From an uncultured Reyranella sp. (GTDB lineage Bacteria; Pseudomonadota; Alphaproteobacteria; Reyranellales; Reyranellaceae), in NCBI RefSeq assembly GCF_945957355.1, contig NZ_CAMFKM010000020.1:1-64000 (forward strand): 64,000 nucleotides of DNA. The letters run 5' to 3'. The notes under the pieces are model-generated. The model saw nothing but the letters and a program-made list of their open reading frames with translations. It was not told where the DNA came from and made no database searches. Positions 1 to 64,000 of the stretch are shown in pieces. Position 1 is the stretch's first letter. Each line of letters opens with the position of its first letter. The translations under genes and the position numbers were made by a program.

Positions 1-30
1 CTGATTTATAGGGCTATGGAGTAAACGTAG

Positions 31-1557
31 TTGTCATCTTCACCCGGTGGGGCGCACGACATGGCCTTCCGCCTGCTGGCCGAGATGCGCATCGATGCCT
101 TCCGCAAGCTCGACGCGCTGGCGCCCGCCTATCTCACGCGCCGCCGCACCGGTGATCTGATGGCGCTGGCGACACACGACATCGAGCTGGTCGAGTATTT
201 CTTCGCCCATACGGTGGCACCGGCCTTCGTCGCGATCCTCATCCCCGCCGCCGTGGTGATCGCTCTGGCCACGACGAGCGGATGGCTGGCGATCACGCTG
301 GTGCCGTTCCTGCTGGCCGTGGGCCTCAGTCCCTTCCTGATGCGCAAGCGGGTCGATCGGCTCGGCAGCCAGGCGCGCGAGGCGGCCGGCGAACTGGGCG
401 CCTTTGCCGTCGATTCGGTGCAGGGGCTGGGCGAGATCGTCGCCAACCAGCAGGAGCGCGCACGCGGCGACAAGCTCGACGAGCTGTCGCAGCGCCATAT
501 CGCGCTGCGCCTGCCTTTCTTCAGCGAACTGACGATGCAGCACGCCCTCCTCGAAGTGCTGACGGGGCTGGGCGGCCTCGCCATCGTCGTGGTCGGCGCC
601 ATTCTCGCCTCGCGCGGCGCGCTCGATCCGGGCCTGCTGCCACTGATGACGATCCTGGCGATGTCGGCCTTCCTGCCGGTGTCGGAGATTGCGCAGATCG
701 GCCGCCAGCTCGCCGACACGCTGGGCGCCACGCGAAGGGTCTATGCGCTGGCCAACGAGCCGATCCCGGTGCGCGATGGCAAGGGCGTGCCTCCCACCTC
801 AGGCGCGGCGGCCCTGCAGCTCGAGAAGGTGAACTTCACCTATCCCGGCCAGACCCGGCGCGCCTTGTCCGACGTGAGCTTCACCATTCCCGCCGGCAAG
901 ACGGTGGCGCTGGTCGGCACGTCGGGCGCGGGAAAGACTACGACGGCGCAGCTCCTGATGCGCTTCTGGGATCCCGACACCGGCCGCATCACCTTGAACG
1001 GCGCGGACCTGCGCGACTACAAGCTCGACGAGTTGCGCGGCCTTGTGGCCCTCGTGGCGCAGGACACCTACCTGTTCAACGACACGCTGCGCGCCAACAT
1101 CCTGATCGCACGCCCCGAGGCAACAGAGGCCGAGCTGCTGGCCGCAATCGAGCATGCGTCCCTGGGCGAGCTGGTCGCCACCCTCCCGCAGGGCCTCGAC
1201 TCGCCTGTCGGTGAGCGCGGTACCAGCCTGAGCGGCGGCCAGCGCCAGAGGGTCGCCATCGCGCGCGCCTTCCTGAAGGATGCGCCGATCCTGATCCTCG
1301 ACGAGGCGACCTCGCATCTCGACGCGGTGAACGAGCAGGCGGTGCGGCGCGCGCTCGACCTGTTGAAAGCCGACCGCACGACCATCGTCATTGCGCACCG
1401 GCTCTCGACCGTGCGCGATGCCGACCTGATCGTGGTGCTCGACGAAGGCCGCGTGGCGGAAACCGGCACGCACGCCGCGCTGGTTTCGCGCGGCGGTCTC
1501 TATGCACGACTCGTGTCGCGCCAGCTTGCATCGGTCTACGCGCCGGCTGCACAGTGA
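31..1557 (+). CDS. ABC transporter ATP-binding/permease protein, CydC-like, 5' incomplete
   Basis: Walker A GTSGAGKTT, signature LSGGQRQR, Walker B ILILDEATSHLD; the N-terminal part of the transmembrane domain is missing, with stops just upstream near the window edge. Confidence 0.85.
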   Translation: MSSSPGGAHDMAFRLLAEMRIDAFRKLDALAPAYLTRRRTGDLMALATHDIELVEYFFAHTVAPAFVAILIPAAVVIALATTSGWLAITLVPFLLAVGLSPFLMRKRVDRLGSQAREAAGELGAFAVDSVQGLGEIVANQQERARGDKLDELSQRHIALRLPFFSELTMQHALLEVLTGLGGLAIVVVGAILASRGALDPGLLPLMTILAMSAFLPVSEIAQIGRQLADTLGATRRVYALANEPIPVRDGKGVPPTSGAAALQLEKVNFTYPGQTRRALSDVSFTIPAGKTVALVGTSGAGKTTTAQLLMRFWDPDTGRITLNGADLRDYKLDELRGLVALVAQDTYLFNDTLRANILIARPEATEAELLAAIEHASLGELVATLPQGLDSPVGERGTSLSGGQRQRVAIARAFLKDAPILILDEATSHLDAVNEQAVRRALDLLKADRTTIVIAHRLSTVRDADLIVVLDEGRVAETGTHAALVSRGGLYARLVSRQLASVYAPAAQ

Positions 1558-1561
1558 GGGG

Positions 1562-2884
1562 ATGAAGCGACAGCTCCACCTCAACCTCTTCATCCAGAGT
1601 CGGGGCCATCACGAAGCTTCGTGGCGGCATCCCGACTCCTCAGCCCTCGCACTGACCGACATCGAGTATTTCCGCGACCTCGCGCGGCGTGCCGAGGCCG
1701 GCCTCTTCGATTCGATCTTCCTGGCCGACCAGCTCGCTTTGGCCGACACGGTGGCACATGCGGCGAGCACCTGGCTGGAGCCGATCACCGCGCTCGCTGC
1801 CATCGCCGGCTCGACGCAGCGCATCGGCCTCATCGCCACGGCCTCCACCACCTATTCGGAGCCGTTCAACCTCGCGCGGCAGTTCGGTTCGCTCGACCAT
1901 ATCAGCGGCGGCCGCGTCGGCTGGAACATCGTGACCTCGTGGCTCGCCCCCGCGGCCCGCAACTTCGGCGGCACAGGCCTGGTGAGCCACGACGAGCGCT
2001 ACGAGCGCGGCGAGGAGTTCGTGCAGGTTGCCAAGGCGTTGTGGGACAGCTGGGCCGACGATGCCGTACTCGACGATCGCGCGAGCGGCCACTATGCGCG
2101 CGCCGATCGCATCCGGCCGATCAACCACGAGGGCAAGTATTATCGCGTCGCCGGCCCGCTCAACATGCCGCGCGGGCCCCAGGGACGTCCGGTCTTCGTG
2201 CAGGCCGGCTCGTCCGACACCGGGCGCCGCTTCGCCGCGCGCCACGCCGAAGCGGTCTTCACCGCCCAGATGGAGAAGACCACTGCCCAGGAGTTCTATG
2301 CCGACCTGAAGAGGCTGGCGGCGGCGGAGGGCCGTCCCTCCGAGCAGGTGCTAATCCTGCCTGGCCTCAGCCCGGTGATCGCCTCGACCGAGACCGAAGC
2401 CAGGCGTCTTGCGAAAGACTTGAACGATCTCACCGATCCGGAAGTGGGGCGCAAGCGCCTGAGCGGCCGGTTCGGCGGCCATGACTTCTCGCACCTGCCG
2501 CTCGACCGTCCGCTGACCGCGGAGGACTTTCCCGATCCCGGCACGGTCCAGGCGGCGCGCAGCCGCACCGAAGTGATCGTGGGCCTCGTCCGTCGCGAAA
2601 ACTTCACGCTGCGCCAGCTGCTTGCCTATCTGGCGGGCGCCCGCGGCCACTACACCACGGCAGGCACGCCCGAACAGATCGCCAACCTGATCGAAGACTG
2701 GTTCGACGACGGCGCCGCCGACGGGTTCAACCTCATGCCGCCCCTGCTTCCCTCGATGCTCGACGTGTTCGTGGCCGAGGTGGTGCCCATCCTCCAGAAA
2801 CGCGGGCTGTTCCGGACTGCCTATCAAGGCAGGACTCTGCGCGATCATTTCGGGTTGCCGCGCCCTGCGACTGAGGCATCCTGA
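1562..2884 (+). CDS. LLM class flavin-dependent monooxygenase, NtaA/SnaA/DszA type
   Basis: MKRQLHLNLFIQSRGHHEASWRHP start, GGRVGWNIVTS and GRPVFVQAGSSDTGRRFAARHAEAVF motifs; ATG 1562 in frame with ORF 1502..2884. Confidence 0.88.
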   Translation: MKRQLHLNLFIQSRGHHEASWRHPDSSALALTDIEYFRDLARRAEAGLFDSIFLADQLALADTVAHAASTWLEPITALAAIAGSTQRIGLIATASTTYSEPFNLARQFGSLDHISGGRVGWNIVTSWLAPAARNFGGTGLVSHDERYERGEEFVQVAKALWDSWADDAVLDDRASGHYARADRIRPINHEGKYYRVAGPLNMPRGPQGRPVFVQAGSSDTGRRFAARHAEAVFTAQMEKTTAQEFYADLKRLAAAEGRPSEQVLILPGLSPVIASTETEARRLAKDLNDLTDPEVGRKRLSGRFGGHDFSHLPLDRPLTAEDFPDPGTVQAARSRTEVIVGLVRRENFTLRQLLAYLAGARGHYTTAGTPEQIANLIEDWFDDGAADGFNLMPPLLPSMLDVFVAEVVPILQKRGLFRTAYQGRTLRDHFGLPRPATEAS

Positions 2885-2909
2885 GGCGGCGCAACGAGGA
2901 GAGACCACC

Positions 2910-3293
2910 ATGTTCAGTCACGTTACGATCGGCAGCAACGATGTAGGCAAGGCCAAGCCCTTCTACGACGCGCTGCTGGAGCCGCTCGGTCTGGTGCGCC
3001 ACATGGATTATCCGCACGCCGTTGGATACGGTCCGGCAGGCGGACGACCGCAGCTCTGGATCCTGAGCCCGCTCGACAAGAAAGCCGCCTCGGTCGGCAA
3101 TGGCATCACGATCGGCCTGGAGGCTCCCGACCGCAGCGCCGTCGATGCGGCTCACAAGGCGGCAGTCGCGGCGGGGGGCAAGGACGAGGGCGCGCCGGGC
3201 ATTCGGGCGCACTATCATCCCAACTACTACGGCGCGTATCTGCGTGACCTGGACGGCAACAAGATCTGCGTGGTCTGCCACCGCAAGGCATAG
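2910..3293 (+). CDS. VOC family protein (glyoxalase-like)
   Basis: MFSHVTIGSNDVGKAKPFYDALLEPLG and YLRDLDGNKICVVCH; RBS gaggagag upstream. Confidence 0.85.
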   Translation: MFSHVTIGSNDVGKAKPFYDALLEPLGLVRHMDYPHAVGYGPAGGRPQLWILSPLDKKAASVGNGITIGLEAPDRSAVDAAHKAAVAAGGKDEGAPGIRAHYHPNYYGAYLRDLDGNKICVVCHRKA

Positions 3294-3329
3294 CCCATCG
3301 GGAGCCGTCGGAACGTGTAGACCAGGCGT

Positions 3330-4328
3330 ATGACACCTGTTTCCCGCCGCGCCGTGCTGGCGTCCGGTAGCCTGGCCCTGCTGCCGACGCCGGCCTTCGC
3401 ACAATCCGGACTTCCGGATCGCGCCGTCCGCCTCTGGGTCGGCTTCGCCGCAGGCGGTGGTTCCGACGTCGTGGCACGCGCCATCACGCCCGGCATCCAG
3501 CAGCGCCTCGGCCGCCCCGTTACCGTCGAGAACCGCCCCGGCGCGGCCGGCGCCACGATGGGAGCGTCGCTGAAGAAAGCCGCACCCGATGGCACGACCA
3601 TCGGATTGCTGCCGAGTACGACCCTGATCGGCCAACTCACCTCGCCGGCGACCTTTCCATTCGATCCGCTGCACGATCTGGCGCCGCTCGGGATCGTCGG
3701 GACCTTCGAAACGGCATTCGTCGTTTCACCTTCGATCGGCGTCCGCACGCTCGCCGAGTATGTCCAATGGGTGAAGGACGGCCCGCCCGATCGCCGTCGG
3801 TTCGGCACCGCCGCGCCCCAGACCTTCTCACAGTATTTCGCGCAGCTGCTCGGCCGGCAGTATGACATCGCCCTCGTGCCCGCACCCTTCCGTGGCACAG
3901 GTCCCCTGTCGTCGGATCTCGGCCAAGGGCGCATCCCGGCAGGTTGCGGCGGCCTTGCCTCCTTCGTGCATCAGCATCGTGGCGGCAAGCTCCGGATCCT
4001 CGCCACGTCGGGCGCGGCTCGCAATCCGGTGCTTCCGGACGTGCCGACGGTGGTGGAACTGGGCTTCCCGGGACTGCAACTGATCGACTGGTACGCCTTT
4101 TTCGCGCCGGCCGGCCTGCCGTCGCCCCTCATCGCCCACTGGAACCGGGAATTGAGAATCGCCGTAGAGAGCCGCGATACGCAGGAACAACTCACGCAGT
4201 ACGGCGTCATCGTCGGCGTCACCAAACCCGACGAATGCACGGTGCGCCTCGCATCCGATTTTGTCCGCTGGCGGACGCTGCTTGACATGCCGGGCATCCG
4301 GACCGCCAATGGTGGAGGGCAGGAGTAA
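3330..4328 (+). CDS. Tripartite tricarboxylate transporter substrate-binding protein (TctC/Bug family)
   Basis: Signal peptide, then PDRAVRLWVGFAAGGGSDVVARAI and VENRPGAAGATMGA. Confidence 0.88.
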   Translation: MTPVSRRAVLASGSLALLPTPAFAQSGLPDRAVRLWVGFAAGGGSDVVARAITPGIQQRLGRPVTVENRPGAAGATMGASLKKAAPDGTTIGLLPSTTLIGQLTSPATFPFDPLHDLAPLGIVGTFETAFVVSPSIGVRTLAEYVQWVKDGPPDRRRFGTAAPQTFSQYFAQLLGRQYDIALVPAPFRGTGPLSSDLGQGRIPAGCGGLASFVHQHRGGKLRILATSGAARNPVLPDVPTVVELGFPGLQLIDWYAFFAPAGLPSPLIAHWNRELRIAVESRDTQEQLTQYGVIVGVTKPDECTVRLASDFVRWRTLLDMPGIRTANGGGQE

Positions 4329-4331
4329 GTC

Positions 4332-5084
4332 ATGACAGAGCCACTGAAGGTCTTCTGGCAGCCCGGTTGAACGAGCTGCCTGAGACTCAAAGAGTTTCTA
4401 TCGATCCGTGGGATCGACTTCGTCTCGGTGAATGTCCTCGAAGATCCGGCTGGCTTCGCCGAGCTGCAGGTGCTCGGCGCGCGTTCCGTGCCGGTCCTGT
4501 CGCGCGGCCGCCAGTTCATCTTCGGCCAGAGCACGCGTGAGATCGTTGCCTTCCTCGGTCTCCAGGAAAAATCGGGCCCCGAACTCTCGCCTGCCGAACT
4601 CTACGCGCGTCTCGACAGGTTTATGACCGCGGCCATCGGGCTGCTGCCGCTCATGCCGAACGAGAAGCTCCATATCCATGTACCGGGGCGGCCGCGCAGC
4701 TACCGCGCGCTCGCCTTCCATCTCTTTCGCGTGGTTTCGGCCTTCCTCGATGCCGAGCAGGGTAAGACCCTGGTTCAGGCGGCGTTCCGCGAAGAGCCGG
4801 CAGCCGATGCAGACATGGCGGCGGTGGCAGCCTACGGCGCCGCCGTGCAGGAGCGGTTTCGCAACTGGTGGGCCCACGGCGATACGAGCGCGGCGCGCAT
4901 GCTGCCGACCTACTACGGCGCGCAGAGCCTGCATGAATTGCTGGAACGCACCACGTGGCATTCCGGCCAGCATGTGCGGCAGTGGATGATGCTGCTGGAA
5001 CGGGAGGGCGTTACCCACGACAGGCCGCTCGGTGCCGCGGATTTCACCCGCCTGCCCATGCCTCAGAACGTCTGGGACGGGTAG
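4332..5084 (+). CDS. Putative selenoprotein: glutaredoxin-like domain (UxxC) fused to DinB-like domain; in-frame TGA at 4368-4370
   Basis: ATG 4332 lies 3 nt after the upstream stop with AGGAG RBS; frame reads MTEPLKVFWQPG[TGA]TSCLRLKEFLSIRGIDFVSVNVLEDPAGFAELQVLGARSVPVLSRGRQFIFG... to 5084 with no other stop; C-terminal ERTTWHSGQHVRQWMMLLE is DinB-like. ORF track call 4428..5084 starts after the redox motif. Confidence 0.7.
4382..4398 (+). promoter_or_regulatory. Hairpin A downstream of in-frame TGA (SECIS candidate)
   Basis: GAGACTC-AAA-GAGTTTC, 7 bp stem (one G-U), starting after an 11-nt spacer from the TGA. Confidence 0.4.
4401..4417 (+). promoter_or_regulatory. Hairpin B downstream of in-frame TGA (SECIS candidate)
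   Basis: TCGATCC-GTG-GGATCGA, perfect 7 bp stem with G-first apical loop; 37 nt between the TGA and the loop. Confidence 0.45.
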
Positions 5085-5157
5085 GTTCGCAACCTCCGGA
5101 CGGGCAGGGCGTTTGACGACCGACTGCCCCACCCCAACCCCGTTCCGGAGGATCACC

Positions 5158-5490
5158 ATGCGCGCCGCCAGCCACGCCAACGGCAAGGATCTCGCCAAGG
5201 AGATCAGCCTTCTCAAGGCCCAACTTGAAGAGCTGACGAACTCAATGGGCGGCACCGGCGAGTCGATCGTCGCGCGCGGCGAGGAAGCCGTCGAGGAGAC
5301 GCTGCGCTCAGCCCGCGAGCTGATCGCGAAGTACGGCGACACGGCCAAGGCCGTCGCCCAGGACACGATCGACCTGAAGAACAAGGCGACCGACAAGCTG
5401 ATCGAGCAAACCGAGGCGCGTCCGCTGACCACTCTCGCGGCCGTCGTCGGGATCGGCTTCCTCGCAGGCTGGCTTTGTCGTCGGCAATAG
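5158..5490 (+). CDS. DUF883 family protein (YqjD/ElaB-like)
   Basis: Coiled-coil region then ARPLTTLAAVVGIGFLAGWLCRRQ C-terminal membrane anchor; ATG 5158 with ccggagg RBS. Confidence 0.8.
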   Translation: MRAASHANGKDLAKEISLLKAQLEELTNSMGGTGESIVARGEEAVEETLRSARELIAKYGDTAKAVAQDTIDLKNKATDKLIEQTEARPLTTLAAVVGIGFLAGWLCRRQ

Positions 5491-5539
5491 CCGGCCCAGC
5501 AAAGCTTCAGCCCGGCCTTCAAGAGAAGCGATACCGTCG

Positions 5540-5803
5540 ATGATCGGCCCCCTGCTCCGGGTTGCGGCAAGCGCAGCCGCGGCCCGTTCGCTGCGCAGCG
5601 CCGCCAACGATGCGCTGAACCGTGCCTTGCTGACCATGGGCGCAGCGATTTCCATCGTTATCGGTGCCGTCTTCCTTACCGCGTCCGCCTGGTCCCTCAT
5701 CGAGAGCCGGCTCGATTCCGCCGCCGCCTCTGCGATTGTCGGGGCCTTCTGGGGTTTGCTGGGCCTCTCCTATTTCGTGGCAACGCGGCGACGTCGCACC
5801 TGA
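5540..5803 (+). CDS. Small membrane protein (YqjE/holin superfamily III-like)
   Basis: Two hydrophobic helices, downstream of DUF883 gene. Confidence 0.5.
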   Translation: MIGPLLRVAASAAAARSLRSAANDALNRALLTMGAAISIVIGAVFLTASAWSLIESRLDSAAASAIVGAFWGLLGLSYFVATRRRRT

Positions 5804-6963
5804 ATCGGCGTCACCGACGCGAGCGGAGGCTTCACCGCCAGCCGCTCGCTCACCGGCCGATCCTCCGACAGCAGAACCTCCAGCCAACGCAGCGAGGGCA
5901 GGTGCGCGGCGACGGTGCTGATCAGGATCAGCAGCGGCACCGCCACGATCGCGCCGACAGCCCCCCACATCCAGCCGAGGAAGGCGACGCCCGCAAAGAC
6001 CGCGACCGTGTTGAGGGCGCAACGGCGGCTGACGAAGGTCGGCGTGACGAGCTGCGATTCCACGAAGTGGATGACCGCGAGCACAAGTGGCGCCGCCACC
6101 ATGTGCATCCAGTCCTCGTAGGTGAGGAGGGCCACGAACGCCACCAGTCCGATGGCGACCGGCGGTCCTACGAAGGGCACGAAGGATGCCAGCCCCATCA
6201 GCACGCCCCACAGCAGGGGATTGGGAAAGCCCAGCAAGGCCAGCACGATGGTCGAGGCGAGCGCCACCAGCGAGTAGATGACCACGAGCGCGAACAGGTA
6301 GGTGCCGACGCGGTCGTTGATGTCGCGCATGACCCGGGCCATCCGCACCCGCGTGTGAAAGTTGAGCGGCACCCTCAGTATCTGCCGCTTGTGGTCGTTG
6401 CGATGTGCGAGAAGCATGAAGGCAAGAACGGCCGCGTAGCCGATCTGCAGCAGCAGCGCCGGCGTCGTGCTCATCATCTCCGAGATCAACGACTTGTCGC
6501 GCACCACGACCTTCTCGGGCGGCTTCGCCTCGGTCGCAGCGGGGGCCGGCTGGGCCTGCGTCGCCTGTTCCACCCGGTCCGTGACCTGCTTCACGAAGGC
6601 CAGCGACTTGCGCAGGCCCTCGAGCTTCCGCTCCAGCGTGTAGGTAAGGTACGGCGCCTGCTGCGCCCAGCTCGTGATCGCCGGAGCCGACACCACCAGC
6701 AAGCCGGCGACGACAAGCGCCAGCAGGGACACCGACGCGCCGGCGGCGGCGGTCGGAGGCAAGCCCAGGCGCTCGAGCTTCTTGGCGACCGGCGTCAGCA
6801 CCAGCGCGAGAACGATGGCAGCTGCCGTCGGGATCAGGAAATCGCGTGCGAGGTAGGCGATGACCCCGACCGCACAGACCGCAAGAACGATCAGCGGACG
6901 ACGGATGGCCGAGCCTCCCCGGACATGGACGGTCGGCACGCGCAGGACAGAATTCTCGGCCAC
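5770..6963 (-). CDS. AI-2E family transporter
   Basis: LLWGVLMGLASFVPFVGPPVAIGLVA, VESQLVTPTFVSRRCALNTVAVFAGVAFLGWMWGAVGAIVAVPLL; start approximate (GTG 6963). Confidence 0.85.
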   Translation of the reverse strand: MAENSVLRVPTVHVRGGSAIRRPLIVLAVCAVGVIAYLARDFLIPTAAAIVLALVLTPVAKKLERLGLPPTAAAGASVSLLALVVAGLLVVSAPAITSWAQQAPYLTYTLERKLEGLRKSLAFVKQVTDRVEQATQAQPAPAATEAKPPEKVVVRDKSLISEMMSTTPALLLQIGYAAVLAFMLLAHRNDHKRQILRVPLNFHTRVRMARVMRDINDRVGTYLFALVVIYSLVALASTIVLALLGFPNPLLWGVLMGLASFVPFVGPPVAIGLVAFVALLTYEDWMHMVAAPLVLAVIHFVESQLVTPTFVSRRCALNTVAVFAGVAFLGWMWGAVGAIVAVPLLILISTVAAHLPSLRWLEVLLSEDRPVSERLAVKPPLASVTPIQVRRRRVATK

Positions 6964-7077
6964 GGAACCTCGCTGACCGGCACTAACGTCGATCTGCAAT
7001 CGAAGTTCCGCTCCGTTCCTCCCTGCGGGATGCAACGTTTGCGCAAGGCCGCGCGCGGCCTTTAGGCTCGACGCCAC

Positions 7078-8130
7078 ATGCCGACATACGCTGACACCGT
7101 CCCCGTGATGGAGCGCCACCGTTTCGACGTGGCTTCCCTCGACCGCTACTTCCGCGAGAAGCTCGAGGGCTATCGCGGCGGCCTTGACGTCCGGCAGTTC
7201 GATTCCGGCCATTCCAACCCGACCTTCTTTGTCGCCGCCGACATGGCGGAGGGCCGCCGCGACTTCGTGCTGCGCAAGAAGCCGCCGGGCAAGCTGGTGG
7301 CTTCGGCGCACCAGGTCGATCGCGAATTCCGCGTGATCTCCGCCCTCTCCTCCACCGACGTGCCCGTCGCGCCGGCCCGGCTGCTCTGTGAGGACGACTC
7401 CGTCATCGGCCAGATGTTCTATGTGATGGAGGCCGTGCCCGGTCGCATCCTGGTGAACCCGGCCATGCCCGGCCAGACGCCGGATGAGCGGACCGCCATA
7501 TTCGATTCGATGAACGAGGTGCTGGCCCGTCTTCACAAGGTGGATCCCGTAGCGGTGGGGCTCGGGGACTATGGCCGCAGCGGACAGTACATCGCCCGAC
7601 AGATCTCGCGCTGGAGCCGGCAATATGCCGAGCTCAAGACGGAAGAGATTCCGGCCATGGACAAGCTCTCCTCCTGGCTGCCGGAGAACATTCCCGACGA
7701 CGGCGATCCCACCACCATCGTCCACGGCGACTATCGCCTCGGCAACCTGATCATCCATCCGACCGAGCCGCGCGTGGTGGCCGTGCTCGACTGGGAACTG
7801 TCGACGCTCGGGCATCCTTTGTGCGACGTCGCCTACAACTGTCTCGGCTATCACCTCACGGACCCACCGCACGGCTTCGCGACCGTCGATTTCGCCGCGC
7901 TGGGGATTCCCACCGAGCAGGACTACGTGGCGGCATATTGCCGGCGCACCGGGCGCGATTCGATCCCCAACTGGAACTACTACCTCGCCTTTTCGCTGTT
8001 CCGCCTCGCCGCCATCGCCCAGGGCGTCTACCGGCGCGGCCTGCAGGGCAACTCGTCCAATCCCGAATCGATCAAGATGAGCAAGTCCGCACGAGAACGG
8101 GCCGAGCTCGCATGGAGCCTGGTGTCCTAG
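7078..8130 (+). CDS. Phosphotransferase family protein (APH/ACAD10-like)
   Basis: [41 protein letters not shown]. Confidence 0.9.
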
Positions 8131-8155
8131 ATAAAAACGACCCGGAGGAAACAGA

Positions 8156-9151
8156 GTGACGATGAAGAAGATCGGCCGCCGCACATCGATTTTGATGACC
8201 GGCGCAGCACTTACCTCACCACTCGCGCCGAGCGTGCGCGCCCAGCAGCCCGGCCTGCCCGACAAGCCGCTGAAAATCCTGGTCGGCTTCCCCGCCGGTG
8301 GCGGCACCGACGTGATGGCGCGCCTGATCGCCGAGCCGCTGAAGCAGCGCACCGGCCGCAACGTCATCATCGACAACAAGGCCGGCGCCTCCGGCACCAT
8401 CGCCGTTGGCGACCTGAAGAACGCGCCGGCGGATGGCACGACCATCGCCTACGTACCCTCGGCGACCATCGTGCAGAAGCTCACCATGCCCGGTGTTCCA
8501 TTCGACCCGATGACGGACATCGCCCCGATCACGCTCGCCGGAACGGTACAGACCGCATTCTGCGTGTCGCCGACCATCGGCGTCGGAAACCTCAAGGAAT
8601 ACATCGAGTGGCTGAAGAAGAACCCGACCCGCGCCTCCTTCGGTACGACGGCGCTGGGTTCTTTCACGCACTTCTTCGGCGTCATGGCCGGCAAGGCGGT
8701 GGGAATTCCGCTCGAGCCGGTGCCGTATCGCGGCGCCGCACCGCTGGTCGCCGATCTGCAGGGTGGTCATATCGCCGCCGGCTGCGGCGGCATCACCGAC
8801 TTCCTGGAGCATCACCGCGCCGGCAAGGTGAAGGTGATCTTCACCTCGGGCGTGAAGCCCACCACTTCGGCACCCGAGATCCCGACCATCAGCCAGCTCG
8901 GCTACCCGCAGCTCTCGATCCTGGGCTGGTACGTGTTCTTTGCGCCACCCAGGACGCCGGCGCCGCTGATCGATGCCTGGGGCAAGGAGCTGAAAGCCGT
9001 GCTCGAGATCCCCGAGATCCAGAAGAAACTGGTCGAGCTGGGCCTCGACGTCGAAACCTCGACACCGGCCCAGTTCACCGAACGCATGTCGGCCGACCTC
9101 GCGCGCTGGAAGACGATCATCGATTCGATCGGCTATAAGCCGCAGGGTTGA
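8156..9151 (+). CDS. Tripartite tricarboxylate transporter substrate-binding protein (TctC/Bug family)
   Basis: PLKILVGFPAGGGTDVMARLIAEPL and IDNKAGASGTIAVGDLK; possible in-frame ATG at 8162. Confidence 0.9.
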   Translation: MTMKKIGRRTSILMTGAALTSPLAPSVRAQQPGLPDKPLKILVGFPAGGGTDVMARLIAEPLKQRTGRNVIIDNKAGASGTIAVGDLKNAPADGTTIAYVPSATIVQKLTMPGVPFDPMTDIAPITLAGTVQTAFCVSPTIGVGNLKEYIEWLKKNPTRASFGTTALGSFTHFFGVMAGKAVGIPLEPVPYRGAAPLVADLQGGHIAAGCGGITDFLEHHRAGKVKVIFTSGVKPTTSAPEIPTISQLGYPQLSILGWYVFFAPPRTPAPLIDAWGKELKAVLEIPEIQKKLVELGLDVETSTPAQFTERMSADLARWKTIIDSIGYKPQG

Positions 9152-9169
9152 TCCAACGGAGGCGCGTAC

Positions 9170-9910
9170 ATGCCGATCCTGAAGCGGCCGGATGCCGATA
9201 TCCACTATGAGGTCCATGGCGCCGGCTTTCCGCTGCTTCTCTATGCGCCCGGCGGCCTCCGCTCATCGATCGCGTTCTGGGGGCCCGCCGCCGACGGCAC
9301 GCCACGCGCCTGGATGGACCCGCGCACCGCGCTCGCCGACAAATTCACCGTCATCTCGATGGACCAGCGCAACGCCGGCAAGTCGGTGGCCGACGTGAAG
9401 CCCGACCATGGCTGGCACACCTTTGCCGCCGATCACCTGGCGCTGATGGACCATCTGGGCTTCGGGCGCTTCGCCGTGATGGGTGGCTGCATTGGCGGCA
9501 GCTACTGCTTCGAGGCGATCGAACAGGCGCCGGACCGCGTTGCCGCCGCGGTCCTGCAGAACCCGATCGGCCTGTGGGAGAACCACGATACGTGGGATGA
9601 GTCCGTGAAGGGCTACAGCGCAACCGTGCGGGCGCGTGATCCCTCAATTTCCGAGGCCGCGATCCAGAGCTTCGGCCGGAACATGTTCGGCCAGGACTTC
9701 GTCTTCTCCGTGACGCGCGATTTCGTCAGGAACTGCCGGACGCCGCTGCTGCTGCAGCCTGGCACCGACAAGCCGCATCCCGCCCACACCAGCGACGAGA
9801 TCGCGGCGCTTGCCCCCAACCTCGAGGTGCAGAAGGATTGGCGGGCGCCGCGGTTCCTGCAAGAATCGATCATGCGTGTCCGTACTTTCCTCGAGAAGCA
9901 CACACAATGA
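9170..9910 (+). CDS. Alpha/beta fold hydrolase
   Basis: MDQRNAGKS, FAVMGGCIGGSYCFEAI nucleophile-elbow-like region (GGCIGG). Confidence 0.8.
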   Translation: MPILKRPDADIHYEVHGAGFPLLLYAPGGLRSSIAFWGPAADGTPRAWMDPRTALADKFTVISMDQRNAGKSVADVKPDHGWHTFAADHLALMDHLGFGRFAVMGGCIGGSYCFEAIEQAPDRVAAAVLQNPIGLWENHDTWDESVKGYSATVRARDPSISEAAIQSFGRNMFGQDFVFSVTRDFVRNCRTPLLLQPGTDKPHPAHTSDEIAALAPNLEVQKDWRAPRFLQESIMRVRTFLEKHTQ

Positions 9911-10281
9911 TGAAGAGACTGACGATCCTGCTCGCCGCCCTTCTTGCGATGGACGCGGCAATCGCGGCGACAGCGCAGGCCCAGGAAGTCTGGGGCGCCG
10001 TCGCGACCGACAACGAACGCCTGTTCGGCGTCGCGACCGGCATGGCGACGCGTGAGGCGGCCGAAACCTCGGCGCTGGCCGAATGCGGACCGCTGGAATG
10101 CAAGATCCGGATGAGCGCACAACAGCGCTGCATTGCCTACGCCCATAGCGACAACGGGCAGGCCTCGGGTTACGGCGCCGCCCCCACCAGACAGGACGCG
10201 GAACAATCCGCCTGGAACGAGTGCAATGCCCGGGTGCCCAGCAACTCCTGCACCATCCGCAGCGCTCGCTGCTTCGAGTAG
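9907..10281 (+). CDS. DUF4189-containing secreted protein
   Basis: Signal peptide MKRLTILLAALLAMDAAIAATAQA; VWGAVATDNERLFGVATGMATREAAETSALAECG; overlaps previous stop. Confidence 0.75.
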   Translation: MMKRLTILLAALLAMDAAIAATAQAQEVWGAVATDNERLFGVATGMATREAAETSALAECGPLECKIRMSAQQRCIAYAHSDNGQASGYGAAPTRQDAEQSAWNECNARVPSNSCTIRSARCFE

Positions 10282-10294
10282 GTCTTCGCGCCGG

Positions 10295-10672
10295 TCAGGC
10301 CCGCGGCCGCGAATTCTCGGCGAGCCACTTTCGCGCCTCATGAAGGCTGCGAAAGACCTTCACCGGACGCAGGCCTCCGGTCAGCCGGGCGAACGTTTCA
10401 GCATTATCGGCTGCCTGCCCCGGACTGACGACGAACGCCACCGGCCCCAGCGCCTTGCCGTCGTTCCGGCCAACGAGATTGGCGATTGCCTCGACGCCGG
10501 CTTTGTCCATGGGAAACGTGGGCGAGGCAATGTCGATGAGCTTGGCATAGTGAAGAACGTCGCTCGCCAGGGCCTGCTGCACCGCTTCGCGCACGTCGTC
10601 GGCCGTGAAAGCCCCGCGGACGACGGCAACGACCAGCCGGCTCGGGTGATGGACATCGACATGAATCGGCAT
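10295..10672 (-). CDS. SpoIIAA/STAS-like hypothetical protein
   Basis: Fold-pattern resemblance: VVAVVRGAFTADDVREAVQ...FRSLHEARKWLAE. Confidence 0.45.
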   Translation of the reverse strand: MPIHVDVHHPSRLVVAVVRGAFTADDVREAVQQALASDVLHYAKLIDIASPTFPMDKAGVEAIANLVGRNDGKALGPVAFVVSPGQAADNAETFARLTGGLRPVKVFRSLHEARKWLAENSRPRA

Positions 10673-10767
10673 GGATGGCGGTCTGCGTTGCCCACATTTC
10701 TACCGCATCCGTGCGGCAGGGTAGCGCGATTACCATGCCCGGCCCGGCCTGCAAACAGGAGTAGTCG

Positions 10768-11577
10768 TTGGAGAAGATCGCCGTCATCGTCATCGTGGCC
10801 CTGGCTGCCGGTGCCGCACTCTATCTGTTTGGCCGCACGGCCTCTTCCCGCCAGCGCCTGACACGGTCGGTGGCGGCGGCGATCGCCGGCGCTCTGGCTG
10901 CGGCCGGTGTCGTCTTCGGGCTGGAGGCCCTGACCGGCGACGATACGCAGATGGTCGACAATGCCATGGTGGAGGCGCGTACGCTGCCCCTCGTTGGCCT
11001 GGTTCTGGCCGACGTGCCCGACGCCGAGCCACGGCTGCGCGCCTCCCTGAGGGAAGAGATCCGCAATCCGACGACCACGGGTGCGCCGCGTCCGCTGGTA
11101 CTGATGAGCGAGCTGCGCGCCACCCATATCGTGCCGGCATTGAAGGCGGCCGACGCCGCCGATGCCGAGGGCGTGCTGGCGGCGCGCATCGCGTTGATGC
11201 GGCACCTGCGCGGCACCAATGTCCAGGCCTGTCGCGAGCTGGCGTTGATCGGCATCCAGCATGCCGACCGGCTCGACCCGCAAGGCCAGAAGCTGATGCG
11301 CGAGATGCTGACGGCGATGGAGAAGGCCTATCGCTCCGGGCGTACTGCGATGAAGGCGAATGCAACGGCGCAACTGCCGGTGCCGAACGACACCGAGGCG
11401 CGCGCGCTCCTCGCCGAAGCGGGCCTCACGCCGGCCGATTTCGAAAGGCTGCAGAACCTCGCTAAACTCTCCGGCGAGGAAGCCTGCGAGCTGGGCATCA
11501 AGCTGAACGGCACGCCGTCCAGACTGCCGCCCGACAAGGCGGGCGGCCTGGCGCGCTACCTGGCGGCAGCCCAGTAG
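10768..11577 (+). CDS. Hypothetical membrane-anchored protein
   Basis: N-terminal TM segment; intact ORF with GC-typical codon use. Confidence 0.6.
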   Translation: MEKIAVIVIVALAAGAALYLFGRTASSRQRLTRSVAAAIAGALAAAGVVFGLEALTGDDTQMVDNAMVEARTLPLVGLVLADVPDAEPRLRASLREEIRNPTTTGAPRPLVLMSELRATHIVPALKAADAADAEGVLAARIALMRHLRGTNVQACRELALIGIQHADRLDPQGQKLMREMLTAMEKAYRSGRTAMKANATAQLPVPNDTEARALLAEAGLTPADFERLQNLAKLSGEEACELGIKLNGTPSRLPPDKAGGLARYLAAAQ

Positions 11578-11585
11578 GCCAGGCG

Positions 11586-12059
11586 CTACGCCACCAGCGA
11601 CGCCACGACCGCCTTCAGCGCCGCCGCGACGTCCTGCGGCGACATCCGCACCTGCAGGCCACGCTGGCCGCCGTTGAGGTAGACCAGTTCGTGCCCCACG
11701 GCCTCGACTTCGATGGCGGTCCGCACAGACCGCATCTGGCCGAACGGGCTGATGCCGCCAACCTTGTAGCCGGTCATGCGCTCGGCATCGGCGGGCTTCA
11801 TCATCTCGGCCGACTTGCCCTTGAATGCCGCCGCCAGCTTCTTCATCGAGACTTCGCGATCCGAGGGCACGATCACGCAGGCGGGCTTGCCGTCGACGAG
11901 GGTCATCAGCGTCTTGAGCACGCGTTGCGGCGCCTCGCCCAGCGCCTCAGCCGCCTGCAGCCCGACCTTGTCGGCATCGGGATCGTAGTCATAGGTGTGG
12001 ACGGTGAAGGCGAGCTTCGCCTGCTCCAGAGCCTTGGTGGCGCGGGTGACCTTCGACAT
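11586..12059 (-). CDS. ybaK: YbaK/EbsC family Cys-tRNA(Pro) deacylase
   Basis: PQRVLKTLMTLVDGKPACVIVPSDREVSMKKLAAAFKGKSAEMM and GYKVGGISPFGQ. Confidence 0.9.
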   Translation of the reverse strand: MSKVTRATKALEQAKLAFTVHTYDYDPDADKVGLQAAEALGEAPQRVLKTLMTLVDGKPACVIVPSDREVSMKKLAAAFKGKSAEMMKPADAERMTGYKVGGISPFGQMRSVRTAIEVEAVGHELVYLNGGQRGLQVRMSPQDVAAALKAVVASLVA

Positions 12060-12102
12060 GCTGCTCCTCGCTCGACGAGGAACAGGATAGCGCTGTCGCC
12101 CG

Positions 12103-13329
12103 TCAGTTTCCCTTCAGAATTTTCGCCGCGGCGTCGGCAAAGACCTGGCATCCCAGCACGATGTCGGCGTCGTGGGTGTTCTCGGTGAAGTGATGCGAGA
12201 TGCCGCCGATCGACGGTACGAACATCATGGCCGCCGGCATCCTGAGCCCGATCACCTGCGCATCGTGTCCGGCGCCCGAGGGCATGCGGACATGCTTGTC
12301 AGGCGCATGGACGGCGGCCGACTCCTCGATCGCCTCGAGGAAGCGCTCGTCCATCAGCAGCGGCTGGGTACGTGACAGGTTCACGCACTCCACCTTGCAG
12401 GGGCTGTTCTTCTGGTGATCCGCCACGATCTCCATCAGCTTCGCCTCGAAGGCCTGAAGGATCTTCTGGTCGGCATCGCGGAACTGGAGAACCATCTCGG
12501 CCCGGCCGGGAACGATCGCCGGCGCACCTGGCTCCAGCACCATCTTGCCGACCGTCCATACGCTGCGCGGGCCCGAGACGGCGGGGAACTTGTCCATGAC
12601 GTCGTTGTAGAGTCGCATCATGGCGACGCCGGCATCCTTGCGAATCGGCATAGGCGTCGTGCCGGCATGGTTCTGGATGCCGCTGAAGGTCAGCCGGAAC
12701 TGCATGATGCCGACGATCGCCGTCACGATGCCGATGCGCTTGTCGCCGGCTTCGAGAAGGCCGCCCTGCTCAATGTGCGCTTCGAGATAGCCGCGATACC
12801 TGCCCTCTTCCAAATGCTCGCGCGGCACGCCTTCGAGGCCGGCCGCCTTCAGCGCCTCGCGCATCGGCGTGCCCTCGTCGCGATGCTTCGCCTTGTCGAT
12901 GTCGGCCTCGGAAAAGATGCCGATGAAGGAGCGGCTGCCGGTCATCTGGCCCCAGTGGCCCTCCTCGTCGGCCCAGGAGGCTACATCGACGGCGAGATGC
13001 GCCGTCTCGGGATCCTCCGCCAGCGCCCGCGCCACTTCGAGCCCGTAGATCACGCCCATGACTCCATCGAGCCAGCCGCCGCGCGGCTGGGTGTCGGAGT
13101 GCGAGCCGATCAGGATGCGCGGACCGGTCTTCGGACTCTTGCCGATCACCGTGCCGATGCCGTCGATCACCGGTTCGAGGCCCGCTTCCTTCATCCGCGC
13201 CACCAGCCAGTGCCGGCTCTCGACATCCTGCGGCGACAAATGCGGCCGGTGCACACCCGTCTGGTAGCGGCCGAAATCGGCAATGCGCCGCAAGTCGCCG
13301 AGCAGTCGTTCACCGTTGATCGTGGGCAT
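12103..13329 (-). CDS. M20 family Zn-dependent hydrolase (hydantoinase/carbamoylase type)
   Basis: LIGSHSDTQPRGGWLDGVMGVIYGLEVARAL, WADEEGHWGQMTGSRSFIG, EAHIEQGGLLE, PSGAGHDAQVIG. Confidence 0.9.
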   Translation of the reverse strand: MPTINGERLLGDLRRIADFGRYQTGVHRPHLSPQDVESRHWLVARMKEAGLEPVIDGIGTVIGKSPKTGPRILIGSHSDTQPRGGWLDGVMGVIYGLEVARALAEDPETAHLAVDVASWADEEGHWGQMTGSRSFIGIFSEADIDKAKHRDEGTPMREALKAAGLEGVPREHLEEGRYRGYLEAHIEQGGLLEAGDKRIGIVTAIVGIMQFRLTFSGIQNHAGTTPMPIRKDAGVAMMRLYNDVMDKFPAVSGPRSVWTVGKMVLEPGAPAIVPGRAEMVLQFRDADQKILQAFEAKLMEIVADHQKNSPCKVECVNLSRTQPLLMDERFLEAIEESAAVHAPDKHVRMPSGAGHDAQVIGLRMPAAMMFVPSIGGISHHFTENTHDADIVLGCQVFADAAAKILKGN

Positions 13330-13344
13330 TCTCTATCTCTCCTT

Positions 13345-13456
13345 CCTCATCCTGAGGAGCATCGCGCAGCGATGCGTCTCGAAGGATGGACAACAGACAA
13401 GGTGCGGGATCCCATCCTTCGAGACGCGGCCCCGGGGGCCGCTCCTCAGGATGAGG
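13345..13456. repeat. Paired-hairpin intergenic palindromic repeat (REP/BIME-like)
   Basis: CCTCATCCTGAGGAGC-[core]-GTCTCGAAGGATGG at 13345-13389 and its inverse CCATCCTTCGAGAC-[core]-GCTCCTCAGGATGAGG at 13412-13456; each core is itself a hairpin. Confidence 0.75.
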
Positions 13457-13469
13457 GCTGGTGTGTTCA

Positions 13470-14738
13470 TCAATTCAAATGCGCCGCCACCCAGGCGGAC
13501 AGGGAAAGCAACCGGTCGTCGGCGTGGCGCAGGCCGACCAGCTGGACGCCGAGCGGCAGGCCGCGCGGACCGGTGCCGGCCGGAAGGGTCACACAGGGCG
13601 TGCCCGCGAGCGTCCAGATCGAATTGAAGACCGGATCGCCGGTGAAGGCGATCCCCTGCGGCGCCTCGCCGGGTGCGCTGGGCGTCAGGAGCAGGTCGAC
13701 CTTGTCGAACAGCGAATCGACATGAGCCTTGAAGGCCGTGGCCTTGCGTTGCGCAGCAACGTAGCGCTTGAAGGAGACCGCGAGACCGCGCTTCATCGGC
13801 CCGTTGATCAGCTCGTCGCTCACCTTGTCGGGATTGCGCAGACGCTCGTCGGCGTAGTTGCGCACGCTCTCGAAGCCGGTGATCGCGGCATGATCGTCGA
13901 TGATGTCGGCAAAGGGGGCGGCAAACGCCACATCGACGACGGAGGCTCCCTTGTCCGAGAGCCTCGTCGCGGCTTCCTCAATCAGGGCCTTGGTCTCGGG
14001 CTCGGCCTTGTCCCAGACCGGCGACCGGCAGAGACCGATGCGCGGCCGGCTGATGTCGCGGTCGATCTCGACGGGCGGAAGCTTCAGCACGGCCGCGCGA
14101 AACAGGGCAATGTCATCGAGCGTGCGCGCCATCAGGCCCAGCGTATCGACGGAGTGGCACTGCATCTTGATGCCGACGCGGTTGAAGTCGCCGAAAGTCG
14201 GCTTGTAGCCGACCACACCGCAATAGGCAGCCGGGCGAATGACGGAGCCGCCGGTCTGCGTACCGAAGGCCAGCGGCACATGCCCGTCGGCGACAGCCGC
14301 GGCGGAGCCCGAGGACGAACCGCCCGGCGTGTGCGCCGGATTGTGGGGGTTGGTGGTCGCGCCGGCATGCCGGTTGGCGAACTCCGTCGTCACGGTCTTG
14401 CCCATGATGACCGCGTTGGCGGTCCGGCAGAGCGCCACGCAGGCGGCATCGCCGAACGGCACGGTCCCCGCGAAGATCGGCGAGTTGTGGCCAGTCGGCA
14501 TGTCGTAGGTGTCGATGATGTCCTTCACGCCGACCGGGATGCCGCGCAGCAGCCCGCCGCTCGCGGCATCGGCGGCCTTGGCCTGGGCGATCGCCTGGTC
14601 GGGATCGAGATGCACCCAGGCCTTCACGACATCGTCGCGCCCGGCGATCCGGTCAAGGCAGCCGCGCACTAGTTTCTCGGAGGTGAGCGTCCCGGCCTCG
14701 ATGGCGGCAACGGCTTCGACGGCGGTGATCGGCGTCAT
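13470..14738 (-). CDS. Amidase signature family protein
   Basis: VGVKDIIDTYDMPTGHNSPIF, TPGGSSSGSAAAVADGHVPLAFGTQTGGSVIRPA; start MTPITAVEAV at 14738. Confidence 0.92.
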   Translation of the reverse strand: MTPITAVEAVAAIEAGTLTSEKLVRGCLDRIAGRDDVVKAWVHLDPDQAIAQAKAADAASGGLLRGIPVGVKDIIDTYDMPTGHNSPIFAGTVPFGDAACVALCRTANAVIMGKTVTTEFANRHAGATTNPHNPAHTPGGSSSGSAAAVADGHVPLAFGTQTGGSVIRPAAYCGVVGYKPTFGDFNRVGIKMQCHSVDTLGLMARTLDDIALFRAAVLKLPPVEIDRDISRPRIGLCRSPVWDKAEPETKALIEEAATRLSDKGASVVDVAFAAPFADIIDDHAAITGFESVRNYADERLRNPDKVSDELINGPMKRGLAVSFKRYVAAQRKATAFKAHVDSLFDKVDLLLTPSAPGEAPQGIAFTGDPVFNSIWTLAGTPCVTLPAGTGPRGLPLGVQLVGLRHADDRLLSLSAWVAAHLN

Positions 14739-16015
14739 GACAGCACGCTCCGCGCCCAGGCGGCGATATCGAGCAGACCCGCATCCTCGTGCTGGCGGCC
14801 GACCAGCTGGATGCCGACCGGTAGGCCCGTCGGTCCCTTGGTCAGGGGCAAGGTCACGCAAGGCATCCAGAGATAGGTCCAGAGGAGGTTGAAGGTGGCG
14901 TCGCCGGTGTGGCCGAGACCGAGCGGCGCCTCGCCCTTGGCGGGCGCGGTCAGGATGACGTCGATGTCGGAGAACAACGCATCGACTGCAGCGCGACCGG
15001 CCTCGCCGAGCTTCCGCGCGGCCACCCAGGTCGCATAGTCGATCTTCGCTCCGGCCTCGAGCTTGTCCTTCTTCAGGCTCTCGCTCAGCAGGCCAGGGAA
15101 ACGCCGCGCCTCGTCGGCATGGGCGCGCGGCCCGTCGAAGGCCGACAGCGTCCTCTGGCCCTGGGTCATGTCGCGCACCGGCGTGGGCAACTCGATCTCC
15201 GTGACCTGCGCACCCGCCCTGGCGAAGGCCGCCGCGGCATCGTTCACGGCTTTCGTGCCCTCAGATGAGAGTTCTTCGCGATGATGCGTGAAAGCGACGG
15301 CAATCCTTGGCGGCCGGTCGAGCCTGTTGATGGGTGTGAAGGGCATAGCCATCAGCGCCGCCCGGAACAGGGCAATATCCTCGACGCTGCGCGCATAGGC
15401 GCCGATCGTGTCGAGCCACTCGGTGTTGGCCTTCATGCCGGCCGGCGCGAAATGGCCGTAGCTCGGCTTGTAGCCAACGATGCCGCAGAAGGCGGCAGGG
15501 CGGATCACCGAACCGCCGGTCTGCGTGCCGGTCCCGAGCACGCTCTGGAAGTCCGCGACGGCCGCGGCCGAACCCGAAGACGAGCCCCCCGGCGTATGTG
15601 CCGGATTATGCGGGTTCCTGGTCGGCCCGGGATGGCGGTTGGCGAACTCCGTCGTCACGGTCTTGCCGAGCAGGATGGCGCCGGCATCGCGCGCCAGCGC
15701 GACCGTCGCGGCGTCGGCGAGCGGCCGGTGCGTGCGGTAGATCGGCGAGCCGTAGGTCGTCGGCTGGTCGAAGGAATCGATGATGTCCTTCACGCCCATC
15801 GGAATGCCGTGCAGCGGGCCCTTGCGTGGTCCGCGATCGAGCACCTTGGCGGTTTGCAGGGCAGCCTCGCGCGCGAGATGCGACCAGGCGAGCACCTCGG
15901 CGTCGCGCTGGTCGATACGGTCGAGATGATCGCGCACGACCGCCTCGGCGGTTGCCGTTCCCCCGTCCAGTCGTTGCGCGAGTTCGGTGGCGGTAAGCGT
16001 ATTCAGCGCGGCCAT
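14735..16015 (-). CDS. Amidase signature family protein
   Basis: MGVKDIIDSFDQPTTYGSPIY, TPGGSSSGSAAAVADFQSVLGTGTQTGGSVIRPA; start MAALNTLTATEL at 16015; ATGA overlap with the next gene. Confidence 0.92.
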   Translation of the reverse strand: MAALNTLTATELAQRLDGGTATAEAVVRDHLDRIDQRDAEVLAWSHLAREAALQTAKVLDRGPRKGPLHGIPMGVKDIIDSFDQPTTYGSPIYRTHRPLADAATVALARDAGAILLGKTVTTEFANRHPGPTRNPHNPAHTPGGSSSGSAAAVADFQSVLGTGTQTGGSVIRPAAFCGIVGYKPSYGHFAPAGMKANTEWLDTIGAYARSVEDIALFRAALMAMPFTPINRLDRPPRIAVAFTHHREELSSEGTKAVNDAAAAFARAGAQVTEIELPTPVRDMTQGQRTLSAFDGPRAHADEARRFPGLLSESLKKDKLEAGAKIDYATWVAARKLGEAGRAAVDALFSDIDVILTAPAKGEAPLGLGHTGDATFNLLWTYLWMPCVTLPLTKGPTGLPVGIQLVGRQHEDAGLLDIAAWARSVLS

Positions 16016-16110
16016 GATCACCAGCAAAACAGCAAGAAGCATGCCGCGTCCAGCACGGCGCGGGGTGGCTCGCTTCGTGCTTCGTGCAGCGGAACCACGG
16101 AGGTTTTCCA

Positions 16111-17715
16111 ATGCTTACCCGTCGCGCCGCCCTTCTTTCCGGCACCGCGCTTTCCCTCATCGGCATGAACTCGGCAAGAGCGCAGCAATCCGCGCCGCTG
16201 CGGATCGCCATGACGCTGGCCGACATCCCCGCGACCGACGGCGCGCCCGACCAGGGCACCGAAGGCATCCGCTTCATGGGCTACACGATGTACGATCCGC
16301 TGGTCGCCTGGGACCTGTCGTCCGCGACCGCGCCCGCGAAGCTCGTGCCCGGCCTCGCGACCAAGTGGTATCAGGACCCGGCTGATCCGACGAAGTGGAT
16401 CTTCGAGCTGCGCCAAGGCGTGAAGTTCCATGACGGATCGGACTTCAACGCCGATGCGGTGATCTTCACCCTCGACCGCACCCTGAACGACAAGTCGCCC
16501 GCCTTCGACCGCGCCGGCCGCAGCATCCTCATCGCCGCCGTCTGGCCGGTAATCGGTTACCGAAAGATCGACGACTACAAGGTGGAGATTCAGACCAAGG
16601 GCATTGATACGATCTTCCCCTCGCTGCTCAACCGCTTCCCGATCGCGAGCCCTGCCAACTTCGAGAAGGTGGGCCGCGACTGGCAAGCCTATCGCAAGTC
16701 GCCGTCCGGCACCGGCCCGTGGAAGATGAAGGCCTGGACGCCGCGCGAGCGCGCCGAGCTGGAGCGCAACAACGACTACTGGAACAAGGAGCGGCTGCCC
16801 AAGACCGAGCGCATGGTGCTGCTGCCGATCCCCGACGTCTCGACCCGCACGGCCGCGCTCCTGTCGGGCCGCGTCGACTGGATCGAGGCGCCGGCGCCCG
16901 ACTCGCTCGACAAGCTCCGCGCCGGCGGCTGCAAGATCGAGACGAACGCCATTCCGCACATGTGGCCCTATACGCTCAGCATGCTGCCGGGCGCGCCGAC
17001 CGCCGACATCCGGGTACGCAAGGCGCTGAACCTCGCGGTCGACCGCGACGCGATGGTGAAGCTGCTGAACGGCCTCGCCGCCCCCGCGGTCGGCTGCGTG
17101 CCCGCCGACCATCCCTGGTTCGGCAATCCGAGCTTCAAGATCAGGTACGATCCGGCGGAAGCAAAGAAGCTGCTGGCCGAGGCGGGCTACGGTCCGCAGA
17201 AGAAGCTCAAGATGAAGGTCGCCATCTCGACCTCGGGCTCGGGCCAGATGTATCCGCTGATCATGAACGAGTTCATCCAGCAGCAGTTCGCCGAAGTCGG
17301 CGTCGAGTTGGAGTTCCAGGTCATGGACTGGAACGCGCTGCTGAATTTCATGCGCCAGGGCGCCAAGGCACCGGAAGCGGCCTCGTTCAGCGCCATCAAC
17401 GTCAGCTGGAACACGATGGACCCGCACAACGCCTTCATGCGCTTCGTCGACAGCCAGCAGGTCCCGCCCAAGGGCTCGAACTGGGGCTACATCAACGATC
17501 CGGAGTTCGACAAGCTGGCCGCCGAGGCGCGCAGCACGTCCGACCCGGCGGAACTCGACAAGGTGCTGGCGAAGATCAACACGCGCATGGTCGACGAGGC
17601 GGTGTTCGTCTGGTTCGTCCACGATGTCTGGCCGAACGCGATCTCGTCCAAGGTGAAGGGCTACGTCCACCCCAAGAGCTGGTACGTCGACTTCTCCCCG
17701 GTAACGGTCAGCTGA
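16111..17715 (+). CDS. ABC transporter substrate-binding protein, family 5 (peptide/nickel type)
   Basis: Signal MLTRRAALLSGTALS; WIFELRQGVKFHDGSDFNADAVIFTLDR, SGTGPWKMKAWTP. Confidence 0.9.
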   Translation: MLTRRAALLSGTALSLIGMNSARAQQSAPLRIAMTLADIPATDGAPDQGTEGIRFMGYTMYDPLVAWDLSSATAPAKLVPGLATKWYQDPADPTKWIFELRQGVKFHDGSDFNADAVIFTLDRTLNDKSPAFDRAGRSILIAAVWPVIGYRKIDDYKVEIQTKGIDTIFPSLLNRFPIASPANFEKVGRDWQAYRKSPSGTGPWKMKAWTPRERAELERNNDYWNKERLPKTERMVLLPIPDVSTRTAALLSGRVDWIEAPAPDSLDKLRAGGCKIETNAIPHMWPYTLSMLPGAPTADIRVRKALNLAVDRDAMVKLLNGLAAPAVGCVPADHPWFGNPSFKIRYDPAEAKKLLAEAGYGPQKKLKMKVAISTSGSGQMYPLIMNEFIQQQFAEVGVELEFQVMDWNALLNFMRQGAKAPEAASFSAINVSWNTMDPHNAFMRFVDSQQVPPKGSNWGYINDPEFDKLAAEARSTSDPAELDKVLAKINTRMVDEAVFVWFVHDVWPNAISSKVKGYVHPKSWYVDFSPVTVS

Positions 17716-17724
17716 AGTGGGCGG

Positions 17725-18618
17725 CTAACCCGGCTTGCGCTGCGACCAGCCGATATACAGTCCGGCGCCGACGATGATGGCGGCGCCGATCCAGCCCATG
17801 AAATCCGGAAAGTCGCCGAAGAAGAGGTAGCCAACGACCACCGAGCCGATGAGCTGCATGTACTGGAACGGCGCCACGATGTTGGCCGGCGCATAGGCCA
17901 GCGCCCGGGCCACGAAATAGTGGCCCATGGCACCGAGCACACCGAGGCTGCAGAAGAAGCTGATGTCACGGGCGCCGTGCGGTGTTTTCCACACGAAAGG
18001 CAGGACCAGCAGCATGCCGAAGCTGCCCACGATCGAGCTGTAGATGGCCGATGTCTCCGGCGTGTCGATGGCTGAGATGAGGCGCGTCAGCACCTGATAG
18101 ACCGCGTAGCAACACGCGCTCAGCAGCGAGAGCAATGCCGCCCATTGAAAGACCGCGCTGCCTGGCTGGATCAGGATCAGCATGCCCACGAAGCCGACCA
18201 GCAGTGCACCGATATGAGCGCGCGCCGCGCGTTCGCCCAGGACGAGCCAGGCAAGCGGCAATACGAGCAGCGGCGCCATCATGGTGATGGCCGCCGCCTT
18301 GCCCAGCGGGATGTAGACGATGGCGAGGAAGCTCGCGACGTTCGATGTGAACAGCATCAGCGAGCGCATGAGCTGCGTTCCCGGCCGGCGCGTGCGCAGC
18401 ATGCCGAGCCCGAAGCGCGGAACGAAGAAGATCAGCATGAAGACGATGTGGCCGAACGCACGCGCCCACGAGATCTGCAGCGTGTTGTAGTCGGCCCCCA
18501 GGAACTTGGCGAACCCGCTCATGACCGGAAAGAGCAGGCCCGCGCCGCACATGAAGAGGATACCGGCCAGGATACGTTGACCGGCCCGTGCGGCTGGAGG
18601 CGCGGATTGCGCCGTCAA
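17725..18618 (-). CDS. EamA/DMT family transporter
   Basis: About 10 hydrophobic segments in repeated EamA pattern; probable TTG start at 18618 overlapping upstream stop (TTGA). Confidence 0.85.
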   Translation of the reverse strand: MTAQSAPPAARAGQRILAGILFMCGAGLLFPVMSGFAKFLGADYNTLQISWARAFGHIVFMLIFFVPRFGLGMLRTRRPGTQLMRSLMLFTSNVASFLAIVYIPLGKAAAITMMAPLLVLPLAWLVLGERAARAHIGALLVGFVGMLILIQPGSAVFQWAALLSLLSACCYAVYQVLTRLISAIDTPETSAIYSSIVGSFGMLLVLPFVWKTPHGARDISFFCSLGVLGAMGHYFVARALAYAPANIVAPFQYMQLIGSVVVGYLFFGDFPDFMGWIGAAIIVGAGLYIGWSQRKPG

Positions 18619-20960
18619 GGTCCGGGCTTCGCGCGCTGCAGTGCCTCCCAGACGCGCGCCGGCGTGGCCGGCATCTCGAGGCGCTCGACGCCGGCCGGGT
18701 GCAGCGCATCGAGGACGGCGGCCATCACCGTCTGCGGCGCGCCGATGCACCCCGCCTGGCCCGAGCCCTTCACGCCCAGCGGATTGGCAGCGGTCGGCCG
18801 CTCGACCAGCTGGATGTCGAAGAACGGCAGGTCGCCCGCGCGCGGCAAGGTGTAGTCCATCAGCGAACCGCTGAGGAGCTGACCGGACTGCGGATCGTAG
18901 ACCGTGTGCTCCAGCAGGGCCTGGCCAATGCCCTGGGCGAGACCGCCCTGCACCTGGCCCTCGGTCAGCATCGGATTGATCAGGCGGCCGTAGTCGTCGA
19001 TGGCGGTGTACTTCAGCAGGTCGATGGCGCCTGTCTCGGGATCGATCTCGACCTCGGCAACATGGCAACCGCTTGGGAAGGTGAAGACGTCGCTGATGTT
19101 CAACACGTGCTCGCCCAGTCCCGGTGACATGCCGTCGGGCAGGTTCGCCGGCTCCCGTGCGCTGGCCGCCAGCGACGCGAGACCGATGGCGCGGTCACTG
19201 CCGTGCACCGTGAAGCGTCCCCGGTCGTAGTCGAGTTCATGTTCGCTGGCCTGCAAGAGATGTGCCGCGAGCTTGCGCGCTTTCGCGAGGGCGGCATCCA
19301 TCGCCTTGACCAGCGCCGCACCTCCCATGTGCATCGAGCGCGCACCGCCGTGGCCCGCGCCGCTCCTCACGGCGCGCGTATCGGCCTGGACATAGCGGAA
19401 CGCCTCGATCGGCAGGCCGAGATGCCGCGACGCGATCTGGGCGAAGGAGGTCTCGTGCCCCTGCCCGTTCGATTCGGTGCCGACGGCGATCATGACGCTC
19501 CCGTCGGGCTCGAACCTTACCTCGGCGCCCTCATTGGGTGCGCCGCGCGACGTTTCGAGGAAACAGGCCACGCCGCGACCGCGCAGGCGGCCACGCGCGC
19601 GGGCTTCGGCGCGCCGTACCTCGAAGCCCGGTGCGCGCGCCACGGCGGCATCGAGGTTGGCCACGAAGTCACCCGAGTCGATCGCCATGCCCATCGCGGT
19701 CTTGTGCGGGAACGAGGCGATCAGGTTCTGCCGCCGCAGGTCCGCCGGATCGCGGCCGAGTGCATGCGCCGCCGCCTCGATGGCCCGCTCGACGATATAG
19801 TTGGCCTCGGGCTTGCCGGCGCCACGATAGGCATCGACGGGCGTCGTGTTGGTGAGTGCGCCACGCACGTCGACGGCAATGGCGGGAATGTCGTAGACGC
19901 CGCCCTGCGCCGTCGAGGCGGCGACCACCGAGGCGCCGGGCCCGTTGCCCGACAGATAGGCGCCGAGATTGGCGACCATCGCCACGTCGAGCGCGAGGAT
20001 GCGCCCCGTCCCGTCGAGCGCGAGCCGCGCCGTCGCCGCGATGTCGCGGCCTTGCGCACCCATCACGAAATCCTCGGCGCGATCGGCCAGCCAGCGCACC
20101 GGGCGCTTCAGCCGGCGCGCCGCCCACAGCAGCAGGATCCATTCGGGATAGAGGAAGTTCTTCATCCCGAATCCGCCGCCGACATCGGGTGCGCTGAGCT
20201 GGATGCGTTCGGGTGCCACCTTGAAGATGAACTCCGCAAGCTGACGGCGGATGCCGTGCAGGCCCTGCCCCGTCAGTTCGAGATCCATCGTGTCGGTCGC
20301 CGCATCGTAGCGCGCGATCCCCGCGCGCGGCTCCAGCGGCACGACGATGACGCGATTGTTCATCACGTCGACCTCGACGACATGCGCGGCGCGCTTCATC
20401 GCCTCGGCCACGGCAGCGTGATCACCGCGCTGGACGTGATAGACGAGATTGCCCGGCACCTCGTCCCACAGGGACGGGGCGCCCTCCGCCAGTGCTGCAC
20501 GGCCGTCGACGACCGAGGGCAACGGCTCGTAGGCGACTTCGATTCGCTCCGCCGCCTCGCGCGCGATCTCCGCACTGTCGGCCACGACGAAGCAGACCGG
20601 GTCGCCGACATGACGGACACGGCCGGCGGCCATCGCCGGGCGCGGCGGCACGATCATCGGTTTCACCGCGGCCAGGCATGGCATGACTCCCAGACCGTCC
20701 GTCGCAAGGTCATCCGCCGTCGCAACCAGATGCACGCCCTGCATCGATGCCGCGGACGACGTGTCGAGCGAACGGATCACGGCATGGGCATGCGGCGAGC
20801 GAAGGACATGGCCGTGGAGTGCGCCAGGTTCCTCGATATCCTCGACGTACCGGCCGCGTCCCGTGAGAAAACGCGCATCCTCGAGGCGGCGTATCGATCT
20901 TGCGTCCTGGCTTCCATCCGCCACCTGGCTTCTCCCGACCCGTTCGTTTGCAACGAGCAT
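18615..20960 (-). CDS. Xanthine dehydrogenase/CoxL family molybdopterin-binding subunit
   Basis: DVGGGFGMKNFLYPEW, DAYRGAGKPEANYIVER, GTESNGQGHETSFAQIAS, VKGSGQAGCIGAPQTVMAAVLDAL. Confidence 0.92.
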   Translation of the reverse strand: MLVANERVGRSQVADGSQDARSIRRLEDARFLTGRGRYVEDIEEPGALHGHVLRSPHAHAVIRSLDTSSAASMQGVHLVATADDLATDGLGVMPCLAAVKPMIVPPRPAMAAGRVRHVGDPVCFVVADSAEIAREAAERIEVAYEPLPSVVDGRAALAEGAPSLWDEVPGNLVYHVQRGDHAAVAEAMKRAAHVVEVDVMNNRVIVVPLEPRAGIARYDAATDTMDLELTGQGLHGIRRQLAEFIFKVAPERIQLSAPDVGGGFGMKNFLYPEWILLLWAARRLKRPVRWLADRAEDFVMGAQGRDIAATARLALDGTGRILALDVAMVANLGAYLSGNGPGASVVAASTAQGGVYDIPAIAVDVRGALTNTTPVDAYRGAGKPEANYIVERAIEAAAHALGRDPADLRRQNLIASFPHKTAMGMAIDSGDFVANLDAAVARAPGFEVRRAEARARGRLRGRGVACFLETSRGAPNEGAEVRFEPDGSVMIAVGTESNGQGHETSFAQIASRHLGLPIEAFRYVQADTRAVRSGAGHGGARSMHMGGAALVKAMDAALAKARKLAAHLLQASEHELDYDRGRFTVHGSDRAIGLASLAASAREPANLPDGMSPGLGEHVLNISDVFTFPSGCHVAEVEIDPETGAIDLLKYTAIDDYGRLINPMLTEGQVQGGLAQGIGQALLEHTVYDPQSGQLLSGSLMDYTLPRAGDLPFFDIQLVERPTAANPLGVKGSGQAGCIGAPQTVMAAVLDALHPAGVERLEMPATPARVWEALQRAKPGP

Positions 20961-21033
20961 ACACCATTGACGGGCCTCGACGACGGATGGAGGCTCGCCC
21001 GCCCGCTCACGTCCAGCCTATTGGAGGAAGCAA

Positions 21034-21762
21034 ATGATTGATCTGCATTACTGGCCCACGCCCAACGGCAAGAAGGTCACCATCCTGCTCGAGGAGTGCG
21101 GCCTGCCCTATAAAGTCGTGCCGGTTAACATCGGACAGGGCGAGCAGTTCTCCGATGCCTTCCTGGAGATGAACCCCAATCATCGCATGCCGGTCATGGT
21201 CGACAATGCGCCGGCCGACGGCGGCAAGCCGCTGGTCGTCTTCGAGTCCGGCGCCATCATGATGTACATCGCCGAGAAGGCCGGGAAGTTCTATCCGCAG
21301 GACCTTTGCACCAAGCACGAGGTGAACGAGTGGCTGATCTGGCAGATGGCCAACCAGGGACCGAAGAGCGGCGAGTGCGGCCATTTCCGCCGGCTCGACC
21401 AGGCCAGGGAAGGCGACCAGAGCTATGCGATCCGGCGCTTCACCGACGAGGTGAACCGGCTGTACGGCGTGCTGAACAACCGCCTCTACAAGCACAGGTA
21501 CCTGGCAGGCGACCAGTACACGATCGCCGACATGATCTGCTATCCGTGGACCGTTAACTGGAAGTTCCAAGGCCAGGACATCGAGGAGTTCCCTTACTTC
21601 AAGCGCTGGTTCGAGGAGGTGGGCGCGCGCCCCGCCGTCCAGAAGGGCATGGCGGTCGGCGCCGACTTTGCGGTCGATCGCGAGAAGCTGCCGCCCGAGG
21701 AGCAGGAGCGCATCCGCAAGATGCTTTACAACCAGCGCGCCCGGCCGGTGCGCGTGGCTTAA
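21034..21762 (+). CDS. Glutathione S-transferase family protein (YfcG/YghU-like)
   Basis: MIDLHYWPTPNGKKVTILLEECGLPYKVVPVNIGQGEQFSDAFLEMNPNHRMPVMVD and ESGAIMMYIAEK. Confidence 0.9.
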   Translation: MIDLHYWPTPNGKKVTILLEECGLPYKVVPVNIGQGEQFSDAFLEMNPNHRMPVMVDNAPADGGKPLVVFESGAIMMYIAEKAGKFYPQDLCTKHEVNEWLIWQMANQGPKSGECGHFRRLDQAREGDQSYAIRRFTDEVNRLYGVLNNRLYKHRYLAGDQYTIADMICYPWTVNWKFQGQDIEEFPYFKRWFEEVGARPAVQKGMAVGADFAVDREKLPPEEQERIRKMLYNQRARPVRVA

Positions 21763-23183
21763 CCAGGACGTTGCCCGCTGGAGAGAGGGGGCGCTACCTC
21801 CTCCAGCGACTTGCACTCGGCCGCCACGCCGAGCTTCAAGGTCACGAGCGCCGCCGCAATCATCAGCACGGCGCCCAGCATGTAACCCCACAGGATTTCG
21901 CCCGAGCTGCCGCCGGCGATCAGCACGCCGAACAGCCACGGCCCGCCGACGCCGCCGAACAGGGTGCCGAAGGCGTAGAACAGCGCGATGGTCAGCGCGC
22001 GGATCTCGAGCGGGAAGCATTCACCGACCGTGAGATAGGCCGCACTTGCCGCCGCCGAGGCGAAGAAGAAGACTACGCTCCACATGGCCGTCTGAATCGT
22101 CGCATCGAGATGGCCGGCATGGAACATCCAGCCCGTCGCCGCCAGCAGCACGCCTGAGATCGCGTAGGTGGCGGTGATCATCTGCCGCCGCCCCAGGCTG
22201 TCGAACAAAGGACCGAGCAGCAGAGGACCGAGGAAATTGCCGACCGCGAAGGGCAGGATGTACAGCCCGACCTTGTCGGCCGCGATGCCGTAGAATTTGG
22301 TGAGGATCAGCGCGTATGTGAAGAAGATCGCGTTGTAGACAAAGGCCTGCGAGGCCATCAGCACGACACCGAGGATCGTGCGGCCGCGATAATGCATGAG
22401 CAAGGTGCGCGCGACCGAGACCAAAGTGGTCTTGTGCGGGTCGCCCAGGACCAGCGTCTTCGTCACCGGCTTCAGTTTCTGGCCCGTGTCCGCCGCGACC
22501 CGGGCCTCGATCTCCTCGACCACGCCTTCGGCCTCGCGCGGCTTGCCGTGGATCATCAGCCAGCGCGGACTCTCGGGCAGGATGCGCCGCAGGAACAGGA
22601 TCACGAGTCCGAGCATCGCGCCGCTGCCGAAAGCCAGCCGCCAGCCCATGTCAGGATCGAGCACGTCGGGATCGAGCAGCCAGACCGAGAGTAGCGCGCC
22701 GCCGGCGGCACCGATCCAGAAGCTGCCGTTGATCGCGAGATCGATGCGGCCGCGCAGGCGCGCCGGGATCAGCTCCTGGATTGCCGAGTTGATGGCGGAG
22801 TACTCACCGCCGATGCCCGCGCCCGTCAGGAAGCGGAACAGCAGGAAGCTGTAGAAGTCCCAGGAGAAGGCCGTCGCCGCCGTCGCGACCAGGTAGATGC
22901 CCAGGGTGACGTTGAAGAGCTTCTTGCGGCCCAGCCGATCGGTGAGATGCCCGAAGAATAGCGAGCCAAGCACGGCACCGGCGAGATAGGCGCTCCCGGT
23001 CAGCCCGACCTGCTCGGCCGTGAGTTGCAACCGCGGACTGGTCTGCAGCGCCGCCGCCACCGAGCCCGCCAAGGTGACCTCGAGTCCATCGAGGATCCAG
23101 GTGATGCCAAGGGCGACGACCACGAGCCGATGAAAGCGGCTCCACGGGAGACGGTCGAGACGGGCGGGGACGTCGGTCTGCAC
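21759..23183 (-). CDS. MFS transporter (sugar/metabolite:H+ symporter family)
   Basis: GSLFFGHLTDRLGRKKLFNVTLG, GIGGEYSAINSAIQELIPARLRGRID. Confidence 0.9.
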   Translation of the reverse strand: MQTDVPARLDRLPWSRFHRLVVVALGITWILDGLEVTLAGSVAAALQTSPRLQLTAEQVGLTGSAYLAGAVLGSLFFGHLTDRLGRKKLFNVTLGIYLVATAATAFSWDFYSFLLFRFLTGAGIGGEYSAINSAIQELIPARLRGRIDLAINGSFWIGAAGGALLSVWLLDPDVLDPDMGWRLAFGSGAMLGLVILFLRRILPESPRWLMIHGKPREAEGVVEEIEARVAADTGQKLKPVTKTLVLGDPHKTTLVSVARTLLMHYRGRTILGVVLMASQAFVYNAIFFTYALILTKFYGIAADKVGLYILPFAVGNFLGPLLLGPLFDSLGRRQMITATYAISGVLLAATGWMFHAGHLDATIQTAMWSVVFFFASAAASAAYLTVGECFPLEIRALTIALFYAFGTLFGGVGGPWLFGVLIAGGSSGEILWGYMLGAVLMIAAALVTLKLGVAAECKSLEEVAPPLSSGQRPG

Positions 23184-23301
23184 AGAAGGTGCAACGCAGC
23201 GGCCTGCCGAAGGTTCTATCGGCGCGGTGCCCCTACCGCCGCAAGGCTGGGTTGCCGGGGCGATGCTGGCGAGGCGAAAGACTGCCGCTTAAAGTGACAG
23301 C

Positions 23302-24570
23302 ATGTCCGACAATACGATGGCAGCCGGTTCCCCGCCCGTTTCTGCCCAGAAGGCCCCGGCTCTGTCCGGCACCGCCTCCGCCAACACGACGACCTTCGCC
23401 GTCATCCTCTCGCTCAGCTTTTGCCACCTGCTCAACGACATGATGCAGTCGCTGGTGCCGGCGCTGTATCCGATCCTCAAGGATTCATACGCGCTGTCTT
23501 TCGGTCAGATCGGTTTCATCACGCTCGCCTTCCAGTGCACGGCGTCGATGCTGCAGCCGGTGGTCGGCATGTACACCGACAAGAAGCCCCAGCCTTATTC
23601 CCTGATGGTCGGCATGGGCTTCACCCTGGTCGGCCTCCTGCTGATGTCGCAGGCGAACTCCTATCCGCTGATCCTCTTCGCCGCGGCGCTGATCGGCATG
23701 GGCTCCTCGGTCTTCCATCCCGAGGCCTCGCGGGTCGCGCGCATGGCGGCCGGTGGACGCTACGGGCTCGCGCAGTCGCTGTTCCAGGTCGGCGGCAACA
23801 TGGGCTCCGCCGCCGGTCCGCTGCTCGCCGCCTTCATCGTCGTGCCGGCCGGCCAGCGCAGCATCGTATGGTTCTCGGCGGCCGCGCTCGTCGCGATGAT
23901 CGTGCTGTTCCAGGTGGGGCACTGGTACAAGGCCAATCGGGCCAGCCAGAAGCCCGCGACGCGCAAGACCGCCGCGGCAGGCGGTCATGTGACCCTGTCG
24001 AAAGCCCGTGTCGGCATGGCCGTCGCGATCCTGGTGGCATTGCTCTTCTCCAAGAACGTCTACAGCGCCAGCCTCGGCTCCTACTTCACCTTCTACCTGA
24101 TCCAGAAGTTCGGCGTTGAAGTGCAGACCGCACAGCTCTTCCTGTTCGCCTTCCTGGTCGGCATCGTCGTCGGCACGATCCTGGGCGGCCTCGTGGGCGA
24201 CAGGGTCGGTCGCATCCCGGTCATGTGGTTCTCGATCCTGGGCGCCCTGCCGTTCGCGCTGATGCTGCCCTACGCCAACCTGTTCTGGACCGGCATCCTC
24301 GCGGTCACCGTGGCGATCATCATGGCCTCGGCTTTCTCGGCGATCCTGGTCTATGCGCAGGAACTCCTGCCCGGCCGGGTCGGGCTGGTCGCCGGCATGT
24401 TCTTCGGCGTCTCGTTCGGCCTGGGCGGCCTGGGCGCCGCCGCGCTGGGCGAGATCGCCGACCATGCCGGCATCGAAGCGGTCTACAAGGTGACGCCGTT
24501 CCTGCTGCTGCTCGGCTTGCTCACGGCCTTCCTGCCCAAGCATCCCAGCGCGCCGAAGCTGCCGGCCTGA
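23302..24570 (+). CDS. MFS transporter, fosmidomycin-resistance (Fsr)-like
   Basis: LSFCHLLNDMMQSLVPALYPILKDSYALSFGQIGFI, GMGSSVFHPEASRVARMAAGGRYGLAQSLFQVGGNMGSA. Confidence 0.88.
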   Translation: MSDNTMAAGSPPVSAQKAPALSGTASANTTTFAVILSLSFCHLLNDMMQSLVPALYPILKDSYALSFGQIGFITLAFQCTASMLQPVVGMYTDKKPQPYSLMVGMGFTLVGLLLMSQANSYPLILFAAALIGMGSSVFHPEASRVARMAAGGRYGLAQSLFQVGGNMGSAAGPLLAAFIVVPAGQRSIVWFSAAALVAMIVLFQVGHWYKANRASQKPATRKTAAAGGHVTLSKARVGMAVAILVALLFSKNVYSASLGSYFTFYLIQKFGVEVQTAQLFLFAFLVGIVVGTILGGLVGDRVGRIPVMWFSILGALPFALMLPYANLFWTGILAVTVAIIMASAFSAILVYAQELLPGRVGLVAGMFFGVSFGLGGLGAAALGEIADHAGIEAVYKVTPFLLLLGLLTAFLPKHPSAPKLPA

Positions 24571-24586
24571 TCAAGCCCAGACCGGA

Positions 24587-25444
24587 TCATGCCAGCCCGG
24601 CCGCGGCGATGCGGCCGGCTTCGGCGATCACCGCACTGCGCGCTTCGTCGGAGATCGTGGAGCCCGTGTAGTAGGCCGCGATGAAGACCGGCGCGCGGCC
24701 CGGCGGCCAGGCGACCGCGATATCGTTGGCACTGCCGTTGCCGCCCGTGCCGGTCTTGTCGCCGACGCGCCACGCCGCCGGCAAGCCGGCCCTGAGCCGC
24801 TTGTCGCCGGTCTTGTTGGCGACCAACCAGCCGATCAGCCGTTCGCGCGAGCCGGCCGACAGCACATTCCCTGCGACGACCTTCTGCATCGTGCCCAGCA
24901 TGGCCAGCGGCGAGGTCGTGTCGCGTGGATCGCCCGGCGCGCCCTCGTTCAGTTCGGTCTCGATCCGGTCGAGTCGGGTCACCGGATCGCCCAGCCCCCG
25001 GACAAAGGCGGTCAGGCCCGCAGGACCACCGAAGCTCGCGAGCATCAGGTTTCCCGCCGTATTGTCACTGAGGGTCACAGCCGCCGCGCAGATCGCATCG
25101 ACCGTCATGCCGCCTGGCCCGGCATGCTCCTTGGTGGCCGGCGAATAAGGGACGAGATCGCTCTCGGCAAAGACGATGCGGCGATCGAGCCTGTCCTCGC
25201 CGCGATCGACGCGGGCCAGCATCAGGGCCGCCGCCAGGAACTTGAAGGTGCTGCACATCGGGAAGCGCTCGTCGCCCCGGTGGGCGACCCGGCGTCCGCT
25301 CGCCGTATCGAGCAGCGCCAGAGCGAGGCGGCCACCGTTGCGCCGCTCCAGCTCGCGCAACGCAGATATCGAATCATCGGCAAAGGCCGGCACGGACAGC
25401 AGCGGCACGGCCAGAAGCGTACGGCGGGCGATCGAAGCGGGCAC
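24587..25444 (-). CDS. Class A beta-lactamase
   Basis: CSTFKF (S70xxK), SDN130, ETELNE (E166xxN), KTGTGG (K234TG); N-terminal signal peptide. Confidence 0.93.
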   Translation of the reverse strand: MPASIARRTLLAVPLLSVPAFADDSISALRELERRNGGRLALALLDTASGRRVAHRGDERFPMCSTFKFLAAALMLARVDRGEDRLDRRIVFAESDLVPYSPATKEHAGPGGMTVDAICAAAVTLSDNTAGNLMLASFGGPAGLTAFVRGLGDPVTRLDRIETELNEGAPGDPRDTTSPLAMLGTMQKVVAGNVLSAGSRERLIGWLVANKTGDKRLRAGLPAAWRVGDKTGTGGNGSANDIAVAWPPGRAPVFIAAYYTGSTISDEARSAVIAEAGRIAAAGLA

Positions 25445-25597
25445 CGGGTTCTCCCTGTTAAGAGCCGCCGCAGGGGTAGCCGTCGAATATGGCAGCAGCC
25501 CGGCCTGTCGCCCGCGGACCGTTGCGCTAAAGTGCTGACCGGATTCGTCGCGGATCGCCTATCTGCACACCGCCACCGCAAAGCCCGGGAGAAGTGT

Positions 25598-26083
25598 ATG
25601 GTCCTTGGAATGTCCATCGCGACCTTCACGGTCGTCCACGTCGTCATCAGCCTGATCGCCATCGCGTCCGGCGCGGTCGCCTGTGCCCGCATGCTGGAGG
25701 GGCGCCGGCTGGATGGCTGGAACAGCGTGTTCCTGCTGGGCACGATCCTGACGACGCTGACCGGCTTCCTCTTCCCGATCACCGTGTTCACGCCGGCACT
25801 TGGCGTCGGGATCGTTTCGTCGGTTGCGCTGGCGATTGCACTGCTGGCGCTCTATGTCGGCCGCCTCGCCGGCGTATGGCGGTGGATCTATGTCGCGAGC
25901 GCACTGTTCGCTTTCTATCTCAATGTCTTCGTCCTGGTCGTGCAGTCCTTCCAGAAGATCGGCTTCCTGAACAGGTTCGCGCCAACCGGCTCCGAGCCGC
26001 CCTTCGCGGTTGTGCAGGGTATCGTGCTATTGGGCTTTATCCTGCTGGGCTTCCTTGTCCTGAAGCGCTTCCGCCCGGCCTGA
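25598..26083 (+). CDS. Hypothetical integral membrane protein
   Basis: About four hydrophobic helices; ATG 25598 in frame. Confidence 0.65.
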   Translation: MVLGMSIATFTVVHVVISLIAIASGAVACARMLEGRRLDGWNSVFLLGTILTTLTGFLFPITVFTPALGVGIVSSVALAIALLALYVGRLAGVWRWIYVASALFAFYLNVFVLVVQSFQKIGFLNRFAPTGSEPPFAVVQGIVLLGFILLGFLVLKRFRPA

Positions 26084-26105
26084 AAAAGAAGACGGAGGAA
26101 ACGAC

Positions 26106-27080
26106 ATGAAGGACTTCGCGGGACGGATTGCCGTCATCACAGGCGGCGGCACCGGCATGGGGCGCGAACTGGCGCGGCAGCTCGCCGCCGAAGGCTGCAA
26201 CATTGCGCTGGGTGACGTGTCGGCGGGCGCCATGGCCGAGACCAGGCAGCTCTGCGAGGCTGCCGGCCTCAGCCAGGGCCAACGCATCACCGCGCATGTC
26301 GCCGACGTGGCTGACGAGCCGCAGGTCCTGCGCTTCCGCGACGAGGTGGCCGAGCAGCACGAGACCGATCGCATCCATCTTCTGTTCAACAATGCCGGCA
26401 TCGGTGGCGGCGGCAGCTTCCTGGTCAACGAGCGCGCCGAATGGGAGCGCACGTTCAACATCTGCTGGGGCGGCGTGTACCTCTGCACGCGCGCCTTCAT
26501 GCCCCTGCTGCTGCGGGCCGACGCCGGCCATATCGTCAACACATCGAGCGTGAACGGCTTCTGGGCCTATATCGCCCCCAACATCCCGCAGACCGCCTAC
26601 GCCGCCGCCAAGTTCGCCGTGAAGGGCTTCACCGAGGCGCTGATCACCGACCTGCGCCTCAACGCCCCGCATATCAAATGCTCGGTGGTGATGCCCGGCC
26701 ATATCGGCACGTCGATCATTGCCAATTCGCGCAAGCTGCAGAGCGGCAACCAGAGCGACGAGATCACGGCGCACGAGGTCGGGCTGGCGCGGGCCCGGAT
26801 CGCCTCGATGGGTATCGATGCCAGCAAGCTCTCCGACGACGATGTCCGCAGGATGATCGCCGAGCGGGCGCGGCGCTTCCTCGAGGAGGCGCCGACGACG
26901 GCGGCCGAAGCGGCGACGATCATCCTCGACGGGGTGCGCAACGAGCGCTGGCGCATCCTGGTCGGCTACGATGCCGAGCGCATCGACAGCCTCGTGCGCG
27001 AAAGCCCGGAACGGGCGTACGAGACGGAGTTCTTCGAAGCCTTCGCGAAGGAGACCGGCTGGGTAGTCGGCGGCCGCTGA
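26106..27080 (+). CDS. SDR family NAD(P)-dependent oxidoreductase
   Basis: AVITGGGTGMGRELARQLAAEG, NNAGIGGGG, YAAAKFAVKGFTEAL; gaggaaacgac RBS. Confidence 0.93.
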   Translation: MKDFAGRIAVITGGGTGMGRELARQLAAEGCNIALGDVSAGAMAETRQLCEAAGLSQGQRITAHVADVADEPQVLRFRDEVAEQHETDRIHLLFNNAGIGGGGSFLVNERAEWERTFNICWGGVYLCTRAFMPLLLRADAGHIVNTSSVNGFWAYIAPNIPQTAYAAAKFAVKGFTEALITDLRLNAPHIKCSVVMPGHIGTSIIANSRKLQSGNQSDEITAHEVGLARARIASMGIDASKLSDDDVRRMIAERARRFLEEAPTTAAEAATIILDGVRNERWRILVGYDAERIDSLVRESPERAYETEFFEAFAKETGWVVGGR

Positions 27081-27094
27081 TTCCCCCGGCAGCG

Positions 27095-28387
27095 CTACTC
27101 GCTGACGCCGGGGCGCCCAGGCGCCACGCCGGAGCGGAGCGACGCTCTCTGCCGCTCACCGGATTTATCCGGAAAGACAACATCGCGCAGGTCCAACGAC
27201 GGGCGCTGGTTCGCCACGGCGAGCCGATCGAACAGGAACATGCGCCGTGCATTGGCGGGAGGTTTGCGGACCGCTTCCGCAAGGCCGCGCTCGCCCTGGA
27301 GGACGACCTCGTACTTGTCCGGATCGGTCGCCGACAGGCTCACATAACAGGCTGCGCGGACGCGGCCCGCCTGGTTGAGGGAAACCTCGAAGGTCGGGCC
27401 GACCAGCTCGGGCAAGGCGACGCCCGCCGCACGAAGATCCTCGTAGAGCTTGTCGACCTCCTCCCCCGTCCGCATCACCGACCAGGTCGCGAACTGGTCG
27501 GCGAGCTTGCCTTTCGTCCTGGCGGCATTCATGCCGTCCTGCACGCGTTCGAGCATGTACCGGCGGACCAGAGGCGCGGTGATCGGGCCGACGATGAAGG
27601 ACGAAAGGGGCGCCGGCGTCGCAAGCGAATTGTTGCAGACATTGACCGCCTGATGGGACATCGGCAGCGCTGGTCGGTCGAGGCCGAGCGGGCAGAGGTT
27701 GAGCGCCAGGAATTCGCCTATCGTCTCGACGTACTGGAATTCCTCGACCGGCCTGGCCATCAGGTTGGCGACGAAGGCTGGCGGAAGTCCCATGTCGGCG
27801 GCGTATCGGATCAGCATTGCCGCCCCGCCGCGCGCATCCGCGAACCCCCGGAGACGGCTCGCGACGGGATCGTCGGCGGTCATGTCACGCAGCTCGGCGC
27901 GATCGAGGAAGAAATTGTGGAAGGCGACCTTGCTGCCAATCTCGACGTTGCAGTCCGCCGGATAGGCCGCCGCGGTGCGGACCGTATTGCCACCGAGCAG
28001 CGCCAGGGCGCAGGCCGACAGGCAGACGTCCTGCCTGCGAACCACGGCGACGACCTTGAAGCTCCGCAGCAGCATTCCGAGCTGGACACCCTCGGACAGG
28101 TTACCGCCCAGGCTGCTCAGTTCGATGGTGGCGAGCGGCATTCCCGGTTTCGGCGGCGACGATGTCTGGAGCTTGACCAGCAGGTCGCGCAGCCTTTCGG
28201 CGTCTCCAGCCTCGATCATCCCTGTCAGCCGGAGGAGTGGCCTCTCCTGGGCGTCGTTACGCAGGAAGTAACCCTGAGGACTCGAGGGCGGCAGAGTAAT
28301 TATGTTCGAAGCGCTCAGTTCCCCCGCAGTCAGGGTAGCCGCAATAGACGTGAACGCAAAAACCAGAAGGGCCGATAAGCACCGCAT
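27095..28387 (-). CDS. Secreted ClpP-like (COG3904-type) hypothetical protein
   Basis: Signal peptide MRCLSALLVFAFTSIAATLTAG; IELSSLGGNLSEGVQLGMLLR, CLSACALALLGG, KVAFHNF arranged as in ClpP-fold Ser/His sites. Confidence 0.55.
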   Translation of the reverse strand: MRCLSALLVFAFTSIAATLTAGELSASNIITLPPSSPQGYFLRNDAQERPLLRLTGMIEAGDAERLRDLLVKLQTSSPPKPGMPLATIELSSLGGNLSEGVQLGMLLRSFKVVAVVRRQDVCLSACALALLGGNTVRTAAAYPADCNVEIGSKVAFHNFFLDRAELRDMTADDPVASRLRGFADARGGAAMLIRYAADMGLPPAFVANLMARPVEEFQYVETIGEFLALNLCPLGLDRPALPMSHQAVNVCNNSLATPAPLSSFIVGPITAPLVRRYMLERVQDGMNAARTKGKLADQFATWSVMRTGEEVDKLYEDLRAAGVALPELVGPTFEVSLNQAGRVRAACYVSLSATDPDKYEVVLQGERGLAEAVRKPPANARRMFLFDRLAVANQRPSLDLRDVVFPDKSGERQRASLRSGVAPGRPGVSE

Positions 28388-28555
28388 ACTATGATCCCGC
28401 CTGCAGCAAGAGCGCCCCTGTGAGCGACGCTTCTGGCGTCTACACAGGAAGATAATACTTTTTGTGGCGGCAAATGGAGTCAAACGATTAATGCTGCCGG
28501 CGCCACTCCAGCATGTGTCTCACAACGAAAAAGCAGCCGGAGCGTTGCCGCCGTC

Positions 28556-28602
28556 GCAAAAAGGGCTCCGGACACCGTAGTGGACGGCGGCCCGAAGCCC
28601 TT
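28556..28602 (-). terminator. Rho-independent-like terminator for the cold-shock gene
   Basis: On minus strand AAGGGCTTCGGG...CCGGAGCCCTTTTTG: 7 bp outer stem plus inner pairs, then a T run. Confidence 0.6.
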
Positions 28603-28706
28603 CAAGCTAACACTGCGCCCGTCTCACAGACGAGCGCGCGATCGTTTCGTTCGTTTCCCGGAGAGCACCCGCTCGCCTCAGCAAAGCGATGGGATCCGGC
28701 GACGCC

Positions 28707-28907
28707 TCAGGCCTTGAGGTTGACGGCGGCTTCCTTGCCGCGCTCGACCTGAACCTCGTAGGTGACCTTCTGGCCTTCGTTCAGGCCGTTGAGCCCGGCC
28801 CTCTCGACCGCGCTGATGTGGACGAAGACATCCTTGCCGCCCGAATCGGGCTGGATGAATCCGTAGCCTTTGGTGGCGTTGAACCACTTGACGGTACCTG
28901 AAGCCAT
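28707..28907 (-). CDS. cspA: Cold-shock protein, CspA family
   Basis: MASGTVKWFNATKGYGFIQPDSGGKDVFVHISAVERAGL. Confidence 0.97.
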   Translation of the reverse strand: MASGTVKWFNATKGYGFIQPDSGGKDVFVHISAVERAGLNGLNEGQKVTYEVQVERGKEAAVNLKA

Positions 28908-29089
28908 ATCGTGAGTATCCCTAATTTCCGGCGCGCATGCTGCACCGTCGTTACGATATCAACATTTCACCCCGTCTGACCATCACCTGTCCATGCATGT
29001 GACAACCTACAATTGCCTTGAAAGCGCCGTTTTGTTTTCGGTCCGGCGGTCCCCGACGCGGCGCTCGCCCCACTTCGCGATCCCACACT

Positions 29090-29353
29090 TCAACGGGACG
29101 GGGGAGAAAAGCCCTTGCTGCGGATCTTCTTTTCCAGGATCGCAATGCCACCCGCCGTGTCCCCCTTGTTGCACTTGGCAGTCCCTTCGAGAATGACCAA
29201 ATCCGGTCGTGTGCCGCCGTTGAAGCTGGAGTCGCCCGCATATCGGGTCGCATAGTCGCTCAGCTTCTGGCAGTAGGCGGCATCGTCACTTTGTGCGGCG
29301 GCACTGCAAGCAACGAGCGACGACAGGAGGGGCAGCAAGGGCCGACACTTCAT
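29090..29353 (-). CDS. Small secreted hypothetical protein
   Basis: Signal peptide MKCRPLLPLLSSLVACSAAAQ; paired Cys; 87 aa. Confidence 0.6.
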   Translation of the reverse strand: MKCRPLLPLLSSLVACSAAAQSDDAAYCQKLSDYATRYAGDSSFNGGTRPDLVILEGTAKCNKGDTAGGIAILEKKIRSKGFSPPSR

Positions 29354-29494
29354 CGATCTTCCTCTCTCAGGAAAGGTAAACTGCCAAAGGCGCAGCCGGA
29401 CGTTACGGCATGCCTCGACCATACAACCAAGAATATCGGCATTCCGTCGGCTCCGCCACGCGAAAGCCCGTTCATCCAGCGGAGGAGAATCGTC

Positions 29495-30970
29495 TTGAAG
29501 ACCTACCAGCATTTCATCGGCGGCCAGTACGTGGATCCCATCGGCGACAAATGGATCGACTCGATCGATCCCTATCGCGGCGAGGCCTGGGCGAGGATCC
29601 CGCAAGGATGCGCCCGCGACATCGACCGCGCCGTTGCAGCGGCCTCGCTGGCCCTGCGCGAAGGCCCCTGGGCAACCATGTCGCCATCCAGCCGCGGCAA
29701 GTTGATGGTGAAGCTCGCCGACCTGATCGCGGCCAACGCCCAGAGACTGGCGGAAGTCGAGGTGCGCGACAACGGCAAGCTGCTCTCCGAGATGCTGGGA
29801 CAGGTCAACTATAACCCCGAGTGGTGGCGCTACTTCGGTGGCCTGGCCGACAAGATCCAGGGTGCAGTCGTGCCGATCGACAAGCCGAATCACTTCGCCT
29901 TCACCCGCCACGAGCCGGTCGGCGTCGTGGCGGCACTCACCGCCTGGAACTCACCGCTCCTGTTCATCGCGTGGAAGTGTGCGGCGGCGCTCGCTGCCGG
30001 CTGCACCGTCATCGTGAAGCCGTCGGAATTTGCCTCGGCCTCGACGCTCGAATTCGCAGGCCTGACCAAGGAGGCTGGCTTTCCGGACGGCGTGTTCAAC
30101 GTCGTGACCGGCTACGGCCAGGAAGCAGGCTCCGCCCTCGTCGATCATCCCGGCGTGGCGAAGATCACCTTCACTGGCTCCGACAGTACGGGCGCGAAAA
30201 TCTACGCGCAGGCCGCCAGAACGCTCAAGCGCGTCTCGCTCGAACTGGGAGGCAAGTCGCCGAACATCGTCTTCGAGGATTGCGACCTGGCCGCCGCCGC
30301 GTCGGGCGCGATCTCCGGTATCTTCGCGGCCACCGGCCAGACCTGCATCGCGGGGTCCCGTCTGCTAGTCCAGAACTCGATCCGCGAGGAGTTCAGTGCG
30401 CGCGTCGCCGAACTGGGACGCACCGCCCGCAAGGGCGATCCGATGTTGCCCGACACCAACATCGGCCCCGTCACGACCGCGCCGCAGTACGCCAAGATCC
30501 TCGACTACATGGAGATTGCCAAGGCCGAGGGCGCACGCTGCATCCTGGGCGGCGGCGCCGCGCCGTCGATGCCGGGCGGTCAGTTCGTCGAGCCGACCAT
30601 CTTCGTCGACGTGCGTCCCGACATGCGAATCGCCCGCGAGGAAGTCTTCGGCCCGGTCCTGTCGATCATCGGCTTCGACACCGAGGAGGAGGCGATCCGG
30701 CTCGCCAACGACACGATCTACGGGCTGGCGGCCGGCGTCTGGACCAAGGACATGAACCGTGCACTGCGCATGACCGCCGCGCTCAAGGCCGGCACCGTCT
30801 GGGTCAACACCTACCGCGCCATCAGCTACATGATGCCCTTCGGCGGCATGAAGCACTCCGGCATCGGCCGCGAGAGCGGCCTGGAAGCGATCCACGAATA
30901 TCTCGAGACGAAGAGCGTCTGGATCTCGACGGCCGAAGGCGCGCCGGCCAACCCCTTCGTGATGCGCTGA
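29495..30970 (+). CDS. Aldehyde dehydrogenase family protein
   Basis: ITFTGSDSTGAKIY, LELGGKSPNIVFEDCD, GQTCIAGSRLL, MPFGGMKHSGIGRESG; probable TTG start 29495 after ggaggag. Confidence 0.93.
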   Translation: MKTYQHFIGGQYVDPIGDKWIDSIDPYRGEAWARIPQGCARDIDRAVAAASLALREGPWATMSPSSRGKLMVKLADLIAANAQRLAEVEVRDNGKLLSEMLGQVNYNPEWWRYFGGLADKIQGAVVPIDKPNHFAFTRHEPVGVVAALTAWNSPLLFIAWKCAAALAAGCTVIVKPSEFASASTLEFAGLTKEAGFPDGVFNVVTGYGQEAGSALVDHPGVAKITFTGSDSTGAKIYAQAARTLKRVSLELGGKSPNIVFEDCDLAAAASGAISGIFAATGQTCIAGSRLLVQNSIREEFSARVAELGRTARKGDPMLPDTNIGPVTTAPQYAKILDYMEIAKAEGARCILGGGAAPSMPGGQFVEPTIFVDVRPDMRIAREEVFGPVLSIIGFDTEEEAIRLANDTIYGLAAGVWTKDMNRALRMTAALKAGTVWVNTYRAISYMMPFGGMKHSGIGRESGLEAIHEYLETKSVWISTAEGAPANPFVMR

Positions 30971-30982
30971 GCCGACCGAGGT

Positions 30983-31201
30983 CTACGCCAGGCCGTCCTT
31001 CAGGCGAAGGACAGCCTGGCGGACAGGCTCATCCAGCCCCCCCCCGCCTTTGTCCAGATGCGCGACGAGGGCAGCGCGCATGCGCGGATCCCAGAACTTC
31101 CGAAGGTGCGTGGCGATGGCAGCCGCCGGGTCGATGCCACGCTGCGGCACGAAGAACCTGCCGATCTGGTTTGCCATCACCACGAGCTTCTCCGACGACA
31201 T
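30983..31201 (-). CDS. fdsD: Formate dehydrogenase delta subunit
   Basis: SEKLVVMANQIGRFFVPQRGIDPAAAIATHLRKFWDPRMR; directly downstream of fdsA. Confidence 0.88.
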   Translation of the reverse strand: MSSEKLVVMANQIGRFFVPQRGIDPAAAIATHLRKFWDPRMRAALVAHLDKGGGGLDEPVRQAVLRLKDGLA

Positions 31202-31206
31202 CCCGC

Positions 31207-34041
31207 CTACTCCGCCGCGATGCGCCGGCTGTGCCGGGCCTGCTCGGCATATTCCTTCTGCCAGTCGCCCGGGCCGTTAGAGGGCGACACCTGCACCGCC
31301 GTGACCTTGTATTCGGGGCAGTTCGTCGCCCAATCCGAGAGCTCCGTCGTGACCACGTTGGCCTGCGTCTCGGGATGGTGGAAGGTCGTATAGACGACGC
31401 CGGGCGCCACGCGATCGGTGATCCTGGCGCGCAGGCTGGTACTGCCGACGCGGCTGTCGAGCTTGACCCAGTCGCCGTCGCACACGCCGCGTTGCTCGGC
31501 ATCGTGCGGATGGATCTCCAGCAGGTCCTGGTCGTGCCACACGACATTGCCAGTCCGCCGCGTCTGGGCACCGACATTGTACTGGCTGAGGGTTCGGCCG
31601 GTGGTCAGCAGCAGCGGGAAGCGCGGCCCCGTGCGCTCGTCGGTCGGTACGTATTCGGTGATCAGGAAGTTGCCCTTGCCGCGGGCGAAGCCGCCGACAT
31701 GCATGATCGGCGTGCCGAGCGGCGCCTTCTCGTTGCAGGGCCACTGGACCGAGCCGGCCCTGTCGAGAAGGTCGTAGGAGACACCCGCGAAGGTCGGTGT
31801 CGACGCCGCGATCTCGTCCATGATCTCCGACGGATGCCTGTAGGGCATCGCGAAGCCCATCGCCTCGGCAATGGCCAGGCTGATCTCCCAGTCGGCCATG
31901 CCGCTCCTGGGCGTCATCACCCGCCGCACGCGATTGATGCGGCGCTCGGCGTTCGTGAAAGTGCCGTCCTTCTCGAGGAAGGTCGAGCCCGGCAGGAAGA
32001 CGTGGGCGTAGTTCGCCGTCTCGTTCAGGAACAGGTCCTGCACCACGACGCATTCCATCGACGACAGCGCCTGCACGACGTGGCTGGTGTTCGGATCGGA
32101 CTGGAGGATGTCCTCGCCCTGGACGTAGAGGCCCTTGAAGGTGCCCTCGATCGCCGCATCGAACATGTTGGGGATACGCAGGCCGGGCTCAGCGTCGAGC
32201 GGACGGCCCCACATCTTCTCGAACATCTCGCGCGTCGCGTCATCGGAGATGTGCCGATAGCCCGTCAGCTCGTGCGGGAACGAGCCCATGTCGCAGGCGC
32301 CCTGGACGTTGTTCTGACCGCGCAGCGGGTTCACGCCGACGCCTGGCCGGCCGAGATTGCCCGTCACCATGGCGAGGTTGGCGATCGCCATCACCGTCGT
32401 GGTGCCCTGGCTGTGCTCGGTGACGCCGAGACCGTAGTAGATCGCGGCATTGCCGCCGGTGGCGTAGAGCCGCGCGGCGCCACGAATCGCTTCGGGATCG
32501 AGGCCCGCCACAAGACCGACCGCTTTCGGGCTGTTCCGGGACTCCGCCACGAAGGCCGCCCAATGCTCGAAGGCGTCACGGTCGCAGAATTCGCGGACGA
32601 ACCGCTCGTTGGCCAGACCCTCGGTGACAATCGTGTGCGCAAGCGCGTTCATCACCGCGGCGTTGGTGCCCGGCCGCAGCGGCAGGTGATACTCGGCCTC
32701 GACATGCGGCGTGCGCACGAGGTCGATGCGGCGGGGATCGATCACGATCAGCTTGGCCCCCTGCCGCATTCGCTTCTTCAGACGCGAGGCGAAGACCGGA
32801 TGCGCGTCGGTCGGGTTGGCGCCGATCACCAGGATAACGTCGCTCTGCTCGACCGAGTCGAAATCCTGCGTGCCCGCCGAGGTACCGAAGGCCTGCTTGA
32901 GACCGAAGCCGGTCGGCGAATGGCAGACGCGCGCGCAGGTGTCGACGTTGTTGTTGCCGAAGCCGCCGCGGATCAGCTTCTGCATCACGTAGGTCTCTTC
33001 GTTGGTGCAGCGCGACGAAGTGATGCCGCCGATGGCGAGGCGGCCATGCTTGTCCTGCAATCGTCGGAACTCCGACGCGACCCGGCCGATCGCCTCGTCC
33101 CAGTCCACCTCACGCCAGGGCTGGTCGATGCTCTCGCGCACCATCGGCTTCAGGATGCGTTCCCTGTGATGGGCATAGCCCCAGGCGAAGCGGCCCTTGA
33201 CGCAGGAGTGGCCGCGATTGGCCTTGCCGTCCTTCCACGGCACCATGCGCACCAGCTCCTCGCCGCGCATCTCGGCCTTGAAGCTGCAGCCGACGCCACA
33301 ATAGGCGCAGGTCGTCACCACCGAATGCTCGGGTTGCCCGATGTCGATCAGAGTTTTCTCCGACAGCGTCGCGGTCGGACAGGCCTGCACGCAGGCGCCG
33401 CACGAAACACATTCCGAACTCAGGAAATTGTCGAGCAACGTGCCCGCCGAGACCTTCGAGTCGAAGCCGCGGCCCTCGATGGTGAGCGCAAAAGTGCCCT
33501 GCACTTCCTCGCAGGCGCGTACGCAGCGCGAGCAGACGATGCACTTGGAGGGATCGAACGTGAAGTACGGGTTGCTCTCATCCTTCGCCTGCCTCGTGTG
33601 GCTCTCGCCCTCGTAGCCGTAACGCACCTCGCGCAGGCCGACCGCGCCCGCCATGTCCTGCAATTCGCAATCGCCGTTGGCGGCGCAGGTCAGACAGTCG
33701 AGCGGATGGTCGGAGATATAGAGCTCCATCACACCCTTGCGGATTTTCTTCAGCTTCTCGGTCTGCGTCGACACGACAATGCCCGGCGCCACCGGCGTCG
33801 TGCACGAAGCGGGCGTACCGGTCCGGCCGGAAATCTCGACCAGGCAGAGGCGGCACGAACCAAAGGCTTCGATCGAATCGGTGGCACAGAGCCTGGGTAC
33901 CTGGATGCCGGCATCCATCGCCGCCCGCATGATCGAGGTGCCGGCCGGCACTGAGACGGTCTGGCCGTCGATGGTGAGCGCGACCTGCTCCGTCGCGTGG
34001 CTGGCCGGCGTGCCATAGTCGGTTTCGGGAACGAGCGACAT
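31207..34041 (-). CDS. fdsA: NAD-dependent formate dehydrogenase alpha (molybdopterin) subunit
   Basis: N-terminal 2Fe-2S and ferredoxin domains, CAYCGVGCSF, NVDTCARVCHSPTGFGL (Cys at the Mo-ligand position). Confidence 0.95.
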   Translation of the reverse strand: MSLVPETDYGTPASHATEQVALTIDGQTVSVPAGTSIMRAAMDAGIQVPRLCATDSIEAFGSCRLCLVEISGRTGTPASCTTPVAPGIVVSTQTEKLKKIRKGVMELYISDHPLDCLTCAANGDCELQDMAGAVGLREVRYGYEGESHTRQAKDESNPYFTFDPSKCIVCSRCVRACEEVQGTFALTIEGRGFDSKVSAGTLLDNFLSSECVSCGACVQACPTATLSEKTLIDIGQPEHSVVTTCAYCGVGCSFKAEMRGEELVRMVPWKDGKANRGHSCVKGRFAWGYAHHRERILKPMVRESIDQPWREVDWDEAIGRVASEFRRLQDKHGRLAIGGITSSRCTNEETYVMQKLIRGGFGNNNVDTCARVCHSPTGFGLKQAFGTSAGTQDFDSVEQSDVILVIGANPTDAHPVFASRLKKRMRQGAKLIVIDPRRIDLVRTPHVEAEYHLPLRPGTNAAVMNALAHTIVTEGLANERFVREFCDRDAFEHWAAFVAESRNSPKAVGLVAGLDPEAIRGAARLYATGGNAAIYYGLGVTEHSQGTTTVMAIANLAMVTGNLGRPGVGVNPLRGQNNVQGACDMGSFPHELTGYRHISDDATREMFEKMWGRPLDAEPGLRIPNMFDAAIEGTFKGLYVQGEDILQSDPNTSHVVQALSSMECVVVQDLFLNETANYAHVFLPGSTFLEKDGTFTNAERRINRVRRVMTPRSGMADWEISLAIAEAMGFAMPYRHPSEIMDEIAASTPTFAGVSYDLLDRAGSVQWPCNEKAPLGTPIMHVGGFARGKGNFLITEYVPTDERTGPRFPLLLTTGRTLSQYNVGAQTRRTGNVVWHDQDLLEIHPHDAEQRGVCDGDWVKLDSRVGSTSLRARITDRVAPGVVYTTFHHPETQANVVTTELSDWATNCPEYKVTAVQVSPSNGPGDWQKEYAEQARHSRRIAAE

Positions 34042-34051
34042 GACGGGTCCT

Positions 34052-35593
34052 CTATTCCGCGGCCGCGCTCACGGGCGGGCGGTCGAAATCCTCGGGAAAG
34101 TGCCTGATGGCGCTCATCACCGGATAGGAGGTGAAGCCGCCCAAGGCGCAGAGCGAGCCGAACTTCATCGTCTGGCAGAGATCCTCAACCAGCTCGAGGT
34201 TGGTAGCACTCCGCTCGCCGCGGATGATCTTGTCGATGGTCTCGACGCCGCGTGTCGAGCCGATGCGGCAGGGCGTGCACTTGCCGCAGGATTCGAGGGC
34301 GCAGAAGTCCATGGCGAAGCGGGCCTGGTGCGCCATGTCGACCGTATCATCGAACACGACGACGCCGCCATGACCGATCAGCCCGTCGCGCGCCGTGAAA
34401 GCCTCGTAGTCGAACGCCGTGTCGAACAGAGCGCGGGGGAAATAGGCGCCGAGAGGGCCACCGACCTGCACCGCCCGGACCGGCCGCCCAGTCCGTGTCC
34501 CCCCGCCGATCTCGTCGACCAGCTCGCCCAGAGTCACGCCGAACGCCGTCTCGAACAGGCCGCCGTGCCGGACATTGCCGGCAAGCTGGATCGGCATAGT
34601 GCCACGCGAGCGTCCCATGCCGAAGGCGGCATAGGACTCGGCGCCCTCGGCCAGGATCCACGGCACGGTGGCCAGCGAAACCAGGTTGTTGACGACTGTT
34701 GGCTGGCCGAACAGCCCCTTATGCGCCGGCAGTGGCGGCTTCGCGCGCACCTGCCCGCGCTTGCCCTCAATGCTCTCCAGCAGCGCGGTTTCCTCGCCGC
34801 AGACATAGGCACCGGCCCCGACGCGGACCTCGATGTCGAACCCCGTCCCTGTACCCAGCAGCCCGCCGGCTTCGGCGAGTAGCACGGCGTGCTCGAACGT
34901 CCGCACCGCATCGGGATACTCGGAACGGATATAGACGAAGCCCTTGGTCGCGCCGACGGCGAGCCCGGCGATCATCATGCCTTCGATCAGGGCGAAAGGA
35001 TCGCCTTCCAGCAGCATACGGTCGGCATAGGTACCGGAATCACCTTCGTCGGCGTTGCACACGATGTACTTCCGGTCGGCCGATGCATCGGCGACCGTCT
35101 GCCACTTCAGGCCGGTCGGGAAGCCCGCGCCGCCGCGGCCACGAAGACCCGACCTGGTCACCTCCTCCAGCGTCTTTGCTGGCCCGAGGCTGCGGGCGCG
35201 TTCGAGGCCGCGACCACCGCCATGGGCCCGCCAGTCGGCGAGCAACAGCGGATCGACGACGCCACAGCGCGCGAAGGTGAGACGCGTCTGGCGCTTCAGG
35301 AAGGGAATGTCGTCGGGTCGACCAAGGCATAGCGGATCGTTGGCATCGATCGGTATCCCGACCACCAGCAAGCCCGGCACGTCACGCGGCCGGACCGGGC
35401 CAAAGGCGATGCGCCCGCCCGGCGTCTCGACCTCGACCATCGGCTCCAGCCAGAACAGGCCGCGCGAGCCGGTGCGCACGATCTCGATCTCGATGCCCCG
35501 TCGCTGGGCCTCTTCCTGCAGCGCGGTCGCGACCTTGTCGGCGCCCACGGCGCGGGCGGCGGCATCGCGCGGCACGAAGAAGCGTGTCGTCAC
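34052..35593 (-). CDS. fdsB: Formate dehydrogenase beta subunit (NuoF-like)
   Basis: GLRGRGGAGFPTGLKWQ, YIVCNADEGDSGTYADRMLLEGDPFALIEGM, ESCGKCTPCRIGSTRG; GTG start overlapping fdsG stop. Confidence 0.94.
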   Translation of the reverse strand: MTTRFFVPRDAAARAVGADKVATALQEEAQRRGIEIEIVRTGSRGLFWLEPMVEVETPGGRIAFGPVRPRDVPGLLVVGIPIDANDPLCLGRPDDIPFLKRQTRLTFARCGVVDPLLLADWRAHGGGRGLERARSLGPAKTLEEVTRSGLRGRGGAGFPTGLKWQTVADASADRKYIVCNADEGDSGTYADRMLLEGDPFALIEGMMIAGLAVGATKGFVYIRSEYPDAVRTFEHAVLLAEAGGLLGTGTGFDIEVRVGAGAYVCGEETALLESIEGKRGQVRAKPPLPAHKGLFGQPTVVNNLVSLATVPWILAEGAESYAAFGMGRSRGTMPIQLAGNVRHGGLFETAFGVTLGELVDEIGGGTRTGRPVRAVQVGGPLGAYFPRALFDTAFDYEAFTARDGLIGHGGVVVFDDTVDMAHQARFAMDFCALESCGKCTPCRIGSTRGVETIDKIIRGERSATNLELVEDLCQTMKFGSLCALGGFTSYPVMSAIRHFPEDFDRPPVSAAAE

Positions 35594-36108
35594 CGCGAGA
35601 CCTCGCGGGCGATCTCGTCGATCGACTCCGAATTCAGCCGCGCCATCGGTTCGCCATCGAGCATCGCCGAGGGCGCGGAGGCGCAGAGACCCAGGCAATA
35701 GACCGGCTCGACCGTGACGCTGCCATCGGGCGTGGTGCCGCCCCAGTCGAGGTTGAAGCGATCGAGCACGCGGCGGGCGAAGGCCTCGCCGTCCATCGAC
35801 TGGCAGGCCTCGGCGCGGCACAGCTTCAGGACGTGACGGCCCGCCGGCTCCCGGCGAAAGTCGTGATAGAAGGAGACCACGCCATGCACCTCGGCACGGG
35901 TGATGTTCAGCGCCGCCGCCAGGAAGGAAATGGCGGGCTCCGGGACGGAACCGAACGCCGCCTGCAGTTCGTGCAGGATCGGCAGCAACGGGCCCTCGCG
36001 CCCCTCATGGCGGCGGACGATCTCCGTGGCCTCGGCTTCGTCCCAACGCAGCGACACCGTGAACTCCATCCCAAGACCAGCCGGCCGGATTTGCCGACCT
36101 TGTTTCAT
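35590..36108 (-). CDS. fdsG: Formate dehydrogenase gamma subunit (NuoE-like)
   Basis: EVHGVVSFYHDFRREPAGRHVLKLCRAEACQSM, VYCLGLCASAPSAMLDG. Confidence 0.93.
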   Translation of the reverse strand: MKQGRQIRPAGLGMEFTVSLRWDEAEATEIVRRHEGREGPLLPILHELQAAFGSVPEPAISFLAAALNITRAEVHGVVSFYHDFRREPAGRHVLKLCRAEACQSMDGEAFARRVLDRFNLDWGGTTPDGSVTVEPVYCLGLCASAPSAMLDGEPMARLNSESIDEIAREVSR

Positions 36109-36160
36109 TGAATGTTCCGCGCGCGCACGCCTTCACACAATAAAGCTGTTCCGTGCTGCA

Positions 36161-36175
36161 ATAGAACAAATCTAT
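36161..36175. promoter_or_regulatory. LysR-type T-N11-A palindrome
   Basis: ATAGAACAAATCTAT, about 60 bp upstream of the fdsG start. Confidence 0.5.
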
Positions 36176-36209
36176 CGAGCCGCCAGTCTTGGGCAGGGTT
36201 CGACGATCG

Positions 36210-37100
36210 TCAGGCCAAGGTGGCAGCCAACAGGGTCGCCTCGGCGACCAGGGCGGTCGCAAGGGGAGTCATGGGCTCCCGTCGGGGCACAACGAGGCCG
36301 ATCGAGTGCGTCGCATCCGGCTCGACGATGGGGATGGAGCGCAGATGCTCGGTCAGGCCGAGCGTGTCGGCGAGCTTCTGCGGCATGACACTGGCCCAGC
36401 GGCCGGTGCGGACATGGGAGAACAGCACGATCATCGAATTGGATTCGAGCGTCGGATCGGCCTGGGCGCCGGCCTCGTTCAGGAGCTGGTCGATGATGCG
36501 CCGGTTCTGCATGTCCAGAGTCAGCAGGCAGAGCGGGATCCGGCCGACCTCCGCCCAGGTGACACTTTCACGCTCGCCGAGCGGACTGTTCTCCGAGGTG
36601 AGCAACCGGTACTGCTCGGTATAGAGCGGCACCGCCCGCAGCCGGCCGAGCGGCTCGTTGTCGATGTAGGTCAGGCCGGCATCGGCCTCGAGATTCTCCA
36701 GCATCTCCAGGATCTCGACAGAGGTCCGCGACAGGATGGTGAACTTCACGTTGGGGTGCTTGGCGCGGAACGGCGTGGTGAGCGCCGACACCATGGCGAG
36801 CGCCGTCGGGATCGCGGCGATCCGCAGCCGGCCGCTGAGTCCCCTGCGCAGCGAGCTCACCTCCTGCCGCATCGCGCGCGTGTCGGCCACGATGCCGCGC
36901 GCCCAGCCGAGCACTCGCTCGCCTTCCGCGGTGAAGCCGATGAAACGCGAGGTCCGCTGCACCAGCATGACGCCGAGCATGTCCTCGAGGCTCTTGATGC
37001 CGGCGGAGAAAGTGGGCTGCGTGACCCCGCACAGCTCGGCGGCCTTGCTGAAATTCCGCTCCTGGGAGAGCGCAAGCAGGAATTCCAGTTTATCGATCAT
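36210..37100 (-). CDS. LysR family transcriptional regulator
   Basis: MIDKLEFLLALSQERNFSKAAELCGVTQPTFSAGIKSLEDMLGVMLVQR HTH. Confidence 0.93.
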   Translation of the reverse strand: MIDKLEFLLALSQERNFSKAAELCGVTQPTFSAGIKSLEDMLGVMLVQRTSRFIGFTAEGERVLGWARGIVADTRAMRQEVSSLRRGLSGRLRIAAIPTALAMVSALTTPFRAKHPNVKFTILSRTSVEILEMLENLEADAGLTYIDNEPLGRLRAVPLYTEQYRLLTSENSPLGERESVTWAEVGRIPLCLLTLDMQNRRIIDQLLNEAGAQADPTLESNSMIVLFSHVRTGRWASVMPQKLADTLGLTEHLRSIPIVEPDATHSIGLVVPRREPMTPLATALVAEATLLAATLA

Positions 37101-37148
37101 GGAGGAGAGACTAGCCGAAATCCGGCTCCCTGGCTTCCCGGTCCGCCG

Positions 37149-37862
37149 TCACTCCGCGGCCAGAAGAGCGGCAGCCGGGCGATGGATGCCGCACTCGGTT
37201 TTCTCGACCCCTCGCCATCTGCCGGCGCGCGGATCCTCGCCCGGCAGGATGGCGGAGGTGCACGGCGCGCAACCGATCGATGGATAGCCGCGCGACGCCA
37301 GCGGATGCCCCGGCAGACCATGCCGCGCGGCGTAGGCGTCGATCTCGGCCTGGCTCCAGCGCGCCAAGGGGTTGATCTTCGCCTGCGCGCCGTCGACCTC
37401 GAAGACCGCCAGTTCGCGGCGCGTCGCGGCCTGGAAGCGCTTGCGGCCGGTGATCCAGGCGTCGAAGCCCGACAGCGCTCGCTGAAGCGGCGCGATCTTG
37501 CGGAAGGCGCAGCAGCCATCGGGATCCCAGGTGGCGCGGCTGAGATCGGCGTCGCGGCGCGCCACTTCCTCAGCCGACGGACCGATACTGCGCACGTCGC
37601 TCAGAGCGAGATGGCGCACGAGCCGGTCGCGATGCTGGAGCGTTTCCGGGAAGTGACGGCCGGTATCGACGAACAGCACCGGGGTCGCACGATCGATTTC
37701 CGCCACCAGGTGAAGCAGGACCGCGGAGTCCGTACCGAAGGAAGAGACGACGGCGATGCGACCGGTGAAGATCTCGCCCAGCGCCGCGCGCAGGATGCGC
37801 GCCGGCGCCGCGCCGTCCAAGCGGCGCCTGAGATCAATGACATGTTCTGCTGGCGTAGGCAT
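37149..37862 (-). CDS. cysH: Phosphoadenylyl/adenylyl-sulfate reductase
   Basis: SSFGTDSAVLLHLVAEIDRATPVLFVDTGRHFPET; GCCAFRK, CAPC and ECGIH (CC...CxxC Fe-S type). Confidence 0.93.
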   Translation of the reverse strand: MPTPAEHVIDLRRRLDGAAPARILRAALGEIFTGRIAVVSSFGTDSAVLLHLVAEIDRATPVLFVDTGRHFPETLQHRDRLVRHLALSDVRSIGPSAEEVARRDADLSRATWDPDGCCAFRKIAPLQRALSGFDAWITGRKRFQAATRRELAVFEVDGAQAKINPLARWSQAEIDAYAARHGLPGHPLASRGYPSIGCAPCTSAILPGEDPRAGRWRGVEKTECGIHRPAAALLAAE

Positions 37863-38066
37863 GGCTCCACTCCGCCGGTCCGCGGAGGAACCGACCTGGT
37901 TTCACTTGATTTGCGGGATCAGCGGCTCGAATGAGGCGTCGCCATCTCATTCACTCGTAGATGCGCCCGGCCGCATCCGCGAACAACGGTTTGCTTTGTC
38001 GAACTTGCCGCGACGCGCAGTACGATCTCACTGCCTCGCCGCTCACTGCGAATGGATACTGCTCGC

Positions 38067-38369
38067 CTAGTACTGGTCGGCCTGCTCGGCGTCATAGGCG
38101 AGATCGTCTTCGACCTCTCCCGTGAGTTCGCTGAGCGCGTCGTCGACCTGCGCCATGGCCTCGTCGACCTCGTGGCCCGATATGTCGAACTCAGCGGCCA
38201 GCCGTTCGAACGCCGCGCGAATTTCCGTCCTGGTCCTGAGTTCCGCGCGCCGCAGGGTATCGAGCTGACGGCCCGGCTTCCATACGGCGCTGAAGAGCCT
38301 CGTCCAGTCAGCCCGCAGGGACAGGGACGTCCCCGGCAGTGCGGCGAGCATCTGTCGTCCAATGCTCAT
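38067..38369 (-). CDS. Hypothetical protein
   Basis: Intact 100-aa acidic ORF with plausible composition. Confidence 0.4.
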   Translation of the reverse strand: MSIGRQMLAALPGTSLSLRADWTRLFSAVWKPGRQLDTLRRAELRTRTEIRAAFERLAAEFDISGHEVDEAMAQVDDALSELTGEVEDDLAYDAEQADQY

Positions 38370-38889
38370 TAATCTCTCCGAATGGAGTCTTGGAAGAAAG
38401 CTGGTCCGGGAAGAGCCGCTCGAATGTCGGCTATCGTCTCCGCACGGCGTCGAAGGTCCTGCACCGACGACAACAGTTCGACCTGTCGTCGGATGACAGT
38501 CGACCGATCGAGTGTGCGAGCGGGTCTGCGAGGATCATGATGACGGAAAGGTGGCCGTGACGACGGCGATGGTCAATGAAACGAGTCCGTCGATTTGCGT
38601 GGCTGTTCGAGCAAATGTTTCCGGACGCGAGGCCCGCGAGACCAGCGCCTCCTCAATCGAACGGTGCCGCCCGTCGCCGCTTCATCCGGTGGTCGCCGGG
38701 GCCGTCGCCAACTGGAACCGACAGTCGCCACGCTGGCAACGCGCCGCCGGCGCGCGCTTGCAGATCACGCGCCTCGACCGCTGGAAAGCGACAACTTCCG
38801 GTTCACGCCATGGCGTGTGGTTGAAATGGATTCGACCGGCCGATTGACGCGCGCTCACCCCACTCCTGGCGGCTCACTCGCTGGACCTT

Positions 38890-39195
38890 TCAGGGGAACA
38901 GGGCACCGGCATGTTCGCTGCCACCAGGCGCCTCCATCAGCAGCAGTCTGACTTCGGCCGACCGGATGTAACTCTTCTCCGATCGCCATTCGGCGAAGAT
39001 CGACCTGGCGCGCGCCACACTTGAAACCTGGACACCGACGGTACTCAGGGCCGATCCAGGTCCCTCGCCCCGCTCCGTTCCCACGAACCTGATGCCGGCT
39101 TCGTTCCGCGTGGCCAGCACGACGACGCGGTCGAGAATCCACGTCCGGAAGTCGGCTCTGTCCGCGGGAAAGGTGCAGAGGATCAGGGCGCCCAC
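38890..39195 (-). CDS. Hypothetical protein
   Basis: 101-aa ORF immediately downstream of acdS, same strand. Confidence 0.4.
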   Translation of the reverse strand: MGALILCTFPADRADFRTWILDRVVVLATRNEAGIRFVGTERGEGPGSALSTVGVQVSSVARARSIFAEWRSEKSYIRSAEVRLLLMEAPGGSEHAGALFP

Positions 39196-39201
39196 GGGAG
39201 G

Positions 39202-40215
39202 CTATCCATTTCTGAACGCGTAGCCGTAGCCGTTGAGAGCCGGGGCACCGCCCAGGTGGGCATAGAGAACCCTGGAACCCTCGGGGAAATAGCCCTTCCG
39301 GACGAGGTCCATCATGCCCTGCATCGATTTGCCCTCGTAGACGGGATCCGTGATCATCCCTTCGAGGCGTGCGCAGAGGCGGATCGCTTCCTTGGTCTCT
39401 TCGGACGGCACCCCGTAGACGGGATAGGCGTAGTCCTCGACGAGCACGACGTCGTCCTCGCCGATGTCGCGGCCCAGCTCGACCAGCCGAGCGGTATTGC
39501 GCGCGATCTCGAGGACCTGCGCCCTGGTCTGCGCGGGCGTGAAGGACGCATCGACGCCGATGACCTTGCGCTCGCGTCCGTCCTTGGCGAAGCCCACCAG
39601 CATGCCGGCATGCGTCGAGCCGGTGACGGTGCAGACCACGATGTAGTCGAACGCGAAGCCGAGTTCCTTCTCCTGCCGCCGGACCTCTTCGGCAAAGCCG
39701 ACATAGCCCAGGCCGCCATACTTGTGGACCGAAGCCCCGGCCGGAATGGCATAGGGTTTGCCGCCCTTGGCCTTGACGTCCTCGATAGCCTCCTCCCAGC
39801 TCCGCCGGATGCCGATATCGAAGCCCTCGTCGACCATCTGCACGTCGGCGCCCATGATGCGGCTGAGCATGATGTTGCCGACCCGGTCATAGACTGCATC
39901 CTCGTGCGGCACCCAGCTCTCCTGGACCAGTCGGCACTTGAATCCGATCTTTGCGGCGACCGCGGCAATCATCCGGGTGTGGTTGGATTGCACGCCGCCG
40001 ATCGAAACCAGCGTGTCGGCGTTCGACGCGATCGCGTCGGGGATGATGTACTCGAGCTTGCGCAACTTGTTGCCGCCGAAGGCGAGGCCGGAATTGCAAT
40101 CCTCCCGCTTGGCATAGAGCTCGACCTTGCCGCCGAGATGCTCCGACAGGCGTTCGAGTTTCTCGATGTGCGTCGGCCCGAATGTGAGCGGATACCGCTC
40201 GAACTTGGACAGCAT
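39202..40215 (-). CDS. acdS: 1-aminocyclopropane-1-carboxylate deaminase
   Basis: [63 protein letters not shown]. Confidence 0.93.
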
Positions 40216-40297
40216 GGAAGTTCCTTCCGCTGAGGCGATTCAATCTGTCCGGATCGTATCGAACCCGGGATCGAAGGTGCTCTCGAATACCGGGGTG

Positions 40298-40322
40298 CAT
40301 TTGGCTCCCTGAAGGACAAATG
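40298..40322. promoter_or_regulatory. 25-bp interrupted palindrome between acdS and acdR
   Basis: CATTTGGCTCCCTGAAGGACAAATG with 6-bp perfect outer arms. Confidence 0.45.
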
Positions 40323-40377
40323 GTAAAATTCACGATCGATACTTCGAATTGCATGCTTAGTAGAGGAAGATCCTTCC

Positions 40378-40842
40378 ATGTCCGATGAACTCGACCGGAT
40401 CGACTTCCGGATGCTGAGGCTCCTGCAGGGTAACGGGCGACTGTCCAATGCCGAGTTGGCGAAACGGGTCTCCGTCAGTCCCGCAACATGCCACCGCAGA
40501 ACCCAGCGCCTTTTCGACAAGGGCTATATCGGCGGCGTCCGGGCGGCGGTGGCGCCCAGGAAGGTCGACAGGGGAGCGCTGGTAATCGTCGGAGTCGTGC
40601 TCGACCGCTCGACGCCTCAGAGCTTCGGCGACTTCGAGAAAGCCATCGCGAAACTGAAGTTCGTCCTCGACTGCCATCTGGTGGCGGGCGATTTCGATTA
40701 CTTCCTGAAGATCCGGGTGAAGGATATGGAGGACTTCAACCGCATTCACGGGGAAAAATTGATCGCCCTGCCCGGCGTGCGGCAGACGAGAACCTTCTTC
40801 GTCATGAAAGAGGTCATCGACAACGCACCTCTTGATTTCTGA
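40378..40842 (+). CDS. acdR: Lrp/AsnC family transcriptional regulator, divergent from acdS
   Basis: LDRIDFRMLRLLQGNGRLSNAELAKRVSVSPATCHRRTQRL; divergent from acdS as expected for AcdR. Confidence 0.88.
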   Translation: MSDELDRIDFRMLRLLQGNGRLSNAELAKRVSVSPATCHRRTQRLFDKGYIGGVRAAVAPRKVDRGALVIVGVVLDRSTPQSFGDFEKAIAKLKFVLDCHLVAGDFDYFLKIRVKDMEDFNRIHGEKLIALPGVRQTRTFFVMKEVIDNAPLDF

Positions 40843-40860
40843 GAGTGCCGCAGGCCTGCC

Positions 40861-42465
40861 TCAGTCGAACAGCGTCGCCAGCCGCTGCTTCATCTGGTCG
40901 GCGATGTAGAGCGCCAGCGCCTGGATGGTGGAGGTCGGGTTCACACCGCCCGAGGTGACCCAGATGCTGCCGTCGACGATGAACAGGTTCTTCACGTCGT
41001 GGCTGCGGCCCCATTCGTTGACCACCGAGCGCTCGGGATCGGTGCCCATGCGCGCAGTGCCGAGCAGATGCCCGGGATAGTTCAGCGCCGTCCGCGAGGC
41101 ATAGAGCCGCGTGGCGCCGGCTTCCGTCAGGATCTCCTTGGCGCGGGCGATGCCGTGCTCCATCATGCGGCGCGTGTTCTCGCTGATTGTGTAGTCGATC
41201 TTCGGCGCCGGGATGCCGTTGCTGTCCTTCAGCAGCGGATCGAGGGTCACGCGATTGTGCTCCTCCGGCAGATCCTCGCAGGCCACGCCGATGTTCAGCC
41301 GGTGATCGAGCAATTGCCGGTACTGGCGATGATGATCGCGGCCCCAGGGCACAAGGCCGGTCACGGCGCCGAGCATCGCCTGGTTGGCCGGCCCCGTGCC
41401 GCGGCTGAATTGCAAGGTGTAGCCCCGCACGAAATCACGCGACGGGTCGGTCTCGTAGAACTGCTTGCTCCAGATGGTGTTTATCGGTCCGCGTCCGCCG
41501 TCCAGCGGCTCGTCGACATAGCCGGACACCATCGGCCAAGGATGCAACATCAGGTTCCTGCCAACCAGGCCCGACGAATTGGCGAGACCGTTCGGGAACT
41601 TGGCGGAGGCCGAGTTCAGCAGCAGGCGCGGCGTGCCGACACCGTTGCAGGCCAGGATTACGACCTCGGCCGGCTGGAAATGCTCGACGCCGCCGGCATC
41701 GTAGTAGATCACGCCGGCCGCCATGCCGTGCGCGTCAATGGTGATCTCGCGCACCCGGCAGCGCGTGCGCAGCTCGACGCCGGCCCGGATGGCCAGCGGC
41801 CAGTAGGTGATGTCGGTGCTGGCCTTGGCGCCCTGGGCACAGCCCGGCGTGCAGTGACCAAGATTGATGCAGCGGGCGCGACCTTCGTAGTCAGTGGTGG
41901 CGATACTGCTGTCGGAGGGCCACCAGTGCCAGCCCAGCCGGTTCATCGCCTGGGCGTAGCGTGTGCCGGTCTTGCCGAGACCGATCGGCGGCATCGGCGG
42001 ATGGCGTGGCGGCACGCCGGGATCGCCGGCGAGGCCGGAGACGCCCATCATCCGGTCGTTCTCGTCGTAGAACTTCTCCAGCGCCCAGTAATCGACGGGC
42101 CAGTCGTCGGCCACGCCGTCCAGCGACTTCACCTTGAAGTCCGACGGATGCATGCGCGGCCAGTGGGCCGTGTAGATGATCGTGCCGCCGCCGACGCCGT
42201 TGAAGTTGGCAATCTTCATCAGCGAGTTGTCGTCGTTGATCGGATAGTCGGTGTCCCGACCGCGGCGATTGGGGCTGATCTCGAAATCGGTGTAGCGCCG
42301 CGCCTCCCAGTCGCGTCCGTTGCTGGGGAAGTCGGTCGGCTTCATCCAGTCGCCCTGCTCCAGGCACAGGATGCGCATCTTCGTCTCGGCGAGGCTCCAC
42401 GCCACGGCCGCACCCGACGCGCCGGACCCGATGATCAGGACATCGACCTTTTCGTTGCCGGCCAT
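40861..42465 (-). CDS. GMC family oxidoreductase
   Basis: VLIIGSGASGAAVAWSLAE FAD motif, NFNGVGGGTIIY, LLGTARMGTDPERSVVNEWGRSHDVKNLFIVDGSIW. Confidence 0.92.
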   Translation of the reverse strand: MAGNEKVDVLIIGSGASGAAVAWSLAETKMRILCLEQGDWMKPTDFPSNGRDWEARRYTDFEISPNRRGRDTDYPINDDNSLMKIANFNGVGGGTIIYTAHWPRMHPSDFKVKSLDGVADDWPVDYWALEKFYDENDRMMGVSGLAGDPGVPPRHPPMPPIGLGKTGTRYAQAMNRLGWHWWPSDSSIATTDYEGRARCINLGHCTPGCAQGAKASTDITYWPLAIRAGVELRTRCRVREITIDAHGMAAGVIYYDAGGVEHFQPAEVVILACNGVGTPRLLLNSASAKFPNGLANSSGLVGRNLMLHPWPMVSGYVDEPLDGGRGPINTIWSKQFYETDPSRDFVRGYTLQFSRGTGPANQAMLGAVTGLVPWGRDHHRQYRQLLDHRLNIGVACEDLPEEHNRVTLDPLLKDSNGIPAPKIDYTISENTRRMMEHGIARAKEILTEAGATRLYASRTALNYPGHLLGTARMGTDPERSVVNEWGRSHDVKNLFIVDGSIWVTSGGVNPTSTIQALALYIADQMKQRLATLFD

Positions 42466-42466
42466 G

Positions 42467-42943
42467 TCAGCGCTCTCCTGCCGGCACTACACGATCGTCG
42501 CGCCAGAAAGGCGCTCGGCTGCGCACGACGTCGAGCAGCGACCAGTCACCTTGCTCCAGCACATAACCCTTCGGGAACGGCGCGCGCGCCTCGTGCCCGA
42601 GCGCCCGCAGGACGCGATCGTCGCGATAGTAGGCGCCCACGATCACACGCCCGAGGGTGACGGCCGGCGCGCCGCCCTTGGCGTACCAGTCGTTGATCAG
42701 GGCTTCTCTCGCGTCCCGGTCCATGTCGGCGAAGGCGCCGCCCGACTTCGCCGCGATCGCCGCCAGGGCTACGCGAATCAGCGGAAGGTCCCGGCCCACC
42801 GATCTCACGATGTCGTCGAAGATGGCCGGGTCGTCGGCGCCCGGCATGTCCAGGGCGGTGTCTTCGGGAACCATCGTCCCGGCAATTATCCTGAAGTGGT
42901 CTATTTCAGCATCTGAAAGTCGAGTGTCGGGAGCGGCGGCCAT
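42467..42943 (-). CDS. Small accessory protein, gluconate 2-dehydrogenase subunit 3-like
   Basis: LSDAEIDHFRIIAGTMVPEDTA; 1-nt gap to GMC gene. Confidence 0.5.
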   Translation of the reverse strand: MAAAPDTRLSDAEIDHFRIIAGTMVPEDTALDMPGADDPAIFDDIVRSVGRDLPLIRVALAAIAAKSGGAFADMDRDAREALINDWYAKGGAPAVTLGRVIVGAYYRDDRVLRALGHEARAPFPKGYVLEQGDWSLLDVVRSRAPFWRDDRVVPAGER

Positions 42944-42971
42944 GTGAACCCTGCTGACGTGCAGGTCGATC

Positions 42972-43748
42972 CTAGGCGATCGCGCGACCGCCATCGACGT
43001 AAAGATTGACGCCGTTGATGTAGGCGCCGGCATCCGAGCACAGCAGCAGGGCCGCACCCACGAGATCGCCGGGCTGGCCGAGCCGGCCGTTTGGTATGCG
43101 CTGGACGAGCGCCTCACCCTCCGTGACCATCTGATCGCGATTGCGCGCCGTCAGGATGGCGCCAGGCGCCAGGTTGTTCACCGTGACGCCCTGTCCGCCG
43201 AACTGGCGCGCGAGGTTCCACGCCCAGTTCAATTGCGCGGCCTTGGCGCCGGCATAGACCATCATCCGCGGATGCGGCCGGACCTGTTGCACGCTGCCGA
43301 TGGTGACGACCCTTCCCCAGCCGCGCTTCCCCATCGGCGGGACGAGGTCCTGCAGCAGCTCCAGCGGGCTGCGCAGATTGACCGCGATCTGCCGGTCGAA
43401 CCGCTCCCGACTGATCGCGTCGTAGGGCTCCGGCAGCTCGATCGACGCGTTCAGCACCAGGATATCGACCGGCGACCAGGCCGAGACGGTTTCAGCCAGC
43501 CGATGCCCCGCGTCGTCGGCGGCGAAGTCCCGCCCGAAGGCGCGCGCCGTTCCTCCTGCCTGTTCGATCTCGCGCACCACGGCGGCGGCATCGGACCGCT
43601 CCTCGTCGGTGTCGGCATGGTGGATCGCCAGTCTCGCGCCAACGCGGCTCAGCGCTAGGGCAATGGCCCGGCCGATTTCGCGGCGGGCGCCGGTGACCAG
43701 CGCCGTGCGGCCGGTCAGGCGAAAAAGGTCGAGCGGATTTGACGACAT
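42972..43748 (-). CDS. SDR family oxidoreductase
   Basis: ALVTGARREIGRAIALALSRVGARLAIH, YAGAKAAQLNWAWNLARQ. Confidence 0.92.
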   Translation of the reverse strand: MSSNPLDLFRLTGRTALVTGARREIGRAIALALSRVGARLAIHHADTDEERSDAAAVVREIEQAGGTARAFGRDFAADDAGHRLAETVSAWSPVDILVLNASIELPEPYDAISRERFDRQIAVNLRSPLELLQDLVPPMGKRGWGRVVTIGSVQQVRPHPRMMVYAGAKAAQLNWAWNLARQFGGQGVTVNNLAPGAILTARNRDQMVTEGEALVQRIPNGRLGQPGDLVGAALLLCSDAGAYINGVNLYVDGGRAIA

Positions 43749-43876
43749 GAGAACTCCGGATTGCCGTCAGCATGGCAGGCTATTTCCATTGGCGAAACCG
43801 GAAGCCGGTTCGCGCGCGCCCGAGACTTGTCAGCGCACGCGAGGGCTGCTCCCCTTCGAGCCAAGGGAGAATGGAA

Positions 43877-45508
43877 ATGAAGAACGATTCGACCCATGAC
43901 TACATCGTCGTCGGTGCAGGATCCGCGGGTGCAGTCGTCGCCAGCCGGCTGAGCGAGAGCGGCAAGCATCGTGTCCTGCTGCTCGAGGCTGGCACGCAGG
44001 GTTCGAACTTCTTCTGGTCGAAGGTGCCGGTCGGCGTCGCCAAGATGATCGACGATCCGGCGGTCAACTGGTGCTACTCCTCCGAGCCCGACGAAGGCTC
44101 GGGCGGGCGGCGCATCGCGGTGCCGCGCGGCCGCATGCTGGGCGGCTCCAGCTCGATCAACGGCATGGTCTATATCCGCGGCCAGGCGCAGGACTACGAT
44201 CACTGGGCGCAGCTCGGCAATCGCGGCTGGAGCTACCAGGACGTTCTGCCGATCTTCAAGCGCATGGAGCGCTTCGAGGGCGGCTCCGACGAGTTCCGCG
44301 GCCGCGAGGGCATCCTCCCCGTCACCCACACACCGCGCAACAAGGTCCCGTTGCTCGAAAAGATGATCGAGGCGGCCGAGAAGATGGGCCTGCCCTACAA
44401 TCCCGACCAGAACGGTGCCTCACAGGAAGGCATCGGCATGTCCCAGGTGACGATCACCAGGGGACGCCGCCAGAGCACCGCCTTCTGCTATCTCGATCCC
44501 GCGCGCGGCCGCGCCAACCTGCAGATCGACCAGGGCGCGATTGCCGAGCAGCTCGTCCTCGAAGGCAGACGCTGCGTCGGCGTCCGCTATTCCGTGAACG
44601 GCGAGAAGCGCGAGGCGCGGGCCACGCGCGAAGTCATCGTCTCCGGCGGCTCGATCAATTCGCCGAAGCTTCTGGAGCTCTCCGGCATCGGCCAGGGCGA
44701 CCGGCTGCGGGCGCTCGGCATCGCGCCGGTGCACGAGCTGCCGGGCGTCGGCGAGAATTTGCGCGACCATTACTCCCCGCGTATGAAATTCGAGATCACG
44801 GGGAAGAACCTCACCTTCAACGACAATGCGCGCGGCTGGCGGCTGGTCCGCGAAGCGGCGAAGTACGCCCTGTTCCGCGAGGGCTTCCTCGCCTCGACCT
44901 CGGTGCCGATCCGGCTCTACTTCCGCACCCGCGTTGGGCTCGATTCGCCCGACGCCACCATCTCGATCGCGCCCTTCCTCTACGAGATGGTCGGCAAGGA
45001 ACGCCGCGTCTCGGCCCAGAAGGGCATCACCATGAACGTGAACGTGCTGCGTTCGGAGAGCACGGGCTCGGTCCACATCAAGTCCGCCGATCCCGCCGAA
45101 CCGCCGGCGATCCGCTTCAACTTCCTGTCCACCGAGCACGACCGCACCGGCATCGTGAACGTGCTGCGCAAGGGCCGCGAGCTGATGGCCACGTCGCCGC
45201 TCAAGGAAGTCACCGGCAAGGAGATCGCGCCCGGCGCCCATCTCCAGAGCGACGCAGACCTGCTCGAATGGGTGCGCAACAATGCCGAGACGACCTATCA
45301 CCCGGTCGGCACCTGCAAGATGGGCAACGATCCGCGGGCCGTGGTCGACCCCGAGCTGCGTGTCCACGGCATCGCCGGCCTCAGGGTCGCCGACGCCTCG
45401 ATCATGCCCACGCTAACCAGCGGCAACACCAATGCCCCCACCATCATGATCGGCGAGAAGTGTGCCTCGATGGTGTTGGCGGCGGCCGACGTGGCCCGGG
45501 CTGCGTGA
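43877..45508 (+). CDS. GMC family oxidoreductase (choline/alcohol dehydrogenase-like)
   Basis: YIVVGAGSAGAVVASRLSESGKHRVLLLEAG, GRMLGGSSSINGMVYIRGQ, HPVGTCKMGNDPRAVVDPELRVHG. Confidence 0.94.
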   Translation: MKNDSTHDYIVVGAGSAGAVVASRLSESGKHRVLLLEAGTQGSNFFWSKVPVGVAKMIDDPAVNWCYSSEPDEGSGGRRIAVPRGRMLGGSSSINGMVYIRGQAQDYDHWAQLGNRGWSYQDVLPIFKRMERFEGGSDEFRGREGILPVTHTPRNKVPLLEKMIEAAEKMGLPYNPDQNGASQEGIGMSQVTITRGRRQSTAFCYLDPARGRANLQIDQGAIAEQLVLEGRRCVGVRYSVNGEKREARATREVIVSGGSINSPKLLELSGIGQGDRLRALGIAPVHELPGVGENLRDHYSPRMKFEITGKNLTFNDNARGWRLVREAAKYALFREGFLASTSVPIRLYFRTRVGLDSPDATISIAPFLYEMVGKERRVSAQKGITMNVNVLRSESTGSVHIKSADPAEPPAIRFNFLSTEHDRTGIVNVLRKGRELMATSPLKEVTGKEIAPGAHLQSDADLLEWVRNNAETTYHPVGTCKMGNDPRAVVDPELRVHGIAGLRVADASIMPTLTSGNTNAPTIMIGEKCASMVLAAADVARAA

Positions 45509-45526
45509 CGTTCGGACTCCCGGAGG

Positions 45527-46174
45527 TCAGGGGGCTGCCCTGACGAAAATCTCGCGCCGCAATTCGTCCGCGAGCTTCAGGCCCAGGGCGACCATCACAC
45601 CGCCGGCGAGCAGGTCGAGGTAGCGCGCGATGCGCTGATACAGTTTCTGCGCGACTCCGGTCGAGAAGAACACCGCCAGGGTGCCGTACCAGAGCGTGGA
45701 CTGGACGGCGACGATTGCCACGATCGCGGGATAGACCCAGCCGGGCGCATGGGGCGGCAGCGCCACCAGAAAGGCGCTGGTCCAGAACACCGCCGACTTC
45801 GGATTGCTCAGCGTCGTCATGAGGCCGGCCATGAAGGGATTGCGCCCCGCCAGCTGGGGCGCCGCCTGGCCACTCGCCGTCGGGGTGACCCCGGCCCGCA
45901 ACAGTCGGACGCCCACGTAGATCAGGTAGGCGGCACCGACGAAACGCAGTGCGCGATAGAGCCATCCCGCCTCGAGGAGAAGCGCCCCGACCCCGCCGAT
46001 CGCCAGAACGACCCAAAGCAGCGAGGCGACGACCACGCCGGCAACCGCCTTGAGGCCATCGCTTCGGGAGCGCGTTGCAGAGTACCATCCCACCACGACG
46101 GTGTTCGGGCCCGGCAGCATGGCCATCAGAAGGTGCATCGTGGCGAGACCGATCAGATTGGGCACGAGGTCCAT
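45527..46174 (-). CDS. LysE family translocator
   Basis: LLMAMLPGPNTVVVGWYSATRSRSDGLKAVAGVV, NPFMAGLMTTLSNPKSAVFWTSAF. Confidence 0.9.
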   Translation of the reverse strand: MDLVPNLIGLATMHLLMAMLPGPNTVVVGWYSATRSRSDGLKAVAGVVVASLLWVVLAIGGVGALLLEAGWLYRALRFVGAAYLIYVGVRLLRAGVTPTASGQAAPQLAGRNPFMAGLMTTLSNPKSAVFWTSAFLVALPPHAPGWVYPAIVAIVAVQSTLWYGTLAVFFSTGVAQKLYQRIARYLDLLAGGVMVALGLKLADELRREIFVRAAP

Positions 46175-46311
46175 TGCATACGTCCTTCGGCAAGAGGGGC
46201 ATTGCCCGGTACGGGTCTTACCATGCGACGTCTTCCGCCGTGCCGGAAGCTTGAAAGCGCGCCTTGGCCGACGCACGCTGACGATCGACGCGAATTGGAG
46301 CTGGTGACGAG

Positions 46312-47607
46312 ATGCTGACGGACCGCTACGGCCTTCCCCTGTCCACGACGAACGTCACCGCGCGCGATGCCTATGTCGAGGGCGTCGATCTCCTGCTGAC
46401 GGTCTATCCCGGTGCCGCCGCCGCGTTCGAACGGGCCATCGCAGCCGATCCGGCCTTTGCGCTGGCCTATATCGGCCGGGCCCGCGCTTCCCAGCTTGCC
46501 GGAAAGCTGGAGGCGATGCGCGCGGACCTCGCCATGGCCTCGTCGCTTGCAGACGGAGTCTCGGCACGCGAGCGGAGCCAGATCGAAGTCTTTCGGTCGC
46601 TGTTCGCCGGCCAGCCGGTCGCCGCACTGGCTGCGTTGCGAGCCCATGTGCAGACATGGCCGCGCGACGCTCTGGTCCTCAGTCTCGCGGCCAACCAGGG
46701 CGGATTGATCGGCATGTCCGGCCTGTCCGGCCGCGAACAGGACCTCACCGACTTTCTCGATGGCCTTGCCGCGCACTACGGCGAGGATTGGTGGTTCGAG
46801 GCCCATCGCGGCATGGCGCTGTCGGAGATCGGCCGTCACGACGAGGCCCGCCCGATGATCGAGCGCTCGCTGGGCCAGTTCCGGCGCAATGCCTATGGCG
46901 CCCATGCCTTCGCCCATCTCTGTTACGAGACCGGCGAACGGGACGCGGGTATCGCCTTCCTGCGCGACTGGCTGCCGCTCTACGATCGCGGCGGCGGCCT
47001 CTTCGGACACCTGAGCTGGCATCTCGGCCTGTTCGAGCTGCATGCCGGCAATCTGGAGGGCGGGCTTCGCCTCTACACCGACGCCTTCTGTGCCGACGAT
47101 CACCGTGGCGCGATCCACCAGAAGCTTTCCGATTCGGCCGCCTTCCTGTGGCGCGCGGAACTGGCGGGCCATCCGCACGATTCCGCGCGCTGGGCGAAGC
47201 TCAAGGCCTATGCGCGCGAGAAGCTCCCGCGCCCCGGCATGTCCCTCGCGGACTGGCATGTCGCACTGACATACGCCGCCACCGGCGACGACGCCGCACT
47301 CGAAGGCTGGATCGGGGCTATCGAGGAGCTGGCGAGCGCCGGACGCTATCCGTCCGGAACCGTCATCCCCGCCGTGGCGCGCGCTTTCGCGGCCTACCGG
47401 CGCGGCGATCATGAGACGACGATCGACCTGATCGAGCCGATGCTGCCCGAGCGCGAACGTATCGGCGGCAGCCGGGCGCAGGGCGACCTGGTGGAAGCGA
47501 CGTTGCTTCAGGCCTACCTGGCCTCCGGACGCATGGCGGATGCAAGGCGCCTGAGCGCGGACCGCCGCCCCGGCCCGGCAGGCCTTCCGGTTTCCGGGCC
47601 CGATTGA
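46312..47607 (+). CDS. Tetratricopeptide repeat protein
   Basis: Helical repeats: AAAFERAIAADPAFALAYIGRAR, LSEIGRHDEARPMIERSLGQFRRN. Confidence 0.75.
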   Translation: MLTDRYGLPLSTTNVTARDAYVEGVDLLLTVYPGAAAAFERAIAADPAFALAYIGRARASQLAGKLEAMRADLAMASSLADGVSARERSQIEVFRSLFAGQPVAALAALRAHVQTWPRDALVLSLAANQGGLIGMSGLSGREQDLTDFLDGLAAHYGEDWWFEAHRGMALSEIGRHDEARPMIERSLGQFRRNAYGAHAFAHLCYETGERDAGIAFLRDWLPLYDRGGGLFGHLSWHLGLFELHAGNLEGGLRLYTDAFCADDHRGAIHQKLSDSAAFLWRAELAGHPHDSARWAKLKAYAREKLPRPGMSLADWHVALTYAATGDDAALEGWIGAIEELASAGRYPSGTVIPAVARAFAAYRRGDHETTIDLIEPMLPERERIGGSRAQGDLVEATLLQAYLASGRMADARRLSADRRPGPAGLPVSGPD

Positions 47608-47777
47608 TCGGGACTCGATCACCCCGCCGCCGAGGCTCGGAACTCCGCCGGATCGTCACGCAGATACGTGTGCGCACGGGCGTTGCGAGGCGACGCCATA
47701 TTCCGCGCGGAGAATGTGAATTGAGCCCACCGCAGTCGGCCGGCATCAAATGCTGGCCCGTCTGCATTCGAGCAAAG

Positions 47778-47862
47778 TGGTACCCCCGGTCGGGCTCGAA
47801 CCAACACTCCGTGAGGAACCTGATTTTGAGTCAGGCGCGTCTACCAATTCCGCCACGGGGGC
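47778..47862 (-). tRNA. tRNA-Leu (anticodon CAA)
   Basis: Minus strand GCCCCCGTGGCGGAATTGGTAGACGCGCCTGACTCAAAATCAGGTTCCTCACGGAGTGTTGGTTCGAGCCCGACCGGGGGTACCA; loop CTCAAAA, encoded CCA, long variable arm. Confidence 0.96.
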
Positions 47863-47996
47863 ACACAATCGTGCGCCGGGAATAAAGCCGAAGGGTGGAA
47901 CCGGGTCAACGCTTGCGACGACCCTTTCGGTCCACACTGCCGATAGCAAGCGGCGGGGAAGAGTAGATCGCCCGGACTTCCCCGGGGAAATGCGGT

Positions 47997-48845
47997 TCAC
48001 GCGCCCAGTCTGTCGGCGTGCCACCTGAGATGATCTTCGATGAAGGTCTGGATGAACCAGTACGAATGATCGTAGTCCCCGTGTCGCCGCAGGACCAACT
48101 CTTGCGTTGCGCTCGCGGCTGCGGCTTCCAGCGCCTCGGGTCGCAGCTGGTTCGAGAGGAACTGGTCCTTCAGCCCCTGGTCGACGAGGATCGGGCCCGG
48201 GAACCGGCTGCCCCGCTTCAGCAGCTCACAGGCATCCCACGCCGCCCAGCGCGCACGATCCGGGCCGAGATAGTTGCCGAACGCCTTCTCTCCCCACGGC
48301 ACGACGACCGGATTGCAGATCGGCGCGAAGGCCGAAACCGACCGATAGGCCTGCGGGTTCTTGAGTGCGATCGTCAGCGCGCCATGGCCGCCCATCGAAT
48401 GACCGAACACGCCGCGCCGGCCCGCCTCGGCCGGGAAGTTGGCCTCGACGATCGCCGGCAGCTCCCGCGTCACGTAGGAATACATTCGGTAGTTCCGCTT
48501 CCACGGCTCTGCTTCGGCATCGAGATAGAAGCCGGCACCCGTGCCGAAATCCCAGTCGTCGTCCTCGCCCGGCAGACCTAGCCCGCGCGGACTGGTGTCG
48601 GGCGCCACGAGAACGAGTCCCAATTCGGCGGCATGACGCAAGGCGTTCGCCTTGATCATGAACGTCTCCTCGGTGCAGGTGAGGCCCGCGAGGAAGTAGA
48701 GCGCCGGCAGCGACCGCGACGAGGCTGTCGCCGGCACGAAGACCGAGAACTTCATCTCGGTGCCGGTCTCCGTCGAGGCGTGGCTGTAGAACCCGACCGT
48801 TCCCCCAAAGCACGCCTGCTCGCTCCGCACCGTCATACTCATCAT
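47997..48845 (-). CDS. fghA: S-formylglutathione hydrolase
   Basis: YFLAGLTCTEETFMIKANALRHAAELGLVLVAPDTSPRG, GVFGHSMGGHGALTIALKNP. Confidence 0.94.
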   Translation of the reverse strand: MMSMTVRSEQACFGGTVGFYSHASTETGTEMKFSVFVPATASSRSLPALYFLAGLTCTEETFMIKANALRHAAELGLVLVAPDTSPRGLGLPGEDDDWDFGTGAGFYLDAEAEPWKRNYRMYSYVTRELPAIVEANFPAEAGRRGVFGHSMGGHGALTIALKNPQAYRSVSAFAPICNPVVVPWGEKAFGNYLGPDRARWAAWDACELLKRGSRFPGPILVDQGLKDQFLSNQLRPEALEAAAASATQELVLRRHGDYDHSYWFIQTFIEDHLRWHADRLGA

Positions 48846-48949
48846 AAGCCCACCATTTCCTGAGGACGCCGATGATACATGAGAAGGCGGCCTGATGGTT
48901 CCTCCGGCTGATCGCGCGCGCTCGAGCGGCTTACCGCAGCGACGATGCA

Positions 48950-48963
48950 TTGATCTTGATCAA
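48950..48963. promoter_or_regulatory. FNR/FixK/Anr-type box
   Basis: TTGATCTTGATCAA matches TTGAT-N4-ATCAA exactly; centre 48956.5, -10-like TATGCT at 48985-48990. Confidence 0.65.
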
Positions 48964-49013
48964 AGATGGCGATTTGGTCGCAAGTATGCTCCCATCGGCT
49001 GAAGGAGAAGATC

Positions 49014-49718
49014 ATGTGCAATTTGTGCTTGTCGCGTCGCGGTCTGCTTTCAGGAATGGGCGGCCTCACGGTCGCCGCCACGATCGGCGCCGTGTCGACG
49101 AAAGCGGCCCTCGCTCAGCCAGCCCGTTCGGCCGACACGCCGGACGCGGCACTCGCCCGCCTGATGGAAGGCAATGCGCGCTACGCTTCCGGCAAGATGG
49201 CGGAACGTGATTTTTCCGCCGGCCGCGCCGCGCGGACCCAGGGCCAGGCACCGTTCGCAGCAATCCTCAGCTGCGCGGATTCACGTGTTGCTCCGGAACT
49301 GGCGTTCGATCAGGGCCCCGGCGAACTCTTCATCGTCCGGGTTGCCGGCAATTTCGTGACGCCGGACGGACTGGGCAGCCTGGAATACGGCGCCGCCGTC
49401 CTGGGCACGAAGGTGATCATGGTGCTGGGCCATACGAGCTGCGGCGCGGTGAACGCCACCGTCGACGCGCTGCAGAAGGGCAACACCCTGCCCGGCCACA
49501 TCGCCGACCTCGTCCGCGCCATGAAGCCCGGCATCGAGCCGGTGCTCAAGACCGCGGGGCCCGATCTCCAGCAGCGTGCGATGATCGCCAACGTGCAGGC
49601 CAACGTTCGCCGCCTGCAGACCGAGAAGCCGATCCTGGGCGACATGGTCGCCGCAGGAAAGCTCAAGGTCGTCGGCGCCTATTACGACCTGCCCACCGGC
49701 AAGGTGATGATGGTCTGA
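49014..49718 (+). CDS. Beta-carbonic anhydrase with Tat-like signal
   Basis: SRRGLLSG Tat-like motif; AILSCADSRV and LGHTSCGAV zinc-site motifs. Confidence 0.92.
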   Translation: MCNLCLSRRGLLSGMGGLTVAATIGAVSTKAALAQPARSADTPDAALARLMEGNARYASGKMAERDFSAGRAARTQGQAPFAAILSCADSRVAPELAFDQGPGELFIVRVAGNFVTPDGLGSLEYGAAVLGTKVIMVLGHTSCGAVNATVDALQKGNTLPGHIADLVRAMKPGIEPVLKTAGPDLQQRAMIANVQANVRRLQTEKPILGDMVAAGKLKVVGAYYDLPTGKVMMV

Positions 49719-49788
49719 GGACCGACGCAGATCCAGATCGTGACATCGATGCAGGAAAGGCTCCTGCATCGATGCCGATCGACCGCCT

Positions 49789-50619
49789 CTAGCCCTTGAT
49801 GAAGGCAAGCAGATCGGGATTGAGTACGTCGGCATGCGTCGTCAGCATGCCGTGCGGATAGCCCTTGTAGATCTTCAGCGTGCCCTGCTTCAGGAGCTTG
49901 ATCGACAGCTCGGCCGCAGCGACGATCGGAACGATCTGATCATCGTCGCCGTGCATCACCAGCGTCGGCACGGTGATCGCCTTCAGATCCTCGGTGAAAT
50001 CGGTCGCCGAGAAGGCCGCGATGCAATCGTAATGGGCCTTGGCGCCGCCGATCATACCCTGCCGCCACCAGTTCTGGATGGTGCCCGGCAGGACCTTCGC
50101 CCCTTCGCGGTTGAAGCCGTAGAAGGGCCCGCTGGCGAGATCGAGATAGAACTGCGCGCGGTTCGCCGCGAGAGAGGCGCGCAGGCCGTCGAACACCTCG
50201 AGGGGCAGGCCCTTCGGGTTCTTGTCGGACTTCACCATGATCGGCGGCACGGCGCTGACCAGCACCGCCTTGGCGACACGACCCGGCTTCGACCGCGCGA
50301 CATAGCGCGCCACCTCGCCGCCACCGGTCGAATGACCAATATGGACGGCGTTCTTCAGGTCGAGATGGTGGGCGAGTTCGATCACGTCGGCGGCGTAGGT
50401 GTTCATCTCGTTGCCGCTATCGGTCTGCGTCGAGCGGCCATGTCCGCGACGATCATGGGCGATCACCCGGTAGCCCTTGCCCAGGAAGAAGAGCATCTGG
50501 GCATCCCAGTCGTCCGCGCTCAGCGGCCAGCCGTGGTGAAACACGATGGGCTGCGCATCCTTGGGGCCCCAGTCCTTGTAAAAGATCTGGGTTCCGTCCA
50601 TCGTCGTGATGAAAGCCAT
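49789..50619 (-). CDS. Alpha/beta hydrolase (non-heme chloroperoxidase-like)
   Basis: [65 protein letters not shown]. Confidence 0.93.
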
Positions 50620-50837
50620 GTGAAGTCCTTTTGCGATTGTGAACGCCGCAGGAGGTTGACCCAGAAGGCTGCCCGCCGCCATCGTCCATGAGCAGGCGGC
50701 GCTCTATACCAAAGTACAGTGGGCCTCCGCTGCGGGGGACAACCGCGGCGTGCAGGACCTATTGTGCAGCCAAAGTCGATCAGCGAAACGGCGTACCGCT
50801 TGCGAGGACTCTGTCGGTCGGCTCTTATGCGGCCGTC

Positions 50838-52379
50838 ATGCATCCCTATCATCACGCCCGCACCCATCCCGACAAGCCCGCCTACATCATGGCCGGCAGC
50901 GGCGAGACGGTGACCTATCGCCAGCTCGACGAGCAGTCCAACCGCATCGCGCAGCTCTTCCGCTCGCTCGGCCTCCAGGCCGGCGATCACGTCGCGATCT
51001 TCCTCGAGAACAATCCGCGCTTCTTCGAGATCTGCTGGGGCGCCCAGCGGTCGGGCCTGATCTATACGGCGATCAGCTCCCGCCTCACCGCCGCCGAGGT
51101 CGACTATATCGTCACCGACTGCGGCGCCCGCCTGTTCGTCACCTCGAAGGCGCTGGCCGACAAGGCGGCCGAGCTGGTGCCGCTGATGAAGGGCGCTCCG
51201 CATCGCTACATGATCGACGGTACGATCCCGGGCTATGAGTCCTGGGAGGATGCGGTCGCGCGCTGTCCCGCGACGCCCATCGCCGACGAGACGGCCGGTC
51301 ACGACATGCTTTATTCGTCGGGAACGACGGGGCGACCCAAGGGCGTCATGCCGGTGGTCGAGAAGCAGCCGATCGACTTCGACAATCCCCTGCTGGCGGT
51401 CAGCCGCAAGCTCTACGGCATAGACAGCGACACGATCTACCTGTCGCCGGCGCCGCTCTATCATGCGGCTCCGCTGCGCTTCAACATGAGCGTCATGCGG
51501 CTGGGCGGCACTTCGGTGATCATGGAGCACTTCGACGCCGAGGAATATCTGTCGCTGATCCCGAAGTACAAGATCACGCACACGCAGGTCGTGCCGACCA
51601 TGTTCGTCCGCTTCCTCAAGCTGCCCGAGGAGGTGCGCGCGAAGTACGACGTCTCGTCGCTGAAGTGCGCGATTCATGCTGCCGCGCCCTGCCCCATTCC
51701 CACCAAGGAAGCGATGATCAACTGGTGGGGCCCGATCATCTGGGAATATTACGGCGGCACCGAAGGCAACGGCCTCACCATGTGCAACGCCCAGGAATGG
51801 ATGGCGCACAAGGGCACGGTCGGCCGCGCGATCATCGGCAAGCTCAAGATCTGCGACGACGAGGGCAACGAGCTGCCGACCGGCGAATCCGGTACCGTCT
51901 ACTTCGCCGAGGGCCGTCAATTCGAGTATCACAACGATCCGAAGAAGACAGCCGAGTCACGCCATCCCAAGGGCTGGAGCACGCTGGGCGACGTCGGCTA
52001 TCTCGATGCGGACGGCTTCCTGCACCTGACCGACCGCAAGGCCTTCATGATCATCTCCGGCGGGGTGAACATCTACCCGCAGGAATGCGAGAACCTGCTG
52101 ATCAACCACCCGAAGGTGATGGACTGCGCCGTGTTCGGCGTGCCCAACGCCGACTTCGGCGAGGAAGTGAAGGCGGTCGTGCAGCCGCGCGACATGGCCG
52201 ATGCCGGCCCCGCGTTCGCCGAGGAGCTGATCGCCTACTGCAAGCAGCACCTCTCCGCGATCAAGTGCCCGCGCAGCGTCGATTTCGAGGAGGAACTGCC
52301 GCGCCATCCGACCGGCAAGCTCTACAAGCGCCTGCTGCGCGACCGCTACTGGCAGGGCATGGCGAGCAGGATCGCCTAG
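50838..52379 (+). CDS. Acyl-CoA synthetase (AMP-binding family)
   Basis: MLYSSGTTGRPKGVM, YYGGTEGNG, GWSTLGDVGYLDADGFLHLTDRKAFMIISGGVNIYPQE, PTGKLYKR. Confidence 0.95.
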   Translation: MHPYHHARTHPDKPAYIMAGSGETVTYRQLDEQSNRIAQLFRSLGLQAGDHVAIFLENNPRFFEICWGAQRSGLIYTAISSRLTAAEVDYIVTDCGARLFVTSKALADKAAELVPLMKGAPHRYMIDGTIPGYESWEDAVARCPATPIADETAGHDMLYSSGTTGRPKGVMPVVEKQPIDFDNPLLAVSRKLYGIDSDTIYLSPAPLYHAAPLRFNMSVMRLGGTSVIMEHFDAEEYLSLIPKYKITHTQVVPTMFVRFLKLPEEVRAKYDVSSLKCAIHAAAPCPIPTKEAMINWWGPIIWEYYGGTEGNGLTMCNAQEWMAHKGTVGRAIIGKLKICDDEGNELPTGESGTVYFAEGRQFEYHNDPKKTAESRHPKGWSTLGDVGYLDADGFLHLTDRKAFMIISGGVNIYPQECENLLINHPKVMDCAVFGVPNADFGEEVKAVVQPRDMADAGPAFAEELIAYCKQHLSAIKCPRSVDFEEELPRHPTGKLYKRLLRDRYWQGMASRIA

Positions 52380-52398
52380 CGAGGAACGTCGGGCGCCG

Positions 52399-53037
52399 CT
52401 ACGGAGCGCCCGCCGAGGCCTTCCACCTCGGCGCGGCCAGCGTCTCGGCGTAGTTGGTGAACATGAGGTTGAACGAAATGCTGACCCGCTCCGTCGTGCC
52501 TTCGTTGGAAGGCACGTGGTGGCGCAGCCACGACGGGAAGATCACCATCCGGCCGGGCTGCGGCTGGGCAACGGATGCATTGGCCGTCACGTTCGTGGGC
52601 TTGCCGCTCCACGGCATGATCGAGATCGGCCGCGGATCCTGGAAGACGAGTTCCGTGCCGCTGCCGGGAATGTCGACGTAGTAGACGCCGCTCAGGAAAT
52701 TGTTCGGGTGGGCGTGGGTGGGATGGTAGCTGCCCGGAGGATTAACGTTGGCCCAGCAGCCCGTGATCATCAGTGGAAAGCGCTCGAGCTGAAGAAATTC
52801 GAGGACGCTCTTCGAGGAGACTTCGATCAAGCCAGCCAGTTCGGCGAAGCCCGGTCGCGTATGCAGATCGTGCGGCGTCTGCCAGTTCCGGCCGCTCTGC
52901 AGCTGCGGACGCGGCGAAATGATCGTCTCGATTTCGGCCTTGAGCCTGGAATTGAAAGGCGCCGCGTCGGCGGGAGCGATGTCGAGGATCCAGAGCGGCG
53001 TGGGGAACAGCTCCTGAACCTGCTGTTTGATTTTCAT
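52399..53037 (-). CDS. 2OG-Fe(II) oxygenase family protein (TIGR02466-like)
   Basis: YHPTHAHPNNFLSGVYYVDIPGSGTELVFQDPR and VIFPSWLRHHVPSNEGTTERVSISFNL. Confidence 0.85.
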   Translation of the reverse strand: MKIKQQVQELFPTPLWILDIAPADAAPFNSRLKAEIETIISPRPQLQSGRNWQTPHDLHTRPGFAELAGLIEVSSKSVLEFLQLERFPLMITGCWANVNPPGSYHPTHAHPNNFLSGVYYVDIPGSGTELVFQDPRPISIMPWSGKPTNVTANASVAQPQPGRMVIFPSWLRHHVPSNEGTTERVSISFNLMFTNYAETLAAPRWKASAGAP

Positions 53038-53197
53038 GTTTCTCTCCCTGTTTTCACATCCAGTGTATCCCTGATTTTTCAGAACGAAACGCGGCACAGT
53101 TGCCGGGTCGGCAAGGTCCTTACCTCATGGGCCTCCGGCCCCCTGCCTGCTATGCAGGACCACTGAATCACGAACCAATTCCCAAGGGAGATCCGCC

Positions 53198-54169
53198 ATG
53201 AAGGCAGCCGTCGTCACCGACAAGGGCGTCCAGTACACCGACGCCCCCAAGCCCGTACCCAAGGCAGGCGAGATCCTGATCAAGGTGAAGGCGGCGTCGC
53301 TGAACCGCGCCGACCTCGCCGTGGCGTCGGGTCATTCGCACGGCCGCATCGGCGGTCCCGGCACCATCGTGGGCCTGGAATGCGCGGGCGAAGTCGAGGC
53401 GATCGGCCCCGACGTGAAGGACTTCAAGCCAGGCGACCGGGTCATGAGTTCGGCCGCCGGTGGCTTCGCCGAATATGCCGTCACCGATGCCGGCCGCGCC
53501 CACAAGATCCCCGCCAACAACATGAGCTACGAGCAGGCCGCCTGCATGCCCGTGGCCGTACAGACCATGCACAATGCGCTGGTCGGCGCCGGCCGCCTCA
53601 AGAAGGGTGAGACCGTGCTGATCCAGGGCGCGAGCTCGGGCGTCGGCCTGCTCGGCATGCAGATCGCGAAGATCATGGGGGCTTCGGTCGTGCTAGGCAG
53701 CTCGACCAACGATAGCCGCCGCGCGCGGCTGGGCGAGTTCGGCTGCGACGTCGCCATCGACACGCGCGATCCGAAGTGGCCGGACAAGGTCAAGGAAGCG
53801 ACCGGCGGCAAGGGCGTCGACCTGATCGTCGACCAGGTCTCGGGCGGCGTGATGAACCAGAACATGGAGGCCGCCGCCATCCTCGGCCGCATCGTGAATG
53901 TCGGCCGCCTGGGCGGCATGAAGGGCGAGTTCAACTTCGACCTGCATGCGCTGAAGCGCATCGACTATATCGGCGTGACCTTCCGCACCCGCAGCCCCGA
54001 GGAAGTGCGCGACATCGTGCAGGCCGCCCGCAAGGACCTGTGGCCGGCCATCGAGGACGGCAAGCTCAGCCTGCCGATCGACAGGACCTTCCCCCTGTCC
54101 GAGGCCGCCGCCGCGCTTGCGCACATGAAGGCCAATGCCCATTTTGGCAAGATCGTCCTCGTCGTCTGA
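53198..54169 (+). CDS. Zinc-independent quinone oxidoreductase/MDR family alcohol dehydrogenase-like protein
   Basis: KAGEILIKVKAASLNRADL, GLECAGEVEAIG, VLIQGASSGVGLLGMQIAK. Confidence 0.9.
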   Translation: MKAAVVTDKGVQYTDAPKPVPKAGEILIKVKAASLNRADLAVASGHSHGRIGGPGTIVGLECAGEVEAIGPDVKDFKPGDRVMSSAAGGFAEYAVTDAGRAHKIPANNMSYEQAACMPVAVQTMHNALVGAGRLKKGETVLIQGASSGVGLLGMQIAKIMGASVVLGSSTNDSRRARLGEFGCDVAIDTRDPKWPDKVKEATGGKGVDLIVDQVSGGVMNQNMEAAAILGRIVNVGRLGGMKGEFNFDLHALKRIDYIGVTFRTRSPEEVRDIVQAARKDLWPAIEDGKLSLPIDRTFPLSEAAAALAHMKANAHFGKIVLVV

Positions 54170-54193
54170 GGACGGAAACAAGGCAGGCCCGCA

Positions 54194-55639
54194 ATGAGCA
54201 AATCGATCAACCATCTCGCCACCGCCGACGGCCTGTTCTTCGGCAAGGATGGCCTCGACCGGCGCAAGACCGAGAAGATGGTGGACGAGGCGCTGGCCGG
54301 CACCGACGACGGCGAGCTGTTCCTCGAATACGTCCAGAGCGAGAGCCTGTCGTTCGACGACGGCAAGCTGAAGAGCGCGTCGTTCGATACCTCGCAGGGC
54401 TTCGGCCTGCGGTCGGTGGCGGGCGACGTCACGGGCTTCGCCCATGCGTCGGCGCTCGACGAGCAGGCGCTGAAGCGCGCGGCCGAGACGGTGAAGACCG
54501 TCCGCTCGGGCCGCGGCGGCACGTCGGATGAGTCTCCGCGCGGCACCAACCGCCTTCTGTATGCCGACGACAATCCGATCGACGGCGTGCCGTTCGCGCA
54601 GAAGGTCGCCCTGATGCAGGAGATCGATGCCTATGTCCGCGGCAAGGAGCCCAAGGCGCGCCAGGTCTCGGTCTCGCTGTCGGGCTCGTGGCAGGTCGTG
54701 GAGATCGTGCGCGCCGGCGGCTGGCGCGCCGCCGACGTGCGCCCGCTGGTGCGGTTGAACGTCAGCGTGGTCTGCGCCGACGGCTCGCGCATGGAAGCCG
54801 GCAGCACCGGCAGCGGCCGCCGCGCCGCCTATGGCGATATCTTCCTGCCGGGCTACTGGCGGAAAGAGGCCGACGAGGCGATCCGGCAGGCGCTGGTCAA
54901 TCTCGATTCGATCGAAGCGCCGGCCGGCGAGATGCCGGTCGTGCTGGGCGCCGGCTGGTCGGGCGTGCTGTGGCACGAGGCGGTCGGCCACGGGCTGGAA
55001 GGCGACTTCCACCGCAAGAAGACCTCGATGTTCAGCCACCTGATGGGCGAGATGATCGCGTCGCCCGGTGTTACCGTGGTCGACGACGGCACGCTGAACG
55101 ACCGCCGCGGCTCGCTCACCATCGACGACGAAGGTACGCCCACCCAGCGCAACGTGCTGATCGAGGACGGCCGCCTGGTCGGCCTGATGCAGGACCGCAT
55201 GAACGCCCGCCTGATGGGCGTGAAGCCGACCGGCAACGGCCGCCGCCAGGGTCACGCCTATGCGCCGATGCCGCGCATGACCAACACCTTCATGCTGGGC
55301 GGCGACAAGGACCCGAAGGAAATCATCGCCTCGGTGAAGAAGGGCCTCTACTGCGCCAATTTCGGCGGCGGCCAGGTCGACATCGTGTCGGGCAAGTTCG
55401 TGTTCAGCGTGACCGAGGGCTACCTGATCGAGGACGGCAAGCTCGGCCGCCCGGTCAAGGGCGCGACCCTGATCGGCGCCGGGTCCGAGGCACTGACCCG
55501 CGTCGGCATGGTCGGCAACGACATGTCGCTCGATCCCGGCATTGGCACCTGCGGCAAGGACGGTCAGGGCGTTCCGGTCGGCGTCGGCCAGCCGACCCTG
55601 CGCATCGACGCGCTGACGGTCGGCGGCACCGCGACCTGA
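54194..55639 (+). CDS. tldD: Metalloprotease TldD
   Basis: LWHEAVGHGLEGDFHRKKTS (HExxxH), RMTNTFMLGGDKDPKEIIASVKKGLYCANFGGGQVD. Confidence 0.94.
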   Translation: MSKSINHLATADGLFFGKDGLDRRKTEKMVDEALAGTDDGELFLEYVQSESLSFDDGKLKSASFDTSQGFGLRSVAGDVTGFAHASALDEQALKRAAETVKTVRSGRGGTSDESPRGTNRLLYADDNPIDGVPFAQKVALMQEIDAYVRGKEPKARQVSVSLSGSWQVVEIVRAGGWRAADVRPLVRLNVSVVCADGSRMEAGSTGSGRRAAYGDIFLPGYWRKEADEAIRQALVNLDSIEAPAGEMPVVLGAGWSGVLWHEAVGHGLEGDFHRKKTSMFSHLMGEMIASPGVTVVDDGTLNDRRGSLTIDDEGTPTQRNVLIEDGRLVGLMQDRMNARLMGVKPTGNGRRQGHAYAPMPRMTNTFMLGGDKDPKEIIASVKKGLYCANFGGGQVDIVSGKFVFSVTEGYLIEDGKLGRPVKGATLIGAGSEALTRVGMVGNDMSLDPGIGTCGKDGQGVPVGVGQPTLRIDALTVGGTAT

Positions 55640-55660
55640 TCTCCGCTTCCCCTTCGAATT

Positions 55661-55683
55661 CCTCTCCCTGACAGGGGGAGAGG
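55661..55683. repeat. Hairpin between convergent genes
   Basis: CCTCTCCC-TGACAG-GGGGAGAGG between tldD and the minus-strand DUF1801 gene; no T run. Confidence 0.4.
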
Positions 55684-55700
55684 GGCATGAGTGGTGCTTG

Positions 55701-56102
55701 CTACCGCTTCTTCTTTTTCGCGGCCCTCTCGGCCAGCGCTTCCTTGTTCGCGGCTACGGCAGCGCGGATCAAGGTCTTGAAGGCCGGTGCGTTGAGGGTA
55801 CCGCCCTCGGGAATGTCGATGGCGCGTCGCACGTTGCCGTCGAGGCTGGCGTTGAACAGCTTCTTCGGATCGGGCAGTGCCGCGCCGCGCGCGAAGGTGA
55901 GCTTGACGATCTGCTTGTAGGTCTCGCCGGTGCAGACGATGCCGTCATGCTCCCACACCGGCACACCGCGCCACTTCCATTCCTCGATGATTTCCGGGTC
56001 CGCCTCATGGATCAGCTTCCGCACGCGAGCCAGTGTCTCGCCGCGCCAATCGCCCAGCTCCTTGATTCGCTTGTCGATGTTGGCGGAAGCGGCGACGCTC
56101 AT
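55701..56102 (-). CDS. DUF1801-type protein
   Basis: PEIIEEWKWRGVPVWEHDGIVCTGETYKQIVKLTFARGAALPDPKKLFNA; start MSVAAS at 56102. Confidence 0.8.
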   Translation of the reverse strand: MSVAASANIDKRIKELGDWRGETLARVRKLIHEADPEIIEEWKWRGVPVWEHDGIVCTGETYKQIVKLTFARGAALPDPKKLFNASLDGNVRRAIDIPEGGTLNAPAFKTLIRAAVAANKEALAERAAKKKKR

Positions 56103-56104
56103 GG

Positions 56105-57091
56105 TCAGGACTGATAGAGCTGCTTCGATTCGGCCAGGCTGACGACAATCGCTTCGATGGCATCGAGCGTCGGCGTATCGAGTCCGGCGGCGCGCGCGAA
56201 GGCCACCGGCGCGCGCACGATCGCCTCGACCTCCATCGGCCGGCCGCCTTCGTAATCCTGCAGGATCGACGGACGGTGATCGGGATAGACGCGCTTGGGC
56301 CCGTAGCGAACCTCGGGCGAATCGTCGAGCACGACGCCGTTCGCGGCGGCGATGGCCAACGCCTCGGCATGGGCGCGGCGGGCCAGACGATTGACCATCG
56401 GCGTCGCCTGGATGGTCGTCGGCTGGCGCAGGATGAGGCACAGCGTCGAGCCGGTGAAATTGGCCATCAGCTTGTGCCAGATGTCGTAGCGGATGTCGGT
56501 GGTCGAGGGCGAGGCGATACCGGCCGCGATCAGCGTCTCGCGCAGCCTGGTGATGCGCGGCGTCTGCTGGTCGTCGGGTTCGCCCACCCACAGCACGTTG
56601 CGCTCGGGCGAGATGTTGCGCACCACGCCGGGCTCGATCACGTGGTTGGACGAGGTGATGACGCCGCCCAGGGTGCGGTCGAAGCCCACCGTCTTCAAGA
56701 GAGCGCCGCCGGGATCGAGGCGCGACAGGTCCGGCGCCTTGGGTCGGTCCTTGCCGAGCCCGTGGCCGTACCACCAGGGAATGCCGTTCTGCGCGAAGAC
56801 GACCGGCGTGTCCGGCCCCAGCAGGGGCGCCACCGTATCGGCGATCGCCGACAGGCTCGAGGCCTTCAGGGTCGAGATCACCACGTCCTGCGGGCCGAGA
56901 TCGGCCGGCTTGTCGCTGGCCGCGACCTTGGCGACGATGGTCTTGTCGCCGGTCAGCAGGGTGAGGCCTTTGGCGCGGATCGCCTCGAGATGGGGACCGC
57001 GGGCCACGACGGAGACCTCGTTGCCGGCCGCCGCGAGGCGCGTCGCATAGTTGCCGCCGATCGCGCCGGCGCCGAAAACACAGATACGCAT
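56105..57091 (-). CDS. 2-dehydropantoate 2-reductase family protein
   Basis: MRICVFGAGAIGGNYATRLAAAGNEVSVVARG, ISTLKASSL, IRYDIWHKLMANFTGSTLC. Confidence 0.9.
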   Translation of the reverse strand: MRICVFGAGAIGGNYATRLAAAGNEVSVVARGPHLEAIRAKGLTLLTGDKTIVAKVAASDKPADLGPQDVVISTLKASSLSAIADTVAPLLGPDTPVVFAQNGIPWWYGHGLGKDRPKAPDLSRLDPGGALLKTVGFDRTLGGVITSSNHVIEPGVVRNISPERNVLWVGEPDDQQTPRITRLRETLIAAGIASPSTTDIRYDIWHKLMANFTGSTLCLILRQPTTIQATPMVNRLARRAHAEALAIAAANGVVLDDSPEVRYGPKRVYPDHRPSILQDYEGGRPMEVEAIVRAPVAFARAAGLDTPTLDAIEAIVVSLAESKQLYQS

Positions 57092-57092
57092 C

Positions 57093-57662
57093 TTAACTCT
57101 TCGTCTCCGCAAATCGCAGCGAGCCGAGGAAGCGGGTAGCCGCGGCTTTCGTGTCCTCGTCGTTCTTCGCCGTGACCAGAAGGCGATAGAGCCGGTCCTT
57201 CACGATGTAGGTCCGCATCATCACGAGCGAGCCCTGCTGGTCGGCAATGTCGAGCGCGTAGCCGTCCCACCCCTGCAGGGTCACCGGCTCGTCGAGCACG
57301 TACTTGAATTTGGCGCGCGGGAAGGCCTTCTCGGCCTCGCCGCGTCCCAGTTCGCGGGCCATCTCCTTGCCGTCCTTGGACGAGAACCAGCCGGGCTCGT
57401 AGTCGACATAGTCGAAATCGAACATCTCGTCGGCGCGCTTGGAGGCCCAGGCGAGTCTCTCGCCGGTATGGCCCTTTTCCTTCTCGGCCGCCGAGCTCTT
57501 GTTGACCGGCGCCGGCATCTCGAGCCGGAAACGCAGGTCGGGGCCGACCACGGTCTGCCACTGGTCGGCCTGGGCGTAGGCGACCGTCGGTACGGCCGAC
57601 AGGGCCGGCGCCGCAAAAACGAACGAACGACGGGTCATTCCAATACTCTTCGACAAACTCAT
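57093..57662 (-). CDS. Secreted hypothetical protein
   Basis: Tat-like MTRRSFVFAAPALSAVPTVAYAQ; intact ORF. Confidence 0.7.
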   Translation of the reverse strand: MSLSKSIGMTRRSFVFAAPALSAVPTVAYAQADQWQTVVGPDLRFRLEMPAPVNKSSAAEKEKGHTGERLAWASKRADEMFDFDYVDYEPGWFSSKDGKEMARELGRGEAEKAFPRAKFKYVLDEPVTLQGWDGYALDIADQQGSLVMMRTYIVKDRLYRLLVTAKNDEDTKAAATRFLGSLRFAETKS

Positions 57663-58513
57663 ACCGGCGGCACCAGCTCTTCGCGGCCGGACCAATCCCA
57701 GGCGAGGCCCGTGCGCGAGACACCAAGCAGCAGCCCGTGCAATTCCCTCGGATGGATCCAGCCGCCGTCAGGATCGGTCACCGGATCGGAGCCGCGCGGC
57801 GTGTAGCGCGCATTGGCGTCGAGCAGGCGCTGGCGCACGTTGGGCCAGTCGTGGACCTCGACGTAGCACATGTAGAGCGAGTCGCCGTGCTTGTGGGCGA
57901 AGCGGCCCATCGCATGGACGTTGTCGGTGACCTGGCTGAGTTCGATGCGGTCGAGCCGGTTGGGCGGATCGAACAAAGTGAGCGTGCCGATATAACCGAA
58001 GCGCTCGCTGCCGATCTCGCTGAAGCGCGATGGATCGAGGCCGAACAGCCCGGCATAGACCGCGGCGACGCGGCGCCAGTCGCTCATCAGCGTGTTGGTC
58101 GTCTCGTAGAGGAACGACACCGGCCCGACCCTCGGCCGGTAGGTGCTCTCGGAGATCACGATCGGCAGGCCGAAAGTCGCCTCGTTCGAGAGATAGAGCT
58201 GCCCGTTGTCGCGGTCGTAGCCGATCCCGAGACCTTCCCAGCGCTTCACCATGCCGTCGAGATCGGCGGTGCAGTAGCCCGCCGTCATCAGCCCCTCGCC
58301 GCGCCGGCTCAGGAAATCCTGGGTGAGGCCCGCGCCGTCGGCCTCGCAGAGTTCGAACTCGCTCTCGCCGACCGCGAGGATCGTGCGCCTGGCCGAGAGA
58401 TGGCGGCTGTGGTCGTGCCGCGCCACCTGGCTGCCGAGCAATTGGCCGAAGCGCTGCGCCGCCTTGGCGGCGTCGTGCACGGCGATCTGGACGCGGTCAC
58501 ACCGATCGAGCAT
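57659..58513 (-). CDS. VOC family protein, two-domain
   Basis: DRVQIAVHDAAKAAQRFGQLLGSQVARHD; second VOC-like half. Confidence 0.65.
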   Translation of the reverse strand: MLDRCDRVQIAVHDAAKAAQRFGQLLGSQVARHDHSRHLSARRTILAVGESEFELCEADGAGLTQDFLSRRGEGLMTAGYCTADLDGMVKRWEGLGIGYDRDNGQLYLSNEATFGLPIVISESTYRPRVGPVSFLYETTNTLMSDWRRVAAVYAGLFGLDPSRFSEIGSERFGYIGTLTLFDPPNRLDRIELSQVTDNVHAMGRFAHKHGDSLYMCYVEVHDWPNVRQRLLDANARYTPRGSDPVTDPDGGWIHPRELHGLLLGVSRTGLAWDWSGREELVPPV

Positions 58514-58527
58514 GCCGCGACCTTACC

Positions 58528-59892
58528 TCAGTAGGCGTAGTCGCGGAACAGCGCCGCGAAGGATCCTTTCCATTCGCCATTCCACTTGGCGAGGAGTTCG
58601 TCGGCCGGCGCCTGGCCGCTGGCGACGGCGCGGTCGAGCGGCGCGAGGTACATGGTCTCGTCGGCCCCGTCCTCGTTGAGCTGCCTGCGCGCGCGCAGGC
58701 CGGCATGGGCGATCTCGACGACGTCGCGCGCCAGCTCGGAGAGGACACGACCGCGGAACATCGTGGCGAGGCCCGACTTCGGCGTCTCGGCGCGCAGGAA
58801 ATCGTGGTCGACGGTGCTCCAGTCCTTCACCAGGTCCCAGGCCGCGTCGAGCGCGCCCTGGTCATAGAGCAGTCCGACCCACAGAGCCGGCAGCGCATTG
58901 AGCGCGGCCAGCGGACCGGAATCGGCGCCTCGCATTTCGAGGTAGCGCTTCAGCCGCACCTCGGGGAAGGCCGTGGTGATGTGATCGGCCCAGTCGTTGA
59001 TCGAGGGCAGCTCGCCCGGACGCGCCGGCAGCTTGCCCTTCAGGAAGTCGCGGAAGCTCTGGCCGGCCGCGTCGATGTACTTGCCGTCGCGATAGACGAA
59101 GTACATCGGCACATCGAGCATGTAGTCGGCGTACCGCTCGAAGCCGAACCCGTCCTCGAATACGAAGGGCAGCATGCCGCAGCGATCGGGATCAGTGTCC
59201 GTCCAGATGTGGCTGCGATAGCTCTTGAAGCCGGCGTCCTTGCCTTCCTTGAAGGGCGAGTTCGCGAACAGGGCGGTGGCGATCGGCTGCAGCGCCAGCG
59301 AGACGCGGAACTTCTTCACCATGTCGGCTTCGGAGTCGAAGTCGAGATTGGTCTGCACGGTGCAGGTCCGCAGCATCATGTCGAGGCCGAGATTACCCAC
59401 CTTGGGCATGTACTCGCGCATGATCTTGTAGCGGCCCTTGGGCATCCAGTGCATGTCCTCGCGCGTCCACTCGGGCGCGAAGCCCAGCCCGATGAACGAC
59501 GCACCGATCTCGCCGGCGACCTGCTTCACCTCGTCGATATGCTGGCCGTTCTCGGCCGCCGCCTCGTGCAGGGTTTCGAGCGGCGCGCCGGACAGTTCCA
59601 GCTGGCCACCCGGCTCGAGGGTGATGCTGGCTTTTCCACGCAGAAGGGCAATCGGGTTGTTGCCCTCGACCACCGGCTCCCAGCCGAAGCGCGTCAGCCC
59701 TTCGAGCATGGCGCGGATGCCGTCCGGCCCGTCGTAGGCCAGCGGCTTCAGCGTCTTGGTGTGGTAGCCGAACTTCTCGTGCTCGGTCCCCATGCGCCAG
59801 TTGGCGCGCGGCTTGTTGCCGGCCGCGAAGTATTCAATCAGCTGCCGCCGATTTTCGATCGGCGCGCCGCCGCCCGACGGAGGTGCGGACAT
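58528..59892 (-). CDS. gshA: Glutamate--cysteine ligase (GCS2/plant type)
   Basis: WRMGTEHEKFGYHTKTLKPLAYDGPDGIRAMLEGL, LEPGGQLELSGAPLETLHEAAAENGQH. Confidence 0.94.
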   Translation of the reverse strand: MSAPPSGGGAPIENRRQLIEYFAAGNKPRANWRMGTEHEKFGYHTKTLKPLAYDGPDGIRAMLEGLTRFGWEPVVEGNNPIALLRGKASITLEPGGQLELSGAPLETLHEAAAENGQHIDEVKQVAGEIGASFIGLGFAPEWTREDMHWMPKGRYKIMREYMPKVGNLGLDMMLRTCTVQTNLDFDSEADMVKKFRVSLALQPIATALFANSPFKEGKDAGFKSYRSHIWTDTDPDRCGMLPFVFEDGFGFERYADYMLDVPMYFVYRDGKYIDAAGQSFRDFLKGKLPARPGELPSINDWADHITTAFPEVRLKRYLEMRGADSGPLAALNALPALWVGLLYDQGALDAAWDLVKDWSTVDHDFLRAETPKSGLATMFRGRVLSELARDVVEIAHAGLRARRQLNEDGADETMYLAPLDRAVASGQAPADELLAKWNGEWKGSFAALFRDYAY

Positions 59893-60036
59893 ACGATCAT
59901 CTCTCCCTGATCGCTCCACGCCTTGTGAGGGCTTCGGGAGCGGCGCGGTCGCATGAGAAAACCTCACCCGAGGCCGCGGCTGGTTCATCCTGTTCGATTC
60001 GCTCTCTCCCACATCGCCGGGGGCCTGCGCAAGCGC

Positions 60037-60825
60037 TCAGACGGTAACCCTGGAGGTGCGATAATCGCCGCTGAGACGCGGTGTCGGCCGTCGCCAGTCG
60101 CCCACCAGCGCCTGCCAGCATGCAAGCGCTGCCAGCGCCGCCGTGTCGGCCCGCAGGATGCGGGGACCGAGTCCCACCGACGTTACATCCTTTATGCGAC
60201 GCAAGGCCTGGAGTTCGGTTTCGGCAAAGCCGCCTTCGGGGCCGATCACGATGGCCCAGGGCGCCGCGCGGGCCGCGGCGTCGAGCCCCGACAACGCCTC
60301 CACGATGGGCGGTCCGCCGCCGGTCTCGTCGCACATCATCAGGCGTCGCCCTTCGGGCCAGCGATCGAGCAACTTCCCGAGATCGACCGACTCACGCACC
60401 TCGGGGATGGTCAGCCGCTCGGTCTGTTCCGCGGCTTCGATCGCATTGGCCTGCAGGCGCCCCACATTCACCCTCTCGACCGCGGTGTGACGCGTCACCA
60501 CGGGTTGCAGGACGGAGACGCCCAGCTCGGTAGCCTTTTCGGCGATATAATCGATGCGGGCACGCTTCACCGGCGCGAAGCACAGCCAGACGTCGGGCTC
60601 GGGCGCCTGCTCGCGCGCACGCTCGCCCAGTTCGGCGACGGCGGACTTCTTGCCCCGGAACGACAGGGTGCCGCGCCATTCGCCGTCGCGACCGTTGAAC
60701 AGCAGCAGCGGCGCCCCGTCGGGCCGCCGCATGACGTTGCGCAGGTAGTGGATCTGCGCCTCGTCCAGCGGGACTTCGCCGCCGGCCGCGAGATCCGCCT
60801 CGACGAAGAGACGCGCCGCATTCAT
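60037..60825 (-). CDS. rsmE: 16S rRNA (uracil1498-N3)-methyltransferase
   Basis: HYLRNVMRRPDG, EKATELGVSVLQPVVTRHTAVERVN, IVIGPEGGFAETE, LGPRILRADTAALAAL. Confidence 0.93.
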   Translation of the reverse strand: MNAARLFVEADLAAGGEVPLDEAQIHYLRNVMRRPDGAPLLLFNGRDGEWRGTLSFRGKKSAVAELGERAREQAPEPDVWLCFAPVKRARIDYIAEKATELGVSVLQPVVTRHTAVERVNVGRLQANAIEAAEQTERLTIPEVRESVDLGKLLDRWPEGRRLMMCDETGGGPPIVEALSGLDAAARAAPWAIVIGPEGGFAETELQALRRIKDVTSVGLGPRILRADTAALAALACWQALVGDWRRPTPRLSGDYRTSRVTV

Positions 60826-60885
60826 CTATTTGCCTTCATGGATCATTGTCGCGCATAGCTGCATCATGAAGCGCATGATGACGCC

Positions 60886-61809
60886 ATGACCGCCGGGCGG
60901 ACAACCGGCTTCACCGATATCGACCGGACGCACTGGACGCTGCGCTACCTGCCGCCCTGGGCGCGCCCCTATGGGCGGCTGGCGCGCTGGGACCGGCCGA
61001 TCGGCATCTGGCTGCTGCTGTTTCCCTGCTGGTGGTCCTCGGCGCTGGCCGCGGCCCCCCACTGGGCGCAGCTCGCGGGCTACATGGCGCTGTTCGCGGT
61101 CGGCGCCATCGCCATGCGCGGCGCGGGTTGCACCTGGAACGACATTGTGGACCGCAAGGTCGATGCGGGCGTCGAGCGCACGCGCGGGCGGCCCCTGCCC
61201 TCGGGCGAACTGAAGCTGCACCACGCGCTGATCTGGATGGCGCTGCAGGGTGCCGTCGGCGCTGCCGTGCTGTTCAAGCTCAACAAGTTCGCGGGCGGCG
61301 TGGCGCTGCTGTCGCTGCTGCTGGTCGCGATCTATCCGACGATGAAGAAGATCACCTCCTGGCCTCAGGTGGTGCTGGGCTTCGCCTTCAACTGGGGCGC
61401 GCTGGTCGGCTATGCGGCCGTCACCGGGACACTCTCCTGGGCCACGGTCGCGCTCTATCTCGGCGGCGTCGCCTGGACGATGGTCTACGACACGATTTAT
61501 GCCATGCAGGACCAGCGCGACGATGCGGTGGTAGGCGTGCGCTCGACGGCCCGCCGCTTCGCCGCCGCGCCGAGGCGCTGGCTGAGCTTCTTTGCCGTGC
61601 TGGCGATGGGTTTCTGGATCGCCACTGGCCTGTTGGCGCCACTCGGCATCGGCTACTTCGTGCTGCTAGCCGGCATCGCCCTGCACCTCTGCTGGCAGAT
61701 CGCCCTGCTGAAGCCCGACGACCAGGCCGACTGCCTGATGCGCTTCAAATCCAACCGCGCCATCGGCTGGCTCATGCTGGCGGCCCTCATTGTCGACAGG
61801 ATCGCCTGA
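60886..61809 (+). CDS. ubiA: 4-hydroxybenzoate octaprenyltransferase
   Basis: RWDRPIGIWLLLFPCWWSSALA, GAGCTWNDIVDRKVDAGVERTRGRPLPSG, DTIYAMQDQRDDAVVGVRSTARRF. Confidence 0.95.
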   Translation: MTAGRTTGFTDIDRTHWTLRYLPPWARPYGRLARWDRPIGIWLLLFPCWWSSALAAAPHWAQLAGYMALFAVGAIAMRGAGCTWNDIVDRKVDAGVERTRGRPLPSGELKLHHALIWMALQGAVGAAVLFKLNKFAGGVALLSLLLVAIYPTMKKITSWPQVVLGFAFNWGALVGYAAVTGTLSWATVALYLGGVAWTMVYDTIYAMQDQRDDAVVGVRSTARRFAAAPRRWLSFFAVLAMGFWIATGLLAPLGIGYFVLLAGIALHLCWQIALLKPDDQADCLMRFKSNRAIGWLMLAALIVDRIA

Positions 61810-62480
61810 TGTCGAGACTGCCCCGGGATCCCGAGGGATTCATTCGCGCCAACACCGCCCTCGAAGCGCCCGCGATGGTGCCCGAATTCAAACTGTGGCT
61901 GGCCACCGAGTATGTGCCGATCTGGCAGGCGACCGAGTCGTGGCTGGAGGAGCAGAACGTCGACCCGCCCTACTGGGCCTTCTGCTGGCCGGGCGGTCAG
62001 GCGATCGCACGTTACCTGCTCGACAATCCCCAATTCGTTGCCGGTAAGCGCGTGATCGACTTCGCGGCCGGCTCGGGTGTCTCGTCGCTGGCCGCTGCGC
62101 GCTGCGGCGCAGCCTCGGTGGTGGCCAACGACATCGACCAGCTGTCCCTGGTCGCCGCCCGCCTCAATGCGGCAGCCAACGGTCTTTCCATCGAAACGAG
62201 CAACGAGGACTGGCTGGCCGGAGCGCCGGGAACCCCCGAGGCCGACGTGGTGATCGCGGGCGACGTCTGCTACGAGCGCGAGATGTCGGTTCAGGCGCTG
62301 GCCTGGCTGCGCAGCCATGCCGCAAGGGGCCGGCTGGTCCTGCTGGGCGACCCGGGCCGCAACTATTTCAGCGCCCAGGGCCTGGAAGAACGCGGCCGCT
62401 ACGAGATCCCGACCTCCCTTCAACTCGAGAACCGGGGCATGCGAGAGACCGTCGTCTGGCGGGTTCTGCCGGTTTCATGA
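61809..62480 (+). CDS. Class I SAM methyltransferase (ETFB lysine methyltransferase-like)
   Basis: YWAFCWPGGQAIARYLLDNP, VIDFAAGSGVSSLAAARCGA, VIAGDVCYE; TGATG overlap with ubiA. Confidence 0.87.
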   Translation: MSRLPRDPEGFIRANTALEAPAMVPEFKLWLATEYVPIWQATESWLEEQNVDPPYWAFCWPGGQAIARYLLDNPQFVAGKRVIDFAAGSGVSSLAAARCGAASVVANDIDQLSLVAARLNAAANGLSIETSNEDWLAGAPGTPEADVVIAGDVCYEREMSVQALAWLRSHAARGRLVLLGDPGRNYFSAQGLEERGRYEIPTSLQLENRGMRETVVWRVLPVS

Positions 62481-62501
62481 GGTCATTCGACGGTGGGCTG
62501 T

Positions 62502-62507
62502 TATAAT
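62502..62507 (+). promoter_or_regulatory. Possible -10 element
   Basis: Exact TATAAT in a high-GC intergenic gap 45 bp before the next ATG; no convincing -35 seen. Confidence 0.3.
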
Positions 62508-62551
62508 TCCGTAACTGTTCTTTCACAGACGGATCGGGGTACAGCAGAACC

Positions 62552-63304
62552 ATGCCCCCTAGCACCAAGAAGACAAAAATCGGCGCGGCCGATTTCGCGA
62601 GCCTGTACGAAGGCTTCAATGCCCCGGTCTCGCGCTTCGACTGTGGCCGAAAGTGCGCGCCGCTGAACGATGGCGAACCGGTTTGCTGTTCCACGCAGAA
62701 CGCCGTACCGGTGGTGCACAAGGCCGAATGGGAGCTGCTCAAGACCCGTACCGACCTGTGGTCCAAGTTCAAGCCCTACGACTATTCGACCCGGATGATC
62801 GTCGAGGAGCTGACCTCGGACTGCATGGCCATCCACTGCAAGGGCGCGCGCCACTGCGAGCGCGACAACCGCACGATCGCCTGCCGCGGCTTCCCCTTCT
62901 ATCCCTACCTGACGCGGCAGAAGGAGTTCGTCGGCGTCGGCACCTACTGGGTGTTCGAGGATCGCTGCTGGATGATGTCGAACCTCGAGGTCGTCGACCG
63001 CAAGTTCGTCGAGGAGTTCATCGCCACCTACGAGGCGCTGTTCGTGAAGGACAAGGACGAGTTCGACACCTACGTCACCTTCTCCGCCACGGCGCGGCGG
63101 ACCTTCTCGCGCTGGAAACGGGAGATCCCGCTGCTCGGCCGCAGAGGCGAACTGCTGGTCGTGACGCCCTCGACCGGCGAGATCCGGCCCGGCAAGGCGA
63201 AGGACTATCCGAAGCGGGAGCCCTTCAACTCCGAGAAGAACTACCGCCAGGCCATCAAGGATGCCGGCGGCGTGTATCCCAAGGACGGCCTGCGCCCGGG
63301 CTGA
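62552..63304 (+). CDS. YkgJ-like cysteine-cluster protein
   Basis: DCGRKCAPLNDGEPVCCS and CMAIHCKGARHCERDNRTIACRGFPFYPYL. Confidence 0.65.
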   Translation: MPPSTKKTKIGAADFASLYEGFNAPVSRFDCGRKCAPLNDGEPVCCSTQNAVPVVHKAEWELLKTRTDLWSKFKPYDYSTRMIVEELTSDCMAIHCKGARHCERDNRTIACRGFPFYPYLTRQKEFVGVGTYWVFEDRCWMMSNLEVVDRKFVEEFIATYEALFVKDKDEFDTYVTFSATARRTFSRWKREIPLLGRRGELLVVTPSTGEIRPGKAKDYPKREPFNSEKNYRQAIKDAGGVYPKDGLRPG

Positions 63305-63377
63305 CCTTTCAGTGCCGCCACGTCGCGGCTTCGGCTGGCGCTTGGACGACGCGCCGATGGCGCAGCGCTACAGAATT

Positions 63378-64000
63378 TTACCGCAGGTACTTCGCGAAGA
63401 ACGCCCGCGTCCGTGCCTCAGCGTCGGGTGCGGCGACCGTGTCATAGGCGAGATGATGCCGCCTGCCCGCCGCGCCGGGCACGTTGCGGTCGGCGACCTT
63501 CGAATCGAAGCTGTGATATGCGTTGGGATAGTAAACCGCGTCGACGAGGCTGCCGCGCGAGAGGCCCGAAACCAGCGTCCGGCAGCGATCGGCCGGCGTC
63601 CAGTCGTCTTTTTCGCCGGCCAGCAGCAGCACCGGGATATCGATGCCGCCATCGAATTTTGGATTGCAGCCGGGATAATAGGCGACGCCCGCGGCCAGGC
63701 CGCGCTGTGCCAGGCCGAAGTTCTTCTGGGCCGAGCGGATCACCGTCGAGCCGCCATGGCTGTGGCCGATGATACCGACTTTGCCCTTCACCACATCGGG
63801 CCGCGTCGCGAGATAGTCGAGCGCGCCGGCAATGTCGGCCACACGCATGTTGGGTGTCACCACGTTGCGCGTCGTGCAGACGGCTTTGGTGCCGCGCCGA
63901 CCGAAGGAATCCGGCGCCAGCACGAGATAGCCCCAGCTCACCAGCCGCTTGCCCCAGGCATCGGTGTGCGAGTTCGTGCCCGCACAACTATGCGCCAGGA
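63378..64000 (-). CDS. Dienelactone hydrolase family protein (N-terminus beyond window)
   Basis: CAGTNSHTDAWGKRLVSWGYLVLAPDSFG, VGIIGHSHGGSTVI; frame stays open to the window edge. Confidence 0.85.
   Translation of the reverse strand, partial: LAHSCAGTNSHTDAWGKRLVSWGYLVLAPDSFGRRGTKAVCTTRNVVTPNMRVADIAGALDYLATRPDVVKGKVGIIGHSHGGSTVIRSAQKNFGLAQRGLAAGVAYYPGCNPKFDGGIDIPVLLLAGEKDDWTPADRCRTLVSGLSRGSLVDAVYYPNAYHSFDSKVADRNVPGAAGRRHHLAYDTVAAPDAEARTRAFFAKYLR

Follow-up and report, generated by a model that had tools for sequence, protein, structure and literature searches.

Analysis of the window, the whole stretch of 64,000 nucleotides considered here, identified a single reading frame that runs from the ATG at 4332 to the stop codon at 5082-5084, with the TGA at 4368-4370 as its sole internal stop. 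When this TGA is read as selenocysteine (Sec, U), the frame codes for a protein of 250 residues, MTEPLKVFWQPG-U-TSC-LRLKEFL.... The stop codon of the preceding TctC gene is the TAA at 4326-4328. Standard ORF calling starts at the GTG at 4428, by which the active site is removed. The initial annotation had described the frame 4332-5084, with its AGGAG and broken only by the TGA, exactly as it is found in the sequence, and had also pointed out the truncation to GTG 4428; the called ORF, 4428-5084, contains the DinB part only. The features of the locus are listed below; homologues with TGA at codon 13 are referred to as U-forms and those with a Cys codon as Cys-forms.

4321-4325, plus strand: AGGAG ribosome-binding site, overlapping the 3' end of the upstream TctC gene (ORF 3330-4328) (sequence)
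4332-5084, plus strand: complete gene of a predicted glutaredoxin (Grx)-DinB fusion selenoprotein, 250 aa, with TGA codon 13 as Sec (frame, Pfam, order-wide conservation)
4347-4517, plus strand: Glutaredoxin domain PF00462, with invariant Pro54 at the cis-Pro position (Pfam, structure model)
4368-4370, plus strand: predicted Sec codon TGA (U13), position 1 of the UTSC active site (TGA in 67 U-forms, TGC/TGT in 43 Cys-forms)
4377-4379, plus strand: Cys16 (TGC), putative resolving Cys of UxxC (invariant)
4382-4398, plus strand: first hairpin 3' of the Sec codon, 7 bp, loop AAR (register shifts or lost in distant relatives)
4401-4417, plus strand: putative SECIS apical hairpin, stem YCGRYC/GRTYGR, loop CGUGN at 4407-4411 (67/67 U-forms, 0/43 Cys-forms; bSECIS model)
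4428-5084, plus strand: short ORF from GTG by standard ORF calling, DinB part only, 218 aa (ORF list)
4638-4982, plus strand: DinB_2 domain PF12867, four-helix bundle (Pfam, structure model)
4719-4721, plus strand: His130, first predicted metal ligand (invariant in U- and Cys-forms)
4959-4973, plus strand: His210-x3-His214, predicted metal ligands two and three (invariant)

Two TctC (Bug-type) receptor genes are located near the selenoprotein gene, at 3330-4328 and 8156-9151. The former ends 3 nt ahead of the start codon. In distant relatives the association with TctC genes is not conserved.

The proposed combination of a Grx and a DinB domain proved right by Pfam, by family-wide profile matches and by Foldseek. 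Pfam Glutaredoxin (PF00462) matched residues 6-62 (E=4.8e-9; 36.7 bits against a gathering cut-off of 22.9) and all 28 family members, and DinB_2 (PF12867) matched residues 103-217 (E=3.2e-5; 24.8 bits, exactly the cut-off) and 25/28 family members at E<=0.01. In the AlphaFold2 model (pLDDT 93, pTM 0.89) the N-terminal part matched glutaredoxins, including Clostridium oremlandii Grx1, and the C-terminal part matched the DinB/YfiT structures 6iz2, 2f22 and 1rxq. Foldseek matches of the whole length to glutathione S-transferases (GSTs) had low TM-scores, approximately 0.3, and serve as an analogy only; a viral fold search yielded matches to the glutaredoxin domain only, which were uninformative for this protein. 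The residues invariant across U- and Cys-forms are U/C13, C16, P54, H130, H210, H214, R120, R122, R206, Q213, R216 and Q217, so that the three His that characterize DinB proteins (H130, H210 and H214) are all present in the sequence.

A scan of GTDB genomes yielded 52 homologous loci, in 50 of which codon 13 could be read. TGA was found in 23 of these, all from Alphaproteobacteria as far as record titles tell, and TGC or TGT in the other 27, mostly from Burkholderiales; the case of relatives all carrying Cys, which the initial annotation had named as evidence against its reading, did not occur. Its placement of the TGA at the first position of a CxxC glutaredoxin site is borne out by 43 Cys-forms with TGC/TGT at this codon. 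The locus thus shows the hallmark of bacterial selenoproteins, an in-frame UGA at a redox position occupied by Cys in homologues.

Within the same order the gene with TGA was present in 68/76 genomes. Each full-length orthologue carried one TGA and no further stop, none carried Cys, and the TGA lay at codon 13 in all 30 loci examined; Cys copies within the order were paralogues only, with 38-45% identity (G109, G114). Of 385 genomes sampled from the class, 32 had a homologue: approximately 60% of these had the TGA form, with identities of 44-100%, and the remainder had Cys forms only. G428, which belongs to the genomes with the TGA form, held a Cys copy in addition. Among 67 U-form sequences from independent genomes examined directly, every one had a single TGA, at codon 13, and TAA or TAG never occurred there.

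The Cys forms are distant homologues of other groups, or paralogues. These unnamed Grx-DinB proteins of Burkholderiales, Rhizobium and others share the two domains and the invariant residues, at 31-47% identity, but, unlike the U-forms, they have TGC/TGT at codon 13 and lack the SECIS hairpin (43 examined). They are annotated as 'DinB family protein' or 'glutaredoxin domain-containing protein'.

The genome from which the window derives, that of a Reyranella relative, is 99.88% complete. A search for the Sec machinery, whose absence would have spoken against the proposed reading, found all four components: selA (565 bits) and selB (464 bits), both above curated cut-offs, selD (294 bits) and a tRNA-Sec (selC) with anticodon TCA. 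In addition, fdoG in this genome has a continuous frame only when its in-frame UGA (U202, ...ARIUHGP...) is read as Sec, and fdoG is located in one cluster with selA, selB and tRNA-Sec. Because selA, selB, tRNA-Sec and selD are present together with an fdoG that contains an in-frame UGA, the host cell very probably produces Sec for one or more classical enzymes. The cluster, on contig C17 (L070:12398-15502, minus strand, and neighbours), has the order fdoGHI-fdhE-selA-(Sel1-like)-selB-tRNA-Sec, with tRNA-Sec located after selB and not nested within it.

The presence of the U-form was found to be associated with selB. In the first set, selB was above cut-off in 23/23 U genomes versus 13/27 Cys genomes (Fisher p=2e-5); among genomes followed up from the class sample, the figures were 13/14 U versus 3/13 Cys-only genomes (Fisher p=3e-4). 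Within the same order selB was detected in 66 of the 68 gene-bearing genomes, the other two being 60% and 89% complete. The three genomes with the gene and no detected selB (G067, G083 and G136) are all 60-89% complete assemblies. One genome of the same genus (G093, 96% complete) lacked both selB and the Grx-DinB gene, as expected if Sec decoding is required for the gene.

The region immediately after the TGA was compared between the two forms. Over codons +1 to +16, the observed/expected ratio of codon identity was 1.27 in U-forms, a value reached by 0/5000 random 16-column sets, and 0.97 in Cys-forms. Judged by this comparison of sequences, the U-form DNA directly 3' of the TGA is conserved beyond the needs of the protein. 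Two hairpins are located there, at 4382-4398 and 4401-4417. The six pairs of the latter and the sequence CCGTG at positions 39-43 were found in 67/67 U-forms; in Cys-forms, CCGTG occurred in 0/43 and the six-pair stem in 0/43. Among 31 distinct U sequences, pair 38-46 was UA or CG and pair 34-50 was UA, UG or GC, always paired, the UA/CG and UA/GC exchanges being compensatory changes. U-forms also have Ser24 and Arg26, with other residues at these positions in the aligned Cys-forms, because the SECIS stretch of the RNA codes for S-V/I-R.

The published model of the bacterial SECIS has a loop of 3-9 nt with a G in the first two positions, mostly G[G|U], and a stem of 4-16 bp, located 16-37 nt from the UGA, with an energy of -7.5 kcal/mol or lower (PMC13188914). 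The hairpin 4401-4417 agrees with this bSECIS model on loop (C-GU-GN), stem (6-7 bp), spacing (36-37 nt from the UGA) and energy (-8.1 kcal/mol alone). The minimum-energy fold of the 63-nt stretch of the window was not more stable than those of shuffled sequences (z=-0.76), and the exact hairpin was within the minimum-energy fold of 20/31 distinct U-forms and missing in 11/31; for these two reasons the argument for a SECIS is comparative and not energetic. The loop sequence CGUG represents a strictly conserved alphaproteobacterial SECIS loop, usable for studying recognition by SelB.

The first hairpin, 4382-4398, is well kept in close relatives and varies in register farther away. It was ruled out as the SECIS core by its shifting or lost register in distant U-forms, in which the second hairpin is constant, and is probably accessory. 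If it stays folded, the effective distance from UGA to loop is approximately 20 nt, similar to that of fdoG.

When the whole genome was searched for further selenoprotein genes with the RNA model of this family, only the Grx-DinB gene was found (E=2e-21). A second match, at C2:317767 (E=0.56), was without an open frame through a TGA and was attributed to chance. Rfam SECIS_1 gave 0 matches across the genome and likewise 0 in control genomes, so that this test is uninformative, and Rfam models gave sub-threshold matches only over the Grx-DinB gene.

Other explanations of the in-frame TGA were weighed against these results. The initial annotation had named a sequencing error or a fresh TGC to TGA mutation as its main alternative, in which case the gene would in fact belong to the Cys forms or be a recent pseudogene. 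TGA does lie one base from TGC, the codon carried by some homologues, but it is shared by 67 sequences of independent assemblies, with protein identities as low as 44%, the frames on either side are intact and the hairpin is found in U-forms only. A sequencing error is untenable because the TGA recurs in many independent assemblies, and the same recurrence excludes this alternative as a whole, leaving it a negligible probability. Simple truncation of the gene was excluded as well. The UGA might instead be a true stop that closes a 12-codon leader, the DinB part alone being produced by re-initiation at GTG 4428 and the hairpins regulating translation. Both the ORF from this GTG and RNA structure 3' of the stop exist. 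We consider this very improbable: the flanking residues VFWQPG...SCL..KEFL do not vary between the U-forms and the Cys-forms, whose frame continues through the site, the upstream part of the gene is retained in all, Grx and DinB are fused in every Cys-form, and the U-form is linked to selB.

Readthrough of the UGA by near-cognate suppression, with insertion of Cys or Trp, has a still smaller chance of being correct. The Cys homologues show that Cys is functional at codon 13, and other organisms are known to insert Cys at a Sec codon occasionally; such suppression, however, would require neither SelB nor a SECIS-type hairpin, and both track the TGA. The Grx-DinB gene therefore in all likelihood encodes a selenoprotein, with UGA 4368-4370 decoded as Sec, a reading for which the support is computational. 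SelB and tRNA-Sec of the cell would decode this UGA, directed by the hairpin 4401-4417 inside the coding sequence. The selenoprotein originally proposed is strongly supported by the Sec machinery, the conserved TGA, the link to selB and the U-only hairpin; the SECIS and the wide distribution go beyond what was first proposed.

A tree of 59 members needed approximately four changes between U and C, its root not being fixed, and changes in both directions are possible. The first 50 loci supported a single U-form origin, but the wider set, with its approximately four Sec/Cys changes, did not. U and C copies occur together in three genomes: G428 (L121, L131), G109 (L138) and G114 (L139). Because these genomes hold both, the Sec and Cys forms are not simply interchangeable, and the co-occurrence of a Sec form with a distant Cys form within one genome suggests different roles. 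The family provides a natural series of Sec/Cys pairs, at times within one genome, for testing the contribution of selenium to an enzyme.

The product would consist of an N-terminal glutaredoxin-fold domain with the redox pair U13-T-S-C16 and a C-terminal DinB-fold bundle with His130, His210 and His214. Our best guess for its function is a selenol-dependent low-molecular-weight-thiol transferase/reductase. The DinB part probably binds a metal, which would position a low-molecular-weight thiol (here probably glutathione, the assumed partner) or a conjugate; the selenol of U13 would attack the resulting disulfide or S-conjugate, and Cys16 would resolve the selenenylsulfide. Such a selenol-dependent thiol transferase/reductase would have a two-domain layout reminiscent of GSTs. 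For thiol-disulfide or deglutathionylation chemistry the chances appear about even, and direct cooperation between the UxxC site and the DinB metal site is suggested only tentatively. Equally tentative is the fuller proposal of a selenium-dependent thiol transferase in which the Grx selenol and the DinB metal site act on one substrate, for example deglutathionylating conjugates from xenobiotic catabolism.

With the Sec reading kept, the protein could also be an ordinary dithiol redoxin or an Spx-like redox sensor that tethers a DinB bundle of structural role and carries out no transferase chemistry. The Grx part gave its best scores against YruB/NrdH-type redoxins, which rely on dithiol chemistry rather than on a glutathione site. 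This reading is nevertheless less likely than not: the three DinB His ligands and several Arg and Gln residues are invariant in U- and Cys-forms, which would be unexpected if the domain were purely structural. The genes upstream in the window, coding for a luciferase-like flavin monooxygenase, a glyoxalase-fold (VOC) protein and the TctC receptor, are compatible with a catabolic setting but are not evidence for one. No neighbour gene was conserved among relatives; contexts vary, and several resemble catabolic genes by eye. Among curated families, none that has an assigned reaction fits the Grx-DinB protein. If it does work as the selenium-dependent thiol transferase outlined above, no earlier selenoenzyme would precede it in the DinB S-transferase superfamily, and Alphaproteobacteria would have in it a common selenoprotein.

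The gene very probably represents a second selenoprotein, whose active site is dropped by gene callers; it is present in nearly all genomes of its order and has a scattered occurrence in the class. No DinB protein is listed in the 119-entry prokaryotic selenoprotein inventory of May 2026, and no Sec form of the DinB/YfiT-like superfamily is reported in the open-licence literature searched, where selenoprotein and DinB together returned only unrelated papers. No model of NCBIfam release 20, the curated selenoprotein models included, takes the protein above cut-off. An unpublished annotation of it may possibly exist.

Among the selenoprotein families already listed is UxxC Grx (PMC13188914). Sec-containing Grx1 of Clostridium oremlandii (7c10, 7c12; PF00462), the best PDB sequence match of the family profile, likewise combines the Grx fold with UxxC and a resolving Cys; it is a single-domain protein, whereas the protein described here is a DinB fusion from Alphaproteobacteria with its own SECIS hairpin. 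The UXX-star (NF041212, NF041211, NF047338) and HUGP/GUXX-star (NF045501) families are also Grx-like Sec proteins, one of them a fusion, but DinB is absent from their names and from the inventory, and scores together with names set them apart: the bits remained below the cut-offs for NF041212 (26.8/66), NF041211 (17.2/100), NF047338 (23.5/97) and NF045501 (11.4/325).

On the DinB side, the bacillithiol transferase BstA/YfiT and the mycothiol transferases share the four-helix DinB fold and the three-His metal site (PMC10950700). YfiT and BstA hold the metal by three His and conjugate low-molecular-weight thiols, and the known DinB/YfiT-like members named there are thiol S-transferases without a fused Grx (PMC10950700). 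UxxC glutaredoxins and fusion selenoproteins are known kinds; what is new is the DinB partner and the distribution.
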